The position numbers and the translations under genes were made by a program. From Ascochyta rabiei (lineage: Eukaryota; Ascomycota; Dothideomycetes; Pleosporales; Didymellaceae), in contig NC_082405.1 of assembly GCF_004011695.2 (NCBI RefSeq), positions 248,001-312,000 on the forward strand: a DNA stretch of 64,000 nucleotides, read 5' to 3'. Shown here one piece after another: positions 1 through 64,000 of the stretch. The notes below the pieces were generated by a model that saw only the letters and a program-made list of their open reading frames with translations, ran no database searches and was not told the DNA's origin. Each line of letters opens with the position of its first letter. The first letter of the stretch is position 1.

Positions 1-485
1 CGCTAACGATAAGGAGGATAATCATCCTCCTAAGCTGCAATATGCTTAGTAATAGGAGCAATCTCCTGCACTCTACGCCATATTGTGATGCATGAATAGG
101 CCTCTTTCCTACCTTGTGGAATAACCCCAGCCTTAACCTGTATGTCCTGCCAAGTCTCTGCTTTCTTTTTAAACTAGCAGTAATCTAGATAGTTGACTAT
201 TGCGTGTGCGTCAGCTCTAGTGAGCTGTTGTAGTGCACCCTGTACATCTGAGTGGTTGCTGTGATAGAGTGTACGTGGCTCCTTAGACTAAGCAACCTTA
301 TAAGCAGTTAAGTAAGGGATATTAAGGGCAGCTTTAATATCTTTAAAAGAGCAAGGTATGTGGTGTACGTCGCAGAAGTGTAGAATACCCAGGATTGCAC
401 TGCGCTGAGGTGTGTGGAGGTGCTGTTGGGACGCCTCATCAGACACGTACACCGGCGGCGGGGTGTTAAAGTGCTAATAAAAACG
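1..485 (-). pseudogene. Degenerate Tc1/mariner-type transposase N-terminus (RIP-like), cut by the window edge
   Basis: One minus-strand frame runs from about 480 down to base 3. It reads as a fungal Tc1/mariner transposase N-terminal region: a TPQRSAILG-like start, then helix-turn-helix-like segments (FKDIKAALNIPYLTAYKV, then ETWQDIQVKAGVIPQGRK and TIWRRVQEIAPITKHIAA). The frame is broken by five stops at 3-5, 30-32, 174-176, 288-290 and 474-476. All five are TAG, which is what CAG becomes under C-to-T change at CpA, the signature of repeat-induced point mutation. The catalytic DDE part would lie beyond base 1. The family assignment is by motif resemblance only. The element is inactive as seen. 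Confidence 0.6.
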
Positions 486-907
486 TCTCCCAGCCCTCTT
501 AACTATCTCAGGCATTTAGGGCAAGAAAATTAGGAACAAAACGCGTTGATTTAGGCCTGTAGAGGCCTTGTGGATTCATTAATTTCGTGGTGTTGATGCC
601 GGGCGGCGCACGGGCTTACATCCGGTTTATTCGGAAACATGAAAGGCTGTAGTCGGAGTAGACGCGTGTAAATCTGAGCCTTGCGGTAGGCGCCAAATGG
701 GCTTGCGTATGCAGTGACTTGCGTGGTTGTGAATGGGTATGGTTTGATGGTTGTATTTCAAATCTACTCATGTTTTGGGGGATGGATAGGTCAGGCTTGC
801 TTCCAGTGTTCATGCCTGCGGACCACCACCACTGGTCTATTCATGCTCTGCTCGACTTCATCTCGTTGACTTCAACCGCCTGCCGATACCTGTCCAAGCA
901 CTGCGCA
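486..907. other. Intergenic, 3' side of the acyltransferase gene
   Basis: No supported gene. The left part may be the remaining edge of the transposon. The right part is probably the 3' UTR of the SLC1-like gene on the minus strand. Confidence 0.5.
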
Positions 908-1924
908 TCAACTCCTCTGCCTCAGCTCTTTTCGGAACTGCTCGACGCCACTTGCTCTCGGCAGCGGCACACCATTGCCTTGTTTGCTCCCACTGACGTG
1001 GCTGAGTCTGACCAACTCATCCATCATTGCGTTCCTTGTCCGCTCAACGAGACCATCCACGTCCGCTGCGGTCATGCCTGTTGTCGGGATCGCTGGCAGG
1101 ACAGTGACGTCCACGACGCCCGGCCGGACGATCTTGCTCTTCATATCCAGCACGTGGCTGTAGTTCGCCGCCACGACGGGAACAATGGGTACCTGCGCCT
1201 GCACAGCAAGATGGAATGCGCCCTTCTTGAACGGCAGCAATGTGGGCTCGGACGCATAGCTGCGTGTGCCCTCGGGGAATATGAAGACGGATTGGCGGTC
1301 GTTGCGCATCGTGTTTGCGGCGCTGTCAAAGGCCGCGCGGGCCGTGGCACGGTTGGCGCGGTCGATGAAGACGGTCTTGGAGAGAGCCATGAACTGGCCG
1401 AGGAAGGGCGTGTATTTGAGGCTGGACTTTGCTGTCACGGAGCAGTAAGGGGGGAACATGCAGCCAAGCATCAGGACATCGAGTTCGCTGGAGGCAACAC
1501 AAGTCAGTTTCCCGGTCCCTCGCAGGACGCGTCTCGTCAAGTCGAGGGCGAGCACTCACGTCTGGTGGTTGCCCACAAACACTGCAGGCCTCGTGTCCAA
1601 GGCCTCCTTGCCCCCTCTCCTCCCACCTTCTTCCCTACCCCCAGCTTCGTCCACTCGGAAGGTGATTCCCGTGCTCAGCCACATGGTCCACTTGAACGCG
1701 CGCCCGACCGTCCACTGGCTCAGTCCACCGTAGCCAATGGCCCGCAGGAAGACGCTCGCGAAGACGCCATAGCTGGCACAGAGGATCAGGAACAGGAACG
1801 CGGTGATGCTGAAGGCGACAAAGGTGGCTTGCCGGGCCAGTCGCGCGGGCAGCACCAGGGAGAGTGCGCGGAGCAGCATGATGAGCGCAATGGGCGCGGC
1901 GGAGAGGTACGCGAGCCAGCTCAT
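908..1924 (-). CDS. SLC1: 1-acyl-sn-glycerol-3-phosphate acyltransferase
   Basis: Predicted 314-aa lysophosphatidic acid acyltransferase, which makes phosphatidic acid in the ER or lipid droplet membrane. Two exons: 1924-1560 and 1487-908. The intron at 1488-1559 (72 bp, GTGAGT...AG) splits the catalytic NHQT-ELD motif (an NHX4D block), and splicing restores it exactly. Exon 1 encodes two hydrophobic segments near the N-terminus. Exon 2 carries the FIFPEGTRS block that binds the glycerophosphate, and a PIVPVV segment, both typical of the PlsC family. Length matches fungal Slc1 proteins (about 300 aa). The start is the only methionine that precedes the membrane segments. The C-terminus is polar and ends in QRS. 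Confidence 0.9.
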
Positions 1925-2603
1925 GCTGGAGTGAGTTTGGGGTCGGCGGCGGGCGGGCGGGCGGGCTATGACCGTGTCGGCATGCGATTGGCGGGCTGGC
2001 GTGGTTCAACTTCGAGGGGTGCGCGCTGGGCAGGTCAAGTCGAGTCGAGCCCGAGTCTGCGTCTGCGTTTGTTGGCTGCGTATCGCACAGGGCAAGACGC
2101 CGCGACGTGAAATTGAGCGTGACTGTAGAAGCGGTAGCAGCAGCGGCGAGGCCTCGATAATGGCATCTATCGTGCCTCCACCCTAGACCTAATATCGATT
2201 CATGTCAGGCGGATGCCGCACGAGGCAGCGGGGCCATTTACTTTTTTTGCGCCGCCGTGATAGGCGCCGAGGTCCGTTGCCGCCGATCTCGCTAAGCTCT
2301 CCTCTCCTGTGCAGTGTGACGTCTGCTGCGCCGCCGTCTTGGGTTTCCAACGTCAAGCCCAGGAGAAATCTGAGACGAAATGACACGTCTCTGTGCGCTC
2401 ATTGCGAGCATGAGCTGAGTCTATCCGCACAACACCTTCCTTTCCTGTGGCTGCACGCGTGACTTGTGCATCATCAGCGCCGGTCTGGTGCCAACCACTC
2501 GGGGCATCACATGTATCATCACATGCAGACTGCTGCACCCTCTTGCAGCGTCGAGTCTGACGCCGCAGAGCACTAGAGCATGTGCATACATTCATCTCCT
2601 TGA
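1925..2603. other. Intergenic between SLC1-like and membrane-protein genes
   Basis: Nothing supported as a gene. The part next to 1924 should hold the promoter of the minus-strand acyltransferase; it has C/T-rich stretches (minus strand) and no clear TATA box. Confidence 0.4.
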
Positions 2604-3844
2604 TTACTCGATGAGCCATTGACATTGACAGGAAGTGTCTGCTTGATCTTCATCCGAGCCAGCTTCAGATTGCGCATCAGATACCTCCAAGCTTACCTTC
2701 TCATTCCTCTCTTCCAGGCCTCCGTCGACACCGACCACAACCCTCTCGCAGTAAGGCACACTACCAGTAGCCGGCACCCTTTGCTCCAAGAGCTGCAGCT
2801 TGTACGGAAGCCGACGACTGGCTTCAGGCGCTGCATCTGTCACATTGGACACCGAGCCCCCACCCTTCTCTGCGTAGATGGAGCCCTCCAGCCGCGTGTC
2901 GTTGAATCTGCACCGCCAGAGCGACAGCCCAGGCTGAAATATTGTGTGTCTCGGTTGGCCCTGCATTGGCGACGAATTGGTCTTTTCTTGCCCGAGTTGG
3001 TCTTCTCGAAGTATCACAGTCCGGCTATAGATTGCAGAGAATCGATACTGCGCTTCATCGCCGGAACCATCAAGAGCCACCAATGCTGTCGGACCGATTT
3101 CTGGAGCTTGCTGGCCGCAGTGAACGCTGCGATTAGAAGTCGAAGGAAGTCCGAGGGTGATCATAATAGGCTCGTCGGCGTCTTCGCCCTGTGATGGCAG
3201 GATGCTAAGCTGTAACATGGTGTCAAAGGCGCACTGCCATGCGCGTGACTCATTCGCTCGCGCTAGACACTTCGAGCTCTGCTGCTGAGGGAACTGGATG
3301 GGTACCATGAAGGTACCTCGCTCAAGGGTCGAGGTGGTAGCTGTATTCGTCTCGTTGCTTCCAGTCTCCCGAATCTCAGAGTGATTGCTGATACACGTGT
3401 TAGCCTCTTTTCCTGCGGCATCACATGAAGGTCATACTCTTCTGAACGTTTAGGACCGGCCGCTAACAAGGCAATCCCCACTGTCAGTAGCAGAAGGGCT
3501 TGCAAACCCAGTACTGCTAGCACGCGGTACTTCACAGACATCCGACCCCAGGTTCGACCCCATGCTGATTTTGGAACACTTGGCAGAGGCTTCTCAAGCC
3601 CTTCTCTTTGCTCCATGATAAAAACCTCCTTCTCGTCCAGGCACGCACTGACTGAGAGCGCGCTGTAGTCAGTGCATAGTTCCAATGGGACCACCTCGAG
3701 GCCATCTTCGATATCTGGCGACCTTGCTGAGTCTGAGAATGTTGAGGCGCTGTGAGTACGGACGGGCTTGTAGTGCGGTGGAAACACTGTGTAGATACTG
3801 GGGAGCTCCTGGATGCTCCTGACCGATCTGCGTGGGAGCTGCAT
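2604..3844 (-). CDS. Single-pass membrane protein of unknown function (DUF7820-like)
   Basis: Two exons, 3844-3438 and 3387-2604, joined across a 50-bp intron at 3388-3437 (GTATGA...GCTAACA...CAG), give 396 aa. Residues 1-105 are polar with many Ser and Pro. Residues about 108-129 form one hydrophobic helix preceded by Lys/Arg, so the N-terminus is probably cytosolic. The rest is an extracellular or luminal domain with several N-glycosylation sequons and conserved-looking cysteines (SKCLARANESRAWQC, LWRCRFNDTRLEG, PYCERVVV, CQCQW). The layout resembles the Pezizomycotina family I remember as DUF7820, but this is unverified. The function is unknown; the gene stands alone. Confidence 0.7.
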
Positions 3845-6634
3845 GGCTGCAGTGAGAGGATGTACTAGGTATTATAATATTCGGTGTAGTTTACGAAAAG
3901 TGTGAAGAGAACCAATACTGGACCAGCCAGTTGTTGTGTGGGTCAGCGAACGACAGAAAGGGACATGTAGAACCGTAGGAGCAGCCAGCGCATGCTCGAT
4001 GGAGCATCGGCGGCTGGCAGCTATAAGCTTCCATAGCATCTCAACAAGCCAAGCTCTACCGAGGTCTCCACACGGACAAGGTGATCCTACCGGCTGCGCC
4101 GCAATGCTGCTGGAGCTTGCTGGCCACTCAGACTACCAATGTACCTGCTTGTGGAAATTATGCTGACAATCATTGCATCCCGTACAAAAAGGCTCTGTTT
4201 CGTCGCATTAACAAAGCAATCGAAAGCGGTCAAAAGCCCAGAAAGGAAGTATTGGGTGGCGCAAACCGCTGGCTGTACGTTCACCACTGCGAGTGAAGTG
4301 GTCCGTGCATTAAGCGCTTGACGCTGGTCTACAGAGAGGTCGTCACATCTTAGATGACATCGACTTTTGCTCTTCCAATCCGGGGCATGTATTTGAAAGA
4401 TACCGTATATAGCATGACTGTTGATAGCACGAAGCCGACACGTCGAGTCGCGTTTGCTAATGCGTGTCTAACCGCGATCGATAGGTCGCTTTGGGGGTTT
4501 CGAAACACTGGGAGGTTGGAGTATAGATGTGGAGTCAAACAAATCAGTCACAGTGTAGACTGTAAATTTATTCATATTTCATGTGAGCCTACCGGTGAGT
4601 TTCGAAACTAAGGTGAAAGGATAGGATGTGATCTGGGATAGTAGGAGCGGTGCAGTCAAGTCAAGAGTGACGCTAGTGGGAGCTTAGGTAAGTCTCATCC
4701 ACTGCAACTACTATTGACGTGAATGGTGTACCATGGATCCATCGCTTTTCAAGGTGTTATAATATTCGTCGTGTATTGATCTGGCAGATGGCGTGCGTTG
4801 TGCTGTGCACCTTCTGACCTTTGAACAGAAAACGTGCAGAAATTGGCCCTGGTCCAGGCACAACTACAGGGAGAAAATTTGACACCCCCAGCCTCGAGCC
4901 CCGAGTATTGTCGTGATGAAAACCTAGTAGCTTAGGGGGAGATAAGCAAGTCCTCGCTAGAGTTTGAAGCAATCTACACATACCCTCTTATGGCGGGAGA
5001 GACTACAGATCGGTGCGCGAGGGGAGTGCGAGACAAGAGCAGTAGTTTTGCGAATGACAAAAGTCTCCGGACCTGAATCATAGAGTGACGAAGTCCAAAT
5101 ACACTGTTCCAACAGAATCATGTCTGACCAGATAAGCCAGTTCGCATCGCCACTGAACCTGTGCAGGCAATAGATTGAAAGACGCGAAGAAGCGAAGGTT
5201 TTGGATTGGAATCCTAATGCAGCAGGGAGAGAAGTACACGTAGCCACATAATTGCACAGCGTCTGGGGCGCTGCCGGCTGAGAATCGATATGGATGAGAG
5301 ACCGTATGCAACGTGAAGAAATAAGACAACGCTACCGAAGTCCGTAGTGAAGGCTCAGACGGACATCACAGAGCACTTCTTGTTGAGACAGAAAAGACGT
5401 TTTTTTCAGCTTAGGTCTAGCGAAGGCGATCGAGAAGTACCGGTATTAGAGCTGGAGATGGCTGATGTTGGTGTTGAGTGCTGTGGTGCCAAATCTGGGG
5501 AAACGAACAGCGGGCACGGCCCAGCTCGATGCGTCCAAGCACAGCCGTAACACAGCCAACGCCATGTCTCACAAGGAGTCTCTCTACCTGACTCACGATC
5601 ATGCTTGTCTCCATGATTGACCAATGTTCGCTTACCATTAGGATCTTGAGTGCGAGCGTTCGGCGTCTGCGAGCGCAACCCACCGCCAGCATCGAGGTTT
5701 CAGGAGCTTCTGCATCACCACGGGATCTTCACAGCTGGCAGATCATTTCATCATCGGCCGGGATGGTATCTGAGATCAACGCGCAACACAGAAGTAATCC
5801 TATAGAGAGTGCGTAACAATGCGCATCGCAATAAGGAGACTGACTGAAGCAAACGTCAACGTCATCGCCGAGCCTGTAGCAATAGTTGAGAACAGTACTT
5901 ACTCCGAGCGCTGTCTACCTACTCCAGATTTAGGATTGATCCAGTATCAACAACACAGACCACGACGCTTGTTTGGGGCACAGCACTGCAGCTCGCATCG
6001 TCAGCCCTTCGGTCCTTCACAGCACCGCCTCACGGGCCCGGTGCATCACCATCAAGGGAGAGCAGTGCGGCGAAATGCAGGGTCTGTGTGGCTGCCGCAG
6101 GTGTTTTCTGCATAGTTGGGCCCAGGCACTTGCGCGCTGTGATTGGCTATAGTCGGTGTCTGCGTATCTGACACACCCTAGTCTCCACAGTTGTTTCATG
6201 GAACTCCAGACGAAAGCGAAGGAGCACAACGATTGACCAGTTGGCCGTGCTCAGCCTTCAAACAGGAGACGGCATGACTTTGACTATAGGATCCAGCGGA
6301 GATTGCGTGGACAACGGATGCCGGCTTTTAATACTCGGTGCTCCTCCAGCACTCAGACCTCATTCTTGTCCCAACCTTCAACTTTTGTGCATTTTCGCGT
6401 CATCTTATACCACGCTCCCTTCAATCGCTTTGTGGACGCTGGTCGACCTCACTCATTACATCTGCCACGACGAAGCTCTATCTTGAGCATTCCATTCATT
6501 CGCGCTGCCACTTGCGATTGATCTACAATTCAACCACTTGCGACAACGTACCATTAGATCTTCCGTGAAGAGTACTTTCTACAAAGCCAGACACTTGTCT
6601 TTCAATCTAGGTTTCGACAAAAACAAATAACAAA
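3845..6634. other. Long intergenic interval without a recognisable gene
   Basis: About 2.8 kb with only short overlapping frames on both strands, none with recognisable domains or credible splice partners. The last few hundred bases (6330-6634) are pyrimidine-rich on the plus strand, end in an A-rich leader (AAAACAAATAACAAA) before the ATG at 6635, and are probably the promoter and 5' UTR of the Crh-type gene. Confidence 0.5.
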
Positions 6635-8181
6635 ATGCGTTTCACATCCTACGCCACTGCGAGCGCCCTGGCTGCTCTAGCCAGCGCCCAGACATTCACC
6701 GACTGCAACCCCATGGAGAAAGCGTGCCCGAACAACCCAGCCATGCCTCAGACCTGGGAGACGGACTTCACAGCCGGCAAGGATGCCATCAAGGGCTGGA
6801 AGCAGACTGCCGGAAGCCTCACATACAGTGCTGAGGGTGCCGAGTTCAGTGTTGCAAAGAAGGGCGACGCTCCTACAATCGGCTCTGAAGCTTACCTACA
6901 CTTCGGCTATATCGAGGTCAAGATGAAGGCCGCTCCAGGCCAGGGCATCATCTCCTCAATTGTTCTTCAATCCGACGACTTGGACGAGGTCGACTGGGAA
7001 TGGATCGGCGGCGTCGATAGCAAGACGCAAATGAACTACTTCGGAAAGGGTGAGATATTTGCTATTCACGTGGGAACGGGGGACAATTCTGACTTGTGGT
7101 TGTAGGAAATACGACAACTTACGATCGCATGATTGAGGCCGACGTTTCCAGCACTCAGAACGAGTTTCACACGTACGCTCTCAACTGGACTTCGGAGTCG
7201 CTTACCTGGATCATTGACAACAAGCCGATGCGCACCCTTAACTACGCTGATGCCAACGGCGGCAAGAACTTCCCTCAGACTCCCTGCAACGTCCGTCTTG
7301 GTAACTGGCCTGGCGGTGATTCTGAGAACGAGGGTACCCGCCAGTGGGCTGGTGGCGAGGTGGATTACAGCAAAGCGCCCTTCAAGATGACCGTTGCCAA
7401 CATCAAGGTCATCAACTACTCGCCCGGCACTGAATACCACTGGAAGGACAAGTCTGGCTCTTTCGAGTCGATTGAGGTTGTCGGTGCAGGCAACAAGGAT
7501 GGTGCTCCTCAGAACAACGCTGTCCTCGAGTCCTCCGCATCGGCCACTGGCTCCGGCATACCTCTCGAATCCGGCTTTGCTGCACCCTCTGCTACCGGCA
7601 GCGTCGGCAGCGGCAACAGCGGTTCCAACAACTCAAGCACCACCTGCACTGAGGGTCAGCAACAAGCTACACCCGCTCCTGCCTCGGGTGGCAACTCGGA
7701 CTTCAACTACCCCGTTCCCACTGGATCTGCCGGCACCGGCGACGAGACTCCCTGCTCATGCGGCGTCGCCACCGTCACTGTAACCGGCACACCTCCCTCA
7801 GGCGACGCGCCCCCAGCGACCGAGACCCCATCCGCCCCTGCTTCCTCACCCGTCGAGGGCGGCACAGCAACTCCCCCCACCAGCACCGCCATCGTCAGCT
7901 CGGGGCTCCCCAACCAGCCCCCCGCGACCCTGACATCCGTCGTCTCGCCGCCTCCTTACGCAACTACCGGTCTCATCATGGACACGCTCCCCGCCCCGTC
8001 TGTGCCCGCGACCCTCCCCTCGGCACCCTCAACGCCATCCGGTGTCCTGCCCCCAAGCAGCGGCAACGCAACCGTACCTTCGCCCTCCGCGCCCGCCGAG
8101 TTCACCGGCGCCGCGAGCGCCAACAAGGCCGGTGTCGCTGCTATGGCCGTTGTGGGCTGCGCTCTGCTCTTCGCTCTCTAG
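6635..8181 (+). CDS. GPI-anchored Crh-type cell wall transglycosylase (GH16)
   Basis: Two exons (6635-7049 and 7106-8181; intron 56 bp, GTGAGA...TAG, phase 1) encode 496 aa. The order is signal peptide (residues 1 to about 19), a short Cys-containing N-terminal segment (DCNPMEKACPNNPA), a GH16 catalytic domain with the active-site block DEVDWEWIG (two catalytic Glu around an Asp), then a long Ser/Thr/Pro/Gly-rich stalk. A hydrophobic C-terminal tail after a small-residue site (GAASANKAG) fits GPI anchoring. Crh1/Utr2-family enzymes cross-link chitin to beta-1,6- and beta-1,3-glucan in the fungal wall. Codon use in the stalk is very C-rich and repetitive, as in other wall proteins. Confidence 0.9.
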
Positions 8182-8779
8182 ACACGCACCTCTGCGTGGG
8201 CAATCCAGTCGCTCGGCGACGGCTCAGCCGTGTATGGTATTGCATGCTATGGTATGTAGAGGACCTTGAGGATTCTGGGTGTAGATTTTCTGTCAAGCAC
8301 AACGCCTTGGTTAGGGTGCTGTGTCTGTGTACATTTACTAGGCGTCTTGAGTTGGACGAGGATGCTTCGCTGTGCTACTCGCGCTTCGTTGGGGATGTTG
8401 GAGTCCAGTGGGCTGGTACATGGACGAATTCATATCAAGAAGAAGATGATGATGATGATGAAGATGAAGATGAAGAAGAACGAGGCAAATTTGAGTCTTC
8501 TTATTTCACTGCGGTGGCTGTCGCGGACAATTTTGTTGTTTTGTGAATGAGGCTCTTCGGCGTGGGAGGCCGGCTGGCATGTGGCGCTGTCGTTGTGCTG
8601 GTAGTGGTGTGGTTGGCTTGTGGACGGCAAACGACGTGGTCAAGCATACAGGACGTGTTGACGGAAGGAGAGCTTGTGGTAGATGAGAAAGGCCTTTTGT
8701 TGTGAATTATTATTTGATATTCTTACGCTCAATCTCCCCCTTTACAACATGATAAATGTTGAGGCATACCGGTCAGCGC
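8182..8779. other. 3' intergenic interval between convergent Crh and COQ11-like genes
   Basis: Convergent 3' ends flank this interval. Besides the GAT/GAA repeat at 8441-8481 it holds no supported gene. AATTATTATTTGATATT near 8706 is a plausible poly(A) region. Confidence 0.5.
8441..8481 (+). repeat. (GAT)n/(GAA)n microsatellite
   Basis: Imperfect trinucleotide tract of GAT and GAA units downstream of the Crh-type gene, probably in its 3' UTR. Confidence 0.85.
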
Positions 8780-9824
8780 TCACAGCATGTTTTTTCTCCA
8801 CGCGCGCGTCCCCAAACGTTCGATTTCGGGCACTTCAACCGGCCCTCTGACTTGGTCGTCTTCGAGCGCTTCTACAACGGCCTCACCGACCAGATCGGCC
8901 TTCAATGGCTTGATGCCCCCAGCGCCCATCAGCCACGTCAGTCTCCCACCGACGGCGCTATTGATCATGCTCGCAACGGCGCCCCCCGCGGCAATGGGCA
9001 GTGTGAAGGTGCGGCTGGAATCGTACATGAAAGGGGCACGGATGAAGATGGATCGCATAGTGGGGAAGGTTGTGGAGATGATGGACTCGGCTTCGCGTTT
9101 TGTGGTGATGTAGCGTTTGGGTAGGATAGGCGTGCCGGCTGCGGCGGAGATGTAGAGAAAGGTGGGGACGTTTTGCTTGGAAGCTTCCTGGGCAAGACTG
9201 ACGGCTGTGTCGCGGTTCATGACTTCGTAGGTGAGCTGTCCGTCAGACTCCATGGGGCGGAGCGTCTCGCCGTCCTTGCGGTCGAGGGGGTTCTGGGTGC
9301 CTGCTTTTGTCGCCGAGAAGGCTCTCTTCAGCCCGGACAAGGGCGATTCGCGGCCACTGACGACGCCTTTGTAGTCTGCCTCGAGCAGGATGCCCATGGT
9401 GTGGATCACGGCGTCGGCGGACTCGAGGTGCGCGTTGTACGAGGACGGGTCGAGGATGTCGCCTTTGGCCCAGGTCACCTTTGTGGACCATGGCGGAGCG
9501 TCGGCGGAGGAGGTGACCGAGGACCAGTGCGGTGTGCCTGAGCGCGAGACGGAGACGACGGACCAGCCGCGGTGGGCGGCGGCGCGGCAGATGCGGCTTC
9601 CTGGAGGGGTTCGGTCAGAGTGGACGCGTAGAGACGGTGTGGTGGTGGTGGTAGTGGTGTAGTGGTGGTGGTAGTGATGTAGTGGTGTGGTGGTAGTGGT
9701 GATGATGGTGGTGGTGGTGGTGGTGGTGTTGCTATGCTCGTTGAAATGGCGCAGTAAAAGTGTACGTACCCAGAAATCCGTTCCCTCCACACACTACCAG
9801 CTTCTTCTGTGCTGCGGACGCCAT
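8780..9824 (-). CDS. COQ11: Mitochondrial NAD(P)-binding epimerase-like protein, COQ11 type
   Basis: Exons 9824-9770 and 9600-8780 give 291 aa. The 169-bp intron (9601-9769, GTACGT...CCAG) sits inside the Rossmann nucleotide motif; splicing yields CGGNGFLGSRICRAAA, an intact GxxGxxG, which confirms the junction. The family is the atypical short-chain dehydrogenase of fungal mitochondria (yeast YLR290C/Coq11), linked to coenzyme Q biosynthesis. Further family blocks are the DAVIHTMGILLE segment, the YISAAAG strand and a KREAES segment. The short start MASAAQKK was chosen because upstream in-frame residues do not look conserved. It is transcribed divergently from YAF9. The intron is unusually long for this window because it holds a repeat. 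Confidence 0.85.
9640..9732. repeat. (GTGGTN)n low-complexity tract inside the COQ11-like intron
   Basis: About 90 bp built almost wholly from GTG, GTA and GTT triplets on the plus strand (CAC/TAC/AAC on the transcribed side). It accounts for most of the intron's excess length. Confidence 0.9.
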
Positions 9825-10173
9825 TGCTGCGGTGTGGTGTGGGCAAAGCGAGAAAGTGAGCAAGTTGGGACGCAGAGCGCGAGTGGTGATATCATTCGAC
9901 GCGAGAAAGCTCCACACCACAGGCACAGGGCTGACAGGGGTGCGCGGGCGCTACTGGGCACCACCGAGCTCCGTCCGCCCTGCCTCTGCATCAGCTACAC
10001 CTCCACTACTTTACACCTCCACTACTCTACACCCCCACTACTCTACACCCCCACTACTCTACACCCCCACTACTCTACACCCCCACTACTCTACACTTCC
10101 ACTTCTCTACACCTCCACTACAATCCTCTGCTGCCCAACTCTACCCAGCCAGCCCGTGCACACTCACTCCACA
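9825..10173. promoter_or_regulatory. Divergent promoter COQ11-like / YAF9
   Basis: A 349-bp interval between two divergent start codons, so it must contain both promoters. Its YAF9-proximal half is occupied by the 16-bp minisatellite described separately. No TATA box is obvious. Confidence 0.6.
10003..10125 (+). repeat. 16-bp minisatellite in the YAF9 promoter
   Basis: About seven to eight tandem copies of a 16-bp unit close to ACACCCCCACTACTCT. The central copies are nearly identical and the outer ones diverged (CTCC or TTCC in place of CCCC). It ends about 50 bp before the YAF9 start codon. Confidence 0.9.
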
Positions 10174-11118
10174 ATGCCTGCGCCGGCACCCAACAAGCGC
10201 GTCAAGGTGCGTCTGCGTCCCTCGTCGCAGCCCGTCCACAGTCTCAACACATGCTTACCATGCGCAGAACAAGCGCATCTCGCGCAACATAAGTACTGCG
10301 CTCCCTCAGCACGACCCCGTCGCCCACTCACACCCACAGTAATCGGCTCCGAGGCCTGGGCGCTCCCCCCACTGGGCCACCCCGACCGCCCAAAAGGCAT
10401 TCCTGACGACCACACCAAGCGCTGGACCGTCTACGTGCGCCAACCAGACGGCGACCCCTCTCTCAGCACCTGGCTCAACAAAGTCCAGTTCAAGATCTTC
10501 AACACGTACGAGAACCCGCTGCGAACCTGCGACAACCCGCCCTTTGAGGTCACCGAGACGGGATGGGGCGGATTCAGCATCGATATTCGCCTGCATTTCG
10601 TGCCCATCAGCGGCGAGAAGGCGCAGTACAGACAGCACTTCTTGCAGCTTGAAAAGTACGGCTCCGAGGAGCAGCAAGCCCAGCAAGAACGGACGGGCTG
10701 CGTGCGGAGCGAGTTTCTTGAGGTCGTGCACTTCAACGAACCGACCGAGGCCCTGTTCGACGCCTTGACCGCCGAGGATCAGTGGGCGCACCTCGTCCCC
10801 AGCAAGTCCTCGAGTGGGAGTAAGAAGGCCAGTCTCGGCGCCAATGGCCGCTTGAAGCGCGGACTACCAAACGGTGAGCGCAGCGCCCAGCTGCCAGAGA
10901 AAGGCGGCGACGACGTACCTTTCAGCCAGGAGCACGAGCAGGGCCTGATTGACAGCTTGATGGACAAGATTGCCCAGGTGGATCGGGAGCTGGAGAAGGA
11001 GACAGCCCGCAGGGAGAAGACGGAGAATACGCTCAAGGCGCTGAGAGAAGAGCTGGGCCACGAAGCCGCGCAACAGGCAGCACAGCAAGCCTCGGGAGAT
11101 CGGAGTCGCAGGCGGTGA
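10174..11118 (+). CDS. YAF9: YEATS-domain protein of NuA4/SWR1 complexes
   Basis: Three exons (10174-10206, 10268-10292, 10340-11118) give 278 aa; introns are 61 and 47 bp. The N-terminus reads KRVKNKRISRNI, followed by IGSEAWAL. The YEATS fold covers roughly residues 15-150, with KRWTVYVRQP, VQFKIFNTYENP, GWGGFSIDIRLHF and VVHFNEPTE strands. The aromatic GWGGF loop belongs to the acetyl-lysine reader site. The last ~60 residues form a coiled coil (DKIAQVDRELEKETARREK), which in Yaf9 binds the complex. Yaf9 is shared by the NuA4 acetyltransferase and the SWR1 H2A.Z remodeller. The 25-nt middle exon is easily missed by gene finders. Confidence 0.92.
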   Translation: MPAPAPNKRVKVRLRPSSQPVHSLNTCLPCAEQAHLAQHKYCAPSARPRRPLTPTVIGSEAWALPPLGHPDRPKGIPDDHTKRWTVYVRQPDGDPSLSTWLNKVQFKIFNTYENPLRTCDNPPFEVTETGWGGFSIDIRLHFVPISGEKAQYRQHFLQLEKYGSEEQQAQQERTGCVRSEFLEVVHFNEPTEALFDALTAEDQWAHLVPSKSSSGSKKASLGANGRLKRGLPNGERSAQLPEKGGDDVPFSQEHEQGLIDSLMDKIAQVDRELEKETARREKTENTLKALREELGHEAAQQAAQQASGDRSRRR

Positions 11119-11961
11119 GATGCAGACAACATCCACAGCCTGTACACCGAGCCTCGGTTGTCTCTTTCTACGACTGCACAATGCTCACGGCGATATGCAT
11201 AGGAAGCGTAACACTACTACGCAAGCAAAACCCGTGTTCTCACAAGTACACAACAGCTTCATTGAAGAGTCATACCTTTTCACCGAAAAGACTCCCCAGC
11301 AATCGGTTGCTCGCCTGCTATTGCGACCCACCAAGACGAAGGACACATCCACCCCATGATCTCGGAAAACCCGGCGCTCGTAGACATAGAAGAGGCATCT
11401 ACGAACGGGCGATTATCCCACAGCTGCAATTAGCTGCAAGCAGGAAAGGCAACGTACACAAGACCGAACAGCCACTACCACTCTATTCGAACAGCCCAAG
11501 GGACGTCGGCCAAGAGTAGTGTAAAAGGCAGCGTTGAGACCACCATCATCTCGACCATCGCCTCGTCGTGACCCTGCAATAACTGACTGGATCTCTGACA
11601 CTCACAGCTGTCGTCAGCACAACCTCAGAAACACACACACATCGACTCCTCCCGTATCTATCTCACTCCCATTGAATCCAAACTCAACCTCTTCATCGGC
11701 ATCTATCCCCGTTTTGCTTCGTCCCCTTCCTCAGTGCCTTTGTCTGGCGTACCACCAGATCAATTCGAACGCACTGTGCATAAAGACGTGAGAGAAAATG
11801 ACGCACGCATCGAGTCATTGCTGCTATGCTTGTGGTATCAAATGCTGCTCTCCTTCTACTTCTATTTCTACTTCTTCTTCTTCATCTTCTCCTTCAAATT
11901 CTTCGTCTTCTCCTTCAACTTCTTCGTCATCTTCTCCTTCTTTTTCTTCAACTACTCCACG
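11119..11961. other. Intergenic between convergent YAF9 and RIO1
   Basis: No supported gene. The right end (about 11850-11960) is a strongly polypyrimidine TTC/TTTC tract, just past the RIO1 stop codon, probably in its 3' UTR. Confidence 0.5.
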
Positions 11962-13596
11962 CTACTTCCTCCTCGAGCTGGAGCTAACCATTTTCTTCTT
12001 GAGGTGCTTGGGCATCTTCTCCTTGCGCTTCTCCTGCTTCTCGGCCTTGATGGCCTTTTTGTGCGCTGCCTTTTCTTCCTTGTCCATGTTCTTCTTCCCC
12101 CGCGAGGGGCCCTTGTCGAATATGCTCTGGTCTACTTCGCTCCCGTCAGATTCGTCGGATGACGAGAGATCCACGCCTCCCGAGCCCGAATCGCCTGCTT
12201 CCGCGCCGTCGTTATCCTCTCGGACGACTTTGTTCGCGAGCAGGTCTTGGTAGGGGAGCGAGGAGGCTTCGCCGGCGTTGACGAGCGCCGCGTCGCGCTC
12301 GATGTCGTACACTTGATCGAGAGTTTGAGGAATGTATTGGTTGCGGAACACGTCGTCGTTTTCCTCGTCCCGCTTCTTTTCTTCTTCCGTCTGTGGCTCC
12401 CTCTTCATCACTTCTCGGACCGTGTTGGAGATGGCCTCCATGTCCTTGACCTCTTTTTCTCCCTTTTCGCCGGTGATGAAAGCAAACGCCCTTCGCTCGC
12501 TGAGCACCTCGACATTCCGGCTGCGGTAGAAGTCCGATACGTTCTTCACGTCCATACGCAGGAATTCCAGGGATCGTGGGTGGTCGTGTTCCACGGCTTG
12601 CGACACGTCGATCATCCACTGCCGCCCCTCATGGAAGAGGACGTTGTACTCGCTCAAATCGGCGTGCACGAGGCGACATGTATGATACAGGATGCGCATG
12701 TAGGCCAGCATCTCAATGTACAGATCTGTCCATTTCGCATCCTCCTCCTCGCTTGTCAAGCCATCAAATCGCACGTCCTTCAGTCGCGGCGCTGGCTTGC
12801 CCTTGCGGTCACCCACAAAGCCCATGACGAGTACGTGTGTGCGCAGAGCGATGGGCTCGGGCGAGGGAATCCCCGCATCGTGGATGCGCGCAAGGTTGCG
12901 GCGCTCTTTGTCCGCCCAGAGCTTGACCATGGCCCGGTTGTTGCTCTTGCTATACCCCTGGCGGAAACGGAACTCGCCCTCGACGTACTTTGCGCGGTCT
13001 TTGAACACCAGGATCGATGTCTTGTAGACTTTCACTGCGCGGTGCGTCTGCTCGCCGTCCTCGGGGGATTCGCTGATGGCGTGGTACACATTGGCTTCCT
13101 TACCGGTGGAAATGACGCCGTGCAGTTCGCTGATTGTGTCACGGTTGATGAGCTGGAGGAGGATCATCTGTGTTCTCCTGTCCAACACTTGCTCAGTGGT
13201 GGCGCGATCCGCCTTATCCTTGTCGCGTGCACCGCCGCCTGTTGCTCCACTGAACCTCGAGTCGAGGCGGATTTTGCTGGCATGCTTAGAAAGAGAGGCG
13301 ACTTGGTCGTCAAGAGAGAGGTTCGTGTTTGCAGAGGGCTTTTGTGGGTTGTTCTTGGGTTTGTAATCGGCGGGCACCGAGGGGTCGTTCAGTTTGCGCT
13401 GTCTGTTGTAGGTTTTTGTAAAATCGCTCGGGTTGTTGGATTCGATGAGCTCGGGTGCATCCTCGTCGTCCGAGTCGAAGAGGTCGTCGATGTCATCGTC
13501 GTTCTCGTCGGCAGGTTCGTCGGTTTGCGGTATCTGAGGCACCTGAATCTCTTCAGACTGATGCTGCGGCTGCGCATCTTCCTGTGTGTTGGCCAT
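11962..13596 (-). CDS. RIO1: Atypical serine kinase Rio1
   Basis: Single exon of 544 aa from the start MANTQEDAQP; an in-frame ATG 48 bp upstream would add 16 residues that look like leader translation. The N-terminus is acidic (DENDDDIDDLFDSDDED). The RIO domain spans about residues 130-400. The flexible ATP loop is STGKEANVYHA near residue 165, the catalytic loop HADLSEYNVL is near 310, and the metal-binding IDVSQAVEHDHP is near 330. The C-terminus is acidic and then Lys-rich (EKQEKRKEKMPKHLKKK), as in fungal Rio1. It acts in 40S subunit maturation and cell-cycle control. Confidence 0.95.
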   Translation of the reverse strand: MANTQEDAQPQHQSEEIQVPQIPQTDEPADENDDDIDDLFDSDDEDAPELIESNNPSDFTKTYNRQRKLNDPSVPADYKPKNNPQKPSANTNLSLDDQVASLSKHASKIRLDSRFSGATGGGARDKDKADRATTEQVLDRRTQMILLQLINRDTISELHGVISTGKEANVYHAISESPEDGEQTHRAVKVYKTSILVFKDRAKYVEGEFRFRQGYSKSNNRAMVKLWADKERRNLARIHDAGIPSPEPIALRTHVLVMGFVGDRKGKPAPRLKDVRFDGLTSEEEDAKWTDLYIEMLAYMRILYHTCRLVHADLSEYNVLFHEGRQWMIDVSQAVEHDHPRSLEFLRMDVKNVSDFYRSRNVEVLSERRAFAFITGEKGEKEVKDMEAISNTVREVMKREPQTEEEKKRDEENDDVFRNQYIPQTLDQVYDIERDAALVNAGEASSLPYQDLLANKVVREDNDGAEAGDSGSGGVDLSSSDESDGSEVDQSIFDKGPSRGKKNMDKEEKAAHKKAIKAEKQEKRKEKMPKHLKKKMVSSSSRRK

Positions 13597-14408
13597 GTTG
13601 GGTAACTCGAGTGCGCTGGTTCGGAACGAGCGTTGTTGCAGCACTCAGTGAGCGTACTACGCGTTTTGCGGGCAGAAAATGTACTTCGTGTTGCCACAGA
13701 GGGGTGAATTGCGGCGGAGGGGTAAAACAAAAAAGTATCCTTATCGGCTTATCAGATGTGCACAGACCACTCTGAGGATCCAGATCAGCCAATTCACTTG
13801 TCTTACCTAATTAGGCTAAGCGCCGCTCCTAAGATAGTGACGCTTCACGACAGCAGAATAAGAGGGTGCGCCAATGAAAGCTTCGTGGTCTTTAGGCTCA
13901 AGAGGGGTTCTGATCTTGTGAAGAGTGATTTTTTCCTAAAATCAGTGATGATCTTGGAACAGTGGCAGAGCTGGCAGCAAATCGTTCCACAAATAGAGCT
14001 TCATGCATACCTTTTTTTTGACCAATGGCTCAAACTGATATCGAGCAGCCAGTGATTTGTTTTACGATTGCCACGCGTAGAGCTTCCGCATAGCACGACG
14101 TTCGTCTTTCTTGGTAAAACAGGCGTTTCCAAGATCTACTCATACTTGTAAGACGAATTTCCTTGTGGCGATTTTATCTAGCGTTTTGGCAGCTGTCGCC
14201 CACTTCTCTTCTCGAGATGTCGCCACAGCTGCAGGACATGCATAGCGCTGTGGTTTCTCACAGGAATTCTATGTGTCAGCGAGGAATAAGATGGAAGTCT
14301 AAGATAGAGTGGATGTTTTTTATGTCAATATGCATTCTCAGTAGCCCGAGAACATTCTCTTAACCCCAAGTATTCTTTTCACAGGTACAAAGCCACATCA
14401 TCTCCGTA
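13597..14408. other. Intergenic, RIO1 promoter side
   Basis: Contains the RIO1 promoter. One ATCWGATAA-type GATA motif is present at 13749-13757 (as TTATCAGAT). Nothing else gene-like was seen. Confidence 0.5.
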
Positions 14409-14759
14409 CTAATTGATCTTCCCAAACTCGCTAGCCAGTCTGCAAAGGGGCCTGCCACGCTTCAGGGTATTCGCATCGCATTGCAAGCGATTGTCCTCGA
14501 TACAAGTCAACTGTCCGCCGCCTGTCAGGTTTGTCAGTCGCCGAACACCAGCCATGTCCAAATAGGGAAACAAACAGTTGTTGGCTGCAGAGGGCACGCA
14601 GCGCCCACTCTGGCCATTGACATTGCACACGTCCTGCTTCAAGCTCGTGTTTGCCACACAACAAGACCCTGTTGCGACAGGGCGGTCGGCATTTTGGGGA
14701 CTGGGGAATGCAGCGGCGAGAGCGGCGAGAGGAACGATGGTCAATATGGAAAACTTCAT
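14409..14759 (-). CDS. Small secreted cysteine-rich protein
   Basis: A 116-aa protein with a clear signal peptide (MKFSILTIVPLAALAAAFP, cleavage near residue 17-20) and a mature part with eight cysteines: one adjacent CC pair, then six single cysteines. Size, secretion signal and even number of cysteines fit a candidate effector or small wall protein. The spacing is not that of hydrophobins (which need two CC pairs) or of CFEM domains. The start was chosen at the signal peptide; an upstream ATG adds 22 polar residues. One N-glycosylation sequon (NLT) lies before the sixth Cys. No known family was recognised. Confidence 0.75.
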   Translation of the reverse strand: MKFSILTIVPLAALAAAFPSPQNADRPVATGSCCVANTSLKQDVCNVNGQSGRCVPSAANNCLFPYLDMAGVRRLTNLTGGGQLTCIEDNRLQCDANTLKRGRPLCRLASEFGKIN

Positions 14760-16430
14760 TTTGGCGGTTGATTTGTGGGTGTGCTGCGATTCTGTTTTGG
14801 GGGTAGAATTGATTATGATAATCAACGTATCCGGCCGGCGGTGTCGAAGGCGTAAGAAGTGATTGGAGAGAAGATGTTGTTGAGCGCAGTTACGGCAGAC
14901 CTACGGTAGCACTGGCGCTTTATATATACACACGTTCCTCACTGTAGGCATTATAATCACATGTCCAGCTAGAAATCGTACCTTTTGCCATATCCCCTCA
15001 GGCTGTCTCAGCCTGCCTCAGGTTACATTCGCATGACTGCAAGCGAAGGCGTCTTCAGGCATCCAGATAGTCTGAAACACAGCAGTGGAGTCCGATATGA
15101 ACCGTCGGCTAATATCCTTCGCTATGGCGAAAATGTTATGCTGCGACATAATTCGACGGTCTGAAACATTGTTCGGATCGTACGGGGCGGAGAAGAGCTA
15201 AATAGGCATATAGTGCGTTGTAGTACAGGACGACAAGGCAGTGTTGACGGCAGTGTTGAAGGAATAGTCAGATCATATCAGTGTACATTTGAATGAATAT
15301 TGATATTACAATCGGACTTGCATGGTGTTCTCTCTCAAATAGTTACGACTGCGGCTATCAATCTGGAAACTGGATAGACATGAGCTTTCTTCGATCGCAT
15401 GCAACGCACTAGGTAGCATATCGCATAGTCTTATGTCACTTGCACAATTTTGTCCGCAAATCGCTCAAGTAGTGAACACTAGCGAGAGCTGCGACCTCTT
15501 CAGGACTGAAACAATGCTCACAACAGATACTTCAAAGCAGCAGTGGTGGAAGAAGAGCGGCGGTAGCTAGACTCATAAAGCTGCCTTTGAGTTGCATGTT
15601 GGGACTGGCTTCGATCAAATCTTAGGCTTAGTACGGTTCCGGCATTGTTGAGAATAATAACAGATGCATCATTATGCTTGAAAATATAGGGAGAAGCCTT
15701 GACACGTGCAATTGGTAAATAACCATGGATCATACAGGTGATAGACTGTTGTACCCTCCGATGGCGACCTTGTCTTTGTTCATGACTTCTGCTTGACAGA
15801 GTTGTGCTTTGCCAGTTTCTTTAATTTTCGAAGCTGAAGTCGACATTGTGTCGCTGACGTGTCAAGGTATTTATTTACCCTGCGAGAATTGGTACAAAAC
15901 ATGCTATGGTGTCGAAATGAATTCAAACATTGAGGTGGGCTGAGAGGTTTTAGGCACTGGGGCCTTGTGACAGATGCTGATCGTCATGTGTTTTTGTACT
16001 CAGAAGACAACTACCCTGTTCAGAAGAAGAGCTTGATTTGGTCTCTAGTAGTGTACAAAGAAGAGTCAGTTTTGTCAGAAATTGAGTGGAAAACATGGGC
16101 TTCTATTGATGAATGATTGATTGATTGATAAGTTTAACGTCCTGTGTGAGTCTAAGACTATATAAGACGAGAGTAGTTAAGCTACTCTAGTAATTTAAGG
16201 AGCGTGTTTGTGAAAGGGGATAGTAAATGTGTGTTCAAAGTCCTATAGTGAGAGCCTATGCTCTAAGAAATAAACAGAGGATTTTAGGTGTCTGTTGTTT
16301 GTTGTAGGTACCACTTGCGTGTGCCTACTTTTGTCTTTGAAATAACTCTATTGATGAATTTGTCCTGCGAAACATACTTTTCGCGTGAATGACAGTGATG
16401 CACAGAACATGTACAAGTGTGTACCATCGC
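14760..16430. other. AT-rich intergenic interval, possible mobile-element relic
   Basis: About 1.7 kb with no credible coding region. The part 16110-16320 has TGAT tetramers, a TATATAAG box (about 16158) and an AATAAA (about 16268), an LTR-like arrangement, but no terminal repeats were seen to prove it. Confidence 0.4.
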
Positions 16431-18074
16431 TTACAGCTGCTCTAGATCGAAGCTTTTCACCGTAACCTTCCCACCCAGAGCTTTGGTCGCAAAGTTGAAT
16501 ACCCCAAAACGATACCCAGTAAAGAACTGCCACGTATTGGCCATTGAGAATGGTCCGCCAAGCTGAGTGAAGGATTCACCGTCTGTGCTGTACCAGAACG
16601 TAGCTTCTCTTACAGCTGTTGTGCTAGAGAAAGCTGGTGTTATGTCAGCTTCGATACGCAGCCAGACTTCAGTCACGTTGGGAGCAAGCACTGGGCCAGT
16701 TGCAGAAATGGTGCCGGTGGAATTCGTCACCCAATTCGTGCCCAAGGTCAGCTCATCGACCATGACGAGCGAGGATGTGTTGCCGGATTTAAGGATCCCA
16801 ATGTAAGCCGCAATGTCTCGGAATAACACTGCACCTGTGCGGTCTCCATCCCTGAGTCCACTCACATCGATTCTGAATGTGCCGGCAGACTTCGGCCCAG
16901 GTATACGTCTGGTCAACGTATTACGTGCTGTAAATAAATCATCGGTAACAGTAGCCGTCTGCAGTTGCAGACCTTTGTCGAGAGACCAGGCACTATCGTC
17001 GGGATTGTGATTCCACTCCCACTCATGGCTCAGCGAAGAGCCATGGAAGGAGTCCACTCCCGTTGTTGCCGGTACAGTCTTGTTGGTATGCACAGGGATG
17101 GGGTACGTCTTGCCCCACTCATTGTTCACACGGACTACCTGCGGCCAGCCATCTTCCGTCCAGGTCAGAGGAGCGACTACAGGAATGCGGCCTCCGGGGT
17201 AAGCATCCAAAAACGCAACATAGTACCACTGACCATCTTTCGTGCTGACGATGCCGCCTTGGTGCGCGTTACCAGCGCTTGAGAGCGGGCCCTCGATGCT
17301 GTCGACCAAAACCCGGCGTTCGTACGGGCCCCAGACATTGTCAGATTTGAGAACATACTCATCATCTGCAGGCTTGGTCACCCAAATGTAGTACGTTCCA
17401 TTAATCTTGTACATCCGTGACCCTTCAATGTATACTTCGTCGGGACTAGTATACACTGGCTCGGTCTTGACTTCTGCCGTTCCGTCCGCGTTGAGTTGTG
17501 CGACGTTGATGGTCGTCTTACCATACGCCATGTACATGGTGTCATCGTCGTCTATCAGTAGGCCATTGTCATAATAGCATCGAGGAAGAGTGCCTTGGGA
17601 GGTCCAGTTCCAGTGCTCGACCTCGCCGTTGTTTGCCGCCGCGTTCGTGCCGCTCGCCGTCCATACGTACGTTGGACCATCTGCGATACATCCCATCCAA
17701 TAGAAGGTATCAGTGGACTCTCGATACTGAAGTGTGCTTGCCCAGATGCCTTGTACATAAGCTCTGTCCGTGGCATTGTTCAGATCGTATCTGGGCCCGA
17801 AGTTCAGGCGTGGCACGCTGTGAGAAACTGGTGCCCAGTTAACTAGATCGTATGACTTTAGCACTGGCGCGCCTGGCGAAAAGGCGAAGGTCGAGGAGGA
17901 GTAATAGAACACGTCACCAACGCGGAAAACATCCAGGTCTGGGTAGTCTTGCCAAATCACAGGGTTTTCGAATGTCTCTGCACGCGACCTTAGTGATCCA
18001 AAGGGGCTGCTACCTGAGACAACAGCCATCAACAAAGCAAGGCCTGCTCCTATCGTGCGTAAATTGAGGTGCAT
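16431..18074 (-). CDS. Secreted GH43 beta-xylosidase/alpha-L-arabinofuranosidase
   Basis: Single exon, 547 aa. A signal peptide covers about residues 1-22. The five-bladed propeller of GH43 follows: the Asp base lies in the NPVIWQDYPDLDVFRVGD block (about residues 38-54), the pKa-modulating Asp in the DNGLLIDDD block, and the Glu acid in the VYIEGSRMYK block. A C-terminal beta-sandwich (about residues 340-547, FHGSSLSHEWEWNHNP onward) resembles the GH43_C2 accessory domain of xylosidases. Several N-glycosylation sequons are present. It should release xylose or arabinose from xylan side chains outside the cell; the exact subfamily cannot be settled by eye. First gene of the hemicellulase block. 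Confidence 0.88.
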   Translation of the reverse strand: MHLNLRTIGAGLALLMAVVSGSSPFGSLRSRAETFENPVIWQDYPDLDVFRVGDVFYYSSSTFAFSPGAPVLKSYDLVNWAPVSHSVPRLNFGPRYDLNNATDRAYVQGIWASTLQYRESTDTFYWMGCIADGPTYVWTASGTNAAANNGEVEHWNWTSQGTLPRCYYDNGLLIDDDDTMYMAYGKTTINVAQLNADGTAEVKTEPVYTSPDEVYIEGSRMYKINGTYYIWVTKPADDEYVLKSDNVWGPYERRVLVDSIEGPLSSAGNAHQGGIVSTKDGQWYYVAFLDAYPGGRIPVVAPLTWTEDGWPQVVRVNNEWGKTYPIPVHTNKTVPATTGVDSFHGSSLSHEWEWNHNPDDSAWSLDKGLQLQTATVTDDLFTARNTLTRRIPGPKSAGTFRIDVSGLRDGDRTGAVLFRDIAAYIGILKSGNTSSLVMVDELTLGTNWVTNSTGTISATGPVLAPNVTEVWLRIEADITPAFSSTTAVREATFWYSTDGESFTQLGGPFSMANTWQFFTGYRFGVFNFATKALGGKVTVKSFDLEQL

Positions 18075-18472
18075 TTTGCCTGTTCGTTCTGGTTTGCTGC
18101 AATTACAACTTGGTGGAGAAATTGCGAACGGAATGAAACATTGAAGATACTTGGTTGTGAAGCTATTCGCGTCAGCTATTCCGGTTCTACAGCCGTTTCT
18201 GCATAGTAGCTTTTACACCACGAACCCCAACACATGACTTCGTATGGCGAAGCTGGGGTTGATCGACATGCTTACTCAATTCGCCGCAGGTCCGCAGCCC
18301 TTGATTGGCGCAGTAACGCAACAATTTCTCCGGTCACAAGTCATCGCGAGGGGTAGAACTTGGCACCGCTACGTGCATGACGATGCTCGGTCAGTCTCCG
18401 TGACAACTGCGCGCGTTCGCCGATGGTTTTGACGATATGGCAGACCTGACGACGATGCGAAGCACGGATGCG

Positions 18473-18483
18473 GCTGGTAGTTG
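18473..18483 (+). repeat. Left copy of 11-bp target site duplication
   Basis: GCTGGTAGTTG directly abuts the left inverted terminus. An identical copy lies at 18840-18850. Confidence 0.85.
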
Positions 18484-18839
18484 AGGATACACTTGAGCTG
18501 ACCAACGCTAAAGCTGACCTGACCACCGACTCACTGACTTAGTCCAAGCAACACGCAAGAACACTAAAATTAAAATCCCTGCAGCTACTACACTCTATAA
18601 TAATAAAATATAATAAATTCTAGATAACCCTAACCTAAAAATAACCCTAACCTTAAGCTAACTCTGACCTTAAGCTAACTCTAACCTTCAACTAACTCTA
18701 ACCCTAAGATTTTGTTATAAATATAAATCCTGTTTATGTTATCTTCTAAATAGGTTTAGAAGATAGTGCCTAGAGTTGGTTAGGTGGAGCTGCTAAGGTA
18801 AGGTGGAGCTCTTAGCGTTGGTCAGCTCAAGCGTGTCCT
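18484..18839. mobile_element. Mutator-like MITE (356 bp, non-autonomous)
   Basis: The two ends are inverted repeats of about 28 bp (18484-18511 and the reverse complement of 18812-18839). They match except for two transitions and share the core TTGAGCTGACCAACGCTAA. The element is flanked by a perfect 11-bp direct repeat. Duplications of 9-11 bp are characteristic of Mutator-like (MULE) transposons. There is no internal coding capacity. The AT-rich core (18600-18750) contains degenerate TAACCCTAACC and TAACTCTAACC units. One terminus mismatch is C to T in a CpA context, compatible with RIP. Confidence 0.85.
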
Positions 18840-18850
18840 GCTGGTAGTTG
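18840..18850 (+). repeat. Right copy of 11-bp target site duplication
   Basis: GCTGGTAGTTG, identical to 18473-18483, directly after the right inverted terminus. Confidence 0.85.
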
Positions 18851-19595
18851 GGGTTGTCCTGAGCCGCGCTTTCCCGCCCCGCTATCGGGGATCTCTCGGT
18901 ATTTCGTTCACTGACAACGTCGCTCTCTCGGCTACCCATCTCTACACAGTAAGCACACTCTGCGAGGCTCCGTTAGTGCATACGGAAACCCAAAGGGGTT
19001 TTACGTATTGAGAAGGATGCAATCAAAGTCATTGTGGGCAAACAGGCTGGACGTCAAGGTCGCTGCCTGTCCAGATGAGGTTGATATTGGGTGTGGGAGA
19101 GGCGTCCAGTCCGGCTACGGAAGAAGGCGCTCGGTATCCACAATCTGCCCCAGCCCTACTTCTTAGCCCGGATTCTTTCACAACGTCTCCTGATCGGAAG
19201 GTTGCGCGCTGAGATTTGTGAGTCGAGGAAAATAGCAGGATACACTGTCAAAGCTGCCTAGTACGAATGCATTCGTCCGCGTCGGTGCCTGTTACTTGCG
19301 AATTCGCGAATCGACTGCGCATGTGCACGGTTCGAACAATCGAGTGCAAAAAGCAGTGTAAGATTCCATCATTTTGTGCCCATCGATTATGAATCGTATA
19401 CTGATATGTCAGCCGGATACAGAGAAAGCCCCGAAACCAGCAATGTTCCAATCATGCTCAGCCACGCTCACCACCATGTATAAATGCCGTAGTGTGATGG
19501 GCAGATTTCTATAAGTGCCGTCTCTTGACCACCGACTTCAAGCAAGAATCTGTCAGCACATCACTATACCGAAGTTGCCGATATTTCAGGCCATC

Positions 19596-20841
19596 ATGGA
19601 GAATTTCGAGGCGTTCCTGGAAAATGCAACCTCAAAAGCATCCAATGTTATACCAGGTGCAGTGCTAGCCGTTGTAGACAAAAACGGTACGTTACCAGTA
19701 ACATCGCTGATTGAGTTGACCAAGACTGATCTGCGCAGGGAACTACATCTACAAAAAGGTCTCAGGAGCCAACGGTGTTCACAAGGATGCTCAACCTCTC
19801 GAGTTCGATCAGACTTATTTCATTGCATCTTGCACGAAACTTGTGACTACAATTGCAGCACTGCAGCTGGTGGAAAGCGGCCTCGTCACGTTAGAAGAGC
19901 CCCTGGACCGCCATCTGCCCGAGCTCGCATCTCAGCCCATCGTTACACGGACGCAGCATGGCCAGCTCGAGTATCACCAGGCCACTGTTCCAATCACTCT
20001 ACGACATCTCATCACTCATTCTAGTGGGACGACTTACGAGTGGCTTGATCCTACGTTGCATGCATGGCGCGCATCCCGAGGAGAAGCCCCAGCCTTGGTT
20101 GTCGATGGCGACGTTGCAAAAGGCTACGCTGTTCCTCGAACATTTGAGTCAGGTACTAGCTGGAACTACAGCGGTGGGCTTGACTGGACTAGTCTGCTCG
20201 TTGAGCGTCTCACAGGCACAACGTTCGAAGCATACGTCGAGGAAAATATCGCTAAGCCGCTTTGTATTCAGACATTCACCTGGCATCTGTCGCACAAATT
20301 GTATGTCGCAGAGAAACGCATGCGCGTTTCAACACGCAAGGTGGATGGCACATTGGAAGATGGGCCAAACCCGTTCTGGCCTGAGCCAGTAAAGGAGGGC
20401 GGTGGCGCGGGCATGTACTCCAACGTACATGACTTTACGAGGGTCTTAGCAGATCTCTTGAAAGATTCACCGGTGCTTCTCAAGAAGTCCTCAGTTGATG
20501 AGATGTTCACCCCACAATTCACGCCTGGAAGCTCAGCTCTCCGGGACCTACACGCTAACGGTGCGGTTTACCAATGTACACTCGATGACTCCATGGAGGG
20601 CGTTTTCGCTAACCAAGGGCTCGGTGGGCTTCTAGTGAAGAAAGACGTGAACAGAGAAAACTACTTCAGACCAGCAGAGACGTTGTCGTGGTCTGGGTTG
20701 CCAAACTTGGCTTGGAGTGTCAATCGCGAGCGTGGCCTGGCGACTTTCTTCGCAACGCAAGTCGCACCCTGGGCGGACCGCAAGACTTGGGATGTCATCG
20801 CTAGATTTGAAACAGCGACCTGGAGAAATCTTTCAGCATAG
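19596..20841 (+). CDS. Beta-lactamase-fold serine hydrolase/transesterase (LovD-like)
   Basis: Exons 19596-19686 and 19739-20841 (intron 52 bp, GTACGT...CGCAG) encode 397 aa. The fold family is class C beta-lactamase/esterase. The nucleophile motif SxxK is ASCTK near residue 67, the Tyr motif is WNYSGG near 180, and a GLGG segment near the C-terminus takes the place of the KTG strand. There is no signal peptide, so it is probably cytosolic, unlike its secreted neighbours. Fungal members include acyltransferases of polyketide pathways (LovD/MlcH) and esterases; no polyketide synthase is nearby, so a detoxifying esterase is as likely. The substrate is unknown. Confidence 0.82.
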
Positions 20842-21678
20842 GATATCATAGCAATGGAGGCATACATAGCACGTGGAATGGAAAAGGTGTTTTAGTATTC
20901 CAGACGTGTACTGCAACTCGATCGATCCGCAATAATCCATCCTGTGCATACACGGGATGTTCGCGCTCTTGACAAAACTCGTAAATTTGCTCTAGTCTCG
21001 GACAAACTACATTTAAAGATTACAGCAGAGGCACTATAAATAATGGGCGCCTTTGACTGGTGGATACCAAGGTACTACCTAGCCGAGAAAGGGAGGGGTC
21101 ATCTTATCGTGATCATTTAACGGCAAGCCGCGATCGCCAGGCCCTTGTCTTCAATAAGCTCGCCTTGGCAAAGCTTATATCCCTGGTGAAAGATGGTTGC
21201 GGAGCATCATACCGGGATACCAGCACTAAGCTTCGTAAAATTTGTCCGCGTTCAATCCAGCCCAAGCACCTTGTCGGTCTTCCGCCGAGCGCACCCCGCA
21301 AAAGTCACTCGCGATTTAGACCATCTTGCTCACATGAGCAGGAGGAAAGTGTTCGTACATGGTACCATTTCCGCCAGTACGAGATTGGTCCTCATGGTCC
21401 CCGCAATTCACAGTTCCGAGACTCACCGACGTGGAATCTTGGGCCTCGTACTCGAATTCCTTGGTCACAGGGGCGCGACGCTCGTGTTAGTTGGAAGGGA
21501 ATATTGCTCGTACATCGAGGCGTAGCCTCCTTCTGGCGGACCTAGAGTCCTAGACGTATTCGAAGATCGGATGAGAAAACTATAAAGGGAAATGCTCGTT
21601 ACCTTTCGCACAGCCAGCAAGCCTTGTGCAGACAATCCGAAAAGGTGACAGCCGATGCCATCACTGCTACACCGAGCC
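20842..21678. other. Intergenic upstream of abfB
   Basis: Contains the promoter of the GH54 gene. An open frame of 161 codons (21060-21545) has no signal peptide, domain or composition typical of a gene and was not accepted. Confidence 0.5.
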
Positions 21679-23199
21679 ATGCCTTCACAATCAAGCTACC
21701 TACGTCCTGGCGTCCTTGCCCTTGGGTTGGCTGCTACCAGCTCGTTCGTCGCTGCCGCACCATGCGACATCTATGCCTCTGGTAATACACCCTGCATTGC
21801 CGCACACAGTACCACCCGCGCCTTGTACAGTGCCTACACTGGAGCACTTTATCAAGTCAAGCGTGGTTCTGACAACACAACGATTAATATCGCGCCGAAG
21901 TCTGCTGGTAGTGTTGCCAATGCTGCCGCTCAAGACACCTTCTGCTCCGGTACAACTTGCCTCATTACGATTGTCTATGACCAATCTGGCCGCGAGAACC
22001 ACCTCACCCAAGCTCCACCTGGCGGCTTTAACGGCCCAGAATCCAAAGGTTACGACAACCTCGCTGGAGCGATAGGTGCGCCTGTTACTTTGAACGGACA
22101 GAAAGCGTACGGTGTTTTTGTCTCGCCCGGCACAGGCTACCGCAACAATAAAGTAAGTGGCTCTGCCACTGGAGACGCAGCGCAGGGTATGTACGCTGTC
22201 CTCGACGGCACTCACTACAATGGCGCTTGCTGCTTCGACTACGGCAATGCCGAAACCAACAACCTCGACACCGGTGATGGCCATATGGAGGCTATCTATT
22301 ACGGCGATAGTACCGGCTGGGGTAGTGGTGCTGGCAGCGGTCCGTGGATCATGGCTGACCTTGAGAATGGCCTGTTCTCTGGCCAAGGCGCGAAGAAGAA
22401 CACTGGTAATCCATCCATCACCTCCCGCTTCGTCACTGCTGTCATCAAAGGAGGACCGGGCAAGTGGGCTATTCGTGGTGGTAACGGCGCAACCGGAGCA
22501 TTGTCGACATTCTACAGTGGCGCACGCCCAAGCGGCTCCGGCTACAACCCCATGCATAAGGAAGGTGCCATCGTTCTTGGTATTGGCGGTGACAACAGCA
22601 ACGGCGCTCAAGGTACCTTTTACGAGGGTGTGATGACCAGCGGCTACCCGACCGATGCCACTGAGAACTCGGTACAAGCCAATATTGTAGCAGCCAAGTA
22701 CGCTACCACCTCCTTGGTCAGTGGCCCAGCGTACACCGTAGGTGATTCTGTATCCTTCAAGGCTACCACAGCTGGATACACAAACCGCTATCTTGCCCAT
22801 ACCGGAGCAACAGTCAACATCCAAGTTGTCTCATCGTCTAGCACCACCACCCTGAAGCAAGCTGCCAGCTGGATTATTCGTGCTGGTCTTGGCAACAGTG
22901 GCTGTTACTCGTTCGAATCTAAAGACACTGCCGGAAGCTTCATCCGACACTTCAATTTTGCGCTGCATGTTGCCGCCAACGACGGCTCCAAGGCTTTCAA
23001 GGAAGATGCCACTTTCTGTCCGCAGAGTGGCCTCAGTGGCAGCGGTTCGTCGCTACGTGCTTGGGGATATCCTACACGATGGATTCGCCATTACCTCAAC
23101 AGTGGGTACATTGCAAGCAACGGTGGTGTTCATGGCTTCGACGCGGCTGCCTCATTCAACGCCGATGCGACATGGGCCACCAGCACTGGACTTGCTTAG
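21679..23199 (+). CDS. abfB: Secreted GH54 alpha-L-arabinofuranosidase with CBM42
   Basis: Single exon, 506 aa from MPSQSSYLRPG; an in-frame ATG 24 bp upstream is less likely. The signal peptide ends at the VAAAPCDIYASG junction, the classic AbfB mature start. The GH54 catalytic domain (about residues 27-340) contains the nucleophile Glu in the MADLENGLFSGQ block and the acid Asp in the IGGDNSNGAQGTFYEG block. The CCFDYGNAE segment contains the adjacent cysteines of the family's vicinal disulfide. The C-terminal ~160 residues are the CBM42 beta-trefoil that binds arabinose branches (SLRAWGYPTRWIRH and related repeats). It removes arabinose side chains from arabinoxylan and arabinan. Confidence 0.95.
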   Translation: MPSQSSYLRPGVLALGLAATSSFVAAAPCDIYASGNTPCIAAHSTTRALYSAYTGALYQVKRGSDNTTINIAPKSAGSVANAAAQDTFCSGTTCLITIVYDQSGRENHLTQAPPGGFNGPESKGYDNLAGAIGAPVTLNGQKAYGVFVSPGTGYRNNKVSGSATGDAAQGMYAVLDGTHYNGACCFDYGNAETNNLDTGDGHMEAIYYGDSTGWGSGAGSGPWIMADLENGLFSGQGAKKNTGNPSITSRFVTAVIKGGPGKWAIRGGNGATGALSTFYSGARPSGSGYNPMHKEGAIVLGIGGDNSNGAQGTFYEGVMTSGYPTDATENSVQANIVAAKYATTSLVSGPAYTVGDSVSFKATTAGYTNRYLAHTGATVNIQVVSSSSTTTLKQAASWIIRAGLGNSGCYSFESKDTAGSFIRHFNFALHVAANDGSKAFKEDATFCPQSGLSGSGSSLRAWGYPTRWIRHYLNSGYIASNGGVHGFDAAASFNADATWATSTGLA

Positions 23200-24213
23200 G
23201 CACATCGTTATGCAATCTGTGACAGGAGGTGAACCGGGAGTTCAACCGGAGTGGATGATGTAGTGTAAGTTTCAGATGTTGAACAACGTTGTCAAAGGAC
23301 TTCCCGCACACCCTAGCTCAGTTCTCTTAGCGTCTTAACAAATTCAACCAGCACTTTCCAAGAAACGTTCCTTTGTAAAGCTTAGCGTTGATCCCTTGCA
23401 TGCTGTGCGATCTTCTCGTCTCAATAAGCAGTTGTCATATCTCCGGGAGACTATAACGACGGCGACGTTGCACTGGCGGCCAGTGCTTTATCTCCGTCCC
23501 GATCTTTTGTCACAGCTTGCTGCATCATCCTGTCGTAAAAGGATCGAAATCCTCAACGTTCGCATTGGAGGTAATGTAATTCCTCGTCGTTGATCTCCCA
23601 TGTTTCTTTGTCTTGAAGATTCTTCTCACCCTGGCCCACCACACTGGTAGAGATCCTTCCAAGGAAGTAGCCTAAGCGGGGTCTGAGCGTTGATTACACG
23701 TACGGCTAGAAACCTTCCTCGTGCTTGAACAGCGACCGCCGGATGCTTCAGCTTGAGCGCTATTGTGTAAACCTCCAAGATGAATCGGAACAATGGCTAT
23801 AGGCTGTTTCTGAAATTCAGCATCAGACTTGACGACCTTTGCGATTCGCCTGTCCCAAGTGAGAAGGTAGTAAGCCATGCGGTGGATCGTCATACCCCAG
23901 CTTCTGTTCCAGTGTTCCCCACAACTCGGAGGTTTCCCCGACATGTAGCTTCCCCGCCTCGGCCGAATATCGACACGACAAGAGCACAACACCAAGACTT
24001 TTACTTCGTGTTCTTCCCCCACAACTCTACTATGACCTCACGCACGCTCTTGGCGACAGGTGAAATGTTGAAAATCTCGGGTAGAGCGAATGTAGGATTC
24101 TTGACCATCTTGGATGGGCTCGGCAATAGCCACCGAGATGACTATAAGTGTAGCTAGCAGGATGGAGGCTGTAAATTGCTTCTATAGTCACCGCGCTCTA
24201 TTATTCAATAAGT
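23200..24213. other. Intergenic between abfB and GH43_26-like genes
   Basis: One kilobase with no supported gene. The promoter of the downstream GH43 gene should lie in the last few hundred bases. Confidence 0.5.
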
Positions 24214-25272
24214 ATGCGACTCCAAAGCTCACTTCTTTCGCTTGCAGCGGCGACAACGGTCTCGCTTGCTTCTCCACTACTCACCTATCAAGCGGACCAG
24301 AAGGTCGGCTATCTCTTTACCAATTTCCCTGTCAACGATGAGCAAGTCTACATGCATCTATCAGTTGATAACGATGCACTTTCTTACAGACAATTGTCCT
24401 ACGATGGTACTCTAGAGACGGCACGGATCTTAGAATCTACCATTGGAACGACAGGCGTGCGCGACCACTTTATCATCAACGCACAGGACAGCAGCAAGTA
24501 CTGGCTTCATGCTACAGATTTGAAGGTCAATGCTCTCGGCGGGGACTTTATCAACGCAACTCGCTTTGGTAGCAGAAGCATAGTCGTCTGGGAGTCCACA
24601 GACCTCGCAACCTGGAGTGAACCTCGACTATCCGCACCTCTAGCGAATGTCTCTGCTGGCAATGTTTGGGCCCCGGAGTCGTACTGGGACCACACTCGCA
24701 ACGAGTACATTGTCATTTTCTCGTCGCGTTACTGGGATCCTGCGGATGTCGAGCGCACAGGGCCTTCACCTCCAAATAAGCTCATGTACGTGACGACGAA
24801 AGATTTCGAGACGTTCTCCAAAGAGCAAGTCTATTTCGACCCCGGCTACCCAGTCATAGACTGTTCCCTCATCCCCGTCCCTGAACAGGGCGAGAACGTG
24901 TGGTATCGCTGGGTGAAGAGCGAGGTAGACTACAGAATCTGGCAACAGCGCTCTTCGGACGGCATCTTGGGCACATGGAGCAACGTTGGCGATGCGCCTG
25001 ACGGAACACGAGTCACGTTTGCAGACCGCTACTCCAACAACGAAGGGCAACTGTGTTTCAGGGACAATCAGGACCCCGGACTGTTCCATTTGTGGATCGA
25101 TCAAAGCTCAACAGAGACATATATTCCTGCGCAAGCCCGCACTCTTGACGATATGGCTGCCTGGCAGTTGTCCGATACAACAAGTTTCACCAAGAACACT
25201 AAGCACGGTTGGGTGTTTCCCCTCAACCAGCAGCAGTATGAAACGATTCAGGCCAAGTACAAGTTTATCTGA
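24214..25272 (+). CDS. Secreted GH43 exo-arabinofuranosidase-like enzyme (GH43_26 type)
   Basis: Single exon, 352 aa, signal peptide about residues 1-19 (LLSLAAATTVSLASP). The mature protein opens with GYLFTNFPVNDEQVYMHLS, a start typical of GH43 subfamily 26 proteins, several of which are exo-alpha-1,5-L-arabinofuranosidases. Other propeller-blade blocks are VRDHFIINAQ, NVWAPESYWD, YPVIDCSLIPV and CFRDNQDPGLFHLWID. There is no carbohydrate-binding module. Subfamily assignment is from recall of the N-terminal pattern; GH43 itself is secure. It would act with AbfB on arabinan chains. Confidence 0.85.
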   Translation: MRLQSSLLSLAAATTVSLASPLLTYQADQKVGYLFTNFPVNDEQVYMHLSVDNDALSYRQLSYDGTLETARILESTIGTTGVRDHFIINAQDSSKYWLHATDLKVNALGGDFINATRFGSRSIVVWESTDLATWSEPRLSAPLANVSAGNVWAPESYWDHTRNEYIVIFSSRYWDPADVERTGPSPPNKLMYVTTKDFETFSKEQVYFDPGYPVIDCSLIPVPEQGENVWYRWVKSEVDYRIWQQRSSDGILGTWSNVGDAPDGTRVTFADRYSNNEGQLCFRDNQDPGLFHLWIDQSSTETYIPAQARTLDDMAAWQLSDTTSFTKNTKHGWVFPLNQQQYETIQAKYKFI

Positions 25273-25879
25273 AAGACAACTCTAGAACAACAATGATAAA
25301 ACTTGCAACAGAGCCAGTTCAGTATGCCTTGGATGTCTTTTTCCGATATATAGCATTCACCTCATCTGGGTCGGAAGCGCGTGAGATACTCTTTCCTCAA
25401 TTCCCAGATTACATCCTCAGCGCTCTCCAATTCCAACCACGCTCTTGCTCTTCCGCGACTTGGCTGGAAACCATTGACGTTCTTATTAAGCCTGCTACTT
25501 GCTCCTGGTTCACTTTCCAAATCGATTGCAAGTCTGGAAGGAACACATGCGCTTTGACAGAAAGGCCAATGTCTCCTCCAGATCAAATCGCTACCTCATA
25601 CCCTCCAGCAGAGTGGTCCTTGATTCCTGTATGTGAGTTCTCTGAAGGAGAGGACTGCATCCGCTTTCAGAGTACAGAGATGACGTTTTACAGCTTGGCT
25701 GAGTGCAGGTATTTGATCACTTGTGTGGAAGAAGATTCAAGCAAGACATGTGCAAAACAGAGGTGCATGTTTAGTGGCAGACGCACGCGTCGCATTCAGA
25801 TTGATAGGTTTGTACGAAGCGAATATCTACAATGAAGTCCTTTCCTTCCCTCCTACTTCATCACTCCAACAAGCTGTAT
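25273..25879. other. Intergenic between convergent GH43 and LPMO genes
   Basis: Convergent 3' ends. A 180-codon open frame (25293-25835) is cysteine-rich but lacks a signal peptide or family features, so no gene is called. Confidence 0.45.
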
Positions 25880-26672
25880 CTAGCAAGTGAACAGAGCAGG
25901 TCCAGGAACAGTGTAAGCCTGGGCCTTGTAGGAGTCGTAGGTGATGCCGGCGTCAGATCCCTTGTATGCACCGGGGAAAGCAACGAGACCAGATGGAGAC
26001 TTGCTGCCGCCGCCGGTGACCTTGAGCTGATGGCAGCCGGGGTAGAACTGAGCACCGGGGTACGAGTAGGCGGAGTGCAGCGCGATGATCTCGTGGCGAA
26101 CGAGGTAGTTGCCAGAGGGGATGCACTTGGGAACGGTGTAGGTGACGACGCCACCAGCCTTCATTAGGGGAGTGGCGCCCCAGGTGTTGCTGGTGCCGGT
26201 GCGGCCAGTTTGCTGGACCTTGAACCAGACGGCGCTACGTCGATGTCAGTATAATGGAGCGATAGTGTGGTGCTAGAAAAACATACGTCGCGCTGGGCAT
26301 CCAGTTGTTGCAGCCCGCGTCAGGGCACTTAGCCATGTAGGTGACGGTAGGACCAACGTGGCTGTCAGGCCAGAGGGTCCAGTAGAGGTCGACTGCCGAG
26401 CCAGCAGCCACCTCAGCGTGAAGCGCAGCGGGCTTCGAGCCAACAATGCCACCCTCAGTGTAGCCACCGCACTGGAGATCGGCAGAGGTCACATCCGTGA
26501 TTGGGCCGTTACCCTGAACCTCACGAGAGATACGCTGGGGAGCAGGGCTCGTGTACGGGTCCTGGTAAGGCTGGTAGAAGGTGTAGGGCTTGTTGCCAAT
26601 AGTGGCGTTGTTGACATAGCCGTGACCGGCGACGGCCGTGGCCAAAGCGAGAGCGACGGCAATGTACTTCAT
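25880..26672 (-). CDS. AA9 lytic polysaccharide monooxygenase
   Basis: Exons 26672-26287 and 26234-25880 (intron 52 bp, GTATGT...GTAG, phase 2) give 246 aa. The signal peptide MKYIAVALALATAVAG is followed directly by HGYVNN, so the mature N-terminus is the copper-binding His required in AA9. The second brace His is in WPDSHVGPTVTYMAKC, and the axial Tyr is in GAQFYPGCHQL. Four cysteines fit two disulfides. There is no CBM1 or C-terminal linker. AA9 enzymes cleave cellulose or xyloglucan oxidatively. The start was set by the signal peptide; an upstream ATG adds 21 leader residues. Confidence 0.94.
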
Positions 26673-28280
26673 TGTGAAAGTGAGGGAAAATGTACGATCC
26701 TGCGTATGAAAAACTGGTAGCGAGTGAAGAAGCAAATGAATATAAGCTGGGGAGGCTTAAGAAGAAAGGAATGAATGTAAAGCGTCGGTGCTGGATGACC
26801 TGGAGAGCCGAGATAGATTGCGCGAAACTGTCATCTTTATAGTGTTCATCTATTTATTCCAGGAGCCAAGTCGACGCCATGTACAACAATGTTTGAAACT
26901 TCCTTGGTGGTAATGCCTGGTGGTGATCATGAAGGGCAGCGTATGGATTGAGCGAAACACACTAACGGCAGATGCTTCTTGGTATCCACACAGCTCGTCA
27001 ACGCGTTCCTACAAACTCCGTGACGAACGAGGTTGTAAGACACATTCAGTTCTAGCATGGTGAAATCTGGATTCCAATAGTAAGATCGGCTCTGACAGGT
27101 GCAAACAGTGCTTGTGGAGTTGACGGACTGCGCGTAAGTTCCTGACAGCGGCTGTCAACAAAACATGGTGGAGTCGTGAAACAGCGCGTAGTATCCAGGC
27201 GGGAAGGTCTTTAACCAGCTCTGATTAGCGGTTCACTCCTCACGCTTGGCAGACGTCTCAGCCTGTAGATCCCACGTGACTTTGTCTGGAGCGTGCAGCC
27301 GGAGAATAGATTGAGTTCATATCGGGCACCGCCCCCATATTGTTTTGGTGTAATGCTCGTGATGACAAAAGCAATGGGACTGATCACAAGAGCAGAATCC
27401 TACGGGTTGATACCTGGAATTTGAGAATAGTATTTCCGGTGTGGTCAGTGAGTGCAGGGTCCATTTGATTGCACCTGGAGAGCTGGTCTTGGCTGGGGAG
27501 AACCGTCGTGAGTCGAGAAGTCAAGGTCTGCATAGAGGCAAGAAGAGGAAGAATGATGAAAGCGACTGAGGCAATATGAGGGTGAGAGAAAGGAATGATA
27601 TATCTTGCTTCCAGTGTCGCCAGTGGGAGCAAAAGTGCGCAAGCTCGCTCAATCTTGCGCGCAAAGATGGCGAACCTGCGTTTCAGCGTCCCAGAGAAGA
27701 CTGGCGCTACTCGAAATGCTTTCCTTGTGGTTCTTGGCTGTTGTGATTGTCTCATTTGCAGAGAACGAGTCGAGGGACTCTGCCTCAGCCCTTTCTGCGC
27801 CTATGCGTGCTGCGGCTCTTACAAAAGAAGCATCGTTGCTTTCGTCCGCTATCGCATTGGCATTCGAGGCGAGAAAGACACGAGCTTTGGGAGCGCACTG
27901 GAGGTGCCAAATGCGCTTGCTGCCTGTCTGCGATTATCAAGGCAGTGCAGTGTTAGAGCTTTTAAGAGGCATCGTGAAGCTCACGAGGCCGTAGGCGCAA
28001 GATAGATTTACCATTCACCGGCACGCTGTTACGTGATTGAACCAAGCTGAGGTTGCTAAGACCCTCTCTTTCCTGGGCGGAGGAGTTGAATGGAGAAGCT
28101 GGCGGGCTGGTCTGATGGTGGAGGAGTGATGAAGCGGCTCGAAGCTTCTCGCGGAAGTGCCCCACTTGGCTGGTGGACATGCCACCACACCCCGCGCGGC
28201 GCGAAGTCGTCCAAACATTGTGCAGCCCCGAACAGCTCCACAAAGCAATCACACACGGCACAGCGTAGCGTTCAAGCAAG
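26673..28280. other. Intergenic between LPMO and CDC37
   Basis: About 1.6 kb holding both divergent promoters. Overlapping open frames at 27384-28005 lack domains and splice support and were not called. Confidence 0.5.
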
Positions 28281-29847
28281 ATGGTGATCAACTACAGCAA
28301 GTGGGTGCGTATGCTGACACCTTCGCCCCTTCACAGCAGCACACTGACATGTGTAGGACGCCCTCGAGCTCTCCGACGACAGCGACATCGAAGTGCACCC
28401 AAACGTCGACAAGAAGTCCTTCATTCGCGCAAAGCAGGCACAGATACACCAGGAGCGCGACCACCGCCGACACCAGATCAAGACACTCAAGTACGAGCGC
28501 ATCATCAACGACGGCCTCACCGAACGCATCGACCGCCTGCTCACAGCCTTGAAGTCGCACAAGTCGAAGCTAGCAGACGGCGCAAATGAAGACCAGCTGG
28601 TCTTCCAGGCGATGATGGAGAGCATGCTGGACATGAAGGAGAACGCACCGCCGCCGCCACCAGAGGGCGTACATGAGCACATCAAGGACAAGCCCACATA
28701 TCCGCAGATGATGGCCAGCATGGTCGACATTGTGAAGAAGGAGATCGACGCAAGCAAGAGCACAGACTCGAGGTACGACCAGTTTATCGCAGGCCTGCAC
28801 AAGGAGAAGGAGCGGGTGGAGGACCTACAGAAGCAACTGCTTGCCAAGCTGGCAGAGCTCGAGAAGGAGGACAAACGCCACATCACAAGCGACGACATCA
28901 AGGACGGCTTCAGTCACTCATCCGTTATGAAGGCCGACCAGAAGAAACCCGCCTCGACACCGTCCTCCTCCACATCAAGAACAGAGACCGTCGAGCTCTT
29001 GAACGCCCCCAAACGCCCCGAAGCCACACGCACCGACACAGGCGACTCGGGCGCAGACGCAGACATTGAAGAGGGCACCGCTGCCCACGACGACGACGAC
29101 AACGACGACGACGTCGAGGCATCGCCTCTCGCCAAGAAGTTTGCCGCCATAAAAGCCGGCGACTGGTACGCGTGTCTCCAGTTCTTGATGCAGCACTCCG
29201 AGATCCTCAAAGAATCCGAAACCGACGGCCTCCTCGTCGAAGCCTTCAACTCGGAACTCGATGGCAAGCCCAAGCACGCAAGACAGTGTGTCCACCAAGG
29301 TCTCCTGCTGCAATACTGCAGGCAACTCGGCGGGCGACAAGGCGTGGAGCTCTTCTTCAAGCGGATACAGAGCAAAGACCACCAGGCAAGCAAGATGTTC
29401 AACGACGACGTAGACAGCACGTACCACCGCATCCGCACGCGCGCTGCAGAGATACTGAAAGAGCGCGCCGAGAACCCCGCGGGCGCCGAGGGCGTCGAGC
29501 AGATCCAGCTTCACGCCGTCGACCCAGGTACCACGATCAACATTCAGGTGCCGCCGGAGAAGTCGACGGCCGAAGACCCGCAGGAGCGCGAGATGGAAAT
29601 CATGGCGCGCGGCATCTTCGAGACATTCCCACCGGGTCTGCAGCGGGCGCTCGAGACGGGCAAATTGGATGAAATCAACAAGGTGCTGGCCAAGATGAGT
29701 GTCGAGGAGGCAGAGGAGGTGGTGGAGAAGCTGGGTGAAGGCGGCATGTTGAGTGTCGAGCAGGGCGTCATCGACGCGACGACTGAGGAGGGCCAGAAGA
29801 CGTTTGAGGAGATTGAGAGGAGTAGGAAGATGCCCGGGCAGGAGTAA
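28281..29847 (+). CDS. CDC37: Hsp90 co-chaperone Cdc37
   Basis: A 24-nt first exon (28281-28304, MVINYSKW) is joined over a 52-bp intron to 28357-29847, giving 504 aa. The N-terminus becomes YSKWDALELSDDSDIEVHPN, the kinase-binding signature of Cdc37 with the CK2-type Ser in SDDSD. A coiled coil covers roughly residues 30-200, an acidic low-complexity linker (DDDDNDDDV) lies near 255, and the Hsp90-binding and C-terminal domains follow (CLQFLMQHSEILKES, FFKRIQSKD, IFETFPPGLQRALETG). It loads client kinases on Hsp90. Without the tiny exon the protein would lose its functional N-terminus. Confidence 0.95.
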
Positions 29848-30093
29848 GAGAACCTGCATGCCCAAAAACGACGGGGAGTAATCAATCATGACACGACTCA
29901 TAGCATCTACATATGATGATCATTGTACAATATCAAGCTAACGGTAGCTACGAACCAAACATGTTACGACACCGCACTTGCTCCAACAACAAGCCTGTCG
30001 TGTTGCCAATGCTCACTTTCCAGCGACGCCTTTGATCCCCGCAACAACACCACGGTGTGGTATAACCGTACAAAGTGCAGCCATTTTGACGCC

Positions 30094-31605
30094 TCAGATG
30101 AGCTCACCCAGGTTGCTGTCAATTCCCTCCATATCTCCATCGCCCGCGAATGCAGCGTACTCGTCCTCGGCATGGTTGCTCATCTTCCGCTTCTTAGCAG
30201 CCGTTTCGTACGAGTGCTGGCCGTACACGCCGCCCTCGTGGCCCGGCCGAGCGTGCTGCAAACTCTTCAGCAGGTCGTGGGGTACATTTGTGTCGCCCAT
30301 GCTTGTTGCGAAACCAGGCATCGTGGTGTGACCCTGTGGGGCAGGAGCGGTTTCCGGGATGACGGGATTCGAGACGGGCTCTGGCATGACATCGTCGCCA
30401 ATGTCGGGCACGGGCTCGACGACTTGGGCGGGTCCTTGCTGCGGCGAGCCCACGGGCGTGAAGGACTCCATGGGCGGCGGCGTGAGTTCTTCGACCCGCG
30501 GGCGGTCCTGTCCGGTCGGCGAGGTTGTTACGGCGGGAAGGGGTGCAGCAGAAATACGGTTCGTCTCGATGGCCGAGAGGCCTTGAAGAATGGCGTCTTC
30601 GACCTGGCGTTTGCGGCTCTCGATTGCGTCCTTGCGAGTCTTGAGGTCGTCGACTTGGGTCTGGTCTTGTTCGAGCTTCGATTTGTTCGTTGCGAGAAGC
30701 TGTTCGAGTCCTGCGATGAGCGCTTGGCGGGCTTTGATGCTTTCTGCAGCTGCTCCCTCAGCCACGGCAAGCTTCTTGACGAGTGTAGAGAGCCCGGCGG
30801 CGTGTACGGGCGCGGAAGGAATGGTGTAGTTGGGGTTGGTGACCTTCTCGTACTCCTGGTTCGCTGTTGCCACAGCTGGCTTTGCTGCAAGGTCCGCCTT
30901 GTTGACCGATGTTGCCAAAGGAGCCACGGGTGCGAGCTCAGCCGGTATTGTAGAGCTCGAGAAGAGGCTGCCACCGAGGGCAGGTTTACGACCGACGGAC
31001 CGCGACGAGTCAAGATCGTTCATGGACTTCTCGATACTCTGCTGGACGGCCTGGTTGAAGATTTGGCGCTGTCGCCAGACTTCCACGACGCGTCGAATCT
31101 TGTTCTGAATATCGTGGGGCGAGCCCTTGTAGGCTACCGTCGCGGCTTCGGTGATGATGGGCTCGTATGCTCGAAGGAACTCCTCCTTCTTGCGCATCTT
31201 GGACGTCTGGGCGATTTCTGCATCAAACGTAAGCTCGATGGACTAAATTGTACTGGGCATGATGTCCGAACATACCATTGGCAAGATAGATCAGCACAAG
31301 CTTCTTGTTGGGTGGTGACTCCTTCATCCGCTGCAGCCATACTGCTGCAATGCGCTCGGCATGTCGTCTGTACAGTCCTCAGGTCAGCAATTGTTCTCGA
31401 GCGCCCGAGTACCTGAGGCCTCGTTGTTCAAGCCATCAAGATAGACAAGCTGCTTGTTCACGCCATGTTTGCGGCCAAGGACGCGCTGTGTTGATGGGAT
31501 GGTTTACCTGTGAAAGAGGATCCACTGGCCGACTGTGGAGATGGAGTCTTGCGTCTCATTGAGCGACGAAAGCTTTGCCTTCAGGCTGTCCTCCGTAAAG
31601 GCCAT
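30094..31605 (-). CDS. RTT103: RNA polymerase II CTD-interacting protein Rtt103
   Basis: Three exons: 31605-31508, 31367-31276, 31217-30094 (introns 140 and 58 bp), 437 aa. Splicing builds the CID fold over residues 1-135: MAFTEDSLKAKLSSLNETQ, then FHRRHAERIAAVWLQRM, VLIYLANEIAQTSKMRKK and IRRVVEVWRQRQIF. This domain binds Ser2-phosphorylated polymerase tails. A helical coiled-coil part (about 190-260) follows, then a Pro-rich tail. Yeast Rtt103 works with the Rat1/Rai1 torpedo in transcription termination. It is divergent from the clathrin light chain gene. The 3' tail ends GIDSNLGELI. Confidence 0.92.
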
Positions 31606-31984
31606 GCTGATGGTATCACGCGTCGATAACTATCACTACTGAAGACAGGGCTCACGCGTGCACCTTCACGAACAGACCGCCTTGATGGTGGACGCGTCGT
31701 GTACAAGTCTAAGTGCACCTTTCTAGCCCGCAACCACTGCCCGTGTCTGCTGCTCAAATGCCCTGATGACGTGGGGGGTGATGGATTAGATGTGAGGAAG
31801 CTGGAGGTGAAGCTGCGGGCGCTAGGGGCAAGCTAGAGTCGGCGATACGTGTCCGGGCCTCCGCGATTGCCAGATGCCATGCGGTCAGTGAGCGCAAGTG
31901 TCGAGACCAGCGACGTGAACAATCAATTGCCGATTTCTCCTCCATCTCTCCCTCCCTCCAATCTCCTGCACAGACTACACCAAC
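31606..31984. promoter_or_regulatory. Divergent promoter RTT103 / CLC1
   Basis: A 379-bp interval between two divergent start codons. The CLC1 side has a pyrimidine-rich leader (CATCTCTCCCTCCCTCC). No specific factor site was recognised. Confidence 0.6.
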
Positions 31985-32914
31985 ATGGCGGATCGATTTC
32001 CCTCATTAGATGAGTTCGACGCTGGTAGGCTCCACTATTGAACCCCCGAACGAGCGCCAGCTGGATGCTGAACTACCCCAGGTCAGAGCGAAGCCCGCGG
32101 CGATGCTACCAACTTTGACGCCCTCGGCGATGATGCCAACGACGACTTCCTCTCACGTGAGCGTGCGATCCTCGGCGACGATGCGGACCAGTTTGCCTCG
32201 GAAAACGACAAGCTGGCAACTGTCGAAGACGGGGACGATGACCTGCTCGGCGGAGACTTTGGCGGCCAGGCCAATGTTGGCGCGCAGGAGATCGGCGGCT
32301 TCGAGAGCTCTTTCCCTGCAATCGACACTACCAACGAGGTAAGCATGTGCTGCTAGCCCTGGGCTCGATGCGCCAGACGTGTGAAGACAGCTGGCGGGAG
32401 GACATGCACCACGGTAGCCTCATCTCGTGGTCGTATCTGACAGAAGCAGCACATGGCCCCTGGCGGCACAATCACAGGGCCCACCCTCCCGTTTCTTCCT
32501 GGCCAGCCTGCACCCTCGTTCACCCCCCAGCGATCAGATTCCCCTGAGCCTGATGTGATCCGTGAATGGCGTGAGCGCCGCGAGCTCCAGATCCAGCACC
32601 GTGACGAGGTTTCTGCCGAGCGCAAGAGCAAGACCATCCAGGAGGCGCAGCAGAACATCGACGACTTCTACGAGAACTACAACAACAAGAAGGACAAGGA
32701 GATCGCCAAGACACGGAAAGAAGCTGAGGAGTTCCTTGCCAACCGGGACGACACAACAGCTGGCGGTACTAGTTGGGAGCGCATTGCCAAGCTGGTCGAC
32801 CTGAGCGGCAAGGGCACCAAGGGTGGAGCGTCAGGAAGCGAGAAGGCGCGATTCAGGGAGCTTCTGCTTAGCCTGAGGAAGGACGACAAGGCGCCTGGCT
32901 CGACCGGGTACTAG
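31985..32914 (+). CDS. CLC1: Clathrin light chain
   Basis: Exons 31985-32024, 32082-32338 and 32450-32914 give about 253 aa. The N-terminus MADRFPSLDEFDAGQSEA, a conserved acidic segment (LGDDANDDFLSRERAILGDD) and the GGTITGPTLPFLP turn are typical of fungal Clc1. Residues 125-215 form the heavy-chain-binding coiled coil (IREWRERRELQIQHRDE, DDFYENYNNKKDKE). The last exon has three in-frame AG acceptors (exon start at 32444, 32447 or 32450), so the protein may vary by one or two residues. The third was chosen because it gives NEHMAPGG. It regulates clathrin coats in endocytosis. Confidence 0.92.
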
Positions 32915-33367
32915 CCGGGCCAACGAAGATGGAGAGTGCGAAAAGAGACGGTACATGATGATCATTTCCGGCGGCTGGTTTAAGCATGACTTTTGGCAAG
33001 TCCGGAATACCTGGATGCGGCTTGGAGTTCATGGATAGGTTGCAGACTACCTTACGCAACTGTGTTAATACCCGATCCTAGACGTTGCACAGTGACTTGT
33101 CACGTTGCCGACAAATTGTGACCATCGATCAACTATGTTACCTTGTCCATCACTGATCAGAAAAAAAAAAGCTCGATTTAGTACCTCTGAAGGCTCAGTA
33201 TTTTGAACATCATGTCGATCAGACGTGCAGACACGGAGGACAAAGCTTGCACGGAGTCCTGAGCTGGCTAGACGGTCGCTCGAACCATCACTTTACGCCG
33301 TTCTCTTCCATATCACAGCATCTTCCATTGACTTGCTGCCTCACAATTCATCTAGCGAAAAAGGCTA
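32915..33367. other. Intergenic between convergent CLC1 and MFS genes
   Basis: 3' UTR-type sequence with an A10 run near 33160. No gene seen. Confidence 0.5.
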
Positions 33368-34946
33368 CTACAGTGCATATCTAAAGTGCCTTGCCTGGAG
33401 ATCGGTTTGGTCGTTGAACCCATCTCGAATCGCCTGCTCGTCCTCACCTACGCCAAACTTCTTGTCCCGCCTCTTATTCTCCCACCACATGTACTGCCTC
33501 AAGAAGACGGCAACGGCAAACATGCCACAGTAGCACACGATCAGCCCAGTCAGCGCGGAGAAGTATCTCGGCTTCTCCTTTGCGAAGAAGATGTTCGCGC
33601 CGGCGATGTTGCCCGCGGCGTAGAATACGAACCACAGCCCGTTCGCTGTGCTGCGCTTCGTGTGGCCAGCGATGTTGCTGGTCAGGAGGTTCCAGGACAG
33701 GATGACGGGCGCGCCGACTATGTATTGCAGCCAGGTGCATCCGACAAGGCTCCAGCGTTGTGAGAGGGGCGCGAGGCGGATTCCGAGAAGGCCGCCGAGT
33801 GGTGGCAGGCAGATGAGGGCCAGGATCAGGCAACGCGAGTCTTTGAAGTATCCCGCGGCCAGTCCGCAGACTGGCACGACGAGGAACTCGATGGCGCCGG
33901 TGGGGAGCTGGAGCAGCGTCGCGTAGATGCCGCTGAATCCGAAGCCGCGAATCAGACTGGACGCGAAGTTGCTCACTCCGCCGTTGATGACTCCACACCC
34001 CAGGCCGATGAGCACAAGGCAGTGCACCTTGAAATCCATAAACGCCTCGAGCGCCTGGCTCTTGTGGAACTGCTTCGTCTTGACGCCAATCATGTTACCC
34101 GCGATCCGATCAATCGCCACGATGCGCTGCTTGTGCGTGAGGAACTTGGCCGTCGCAGGGCTATCCGGCATCATCCAGAGAAACACCCACGCCCACACGA
34201 AATTCACCAGCCCAATGACCAGAAAGATAAGCTGCCATGTCGTGATGTGCGGACTGTGAACGTGGCCTAGTCCGTACCCGAGAAGGGCGCCAACCATGGT
34301 CGCCATGCCGTTGAAGGCAAGGAATACACACATCCGCAGCGGCTGCTCAGAGCGCGTGTAGAACATGGACACGATGTTCATGATGGCGGGCGAGATGGAC
34401 GCCTCGAACATGCCGAGCAGGAAGCGGAGGACGAGCATGCCGGCGTAGTTTTTGGCCGCGACGTGGCAGCAGAGCAGGATCGACCAGAGGAGGATCATGC
34501 TGCCGGTGTATTTCGACACGGGGAGGCGCTGGATGAGGTAGTTTGCTGGGAGTGCCCAGAAAAGATAGCCAAAGTTGAAGATGGCGGCTACCCAGGAGTA
34601 GCGCTGGCCTTCGAGTCCGAGGTCGGGGATCAGAGTGTAGGCGGACGCGTAGTTGAGGGAAAGCTTATCAAGGAATTGGATCATGTATGTCATGCAGATC
34701 TGGCCATGGTCAGTAATGGAGCTTAGATGGTTCTGCGGAAAGATGCCATACCATCGGCATGATAACCCAGTCGATCTTCCGCAGTACGATTTTCCTTTCC
34801 GCGTCGAGCTCTTCTCTTGTGTACTGCCTGACCTCGAGATACAGATCAGCACCGATGTCGTGCATCTGCTTCTCAACAGCCATTTGACCTTCGTCTACGC
34901 TCGGTGCTAGCACAACCGGCGACATGTCATCTTTCTTCTCCGACAT
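33368..34946 (-). CDS. MFS transporter, anion:cation symporter (Dal5/allantoate permease) type
   Basis: Exons 34946-34752 and 34699-33368 (intron 52 bp, GTATGG...GCCAG, phase 0) give 508 aa. A polar N-terminus of about 55 residues precedes RKIDWVIMPM, which opens TM1; splicing links it to ICMTYMIQFLDKLSLNYASAYT, a typical ACS-family start. Twelve hydrophobic segments can be counted, with GMFEASISPAIMNIVSMFYTRSEQ as the TM4-5 signature and a central loop near THKQRIVAIDRI. Relatives import allantoate, nicotinate, pantothenate or other organic anions with protons; the substrate cannot be told. It is flanked by housekeeping genes rather than a catabolic cluster. Confidence 0.88.
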
Positions 34947-35509
34947 TCTTGCCTTGATCTTTGTCTGGCTCGAAATGGTACAATGTAGGTCACCGAGGGT
35001 CAAGTTGGTGTTGAAACGGCACCTGCTATAACACGATGCTAAGCACAAGCAATGTATCGTGGGATCCTCGCCATCTTATACTAATCACACTACGAATCTG
35101 CCCACTCTTAGCATGGTGTGTCAGTACCAACGTATCAACGGTTATGCATACGGCTATCATCGTATCGTGTTGAGGGGTGCTTATCGCGATTCGCCAAGCT
35201 TGACCTATCATCGCCATTCGTAGTTGCAGAATGCATGCAAGTGGCATAGTGACGTCGATCCTCCCGGTGGTCGAATCGAGTAACTCCCGGCTGCACATGC
35301 CCTGGCTGGCGTAATGGGCGTCTAAGTAAGGGTACCGTCAGCCGCAGTTTTGAACTCTTCAATCGCTTTATCTGCGACTCCTCAACAGGATGCATACCGA
35401 CAGTCGTCGGTACACGGACGAATGCACGATCAGTTGTGCACATAACTGCTTGCATTGAGTATTGTGACGATGCGACTAGTTAGAGTCTTTGGTGCTTGAC
35501 CTCGACAAA
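34947..35509. other. Intergenic, MFS promoter and STRAP 3' side
   Basis: No gene seen. The transporter promoter lies at the left edge. Confidence 0.5.
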
Positions 35510-36515
35510 TCATCGCCAAAGACCGTACGCGCCGGCAGTGTACTTCCAAAGCTTGACGGTACCGTCTTCACTGCCTGTCGCATACAGCTTGCCGTCAGGC
35601 GAAAAGCTTGCCGACCAGACAGGACCGTGGTGACCTTTGTTCGTCTCCAGCTCTTTCTCCTCGTCGAAATCCCAAAGCCTGACCCACGTGTCATTCTGGT
35701 TGCTACCACCAGTAATGAACCTTCGTGCTCCGCTGTGCAGAGCCACGCTAGCAATCTCATAGGGTGTCTTGATGGTCTTGATCAGCGACCCTGGCTGGAG
35801 GCTGTTGAAGAAATAAACGCTGTTTCCAGCGGCTACACTCAGTATGCCGTCCGGAGAGGTGTTATCCAACTCGCACGTGCCTACTACGCCCTCAACAGCG
35901 TACTCGCCAATCATCGACTGTGTCCGCAGATCCCACCACCTGATCTTCTTGTCCTCTGCAGCCGTGATCAAGATGTTCGGGTCCGATGTCCAGACAATCG
36001 ACTTGATGGTACCGGTGTGTACGCCAGCGCCAATCTCATAGCTTGGAGCTGAATCACCCTGAGACAGGTCGAAAATGCGCAATTTCTTCTCCATGCCTCC
36101 TGTCGCCAGGATTTGCGGGTTTGGTTGATTGGGGAATGCGACAGCGCGAACGATGTGGTTGTGCGAAAGAGTGTGGAGGGCTTCGCCGGTGTGCGTATCC
36201 CATACTTTTCTGCGGATGGTCAGGCAATGGCTCCGTGGTCTCACACGCAACAACTTACGCAGAGAAGTCTGCAGAGGCAGTCGCTGCGAGCGAAGCATCT
36301 GAAGAAAGCCTCGCTTGCCAGACTGCGCCCTTGTGACCCAAGAAGGTTCCAATCCAGTCGCCAGTCACACCATCGCGCAACATAGGATTGCCATCCTTGC
36401 ATGCTGAGATGATGTAGAACTGGTCCTCGTCCACAATGGAGGAAAAGTGTATATGGGGAACAGGTCGAGAATGCCCGTGGCAGGTGAGGGGCACGACTTT
36501 GGTAGTCTCAGGCAT
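35510..36515 (-). CDS. WD40 protein, STRAP/UNRIP-like
   Basis: Exons 36515-36259 and 36209-35510 (intron 49 bp, GTAAGT...CGCAG) encode 318 aa, a size that fits one seven-bladed propeller. The start PLTCHGHSRPVPHIHFS and the ISACKDGNPMLRDGVTGDWIGTFLGHKGAVW block are characteristic of serine-threonine kinase receptor-associated protein (STRAP/UNRIP) and fungal homologues. The splice joins SADFSA to KVWDTHTGEALHTLSH. The last repeat is GPVWSASFSPDGKLYATGSEDG. Animal STRAP binds the SMN complex and Unr. The fungal role is less clear, perhaps mRNA-related assembly. Confidence 0.9.
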
Positions 36516-37367
36516 GGTTGCAGCAAATGAGTGTCGGTAGCGTATACAAAGGGAAGTCGATGTATGCAGTGAGGTCCGGCGAAGAAGACGAGGGGCTGTG
36601 TTATCGAGTCCGGTGGGCGGTGAGAATAGAGAAGGAGGGCGTGTGATCTATCGCGAGAAATCGTGGTGATGCGCTGGTGGGGTGCTCGTACTGCAACACT
36701 ACGCCAACAGCAAGCCAAGCGGTTACAGGACAAGACAACAGAGAACGAAAAAGGCGAGAGAGTCGTTACAGGTCGTGAAGTCGTAAAAGCGGTTTGCGCT
36801 GCAAGATGAAATGTCGCAAGGGACCCTTTCGAGGGGTATCTTGAAACGCCCACTAGGCCTTCATTAGCGTGAAAGCCAACCTCCATCGCATTCAGTCTTG
36901 AGATAGATAATTGAATACAGTGGTTGCTCTGAGATTCTCGTCATACAGTGATAATTTCCAAATTTCTCAGTGATTGCAAGGACGCTGTCTCTCTACTATT
37001 TACTAGCTTGTGCGCTGCCCAAGCACCTTGTGAGCATACAGAGTTGATCCAGTTACAACTCAGAGAAAGCTCACATCATACTCTCTGCCTGACAAAGACG
37101 GACGGATGCATAAGAAACAGTCGACTTTCGATGGCAGTTGAATGCTTTGCCATCCTGCTTTGTAGTTTCATCGACGACTGTACGCTCAACATCTACAACA
37201 GAGAGGGGTGGAGCACCGTTGGTGTAGTCGGCTTGGATTATCGTAGCCCTTCAAAGTGGTCCTGAGTGGATCCGACTTCTATGTGTTTTCTGTGAGCGCC
37301 AAGAAATTGCATCGCGCGACATCGACGGTCAAAGTCATATTTCATTAGTCCCTTACGTACACGCCAC
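36516..37367. other. Intergenic, STRAP promoter side
   Basis: No supported gene. An open frame at 36365-36886 overlaps the STRAP start in another frame and is rejected. Confidence 0.5.
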
Positions 37368-38038
37368 TCAGTACTTCCCACTCTCATTGACTAGTCCCTT
37401 ATCCACATTCTCCTTCTTGCTCTTTTGGCTCCACTCGGGCGCTTCATCGATACCATCCTCCTCCTCCTTGTCGCCGATCTCCTTAGTCTTGTGCACGCTC
37501 GTCGGCAGATGCTCGCCCGGCGCATATACAGTGATCAACTCAAGCGGTGTGTCGCCCTTGGTGACGAACTGGTGCTGTGTGCCTGCAGGGACAACGACAA
37601 CATCGCCAGCCTTGACTTCTTGGTCCTTGCCATTAACAGTGGCCAGACCGCGGCCGGATGTGAACATGAGGATCTGATCGACAGTGTGTACCTAAAACAA
37701 CAGTCAGCTCAGCACTCACATACGCTCTAGAAGAGCGGAGAGAAGACAAAAACACGTACCTCGTCGCCAATGTCACCGCCAACAGGGACTTCCATAGCCA
37801 CGATCTGGCTGAAAAGTCCCGTGTGCAGCACCGTCCTGAAGTCTCCAAATTCGCGCTTGCTGCTCAGCAGTCCTGCGAAATGGACCATCTCGTGCTGTGG
37901 CGGCTCGTCCTTGCGGTTCCCGGCCTTCTTGTAGGCGTCCATTGTGCGTGTGGTGGTAGAGAAGTACTTTGTCGAGTTGAGTGTAGCTGGTCGTAAAGAT
38001 CGAAGCAGCGAGGTCGTAAGTCGTACAGTATTGAACAT
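37368..38038 (-). CDS. Cupin-domain protein with a mitochondrial presequence
   Basis: Exons 38038-37760 and 37691-37368 (intron 68 bp, GTACGT...TTTTAG) give 200 aa. From MFNTVRLTTSLLRSLRPATL to YFSTTTRT the N-terminus is rich in Arg, Ser and Thr and free of acids, a good matrix-targeting presequence. A second ATG (MDAYKKAG, 32 residues on) would give a cytosolic form. The cupin barrel has EVPVGGDIGDEVHTVDQILMFTSGRG and GDVVVVPAGTQHQF motifs. The first His normally used for metal is in DEVHTVDQ. The tail is acidic and Lys-rich. No specific enzyme is known to me for this form. Confidence 0.85.
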
Positions 38039-38964
38039 TGAGTATATGTGAGAATTGTAGAAAAGGATGGAGTATATGTGCATGCTGCCGCGGTCTTAAT
38101 GGCATCTGGTGATGCATCATCGTCATCACGCAACGCGACGCGGTCTAGGTGCATGACGTCAGTACACGATACATTCAATGCAGTCGAGATGGGATCCGCG
38201 TTGTTCCAGTATTGTCCAACGTCTCAATCAGGCTGGCGTACGAGATGCTTGTAATTGGGGGAGACACCGTACCTTGATGTCGCTACAGTGCAGCGAGCTA
38301 GTGTGCGCTAGTGTTGCTGGATGATGTTGACGAGCTGCCAGACCTCGAAGTCGAAGGACGTTTCGGCAGGTGGATCGAGTGCAGAAAGTCTGAAAGATGC
38401 AGACGCTGCGAGTGGTATCTGGAGGTTGCGCAGCAGGTCGTTTGTTGCAAGAGAGAGGAGTTGCTTCCGTAAGAACTGTTCATTGCGAAGGAGCCGCACG
38501 AAGACATGATGCTAGGCGTGAGTGTTTTAAGAGAAGCTGATAGTTTCGGTCGCTTGATAGATCTGAATAAATGCTGGAGATTATTTGAAGCTTAATGTAC
38601 ATATATCTGTTTCTTGCAAGGCAAGTTTGTGCTACAATGTGATGTGGCGCTACCTCAGAGCGCCGTCACCATCACCATTTGGTGTTCTGATGTTCGTTCA
38701 GCATCGCGTGACGGCGACAAAAAGTCACACCACGCCCGTGTCATACCAGGTCATGCAGCCACCCGCCGAGGCTCCCATTTCAGATCTAGTTTCCAATGTT
38801 GCGTCTGAATGACGACGCTCGACAGGTCTCCAAAATGACCATTCCATCTACTTCAAGAGTTTGTGGTGGTGCTATTGCGTCGCAGCACACGCTTGCTGGG
38901 TGTGCACGGCGGAGCCTGAGACTCATGGCGTGATGCCTGATCCAAAGCGTTGTGTAGTCTTCAT
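38039..38964. other. Intergenic with an orphan exon-like frame
   Basis: Contains the cupin promoter. On the minus strand, 38516-38308 is an open frame that starts right after an acceptor-like ACGCCTAG and reads VRLLRNEQFLRKQLLSLAT and FDFEVWQLVNIIQQH, protein-like in composition. No upstream exon with a good donor was found, so no gene is called. Confidence 0.4.
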
Positions 38965-41367
38965 CTAGACCCTGTTCTGGCTAGCCTCCTCTTCGGTCTC
39001 GTTCTCCAGCTCCCTCTCAATCTCGCCTTCTTCAGTAGGCCTGGGGTTCTTGACACTTTGAGTGTCGCCCTCACCTCCACTCATCTGCCACTCCATGAGT
39101 TTGCTGAATGCACCCTCAGGGTTGGAAGAAAGCTCCTTGTAGGATCCCTCTTCGGCAACCTGACCATCGGCGTTGATGCAGATGATGCGGTCGGAGCGCT
39201 TGATGGTCGATAAACGATGCGCAATGCTGATTGTAGTGTTGTTTTCAGCCAGCAGCTTTCCAAGAGCTTGGTTGACAAGCGTTTCCGACTCAGCGTCCAA
39301 GGCACTCGTAGCTTCGTCAAGAATGAGAATATCGGGCTTTTTGATCAGCGCACGTGCAATGGCGATACGCTGCTTCTGACCACCAGAAAGTTGTGTGCCG
39401 CGTGCACCAACGTGTGTTTCAAGGCCGTCAGGCTACTCTACGTTAGCTGTGATACTTGGAAAGGGAATCGCTGCACTTACAAAATCGCTGATAAATTGGC
39501 AGTTGGCCTTTCGGGCTGCTGCCACGATCTCAGCGCGGGTCGCCTGAGGCGCGCCGTACGCAATGTTCTCTGCAATGGTACCTGAGAACAGTACTGGCTC
39601 TTGCCCAACGAAACCAATCTTCCGCCTCAATTGTTTGGCGTTCAGTGCAGTGATGTCGCGGCCATCAATGGTGATGGTCCCAGCTGTGGGTACGTAGAAG
39701 CGGAGCAGCAGGCTTGCAACGGTTGACTTCCCAGCTCCACTTGGCGCAACAATTGCGACGTTGGTGCCCTGGTCAATCTTGAAGCTGATGTCCTTGAAGA
39801 TGCCGACTGCTGGTCTCGTTGGGTAGGCAAATGATACGTTCTTGAACTCGATCGGCCCGCGCGCAGACCTGACAGCCTCGCCTTTGGTTGGCGAGATTGT
39901 AGGCTGGCGATCCTGGAGCTCGAAGAGACGACTGGCGGCACCTACACCCTTCATCATCTCGCCATAGAAGCCCGACAGACCAACCATGCTAGACCCAGCG
40001 TATGCAGTATACATGAGGAAGGACGAGAGTTCACCGATAGAGATGACTCCGCTCTTGACCATGCCGGCTCCAACGTACAAGATAGCAATGATCGTCAGGT
40101 TACCCATGAGTCCAGTACTACCGTAGAAACCTGCAGCCACCACAGCTTCCTTCTTTCCGAGCTGGAATATTCTCTTGATTTGGCGGTTGTAGCGTGCAGC
40201 TTCTTGGACTTCTCCGACGAAAGCCTGACTGGTCCTGACATTGCCAAGGCGCTCTTCAGCGATCTTGGTAAGGGTACCAAGGTTCTTTTGAATCTTACGA
40301 CTCAGAGTTCGCAGAGATCGACCGGAGAGGAAGGCAACTACAGCAACGGGAGGACCAATCAAAGCTAGAATACCGGTAAGCTTGAGACTCACGTAGCCCA
40401 TCATGACAAAACCGGCAGCACCGCTTACAAGCGAGCGAAGGCCGTCAGACAAGTTTTGCGTAATGCTCTTTCCGACGATGATCGTGTCCGAGCCGAGGCG
40501 GGAGATGAGATCACCAACACGGTTGGCGTCAAAGAATTCGGCGTTCTGGACAAAGGTCTTGCGGTACAGCTGGGATCGCAGGCGAGCGACGATGCGTTCA
40601 CCGACGATTCGCAGAATGACGATACGGCCAAAGTTTGCCGCCGCACCTGCGCACAGCACTGAGGCCAGCGCAATGTAGAATGTCGTCATGTCCATACCGA
40701 AGAGCAGACCATCAGTCTTCTCGGCTTGGGTAGCAGCGTCCAGGATTCGTCCAATAGAGAAGGGAATTGACATGGAGATGGCGGAAGAGAACAGGAGGAA
40801 GACAAACGCCCATGAGAGGGTGCCCATCTCTGGCCTGGCGATCTTGATCAACCGCCATATCTCCCCCATACCGCCGCTTGCCTTTGAGCTACCCTCTTTG
40901 CTCAGCTTTGCGCTTAGGTTGACTTGTCGCGCTGCCGTTGCTTTCTCCGACTTGACGAAACCCTGGGACTCCTCAGGCTCTCCGTCGTTCTCTTCCAGGT
41001 CTACTGCGCCTTTCTCCTCCATCTCCTTCTTGTACGACTTGCGCTGTCTTGTTGGCGTCTTGACCTGAGCTTCGGCCAGGGTCCTCGAGGCTGTAAGCAT
41101 GCGCATAGGCTGCTGGAAGACATTGCGACGCGTGGCGCCTACTGGCGCGAATCGCAAGGCGGCCGAAGAGGGGAATAGTGATGACGCACATCTGCTCGCG
41201 CATCGTGCTTGTGGAGTGGCGATGTGTGCGGGCGTCGGCTTCGTATTCAATGCTCTCGACAGCACCGATATGGGCGAAGTCGTCGTTATGCGTGGCGGCT
41301 GTAGCGAGGAGAACAAAGGTCCAGGGCCATGCCAGGCCTTGGCCACGAAAGCCGCTGTTCCGCGCAT
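38965..41367 (-). CDS. MDL1: Mitochondrial ABC transporter, Mdl1/ABCB10 type
   Basis: Exons 41367-39481 and 39432-38965 (intron 48 bp, GTAAGT...GTAG, phase 0) give 784 aa. A long Arg/Ser/Ala-rich leader (residues 1-130) fits mitochondrial import. The six-helix membrane domain covers about 180-470. The nucleotide-binding domain has Walker [10 protein letters not shown] near residue 540 (first Gly replaced by Ala), Q-loop [10 protein letters not shown], signature LSGGQKQR, Walker [13 protein letters not shown] and H-loop IAHRLSTI. A half-transporter, so it acts as a dimer in the inner membrane. Yeast Mdl1 exports peptides; animal ABCB10 supports heme synthesis. The GATA-motif-rich intergenic region lies upstream. 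Confidence 0.92.
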
Positions 41368-41990
41368 CGTGTCGCGGGGTAGACGGGCTGTCTACCTAAA
41401 TCTGAACGTGAATTGGCACACTATGGAAGCATTCGACATGGCGGTAGGTTGGCTGTAAGGACGATGACAGCTCGAAAAGTTCCACCTCGGTGGTGACGAA
41501 GGGACTCGGGAGATGGAAGCGCGGGCCACGTGAATCTCCGATTGGTAGACCGATGGCGCGAGATGACCAACTTCAACACGTCAACACTACTCTCCAAGCG
41601 AGTTACTTGGAGTATTGTAGTGTCACTCATGAATCGTAGTCAAGCTTCGTGGCTCCTTGCTCATATCGACTCACGCGTAGGAAGAGGCCAAAACGATTGT
41701 GCAATGCAGACAAAGTGCACGACTTTCTATCCTTCATACACTGTTTTGATTCAGACCTAGTGATCACGGTGCCTACACAGCCAGCAATGCGCGCATCAGC
41801 GGCGCATGCTTACATGGACTGTCTGGTTGATACAGGCTGGAAAGGCTGGAAAGGCATGTCTCTTTTGAATCTTCCACCAGTTCTGATTGAATACAGGCCG
41901 GAGAGAATTTATTCATTCCAACCAGTCACACGGCAGAAAAAGGCCTATATAACGTGGCGAAGAAAACAGGTACATGTGCGTACAAATGCT

Positions 41991-42108
41991 CTTTTTCTTT
42001 TCTTTTCTTTTCTTTTCTTTTCTTTTCTTTTCTTTTCTTTTCTTTTCTTTTCTTTTCTTTTCTTTTCTTTTCTTTTCTTTTCTTTTCTTTTCTTTTCTTT
42101 TTCTTTTC
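41991..42108 (+). repeat. (TTTTC)n pentanucleotide microsatellite
   Basis: About 22 nearly perfect TTTTC units, a pure polypyrimidine run of about 118 bp. Confidence 0.95.
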
Positions 42109-42134
42109 AACTACGACACAACTAGCCAAGAACG

Positions 42135-42233
42135 ATCAGATAAGAGACCGTAGGTCAAGGGGCGGGCCAACCAAGAGGCAATACCGTCCAAGGACGCTAG
42201 CAGATTTTATCAGATGGGCAGCCCATCTGATAA
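42135..42233. promoter_or_regulatory. Three SreA-type GATA motifs with a 27-bp palindrome
   Basis: ATCAGATAA at 42135-42143, TTATCAGAT at 42207-42215 and ATCTGATAA at 42225-42233 all match ATCWGATAA, the consensus of the iron-sensing GATA repressors SreA/Sre1. The last two are the arms of a perfect 13-bp inverted repeat around a single A (42207-42219 and 42221-42233). They lie 770-870 bp upstream of MDL1 and 1.3 kb upstream of the reductase. The motif match is seen; binding is inferred. Confidence 0.6.
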
Positions 42234-42748
42234 GAGCGACATCGGAGATGGCAGTCACGGATTGTGGGGTCAAAGGCAAAGCTGCGAGACAGGGGAGGGC
42301 GTTTCGATGATCTCACGAAGCGTTGGCGCTAGTCACGGCGAATGGTGTTGTTTGGTATCGGGCGTAGGTATTGTGGGTGGGGAGGTAGCTATGCTGGGGG
42401 TAGCTGTGCAGGGTGGGTTGATGGGGTGGAAGATGTTGGGCTTTACTGGATATTGTGTACAACGGTATAGATGTGTGATGCGTGCGTCTATTCGTCTGCG
42501 GCACTACAGCAGAAGTGTAGAGTACAGCAAAGCTGGATTCAGGTAATGCGAAGAGCTACCGTGGTACGCTGGACATCTGTTTGCAGTAGAGAGCCAGATC
42601 TGGAAGGGCCAGCCAGATCCCTGGACTAGGCGGCGTGCTCTGACGACGTCATGGGCTGCGGCGTCGTGTCCGTGTTGATGGATTTGCTTGACGCTGCCGC
42701 AGAGGACCTTCAGCTTCTCGAAATAGCGGCTAGCGGCCGGCTGGAGCG

Positions 42749-42838
42749 GTCAGGGTCAAGGTCAGGGTCAAGGTCAGGGTCAAGGTCAGGGTCAGGGTCA
42801 GGGTCAGGGTCAGGGTCAGGGTCAGGGTCAGGGTCAGG
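42749..42838 (+). repeat. (GGTCAG)n hexanucleotide repeat
   Basis: About 15 hexamer units, alternating GGTCAG and GGTCAA at the left and becoming uniform GGTCAG at the right. Confidence 0.95.
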
Positions 42839-43312
42839 TAGGTCCAAGAACACGCCGTTGTGCAGGACGGCTGAGGTCAGGCAACGGGTGGAAGTAGGGT
42901 GGGAAAGGCCAGGTTGGGTTCGCCCGGCGGGTGATGGTGGCCTTCGACCTGGACGGCTCGGCAGTGCAGGGCGGAGGGCGCGCCCGCTCTCCACCCTTCC
43001 TGCTTTGCCCGATGCAGAGGTGATGGTCGTTCAGGCTCGCAGAGCGGAGGGTTGGATCGGCACGGTTTTAGCAGCGCAATGCCCACGGTGCCGTCCGTCA
43101 CCACCCTGCACCCACCCTTGAGTCTTTGCCTCTTTTCCTGCCATTGCAAACACCTGCACTTGCCACTGCCTGCCAGCCACGCACCCTCTGTTCACCGTGT
43201 CGCCCCTTCACGCATTGCAGACGACAAGGCGGCTGTCCCTCTCTCGAGTCCGCGTGCCACTTGGGCGCGTGCAGCCACAGCGAGGAGGTATGTATGCACA
43301 TGTCATGCTACG

Positions 43313-43414
43313 ATCTGATAATCTGGCGACTTGGATCAGATAAGCCCTCGACGCACAACCCCGCGCACCGAGGGCTTACGGCAGCAATTGGAAATTGGAA
43401 ATTGGAAATTGGAA
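43313..43414. promoter_or_regulatory. GATA pair, inverted repeat and CCAAT array upstream of the reductase
   Basis: ATCTGATAA (43313-43321) and ATCAGATAA (43335-43343) lie 244 and 222 bp before the reductase ATG. The second overlaps a perfect 10-bp inverted repeat (TAAGCCCTCG at 43341-43350, CGAGGGCTTA at 43369-43378). Then come four tandem ATTGGAA units (43387-43414), each a CCAAT box on the minus strand. GATA plus CCAAT is the combination used by SreA and the CCAAT-binding complex with HapX in fungal iron control. Function is inferred. Confidence 0.6.
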
Positions 43415-43564
43415 ATGCAGCGCGCTGCCCTCCGCTCAATGATGGCTTCCGATTTCTGCCCAAGACCGTGCTGACCATGACGACCTCGGACAGCCCCCTG
43501 TGTCGCGTCCTCGACACGCCCATCCGCCGCCTGCCTCCGCCCACCGTCACCACCACATCCCTCC

Positions 43565-45596
43565 ATGGCTTCCTCTTCCTCGACCTCGACCGCCGCAATG
43601 CAGCACAAACTCCCCCACACAGCCACCTCCCACCCCAACGACCCCATTCCCCGGGAGCCGCGCGAGCTGCCCCAGCTCGCCCTCAAGCCGGCGCCCCCTT
43701 CCGCCCAACCCGAGCACCCGTCCCCCAAGTCGTCGGGCGAGTCGATGCTATGGAGCCAGAACAGCAGCGACGACTCCGAGGCGCCCATGACGCCCAACAC
43801 CGAGCCCGACCACGCCGTCGAGGAGCTGGTCGACAAGCTGCAGGACCTGCCCGCCGCCGCCGTCAACTTCAACGGCCAGACACGCCCTAGACGCGCCTCC
43901 ACCACGCTCATCTCAGACAGCCCGACCGACATCAGACGCATCCTCGGCGACGGCGAGACGGCCACCAAGCTCATCAGCCAGTGCTGCGGCGGCGGCTGCT
44001 GTCTGCTCAAGACCCTGCAGCCAGACACGTCGTCTTCGTCGTCTGTCCCTGTCGTCGTCCCCGACAATGTCGCCTTCAGCAGCCTCCACCTCAAGCTCGG
44101 CCCGCTTGCTCTCGACAGCGAGCTCACCGACACAACACCGCTACCGCCCCTCACCATGTCCTTCGAGCCCCTCCCCTCCAAGGACATCAAGCACGTGTCC
44201 GAGGTCCACAAGACACCGCCCAAGTTCGTCCAGCCACACCCGCCGTACGACGTCTACTCGGCCCCACTGTACCACGCCCGCGAGTTGACCAAGCCCGGCG
44301 CCGAGAAGAGGACGATCCACTTCGACATCGACGTAACGGACTACCCTGACGAGGGCGGGGTCGATTTCAAGGTCGGCGGTGCCGTCGGCATCTGCCCACC
44401 CAACGCACCGCACATGGTCGACGACATGTTTGACCTGCTCGGTGTCCCCAAGTTCCTCCGCGACAAGCCCGTCACACTCAAGACCAAGACCGGACGATGG
44501 CCTACCATCTGGGGAGAAGACCAGCCACGCGAGCTACTCACTACGCGCCGCGAGCTGCTTACCTGGTGCGTGGACATTCAGTCCAACCCACCGACCAAGA
44601 ACCTCCTCCGTGTGATGGCCGAGTACGCCGACGCACCCAACGAGAAGAAGATCCTGGAATATCTCTGCTCGGCACAGGGTCAAGCAGCCTTCTGCGACCT
44701 TCGCACCACGTCCCACCTCACTGTTCCCCAGATCCTCAGCGCCTTCCCGTCCTCGAAGCCTCCGCTACCGAGCCTCCTCTCCGTCCTCACCCAACTCATG
44801 CCACGCTTCTACTCGCTCTCCAACGACCCGCACATCTCATCCGCCCGCCCTGGTCTGCCCGGCACGCGCCGTTTGATCGAGATGGCTGTGACGATCCACG
44901 AAGCGCCTGACTGGCACGCGCCCGGCGCTACGCGAACCGGTGTTGGCAGCGGCTTCATGGAGCGCATTGCCCACCAGTTCATCACCGCCGAGAGTGAAGG
45001 TGTTGATCCCCGCAGCATCCTCGACATCCGTGTCCCCATGTTCCGTGGCCTGATGGCCAACCCACTGTCCAAGCAGTTTGGCGGCGAGGGTCCAATGGTT
45101 CTCATCGGCGCCGGTGTTGGCATGGCACCCTTCCGAGGATTTATCCTGAACAGGCTTAAGAATGCCAACTGCGCCAACAAGATCTGGCTCATCCAGGGCG
45201 TCCGCGACTCCATGTTGGATGAGCTGTACTCTGGCGAGCTGGGTGATCACGAGCGCGAGATCAAGAAGGTCGTTCAGAGCCGTAAGACGCGCGTCAGTGG
45301 TCAGACCGAGGCCAAGTACGTCCAGGACGAGGTTCGCATGCAAGCCGACATTGTGTGGTTCGTCATCAACGCACTAGACGGCCGCATCTTCGTTTGCGGA
45401 AGCAGCAAGGGTATGGGTGAGGGTGTTGAGGAGGCACTCATCGACATTACCATGCAGAAGGGCAACCTCAGCAGGGAGGAAGCTCACGAGTTCTGGGCCA
45501 ACAAGAAGAACGATGGCCAGTACATTGCCGTAAGCGTATTCCCTCGAGAGGTAAACCAAAGCTCAAGTTGCTGACATGACTCAGGAAACCTGGTAA
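43565..45596 (+). CDS. Orphan CPR-type FAD/NADPH oxidoreductase lacking a flavodoxin domain
   Basis: Exon 1 is 43565-45529 and a 12-nt terminal exon is 45585-45596, total 658 aa. Read without the intron (55 bp, GTAAGC, branch CTGACATGAC, TCAG), the protein ends in an unrelated tail. Spliced, it ends QYIAETW, the C-terminal aromatic that stacks on FAD in cytochrome P450 reductase relatives. Residues 1-220 are disordered, Ser/Pro-rich, with a CCGGGCC cluster near 140. The FR-type FAD domain follows with PRFYSLSNDP near 412, then the NADPH domain with GAGVGMAPFRGF near 515 and VCGSSKGMGEG. No FMN domain exists in the protein or just upstream. The electron acceptor is unknown. Confidence 0.85.
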
Positions 45597-46473
45597 ATGA
45601 TCACCACCATTCACCGCTGTGCATACCTCGCGTTCCTTTTTTTCTTCGATTGTCGTTATCATATGGTATGGGCGTTGTCAAAAGGCGCCATTTAGACAAA
45701 ATCTGCACGCGCATACATCTGAAGGACTTACAATCATTGGGATTGGGTTTGGTTCCATGCCATCCTTTGAGAGGCATGTAGAGCTTGGCGTTAAAAGGCG
45801 GCAAACTTGCATCTACTCGATCTACTTGCAGATAGGTCGGAGTACGCGTAGTCGAGCTTGCCTGTTATTGGGCTTGCACTTGTGTAGATAGCAGAATCGA
45901 ATTCTATTCTTAACGCATACATGGCATCAAGTGTACGCACTGTACAAGCTCACACATGCATGAGCTATTCAGTCGCGAGCAAGACTGAACAGAAATACAC
46001 GCAGACGTCACATGTCAAAGCACCCTGTTAAGCACCTCCCCAGCCCCACTTTCCGCTGCACTCCACTTCGCAAGCGCTGTAACGACTCGGTAAGATGTCG
46101 TGGGCTTGTCGCGATCTAGAATTGCTGCCTACGAAGTACCTTGCTACGAAACCGCTGGCGGACTGGGAATAGGGAAAGCTTGTACGGACTGTTTGTGCGA
46201 GGTTATCTGGGAGGGAGCTTTGTAGGGGCGGGAAGCTGGAATACTGGAATTGACAGGAGTAGCAATAGTACGGTAGATGAGGTATTCCGAGTCACCATCG
46301 CACTTGGAAGGTTTTAGCGAGGACTGTGTACGTTCTTGCTGTGCTCTTGTTTGCCGTCGAGCAGCTGCCGGCGGGTAAGAGCTCACCCCTCTTACTTCCA
46401 CCCTTCACCATCCACCATCCGCACACCGTTGCCGAAGACCTCTCACGCCCCTCACCCTCACCCCACCCCGCGT
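45597..46473. other. Intergenic between convergent reductase and F-box-like genes
   Basis: 3' UTR-type sequence. Nothing gene-like was seen. Confidence 0.5.
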
Positions 46474-47610
46474 CTACTCTTCATCACTGCCGCATTGTAA
46501 TGCGGCTCGATCCCGCTCAACCGCGTAGCCGGCGTGGCGAGCATCCGACAGCGCATCGAGTTCGGCTGGCGTGTACTTCCACGGGTGGTGGAACTCGGCG
46601 CCGGATCGCAGACAGCAGTCTGGGACGTACTCGCGTACCTCGATACCCGCGTGTGCGAGTGATGTGGTGACGGTGTCGTGCGTGGGCGCGGTGGCGTAGC
46701 GGTGGTATAGTGAAATTCTCGCGAGAGCGGGAAACAGCGATGTCGCCGTCGCCTCGTCCACAAGCCTTGTGGACCACGGCTCGAAACAGGTGCATCGGGC
46801 GTCTGTCAGAACTAAGGCCTCGAGACTGCGCGGAATCATGTCGCAACATGACCCCCTCGCTCTCTTGGTGGCTGCCATGTGCGGAAGACTTAGCCAGCGC
46901 AGATTGGGGAAGAACTCGGGTATCTGCGATATGCTCGACGGCCACCATATGCTGTCTTCCACCGTGCGACGGAAGTCTATGGGGAGTTCCAGCGCGGTGA
47001 GCTTGGGTCCGATTAGTGCCACGACCCAGCTCAAATCTGGACCTTCGGTCCAGTCGGGCTTTGTTGGAGCCTCGGGCTCGCTGAAGATCATGGCGTGGAA
47101 GATGGGGAAGTTGAGGAGTATGGAACCGCCAAGGTATAGCTTTTTGAGCCCTGGGACCAGTGTCAGGATAAGACTGAGTAGGAGCCCATGGTCTTTGAAA
47201 TGAGCTGCGTCCAGCGAGGCGATTATGGTGTCCTGGGTCCACTTGCGGATGGGCAGGGTTCTGAGGTGTCGCTTGCAGTGGTCCAGTACGTCTGGCTCAA
47301 GACGAGGAATAGGTACCGGATATGTCTTTGCTTCCCACGTTTCCCTGGTTTCGATTGTTAGGCTTTTGATCGTCTTTGCCAAGTTGGGATACTTGAACAA
47401 GAAGTAGAGCAGTAGGTGGGCTTTGCTGGACTGCAAGACTGGAGCTAAACAAAGCACTTCCCGCACGACTGGTGCCAATCGACGACAGGTGAGTGCTAGA
47501 TGGAGTAGATTCGGTGCAGATTCAGCGTACTCGACGCCGGCCACAAGGTATGCGGCGATATGTACTTGCAGCTCGGCAGGAAGATCTAGTAAACCACGCT
47601 GATGAACCAT
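46474..47610 (-). CDS. F-box-like protein
   Basis: Single exon, 378 aa. The N-terminal LLDLPAELQVHIAAYL with LLHLALTCRRLAPVVREVL is a fungal F-box-like motif (about residues 7-60). The rest is leucine-rich with irregular repeats (GLKKLYLGGSILLNFP, LTALELPIDF, NLRWLSLPHM), which suggests a solenoid for target binding. F-box proteins recruit substrates to SCF ubiquitin ligases, but many fungal members are uncharacterised. It is divergent from the 2EXR-like gene across 403 bp. The C-terminus is acidic (GSDEE). No specific orthologue was recognised. Confidence 0.75.
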   Translation of the reverse strand: MVHQRGLLDLPAELQVHIAAYLVAGVEYAESAPNLLHLALTCRRLAPVVREVLCLAPVLQSSKAHLLLYFLFKYPNLAKTIKSLTIETRETWEAKTYPVPIPRLEPDVLDHCKRHLRTLPIRKWTQDTIIASLDAAHFKDHGLLLSLILTLVPGLKKLYLGGSILLNFPIFHAMIFSEPEAPTKPDWTEGPDLSWVVALIGPKLTALELPIDFRRTVEDSIWWPSSISQIPEFFPNLRWLSLPHMAATKRARGSCCDMIPRSLEALVLTDARCTCFEPWSTRLVDEATATSLFPALARISLYHRYATAPTHDTVTTSLAHAGIEVREYVPDCCLRSGAEFHHPWKYTPAELDALSDARHAGYAVERDRAALQCGSDEE

Positions 47611-48013
47611 GCTAGAGAGCTTCAGTACACCCTGTGGCGTCCGATGGGGAGTACTGTGGACAGAGACAGCTCAGCCGTTGTCTTAGGTTGGGAGGAGTGG
47701 GAGCCGGTGTCGAGCAAGCTGTTTGCTCTGGTTATCCACAACAAAGCAGACATGCTGAAACAAGTGAAAGACGTCCTCGCAACACACCAGATCTCTCACA
47801 CAGCAACAAAGAAGATCTCAAGTCGAGCAATTGCGATGGTGAAACACTGCACAGTCCAAGTTTTCACACTTTGACCTAGGTCTCACAAATTCAGCGTTAC
47901 ATGTTGTTGCATCAACAAACGCTGCATCCATGTGCTTCTTCCGAGATGGAATCATCTTGATAGGTTCCTTTGCACGAGTGGTCGAATTTGTACTGGCCCT
48001 TCTACTAGCAGCT
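47611..48013. promoter_or_regulatory. Divergent promoter of F-box-like and 2EXR-like genes
   Basis: A 403-bp interval between divergent starts. An in-frame upstream ATG at 47930 could extend the plus-strand gene by 28 hydrophobic residues. Confidence 0.5.
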
Positions 48014-48862
48014 ATGAGTGCTACACACCATACTCCGAGATCTTCACCACTCCTCGCACTGCCTGCCGAGTTGCGTAATGTGATATACGGGTACGTGCTG
48101 GCGGCCTCCAAGCGCATCATTTGCGCCCAGTTTGAGATCGAAGAGGATCATGCCCACAAGTACTACGAAAAGGGTGTGCAGGTCAGAACGAGCGGCATCG
48201 GTGCGAGCCCACACAATAGCAAGGCGACCGTAGAGAGCAACCAGTTGCAACATGTATGCCGACTCCTGCGGCGCGAAACCTCGTCTTTCGTTCCCAGCAG
48301 CCACATAGTCTTCCTGCGACGATCAGATAAACACTCGATCAAGACCGCATCTGTGACGTGCAGTCGCTGGCTGGACACACTTGCGAGAAGCCACATCGAC
48401 GCGCTGCGAACAATCACCATACACGAGGGAATACCGTGGGGAGTAGCAGACCATGACTTTGCGGCCTGCAGTGGCATATTCGACCTCAACGCTGTCGAGC
48501 ATCTCGCCCGTTTCTGCTCGTCTAGTCCTCACATCCAGGTCAAGATTTACCTAGCCCGGTTCGACAAGCAGCTGAAGGGGTTTTGCAGGAGGTCGCTCAT
48601 CGGCTACATTGTGTCCATGGCCGTGCGGAAGGAAGATTGCTGCGCTGCTTACGGCTGTACTTCTGGGGAGGCGAGGGCGGTGGAGGATGCTGTGGAGAGG
48701 ATGAGTAGCGTCTGGGGCGGGTATGCAAAGGACAAGCCGCCTCTGCCGGAGAATTTGAGGCTCTTTCCTGTCGGGCAGTTTCAGTGCGATGACTGGCCGA
48801 CTAATAAAAGTAGGCCTGAGCTTCGTAGCAGGATAAAGAGATGGTATGAGGAGGGTATTTGA
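48014..48862 (+). CDS. 2EXR-like domain protein of unknown function
   Basis: Single exon, 282 aa from MSATHHTPR. The block LLALPAELRNVIYGYVL starts the 2EXR/F-box-like domain that is greatly expanded in Dothideomycetes, followed by a LQHVCRLLRRETSSFV segment in the usual place. The C-terminal half has no known domain. The alternative start at 47930 would add a hydrophobic leader and was judged a read-through of the 5' UTR. Members have no established biochemical role. An ATCWGATAA match at 48322-48330 lies inside the coding region and is probably fortuitous. Confidence 0.75.
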   Translation: MSATHHTPRSSPLLALPAELRNVIYGYVLAASKRIICAQFEIEEDHAHKYYEKGVQVRTSGIGASPHNSKATVESNQLQHVCRLLRRETSSFVPSSHIVFLRRSDKHSIKTASVTCSRWLDTLARSHIDALRTITIHEGIPWGVADHDFAACSGIFDLNAVEHLARFCSSSPHIQVKIYLARFDKQLKGFCRRSLIGYIVSMAVRKEDCCAAYGCTSGEARAVEDAVERMSSVWGGYAKDKPPLPENLRLFPVGQFQCDDWPTNKSRPELRSRIKRWYEEGI

Positions 48863-49171
48863 GAAGGCAGATGTGGTTTTGAGATGTTGGCCGACGTCAT
48901 GGACTGTTGACTGGATGAAAGCAGAGCGCTTCGAGCTTCCATACCTAACGACTGGTGACTGAAATCATTATCGCAGACTTGATGAAATGAAAATGTCTTG
49001 AACCGTGTCCACGGGATACAATGAGGTCAGCGACCCTGCATTAGCGCGCCCTAGCTACATCGTTACATCCACGCCTCCTGCACTCTATCCACCCTCTTCC
49101 CTCGCTATACACGTTTCAATCAAGTTACTATCATCGCCAGTACCTCTGCAAGTCATCGTTTGGATATCACA
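48863..49171. other. Short intergenic interval
   Basis: About 310 bp, nothing recognised apart from the expected promoter of the micropeptide gene. Confidence 0.4.
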
Positions 49172-49398
49172 ATGGTGGACAACCTCCTCAAACGCGCCCC
49201 AAAGAACCCAGCACTCTTTATTGGTTGCAACGTCGCGGTCGTGCTCACGTGGGGAGCGTGTATGGGTACAGTTCGCAGAGCGCGACAGAATAAGGCTGAG
49301 AAAGGGGAGTACGCTGTGCGCTTCAACAAGTGGTGAGTGAGGCGATCCCGCGTCATAGATTTGGTATTGACTGTACACACAGGATAAGAGAAGATTAG
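49172..49398 (+). CDS. 58-aa single-pass membrane micropeptide
   Basis: Exon 1 49172-49332 and exon 2 49383-49398, across a 50-bp intron with good signals (GTGAGT...TACACACAG), give 58 aa ending FNKWIRED. Without splicing it would stop four residues sooner after FNKW. The N-terminus is basic (VDNLLKRAPKNP), followed by one hydrophobic stretch (ALFIGCNVAVVLTWGACMG) and a basic C-terminal half (TVRRARQNKAEKG). The pattern is like small mitochondrial inner-membrane subunits, but no family was recognised. It is too short for most gene finders. Context gives no clue. Confidence 0.55.
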
Positions 49399-51798
49399 CC
49401 GTTGTGCGTACCGCATCTACGTCTACTCTTCGTCTGGCCATCGTTTACGGAAGCCCCTTCAACTTGCCGGGTGCTCTTTTGATAGTTGGGATTAGTGGCT
49501 GAAGGCACTCGAGGGAACTGGTTCGACTGTCACTCGTGTGCTCGATACAGCATATTCTCCTTCGATTTGGATTTCCTGTTATCTTCTTCTCAGCCTGTGC
49601 CCTACACAACGCCCAGGAACTTTGGATTCGATTGGCGTACCTGCCGTCTCCGTCCCTAGAGCCTTCAGGCTGTCATGAACAAGTGGAGTTCACCGTTGGA
49701 GTGCCAGATAGCGCAGTATTGGAGTCATTTCAGGCCCAGCTAGGTCGATACAACATCCAGCTAGGTCGCAAGCTGGACGACAAGCTATGCCCACCTATAT
49801 CCTACGTCGGTACAATGAGCAACAGAATTCGATACCCTGGTCAACCCCATGAATTCAATCGACGTACCAGCATCATTGATTTGAGGGCCCATCATCACAA
49901 GTCTGTCATATCACTCGAATGCTGCATAGTACGCATATCGGCCAAGGTTATCAGCAGTTATCCTGGATATTTCCATGGTTATTTCCAAGACGAAGACGAT
50001 GTTTCTTGAAGTGCAAATTTGCCCACCTCACCCTTAGCCAATGTCATCATCCCTAATCAAATGTTAATATTGGATGTTAAATGTTAAACTCGATGAGATT
50101 CAATACCTCATACGTGAGGACGAAACACAACCTATCCTAACCTACACCTCCATATAGCTAGACATGTTATAGCCTGCTTCAAACATTACCATTACGGCGT
50201 TGCTGCATCGTACGCGCGCACAAGGGTTGAAGAGAGCAAGAGTTTAGGAGGTTGTGGGTTGGAGAGCCTGCCATAGCACGATCCGCACACTCTTCAACTG
50301 TACTGCCCCTTTGGACAGGTCGCAAACCGAAAACTACAGCAGGCGCAAAGGAAGCCATATGAGTTAGAACAGCGATTCTCTCTTGCCAGTCTGAGAACAC
50401 GCTTCTCCCTTGTTGAACGAATGTTGCACCGCACTGAAATTCCGGCGTCAGCTCCTTTGAGAGTGCGAGAGGTACTATTCTTTGACTCAGAGGCTTAGAT
50501 GAGGCGCGAGAAGAATGGCTTCAGTTGGTTTCTAATTAAGTCGTGCGGCGCGCCTAGGCGCCTGCGACTGCGGTGCGGCGAGGACTGGACATGTGTCGGG
50601 CATAATACCACAGGCTATGCTACAACGCCGCTCTGTCAGATGCAGGTCTTGGAGCGAAAGGTGGCCTGGATAAGCTGTTCGGTGAGCAGCCAAGTCTGTA
50701 TTGTGAAAAAAGGCCTCAAAGAGGCAGTGTAACTGTGTTAAACAATGCTCGTATGCGTAGGTCGACGCTCACCGGTCAAGGGTCAATACGAAGATTGCGA
50801 ACTCGGGCGTCTCCGAGATATGCACGCAACATCTGCGTGGCGTTCGCCAGGCAGATTCCAAAGATCATGGAGTTGTTCTGCGCGTGAATAGACGGCATGG
50901 GAATAACGAGGTAGACCCTGAACAACACCGTTGTACAGCCTCGGATCTTTCCATATTAGGCGCGCCAACAAGGTTGGAAGATCTCCAGCACGACTGCGCC
51001 ATTATTCCCACTGTGCTCGGTCCTTACCATTTCCGACCCCGCAGCCCTGGAGTGATCCACCGAGAAACATTTCCTGCCTGGTGACCTGCGAACGGACATG
51101 AGCCTCACAAACTTCTTCGACGCTTCCAAACTTCCGCGACGCCACCAGTAAGGCTGAGCCGCGTCAAATATGGTGCTAGAGTGGTGGCGCTACTGCAGCG
51201 CGTGATGCTGCGCGATATGCCGAAAACGCGACTATTGACGTATCGATGTCGGAGATGCTGCGAACGTTTGCTAGACGAGTCCTGTATGGAAGATGCAATT
51301 CTTCTCGAACCAGTAAGGCAGACTCTGGTAGAATTGGTTACGTCACGAGCACACCGGTCCACGCACATTGGGTCTGGTCGGAATGAAGCACCCGTGTTAA
51401 CCGACTTTGGGCTGCTTGGGGCTGCGGATGGGAGGCCTTGAGGGTGCTGTGCCAATCTCACGTGGCGCTCGGACGTGTGATCGATTGAAGTCGGTGTCGA
51501 AGCGTTGGGAGTTTGAGATGTGCGTTCAGCAGCAGAAGGCGGTCGCGGTAAGGACCATGAGAGTCGTGAATTTCCAGTCTTCAATCTAGCATCCGAGATG
51601 CTAGGCGAGATGCTGTGCGACTTTCGTTCCTGTGGTGATTGCCAAATCGTTCCACGTTGGTGTTGCAGCACAGCCTCAAGAAGAGGCCAAGCTTTAGCGC
51701 TCTGCAGATGCATGTGCAGGGGTTCAACATGTGCTACTAGCTTCCCCGCAGCTGCTTGTTATCGAAGTGTCAGATGTATAAAGTAGCAATCACCCAGC
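49399..51798. other. Gene-poor interval of 2.4 kb
   Basis: Only scattered short frames. The longest are 49536-50009 (plus) and 51105-51713 (minus); neither has a domain, signal peptide or splice support. An AT-rich patch lies at 50040-50110. Confidence 0.45.
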
Positions 51799-52964
51799 AT
51801 GGTGCCACCTCATATGAACGATTCACATACCAGCGCTGAATCAACCACCTCCTCATCGCGGCCTATATTAGACAGCCAAAGTATCTCTACAACCGCAGGC
51901 ACAATGGAAGACAACGGCAAAGCTCCAATGCCCGTAATCGGCACCAACGGTGCCGGCGTACGCCGCGCTGTTGACGAGCCCATCGTAAAGGTCCAGCCTC
52001 CACGACGTGAGGACTTGCAGCCTAGCTACGCAAGAGTCATTGAGCCAGATGATGCTGATGCCGATAACCACGGCTGGTATGGTGGAATGGTAAGTTGAGC
52101 ACCTGACTATTTCCGAACGCCTCTCACGCCACCCAGGTCAACGCTCTTGGTGGCATTGTTGGTACCCTTGGCGCCATCCCATGCTGCTTCTGCTGCCCCA
52201 ACCCTTACCAGCCCGTAAGCCAAGGAAACGTCGGTCTGGTCACCAAGTTCGGTCGATTTGCCCGCGCAGTCGATCCAGGTCTTGTCTACATCAATCCTCT
52301 GTCCGAGAAGCTTCTCCAGGTCGATGTCAAGATCCAGATTGTCGAGGTCCCCAAGCAGGTCTGCATGACCAAGGACAACGTCTCTTTGCAGCTTACCTCG
52401 GTCATCTACTACCGCATCACCTCACCTCACAAGGCCGCCTTCAGTATCTCCAACATCCGCCAAGCACTCATCGAGCGCACACAGACTACGCTCCGCCACG
52501 TCGTCGGTGCGCGCGTGCTTCAGGATGTCATCGAGCGCCGTGAGGAGATTGCACAGTCGATCCGCGAAATTATCGAAGAGACAACTGCAGGCTGGGGTGT
52601 TGAGGTCGAGTCCATGCTCATCAAGGATCTGATCTTCAACCAAGACCTCCAAGATTCGCTCTCCATGGCCGCCCAGTCGAAGAGGACCGGCGAAGCCAAA
52701 GTCATTGCCGCCCGCGCTGAGGTCGAGGCCGCGAAGCTCATGAGGTTAGCAGCTGATGTCCTTTCGTCAGCACCGGCAATGCAGATACGTTACCTCGAAA
52801 CGATGCAGTCGATGGCAAAATCTGCAAATTCGAAAGTGATTTTTATGCCTGGCCCAGCCAGTGTAGGCGATCTAGCCACTGCAATGGATGCGGCGGGGCC
52901 ATCTGGCCAGCAGACCGATCCAATTCAGCACACAGTCAACGCGCGTGTCTTGGAGGAGATGTAG
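51799..52964 (+). CDS. Stomatin-family SPFH/Band 7 membrane protein
   Basis: Exons 51799-52089 and 52137-52964 (intron 47 bp, GTAAGT...CCCAG, phase 0) give 372 aa; other in-frame starts follow at MNDSHT and MEDNGK. The N-terminal 95 residues are polar. A hydrophobic hairpin with cysteines (GGIVGTLGAIPCCFCCPNPY) inserts in the membrane and could be palmitoylated. The SPFH domain runs from QGNVGLVTKFGRFARAVDPG to the helical region EEIAQSIREIIEETTAGWGVE, with the stomatin oligomerisation segment GEAKVIAARAEVEAAKLMR after it. Stomatins scaffold membrane microdomains and modulate channels. The exact start is uncertain. Confidence 0.88.
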
Positions 52965-53888
52965 ACAGGAAAATGTCGACATTTGGCAATTGTGAAGAGG
53001 TTGGGTTTTGGTTCTTTTTGGTTTCAGGTCCGTGCGCACCTCACACGCACGCTGACCCAGTACTCAACCAAAACGAGCTCTTTCGTATGCCCAAGAACCG
53101 TAATGGCCTCAGGAGCATGAGTAATAGGAGGACTGCTGGCTGCTCATGGTCCTTGTTCTGTGGCTTTATGGTTTGCTGTGTTGATGCCGGGACGATGCGC
53201 TTCGGATCGGCTTTTCTTGATACCCTACTGGCTTCTACGATATTGGTCACTCGCTATGCGTATAGTTCTAATAATAATGACGTTAGAGATGGACTCTCTT
53301 ACATTTCTGTGTTGCTCCTCGATTTCTCCTTTGTATGTTGACATTGGATAGAGATCAAATATCCAATCTTCGACATCGATGAAGGCGCCATTTACCAATA
53401 TTACAATTCCAGGAGGCTGGCAAGACAGTTCGGCCCAACTGTCTACATCTTATAGTAAGAGTAGGGGCTACAGACAGCTGTCATTCAAACGGAACCTTGC
53501 ATGTTTGCTTCAGTTCATACTTTCTCTTTGGTCAATGTTCTCGATCACGCCGCGTCAGATGAATTCGCAGTCGCTAAAAGCACAACACGAGTTGGTATTG
53601 TACATCGCACACTTCCTACTATCCAGCTCGCACGACATAGATACGGAGTCCAGTCCGCAAGAAGCATACAAACCATGGGCCTACAGTTCCATTTTGAAAC
53701 AAAGACAGAGGAGGAAAAAAAAAGGTGTCATCGCACTAGTCACCAACGTTCCAAGATGTAGATTTGCAGGCACTCGAGAGCCATCCACCAAACTCCGCAG
53801 CGAGGCCTTTGAACATTTCAGTACGCGATCAGGATGCACAACCCGAGTCCCACTCTCCAACGCAGTCGACCAGCAAGAAAGAAATAAA

Positions 53889-53912
53889 GAGAGAGAGAGA
53901 GAGAGAGAGAGA
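53889..53912 (+). repeat. (GA)n dinucleotide repeat
   Basis: Twelve GA units. Confidence 0.9.
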
Positions 53913-54036
53913 AACAAAGAAGCGCAAAAGCGAGGAATCCGATTCTCCCTCCCTGTTTGTCATGTGACTCTGGGCAACGATAGAATTCTTCTTCTCTGAT
54001 AGTAGTCGATCACTTAATCGACAGACTTTCCGCCTC

Positions 54037-54077
54037 TCATCTCATCTCATCTCATCTCATCTCATCTCATCTCATCC
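54037..54077 (+). repeat. (TCATC)n pentanucleotide repeat
   Basis: About eight units of the five-base word TCATC/CTCAT. Confidence 0.9.
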
Positions 54078-54230
54078 ATCAACACTTACTGCAACACACT
54101 CAGCGCGCTTGTAACCATATCATGGACTCTGTAGAGTGTGGTGGATATACTGCACGTGACGTGCGTGTATCGTAATGCAGTCTCATGCAACGTACCTAGT
54201 GTGCTGTACCATGACTCTGCATTATATATA

Positions 54231-54256
54231 GCAACAAGACAAGACAAGACAAGACG
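54231..54256 (+). repeat. (ACAAG)n pentanucleotide repeat
   Basis: About five units of ACAAG. Confidence 0.85.
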
Positions 54257-54992
54257 AAACCACATCATCATGTTATGCGCCGGCGTCAGGCAACCCGCGC
54301 CAGGCAACCCACACCACCATACAAAGAAAGTATTTCGGATCTCGGAAGCAAGGGCTCTTAGGTCACAAAGCTACTCATTGTATACGAGATTACGCAGATT
54401 GGTAATGGTTAGTCTTTATTGCGACCCACATACAATGCGCTAGCGGGTGGTTGGAGGAGCGGGTTGCTTGGCGCGGGTGGACATGGGCGAAGCGAAGCGA
54501 ATACGAAGTGCAGTGAGGGATGACCGTGGCAGGTTGTGTGAATGGTATCTGGATTTCTCTTTTTTTTTTGTGGTATCTGTGTATCGCAATCATCTACTGA
54601 TGCTCTACTGTTTCTTCTCGTGCAACCTCGTGCTGATCTTACATCTGCCCTTTTTCTCCAACATATTGGCCAAGATGATAACAAGATGTTCAACGACGCT
54701 GCGTGCGCGATATGCAAATCAGTCCAACCAAAGGCTGCTGCAGATGCTCCTCAACTCTGAAATTTTACGCTTGACATGGTAGGAAATAAATCGCATGCTG
54801 ACCGCTTGCTGGTCGCTTGCTGGTCGCTTACTGTAGCGTGCTTATGCGCTCGCTGATGATAGTGTCGTTATACAAGATAGGAGATGGGTGGTACTAAATG
54901 TGATACGCTGTTGGGAAAGCGCAGAGAACTCGCTCCGCTGATGATGCACAAGAATGGAGTTTGACCGCGACTGCCGACATGGCCAATGGGTC

Positions 54993-56453
54993 TCATGAGG
55001 GTAGCACGGATGTCTGCTTGGGAGATGCGCTCCCGTTGGAAAGAATCGGCCGGGGCTCTCGTTGCTGGGGCTCGCCGTATGCCCACTTGGTTGCGGCGTT
55101 GACAATGTTGGCGCATATGGGGTCGACGTGCTTGATCCACAACGCTGCGCATCGGTATAGGAGGTAGAAGAAGACGACCACGGCGATGAAGATGTGCGTT
55201 GTGGATCCGCGCTGGAGGTCCAGCTGCTCGCCCTTCTCGTTGCGCGGTGGGTTCATGGCGGACGGGAGGTAGATCATCCACGTGAGGACCGACTTGATGA
55301 ACGTATTGTGCAGCAGGTAGACGGGAAAACTGACGCGGCCGAGAAAGTTGAAAACTGGAGATGTGAGGACCTTGCGGGCTCGCGCCGAGAAGAAGATGCC
55401 GAGAAGCACGGTGGACGCGCCGAGATGGTCCCAGTAGCGACGGACGTCGGCCTTGTCGCACGTGATGCTGTGCATGATCTTCTGCATGATGTGAGACCAG
55501 TGCGCGTTCTGGGGGCTGTCCTGAGGGTAGCCGGCCAGGAACATGCCAAAGACAATCATCATGGCGGGGATGGGTGCGGGCAGGACAGAGGTCGCGGAGT
55601 CCTTGTAGTGGTTGTGGAGTTCGGCGACGAACATGCCTGTGACAATGTTGAGGCCCTTGAGCGCTCCAATTGCGAGACCTGGTCATGTTAGCTGGTTGGT
55701 CGCTCGGCTCGTTTATACATTCTGCTCACCCTCGCCCATCTGCCAAAAGTAGATGTACAGGACGGCGTAGATCAGCATGCGGGCCTTGGGCTTGACCATG
55801 ACGGTCGCAAACATGGTCGTGTAGACCAGCATGCTGCCCTCCAGGAAAAGATGCAGGGTCCACTGTGTGCCGTCGTACTCGTTCCAGCCAACGGTCCATG
55901 TTTCCGTCTCGACCTTGACCAGCGACGTGAAGGCGGCCCACAGCGTCGGCTCCTGCCTGTGCCAGCCCTGGCGAATCCAGGTCGAGTCGACATGCTTGGT
56001 CATGTGGTACGCGTTCGTGTTGGCCATGAACCAGGTGACGAAGGTGGCAGCCATGGTGGGCAGGACCAGGCGGCCAGAGCGGGCGAGGGCAGAGCGGGCG
56101 ATGCCGGTGAAGGCGGCATCGTGGTTGCCGGCACGCGACTTGCTGATGGGGCCGATCGAGTTGACGTATCCGGTGACGAGGAAGAAGATGGCTACGGCGC
56201 TGCGGCCGCCGACTGCGAGGCGGAAGAAGGGCAGCTGGAAGAGGTGCGGCGCCGTCTTTGCGTCGGGGGCGGGCGAGTGCAGCCAGGGCACGAGAGCGGT
56301 GCACAGGTGGCCGCACACGACCATGAAGGATGCGATGCCGCGCAGGCCCTGGACATGATCGAGTTAGCCACAGTGACACGGGCGGGGTTCATGGGGACGC
56401 GCGTGCGACGCAGGGCTACGCACATCTATCCAGTTGGCGTCGCGGGGAGGCAT
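54993..56453 (-). CDS. Family-3 membrane acyltransferase (OafA/YrhL type)
   Basis: Three exons: 56453-56424 (10 codons), 56348-55730, 55678-54993; introns 75 and 51 bp; 444 aa. The spliced N-terminus reads RDANWIDGLRGIASFMVVCGH, the acyltransferase-3 signature whose active-site His follows the GLRGIA turn. Further blocks are FFRLAVGGRSAVAIFFLVTGYV, SGRLVLPTM and, near the end, LGRVSFPVYLLHNTF, all typical of PF01757. About ten membrane segments are predicted by eye. The family transfers acyl groups to sugars, antibiotics or other small molecules; the fungal substrates are mostly unknown. The 30-nt first exon carries the active-site context and is easily missed. Confidence 0.88.
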
Positions 56454-56654
56454 TGTGCCAGTGTGCGAGCGCGCAATGCGGGTGTTGGGTGACAAGGAGC
56501 GTAGTGGTTGGGAGGGAGTGTCCAGCGAGCAAGAGGAGAGCAGCAGTTCGATTCAAGCTGTCTGCATCGCCGTTCCTGCAGGGTCTCTGGTGGCTGTGGC
56601 CGCTAGGTGCGAGTCTGGGTACGCAGTACTGGGCACGCGGAACGCGGTACGAGG

Positions 56655-56750
56655 CGCTGCTATAGATAGGGCGCGGGCGGGACAAAGGAAGTGCGACAAG
56701 GCGCTGCTGTGGATAGGCCTGGGCGGGACAAAGAAAGTGCGACAAGACAG
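56655..56750 (+). repeat. Two-copy tandem duplication of about 48 bp
   Basis: Two adjacent, slightly diverged copies share the words CTGCT, GATAGG, GGGCGGGACAAA and AAGTGCGACAAG in the same order. Confidence 0.75.
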
Positions 56751-56920
56751 GCAAGCAGGTGCAAGAGTCAACAGAGAAGGAAATAAAAGTCAACGCAGGA
56801 GGAGGAGCAGGAGGAGGATGGCGCCAGATATGCGTTTGGTCTTTGCAGGAGCACTTAAGGAAATGTCCCCACCGGCATTTTTTAGGAACACGCAGGCTTG
56901 CGACGCGGCTGGCGAGTTGC

Positions 56921-56990
56921 AGGGCAGGCAGGGCAGGCAGGGCAGGGCAGGCAGGGCAGGGCAGGCAGGGCAGGGCAGGCAGGGCTGGAC
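56921..56990 (+). repeat. GGCAGGGCA-type minisatellite
   Basis: Irregular tandem array of GGCAG and GGGCA words over about 70 bp. Confidence 0.85.
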
Positions 56991-58339
56991 GCCCCGGGTG
57001 CCAAGAAAGCAGGAGCTTAGCTCGACCTCCCTTCAGCGGCAGCGGGCGACTCCTGGCGCTCCTGGCGTCTCCTGTGCCCGCTAGAGTCACCCACCACGCC
57101 GATGGGGAATGCATGGTGCTGCTGCGAGAGAGGCGGCAACGCATCCAAGACGGCGCTACGCAGCCTGTCGCGTGCCTGCTGGAGAAAAGCACCCTTTTCC
57201 AACGAGTCCACTGCGTCCCTCTCGTCGAGCGCGTCACAGCGGATGCCTCTCCTCACTGCTCTGGCATGTGGCACCAATACCATGCAGTGGACGCAGCCAA
57301 GAAATTCCGCTCGAAGCAACTGTAACGCCTGACTGCCGTCTTGCTGTCCTCAGCGTGCTGCCGTCGACAACAATGAGAAACTCTCCCCAAAGCTTCACTC
57401 TCTGTCGCATTCGGGCCAGCTGCACCGGGACATGGCATCTCGACGGCGCTGTAGCGCTCGCGTTAGCCTGCTAAACCTCCCCTTGGGGCCACATTTTGGC
57501 GGCGCCGTCTTGGCGCTGACGTTGACTTGACGGCTAATCCCTGTCATCCCGACTACTGGCGTCAGGGGTGTCGCCGGCCCTCTGCGACACAGACACGTCC
57601 GATCCAAGTTGATCATTTGTCCAAACAAGTGTTTCGCCTAGAGTGCGGGCTCTCCCATGCACGCGTTTGCCGTGTTTGATCTTCATTGCAGGCACTGCGG
57701 GCCAGTCGTCGTGGAAGGACGCAAGTCGTGCAGAGGACGCCGTTCGCTTCTTCAGGCCTCTCACCGTCAGCACCGTACCAAAGTCCGGTCCTCTGCTGGA
57801 ACGGTGTCGTGTACAACTGTGCATTCATTGTCCGAAGAAGCTGCACCAATCCAGTGCAAGTCTACACCTCCCGCTTGCCATCTCAACTTCCGTGCCTCAC
57901 ATATACAGCCGTTTCACGTTGATCTGACACCAGCAGATCTGTATCTGCCACGCACTCCCCTCGTTTCGCACGGCCGCAGGATCGACAAAGAGGTCGCTCG
58001 GACGGGCGTCCCACTTCCCCAGGAACACGTTAAGCGGTCAAGCTCGCGTCCCAGCATTATTGTACTATGGTATCTAGGCGAAAGTAGAGTCCCATGGCCA
58101 GTGCAATGTGAAGGAAAAGCAGAGGCTTGGCAAGTCCGACTTCCGAGCTTTTCTTGACTTCCACCAATTAGCGGACATCTTTTCTCTTCGTCATCTGCAA
58201 CAGCGTCCGTGTCCGTGCGCGCTCGTTATAAACATGAATAGGCGTTTCTGCACAAGACCCACCGCACTGGCCATGGGACTCTACTTTCGCCAGATACCAC
58301 AGTACATGGTGACGAAGCTTGACTTGGATAACGTCAGCA

Positions 58340-58375
58340 ACATCCATGCATCCATGCATCCATCCATCCATCCAT
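58340..58375 (+). repeat. (CATC)n tetranucleotide repeat
   Basis: CATC and CATGCATC words, about eight units. Confidence 0.85.
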
Positions 58376-58639
58376 GCTATTTCCTGGTCCACGAGACAAT
58401 GTGAATGCGAGGAATCAGTTACGAGAAGCCTCGTCTTGCTCGGCGTTGAGGTAGAGCTGTCAGTGTACAGTATGCTGCTATGGGTATAATACGGCTACGA
58501 TCCGACGCCCACCCGTCCAACCCCAACATCGGTCATGGCACGCACGCACCTGCTCTATAATAAACAGCGCCAATGCACCATCCTTTCGAAACAACACCGT
58601 ACCGACCACCGTTCGTCCAGAACGAAGCGTGAAGCGGCA

Positions 58640-61549
58640 TCACCCCTCTACCTCGCTCTCCGCGTTGTCACTGTCAGTAATCAACTCCTTCGACTTGTAC
58701 GCCTTCGTAGTACTCGGTGTACCCTTCTTGTTCCGCTTCGCTGTAGATTTGCCAGAACCCACGCCACTCATTCTCTTTCTCTTCTGGCTAGAGTGGGAGA
58801 CGGGCGCATCCTCTCCACCTGCGTCTAGCTCGGGCAGAGGGATGTATCGGTCGTCCATCTCAGACTTGTGGTTCTCATTCATGTAGGCAAGGAGAGCGCC
58901 AAGAGATGCCGTCAGATCTTCTTGTTCGTCAACAAGCTCCCGCAGTTCCTTGTAAGCCTTTTGCAAGGTGCGTACAGACCATGTCTGCTTCATCTGCTCG
59001 GCGATATCCTGCCAGACAATCTGACTCTCCGTTTCGCATCCATCCGCAACCACCTGCTCGACAACATGGCCCACGAGATCGAACTTGTCGCCCCAAAGCA
59101 TGTCTTCCGGTCCGAGTGGACTTGCTTCTGCAATTGCGCCGGCTGACTCGCCTTCTTTCTTTGCCCTTGATTTGTCACGCTTCTTCTGCGGTTCCTCCAC
59201 CCCCACCTGGCCTGGTTCCGGCGTCTTTCTCGGCTTGATCTCGACACCTACAGTAGCTGGCGGCTCTCGAGCTCTCATCTGCTTCCATTTCGATTGGCAT
59301 TGCAAGCGACTGCGAGTGTCACCCATCTCCCTACAGACTTCGTGCCAGTTGATGACGGGCGTGTAGTCGTCGAGAGGCGGCTTTCCGGTTTCTGCCAGGT
59401 GATCCTCGACTCTTTGACACACAGTGGACAGAACCTTGACAAACTTCTCCTCTTCATCCTTGCTCCAACGTTTCGTCATCCTGCTCTCACCGTGCCGCAC
59501 ATAGTCCTTCCAGCGATTGTAGACATCCAACTCGAGCCGATTAAGCTGTGTTGCGACGAGTTTCCACTGGCCAGGGTGGCTGTCGGCAAGTTCTCTCAAA
59601 ATCTCGTCCTCCTCCTGTGACCAGTGCCCGCGTCGACAAGTGTGGTACCGCGCACGAACATGCCTCTTGATGTCTGAACTTTGGCGCATCAGTCCAGCGC
59701 TACCGACGTCATCCCAGAATACAGAGCTGTCCCGTTTGTATTGCTCCTCGGTTTGATCCGTCGTGTTGGACCCCATCTCCTTCCTACGGACATGAGTCCA
59801 CTGAATAATCTCGACGAGGTCCGCAACTTCAAGGCCATTTCGCTCTTGGTAGTCCCTGATGGCTCTGCGGAGAAGCTCCTTCTCGTCAGCCGTGTACTCT
59901 CCGCTCGTGCGTTTGTCAGGCGGTTGTCCTAGCTCATGCGAGCTATCAAGAGCTATCTCGGCGGCTGTTCGTCCATCGTCATCGTGATCACGCTGGTAAT
60001 TGCGGTTGGGGTCAGCTCTGCTCCTTGAGCTCCTGTGACTGGGCGTCCTAGCAAGACCCCCAACACTGGGTCGAGAGGCTTTCTTGCTATTTGTCGACTT
60101 CCTCTTGCGGCGTGAGCCGCATGATGCCGTCTTGCTGTCACTCTGGTTGTCGTTTTCTGGGAGCAGCTCGAGCTCGTCCATGTCCTCGTAATTGAAAGGC
60201 TGTGTGGGGGGGTCATCAAGGCTCCGAACTGGAGGGTCCCAGTCAAGCAATGGCGTTTTAGGAGCCTGCTTGTCTTTTCTCGACCTTTTTCTCTTTTTTG
60301 TGCTCTGTGCGGTACCGGGAGTTTTGATTGGAGTAGTTGTTTCCACAGCATCTGGGAGATCTGCCTCTGCCTCTGCATCTGATTTGTTTTCAGGTAGCTT
60401 TTGAGTTTTCCTCAACGCCGAACCCGCTGGCGAAGACTGCAATCTTTCGGCTTTCAAATTGTCGAGTAATGCCATAGGAATCAACGGTTGTTCTTCAGCG
60501 TTTGAAGCGCCGACATGGTCGCGACTACCTTCCGCTGTCGCACCTGGCGCCTCTTCCTGTTCGGCTATGGACGTTTCGACGATTTTATTGCTGTCGAAAT
60601 CAGGACTGTTCACCGAGCTGTGCGGCTTGTTTTTTCTGCGCCGCTTCTGGCTCGTTTGACCTTCGATTGGGTTTGATGGCGGAGCGATGGGTTCTTCGGT
60701 CGTCTTTTCGTACGGAGTGGCTGGTATGGTGTCTTGCTCGATCAGTGTGTCTGCAAGCTCAGCCTGGCTATTCAAAGCCTGCCTCTTCCTGCGTGGATTT
60801 CGCGCCTTCACGCCTGCGGACGGCGAGCCTACGTCTGGCTGTGTTTTCTCCTCCTGCATATCGTTGTGTAGGTTGGTCTGAGCTTGCGTGTTCTCCTTGC
60901 CTTTCCCCGATTTCTTCTTCTTCGATGAGCTGGTAGTAGCTGCTTGGCTTGTTGTCAAAGGAGTTGTGGAAGGCGCAGTGTTCAGCTGCGACTCGGTTTG
61001 TGTGGCGGGCACTTCGATCTGAGTAGAAGGTATAGTGGACGCGGAGGTCTTTTTCTTCGAAGGCGAAGGACCCACAAAGGCTTGCAATTCTTTGAGAGAG
61101 TAGGACGGGAGCGACGAGCCAGGAAAAGCGTCCTGAAGATTGTTATGCGAGGCTGTAGGTGGCTTCCTCCTTGGCTTCTTGGCTTTTTTTGCGCTGGACC
61201 CAGGTGTTTTTGTGATTGTGTCTTGTGAAGCTCCGTCGAGCAACAGTGGGATTGCGGGTCCGTCGTGGTCCGTCGTGTGAAGAGCGCGAGCTTCGCTCAT
61301 GAGCTGTTGCGAAGCTGCCTCGTCGTCCATGGTAGGAGCTAAGAGTCCAATGTGTCAGCCAGCGCGTCGCAGAGCCAGTGTCAGTCCGAGCTGGGCGCAA
61401 AAGCATCCATGCAGCTTGTCGACACGCTAACACTTACTACAGCGGGGCACGCGTTCGGCGAGGCTGGGAGTTGTGACGTTTTTGGCCGTGTTCGAGCTGA
61501 GGACAGGATCTTGCGAGCTGGGGAAAGGCTGAGAAGAGGAAACGCCCAT
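58640..61549 (-). CDS. Reb1-like Myb DNA-binding factor (RNA polymerase I terminator type)
   Basis: Main exon 61338-58640 plus a proposed 5' exon 61549-61438, joined over a 99-bp intron (GTAAGT, branch GCTGACAC, CTTAG, phase 1); together 936 aa. A start at 61330 (MDDEAASQQL) would give 896 aa. Residues 1-560 are Lys/Ser/Pro-rich and disordered. Myb-type repeats follow from about 600: HWSQEEDEILRELADSHPGQ with VYNRWKDYVRHG, then KRWSKDEEEKFVKVLS with CQSKWKQMR, and a third weaker one (WQDIAEQMKQTWSVRTLQ). This matches Reb1/TTF-I-type proteins that stop rDNA transcription and open promoters. The tail is basic. Confidence 0.85.
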
Positions 61550-62335
61550 CACTAGCGGGGAGGGAGCATTGCGGGTGGTGAGGTGCTCCTGCGTGGGCCA
61601 AATGTTGTTTGCGCGCGCAAATGCTGAATTCACCGTGAAGCTCAACTTTGTGAGCACAGACGCGAATACGATGACGCGCTAAGCTAGCGTCCAACGCTGA
61701 TGATGGGATGGCTCAGGCAGAGACACAATAGATGGATGGCGCGTCAACTATGGAGTCTGCCTGCTTAATACTGTCGTATGCAAAGTAGATGAAGTTCTCT
61801 GTTTAGGCTGAGCGCCAGGCATGTACAGGAGGAAGACTGTGCTACTGCGAGCTGTACCCTGGTTCCATTTCAAAGGGACATGTCGACCGTAGAACTGGAC
61901 TGACGCTGTACACACCAGTGACTGGTCCGTCCACGTTGCACTGCGACCAAAACCGCAAATTGACACCTTATTGTGTGAGACCGCTCTCCAGCTGACCCAT
62001 GTTCGTTACCCCACAGACAGCGGCTCTTCACACCACTTTGGACGATGCTCGACATCACGACTCTCCACTTTCCGCCCAGTTTGTCAGCCAGATACACGCT
62101 TGAGACGCGTTAAGGAAGCTACACGGTGCCCGCTTACCGTTTGCTCGCTGCTGATTGGCTGTAGTGTACGGGGTTTTCAAACGTCATTGCGGTGGGATGC
62201 AACATCATTCTACGACTGACAGTTTTAAGTCCGTGTAACCCCTCTTGTTGCTAGAGATAAGTTCTTCCATATCGATTTTCGCGGGGAAATCATTCTTATC
62301 CATCGCGAACATACCGAGAAGCAGAGTGATATACG
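61550..62335. other. Divergent promoter region Reb1-like / b561-like
   Basis: 786 bp between two divergent starts with no gene seen. Confidence 0.5.
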
Positions 62336-63252
62336 ATGGCATCAGCGACTGGGATACCTCCAAACGCAGCTGCGGCGCGGGGACAGAGTGAAGAGGAGCC
62401 GCTTCTGGGCCGGAGAGGCGATGCGAGTCAACCTGATGGACAGCCTCTGTATCAAAATCTTTGGACAGGTACGTGCACTAATTTCAGTGGTTCAGACAAC
62501 TGGTTGACATCCTATAGGCACTGCAGCTATTGCACAAGGAGGCATATGGATCGTGAGTTCTGCCTAGAACAACATAATCAAGTTTGAGTCTTACTAAACC
62601 ACGACAGCTCGCAGCCATCGTCTGGGGGAGTATCCTATCTCAAAAGCTCATCTTCTTCTCTGCTCATCCGGTAAGCTCCATCGAACCTTCTCACTAGGCC
62701 ATCACTGACCACATTCTCCAGCTTCTCAATTCGGCCGGCTTCCTCCTGGCCATTCAAGCCGCACTCGTCCTCCAGCCGACACACACCCCTGAACAAAAGC
62801 GCTCCGGCACACTCGCCCACGTCCTCTTCCACGTTGGTGGCGCATCCGCCTTGACCGCCGGTCTTGTCATCATCGAGTTGAACAAAGCGGGCCCGGGGCA
62901 CGAGCATTTCAAGTCGCCTCACGCAATCCTCGGCCTCACGTTTTACATCCTGGTGTACATCCAGGCCATCGTTGGGTTCACGCAGTACTACACTCCGAGC
63001 CTGTATGGCGGTGTCGACAAGGCGAAGAGCATCTACAAGTATCACAGGATTAGCGGCTACGTGATTGCGACGCTAGGTCTTGCGACTATATGTGCAGCGA
63101 CATGGACAACGTACAATCTGAATTTGGCGCACATGCAGCATTGGGCAGTCATTGTTGCAAGTGTGCTCGTGCTGGCCGGCACTGTGCCGAGGATCAGGTT
63201 GAGCAAGTTCGGCCTGAAGAAGGACGAGGGGCAGATCAGGCTGCAGTCGTAG
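62336..63252 (+). CDS. Cytochrome b561-type membrane protein
   Basis: Four exons (62336-62468, 62518-62552, 62608-62670, 62722-63252) with introns of 49, 55 and 51 bp give 253 aa. The N-terminal 45 residues are polar with an EEEPLLGRR dileucine-like motif, often seen in vacuolar or endosomal membrane proteins. TM1 starts TAAIAQGGIWILAAIVWG. Five or six helices follow, with histidines placed as in b561 (FFSAHPLLNSAGF, LAHVLFHVGG, FKSPHAILGL, KYHRISGY). The fold transfers electrons across membranes through two hemes. No DOMON domain. The 35-nt second exon is easily overlooked. Confidence 0.88.
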
Positions 63253-63572
63253 CCGGCACGGCTTTGCGAAGAGAAAGGAGAAGCGCTACACGATTGGATG
63301 ATGGAGGAACTTGTATTCGAAATGCTCGAAGCTCAGGATCACACATGACGCTGCATATCCTGGGTGTTGAAGGTGTCACCACGTTTTGTCAGATTCCATT
63401 GGCGCATTTGAATTTGGAAATTGACTGTTTGTATACCAAGACCAATTTGCAACAACCCTTTTCAAGTCACTCCCCAGTATTCACACTCTGGATCCCTATA
63501 ACCCTTACAACGACCTCCATGCGAACCTACACTCACAACCCCACCCCCAACCCCAGCCAACGACCATCGAAC
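63253..63572. other. Short intergenic interval
   Basis: About 320 bp. Includes the leader of the small Cys-rich protein; an in-frame upstream ATG at 63521 would add 17 Pro/Thr-rich residues. Confidence 0.45.
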
Positions 63573-63818
63573 ATGTGCACGTCGTACGAATTCAACTACC
63601 TCCGCTGCCAGCGCGAAGTCAAGCGAAACTGCAAGCACACCGACCACTTCCGGTGCGAATCAGGCATGTGCAAGGACGACGACCACGTGCACGCGACGCT
63701 GACGAGAGCGGAGAAGTGTCCCGTGCACGCCATGGGCGAGGAAAAGAAGTCGAAACGTGCAGCCCACAAGGACAGGGAGCGATGCGAATGGCCAGAAACA
63801 AATTGCCGGCCCATGTAG
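63573..63818 (+). CDS. Small cysteine-rich non-secreted protein
   Basis: 81 aa, single exon, no signal peptide. Cysteines at about 2, 12, 20, 28, 33, 49, 71 and 78 are mixed with His residues (NCKHTDHFRCESGMC, DDDHVHATL), which suggests a small zinc-binding fold. Similar MCTxYxxxYxC-starting proteins occur widely in Pezizomycotina without known function. Charged and hydrophilic throughout (KKSKRAAHKDRERCEWP). It lies in tandem after the b561-like gene. Confidence 0.6.
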   Translation: MCTSYEFNYLRCQREVKRNCKHTDHFRCESGMCKDDDHVHATLTRAEKCPVHAMGEEKKSKRAAHKDRERCEWPETNCRPM

Positions 63819-63859
63819 GTGGGGAAGATGGTGGACGGTGAGTGATCATGTGTGTGTGT

Positions 63860-63874
63860 GGGGGGGGGGGGGGG
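63860..63874 (+). repeat. Poly-G run
   Basis: A run of about 15 G, preceded by (TG)5. Confidence 0.9.
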
Positions 63875-63930
63875 AACATACACGTCATGTGCAGGATATC
63901 CACGTCCACCAGATATAAAAAAAAATATAA

Positions 63931-63931
63931 A

Positions 63932-63958
<27 letters not shown>
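63931..63958 (+). repeat. (AT)n dinucleotide repeat
   Basis: About 13 AT units directly after an A-rich stretch. Confidence 0.9.
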
Positions 63959-63963
<5 letters not shown>

Positions 63964-64000
63964 CGTTCGAGACTAGCTACCGTTCGATTTTCCAGCGTGC

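Follow-up and report, generated by a model that had tools for sequence, protein, structure and literature searches.

What controls a pair of divergent genes in the fungus Ascochyta rabiei between which the nine-base motif ATCWGATAA occurs five times? The motif is the SreA consensus, which is read by the two-finger factor SreA (PMC10500206; PMC2610380), and a preliminary description of the locus had taken the five copies as iron-repressor sites serving both genes. The locus lies in a stretch of 64,000 nucleotides (NC_082405.1, positions 248,001 to 312,000), referred to here as the window and numbered from its first letter.

Two groups of sites between Mdl1 and an orphan reductase

All five sites are exact matches to ATCWGATAA, as had been described, and the window holds seven in total, the remaining two being at 13749 (minus strand) and 48322 (plus strand). 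The five form two groups 1.1 kb apart: a distal group, consisting of a single site and a palindrome, and a proximal group, which is a direct pair (Table 1). The distal group is 768-866 bp from the Mdl1 start codon, Mdl1 being the closer of the two genes to it. The arms of the palindrome are 13 bp long with 1 nt between them and, as two sites share this one perfect palindrome, the five cannot all be counted as independent.

The start codons of the two flanking genes are separated by 2197 bp. The genes had been named as an Mdl1/ABCB10-type transporter and an orphan FAD/NADPH reductase, and the Pfam domains and the matches to solved structures agree with both names. The Mdl1 gene has two exons (41367-39481 and 39432-38965) separated by a single intron of 48 bp, the model having been checked by translation. 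Its product contains PF00664 and PF00005, and like ABCB10 and yeast Mdl1 it is a half transporter, with human ABCB10 as its best match amongst solved structures (E 1.7e-123). The next-ranked match to it within its own genome is only 31% identical, and its N terminus, judged by eye only, resembles a mitochondrial presequence. The reductase gene also has one intron, between exons 43565-45529 and 45585-45596, and this model was likewise checked by translation. Elsewhere in the window there is a hemicellulose-degrading stretch (16434-23196), in which GH43 and arabinofuranosidase B genes flank a beta-lactamase-like gene.

Table 1. Features of the region between Mdl1 and the reductase, and loci elsewhere in the genome at which ATCWGATAA sites were considered.
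Feature	Position or locus	Strand	Evidence
Mdl1/ABCB10-type mitochondrial half ABC transporter, 784 aa	38965..41367	-	Pfam, solved-structure match, gene model
Two single CCAAT boxes (41412-41416, 41541-41545), Mdl1 sense, 45-178 bp before Mdl1 ATG	41412..41545	-	Motif search
(TTTTC)23 microsatellite between Mdl1 and distal sites	41993..42108		Tandem Repeats Finder
ATCAGATAA, distal group, 768 bp from Mdl1 ATG	42135..42143	+	Motif search
Perfect 27-bp palindrome TTATCAGATGGGC-A-GCCCATCTGATAA with two inverted sites (42207-42215 minus, 42225-42233 plus)	42207..42233		Repeat and motif search
(GGTCAG)15 repeat between both site groups	42748..42838		Tandem Repeats Finder
ATCTGATAA, proximal pair, far end 252 bp before reductase ATG	43313..43321	+	Motif search
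ATCAGATAA, proximal pair, near end 222 bp before reductase ATG	43335..43343	+	Motif search
Inverted repeat TAAGCCCTCG/CGAGGGCTTA, overlapping end of last ATCWGATAA site	43341..43378		Repeat search
4.4 tandem copies of AATTGGA, giving four minus-strand CCAAT boxes (43387-43412)	43386..43416	-	Tandem Repeats Finder
Orphan FAD/NADPH reductase, 658 aa	43565..45596	+	Pfam, solved matches, gene model
hapX, with second pair downstream at L043	L040		bZIP match
NRPS-like gene, four sites	L034		Pfam AMP-binding domain; NRPS label by eye
FTR1, divergent from multicopper oxidase-like frame (by eye)	L053/L076		
ABC gene beside SidA, 2 sites	L070/L077		
Mitoferrin-like carrier, 3 sites nearby	L039		Pfam and solved-structure search: mitochondrial carrier only
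AIF-like pyridine-nucleotide oxidoreductase, 2 sites	L035 (C12)		Pyr_redox_2
AIF-like pyridine-nucleotide oxidoreductase, 4 sites	L041/L078 (C22)		Pyr_redox_2
Loci without recognised iron gene	L033 (Nha1 C terminus), L036 and L038 (MFS), L037 (APH kinase), L002 (HEAT repeats), L044, L045		

The clustering of the sites

The genome (40.9 Mb in 23 contigs) contains 375 copies of ATCWGATAA (193 and 182 on the two strands), or roughly one in every 109 kb; the reversed motif, used as a control word, occurs 1503 times. This fourfold rarity may mean that the motif is avoided where no regulated promoter lies, or it may follow simply from the composition of the word. At the genome rate, and with uniform placement, five sites in 1209 bp would be expected 2.3e-7 times per genome. 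With the palindrome counted once the expectation for four sites in the same length is 8.4e-5, and this density was reached in 2 of 20000 simulations in which the sites were placed at random. Dinucleotide shuffles of the window gave a mean of 0.55 sites and a maximum of 3 (100 shuffles), compared with the seven seen. The earlier claim that five sites in 1.2 kb is more than chance would provide is therefore borne out by the genome rate and the random placements alike.

That the sites arose by chance or local duplication and have no regulatory role seems very improbable. The region is repetitive, with five arrays found by Tandem Repeats Finder in 41300-43600; two of the sites, being in one palindrome, possibly arose together, and one 11-mer that surrounds a site is present twice. 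Against this stand the simulations with the palindrome counted once and the return of the site at the iron genes of the genome, described below, which serve as positive controls; the only repeats reported to hold a whole site are that 11-mer and the arms of the palindrome.

Three other loci hold four sites each, within 495 bp (L034), 283 bp (L041) and 648 bp (L052), so that the density is not unique to the window, and all three are iron-type or AIF-like loci. Among the 100 of the 375 genome places that were listed (contigs C1-C4) there is no further group of at least three sites within 1.2 kb.

Iron regulators encoded in the genome

A homologue of SreA is encoded at C16:699052-699609, where two GATA fingers lie in one open frame with CPGGGRCNGTGGQQGCSGCP between them. 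In the 1.5 kb before the first finger, a span that includes part of the gene, there is no ATCWGATAA. The HapX homologue, on C18, has a bZIP domain and, scoring slightly below the Pfam cut-off, a Hap4-type motif; it also contains CGFCENGGHCVC, which agrees with the published CRR-B pattern CGFCX5CXC (PMC4232046). A pair of ATCWGATAA sites lies ahead of the frame that codes for the bZIP. We also observed a second, divergent pair, TTATCAGATCATCTGATAA, some 0.6 kb past the point where the hapX frame ends (L043, C18:775806-775824).

Recurrence of the sites at iron genes

Close pairs of sites were sought throughout the genome, in three orientations with a gap of 0-30 and in one orientation with a gap of 31-61. 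Direct pairs with the shorter gap were found at 11 places, compared with 5 for the reversed control, though the control word is four times commoner. For divergent pairs there were 2 distinct places, one of them the palindrome of the window and the other the L043 pair downstream of hapX, and for convergent pairs 2, in each case against none for the control. Direct pairs with a gap of 31-61 showed no excess by raw count (3 versus 9 for the control); all three are at iron-type or AIF-like loci.

Outside the window there are 14 close-pair loci, of which five have a recognised iron gene, two an AIF-like gene and seven neither, as judged from a single frame or a small number of frames per locus within 3 kb, a range that would miss an iron gene farther away. 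As neither kind of gene was recognised at half of these loci, a close pair in itself is no proof of an iron role. Genes of iron uptake and its regulation do recur amongst the loci with sites (Table 1), and ABC matches and a SidA-like gene lie in the region of the NRPS-like gene as well. The mitoferrin-like carrier contains EHSVMYPVDMLK and PAHAVYFASYE, which we take to be typical Mrs3/4 motifs. In A. fumigatus the Mrs4 homologue MrsA is reported to be critical in adapting to both low and high iron (PMC4922219). The sites at the two AIF-like oxidoreductases suggest that these are further, as yet unstudied, members of the iron regulon.

Some of the loci were chosen by gene family. Both FTR1 genes found have sites upstream (2 and 4), and on C7 two sites precede the best SidA match by about 0.8-1.0 kb. 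For a SidA-like gene on C9 the locus that was read has none on the upstream side and one past the other end. Three other PF13434 loci, which probably encode other oxidoreductases, comprise one with a single site (L049) and two without. The control families were mostly free of sites: none was found at any of the eight GATA-factor loci (two of which overlap at the SreA gene), nor at eight of the ten Mdl1-matched loci, some of these eight being two parts of one gene and those matched internally being liable to miss the promoter. Sites were present at the remaining two, the locus of Mdl1 and that of the ABC gene next to SidA. At 22 loci of contig C1, which mostly have a single site and include both other window sites and one 250-bp pair (L013), Pfam on the longest frames of 17 gave no recognised iron-uptake or siderophore family, the other five having frames under 150 aa or none; at L015 there is a weak rubredoxin-like match.

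Two further observations concern the pairs without a recognised iron gene. L033 (C8:1796228), near the end of an Nha1-type antiporter gene, and L036 (C13:267184), near an MFS gene, carry the identical 22-mer pair ATCTGATAAGATGATCTGATAA. At L002 (C16:1179377) two sites 22 bp apart lie beside a HEAT-repeat gene that by eye is like deoxyhypusine hydroxylase, an iron-dependent enzyme.

Could another GATA factor, a nitrogen or light regulator for example, bind the sites, so that the genes answer to a signal other than iron? The core is common to GATA factors, the genome has eight GATA-finger matches, and the seven close-pair loci without a recognised iron or AIF-like gene would fit. However, from one start codon to the other the only HGATAR matches are the five extended, SreA-form sites, generic HGATAR shows no enrichment in the window as a whole (109 seen versus a mean of 116 expected), and the same extended form recurs at the FTR1, SidA, hapX and NRPS-like loci. 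We regard another GATA factor as improbable. The assignment of the sites to an SreA-type iron repressor, made originally from the motif, is well supported within this genome by the regulator gene and by the recurrence at iron genes, though seven of the 14 other close-pair loci are without such a gene.

CCAAT boxes and other elements

The AATTGGA repeat, which the earlier description does not mention, adjoins the proximal pair, and nowhere else in the genome was an exact array of three units found. Its CCAAT boxes suggest a candidate CBC/HapX input, which might be activating or repressing. The pattern CSAATN12RWT describes a CCAAT box with the HapX submotif; it matches only within the AATTGGA tandem repeat, where the spacing matches are trivial. 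At the loci compared, CCAAT within 100 bp is only weakly commoner at paired sites (6/12 versus 5/20 loci) and the difference is not convincing. The HapX/CBC-controlled cccA promoter (PMC4232046) offers a comparison: here too a putative iron promoter contains CCAAT boxes and the genome encodes a HapX homologue bearing CRR-B, but in cccA a single CCAAT box has a HapX submotif on its 3' side, whereas here four CCAAT boxes stand in tandem.

The 10-bp inverted repeat at the end of the last site could form a small hairpin or serve another factor. A hidden gene between the two site groups was also considered and is weakly rejected: the five frames tested in 42214-43318 were all negative in a crude codon model, which had been trained on three coding stretches in the window and which also placed the frames 46477-47610 and 47930-48862 slightly below zero.

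The orphan reductase

Pfam finds only PF00667 (FAD_binding_1) and PF00175 (NAD_binding_1) in the reductase. It is the FAD/NADPH half of a diflavin reductase, with both domains, RxYS, the NADPH glycine motif and a C-terminal aromatic residue present, and with no FMN (flavodoxin) domain found by Pfam. Among solved sequences it comes nearest to CPR and methionine synthase reductase. With the FAD module of these enzymes it shares the FAD and NADPH domains, RFYS, GAGVGMAP, VCG and the C-terminal Trp; it differs from them in the FMN domain, which was not found, and in having a conserved N-terminal region with the cysteine motif CCGGGCC (residues 140-146).

Two protein searches gave 1662 and 1674 matches at E 1e-30 or better, the second, aimed at Aspergillus orthologues, having been started from one of the most distant listed matches and listing for the most part the proteins already listed by the first. 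The best 120 of each comprise 133 different proteins. Amongst these 133 listed relatives CCGGGCC is present in all, as are RxYS and VCGS, and GAG[VT]GMAP is present in 132; 64 end in TW, the rest ending differently as predicted. The closest named relatives listed, at 84-85% identity, are from Neocucurbitaria, Pyrenochaeta, Cucurbitaria, Didymella and Alternaria, with listed matches reaching 92%, and those named are about 68% identical or more where aligned. The named relatives are presumably all Dothideomycetes and, given this closeness, the invariance of the motifs is uninformative on deeper lineages. In A. rabiei the gene is single-copy (the next-ranked match is 27% identical), and scans of viral contigs and genome contigs with the reductase alignment found no relative.

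A first AlphaFold2 model, from 14 sequences, was discarded (mean pLDDT 33.9). A second, from 57 sequences of which three are pieces of other genes of the same genome, reached a mean pLDDT of 65.6. Foldseek with this moderate-confidence model placed the FAD module of methionine synthase reductase first, with a TM of 0.40 by query length, and the CPR FAD module also at the top. The region around CCGGGCC has pLDDT below 50, so that the placement of the motif relative to the FAD is unreadable.

Probable iron control of one gene or both

Taken together, the region is very likely a promoter of the SreA-repressed type, acting on the reductase through the proximal pair and on either Mdl1 or the reductase through the distal group. 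The sites, the genes of the regulators, the recurrence at iron genes and the intact motifs of the reductase are directly visible in the sequence; that SreA binds, which way the regulation runs and what the two proteins do are inferred, and either protein may handle iron or heme here. While iron is plentiful the extended GATA sites would be occupied by the SreA homologue and transcription would be off, and when iron becomes scarce this repression would lift. Control of the reductase would come from the proximal pair together with the CCAAT array next to it, CBC/HapX providing a second input, and the distal group would serve either Mdl1 or, as an element farther upstream, the reductase. The enzyme would pass electrons from NADPH through FAD to an acceptor, an activity that could be useful in low iron.

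Since the proximal pair lies by its start codon, the reductase is the likelier target and is probably switched on when iron is scarce. Mdl1, with only the farther group, is possibly under the same control, so that the earlier proposal of a jointly regulated pair stands better for the reductase than for Mdl1. There is a substantial chance, somewhat short of even, that only the reductase belongs to the iron regulon and that the distal group is its upstream element, Mdl1 being a bystander with its own promoter. The distance of the distal sites from Mdl1, with the (TTTTC)23 tract intervening, and the position of the proximal pair would fit this. A mitoferrin-like carrier with nearby sites speaks for Mdl1, mitoferrin being a partner of ABCB10 in mammals, as does the distal group lying closer to Mdl1 than to the reductase; the SidA sites of the same genome indicate that such a distance is compatible with control. 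Findings in other fungi point both ways: the F. graminearum Mdl1 mutant is reported to show no involvement in iron regulation, but yeast Mdl1 is described as linked to iron homeostasis, as is Atm1, and its overexpression as partly restoring an atm1 mutant (PMC6788720). Atm1 and Mdl1 have also been suggested to overlap in their substrates, as relayed in PMC6071951, where each species analysed has one Mdl1-like gene except yeast, which has two.

Comparison with known systems and significance

The promoter type favoured here, that of an SreA-repressed gene, is already known. The A. fumigatus SreA regulon has the same 9-mer consensus, and its targets include ftrA/fetC, sidA, hapX and siderophore NRPS and ABC genes (Schrettl 2008, PMC2610380), but amongst the described targets of this regulon of 49 genes neither Mdl1 nor a diflavin-type FAD/NADPH reductase is named in the text available (PMC2610380). 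For ABCB10/Mdl1, the link to iron homeostasis in yeast is through Atm1, and control by an SreA-type promoter is not described in the accessible sections of PMC6788720, PMC10434148 and PMC6071951; those of the Botrytis Bcmdl1 paper make no mention of SreA, GATA or heme (PMC10434148). In the open-licence literature of PubMed Central we found no description of an iron-regulated pair of Mdl1 and a reductase, and as far as that literature shows, placing the reductase, and possibly Mdl1, in such a promoter is new.

One more specific, and rather doubtful, idea is that the reductase is the missing fungal cytosolic reductase of ferri-siderophores (or of iron-sulphur): a single-component NADPH/FAD enzyme repressed by SreA, in which CCGGGCC passes electrons to iron or binds it, with a co-regulated Mdl1 supporting the mitochondrial side. 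If true, such a reductase would free iron from those ferric siderophores that are not opened by hydrolysis. More generally, a conserved NADPH/FAD reductase with iron-repressor sites is a concrete new candidate for an iron enzyme. Mammalian ABCB10 is under the control of GATA-1 and, if Mdl1 were also controlled through the sites described here, an ABCB10-type mitochondrial transporter would be tied to the fungal iron regulon in parallel with its mammalian counterpart.
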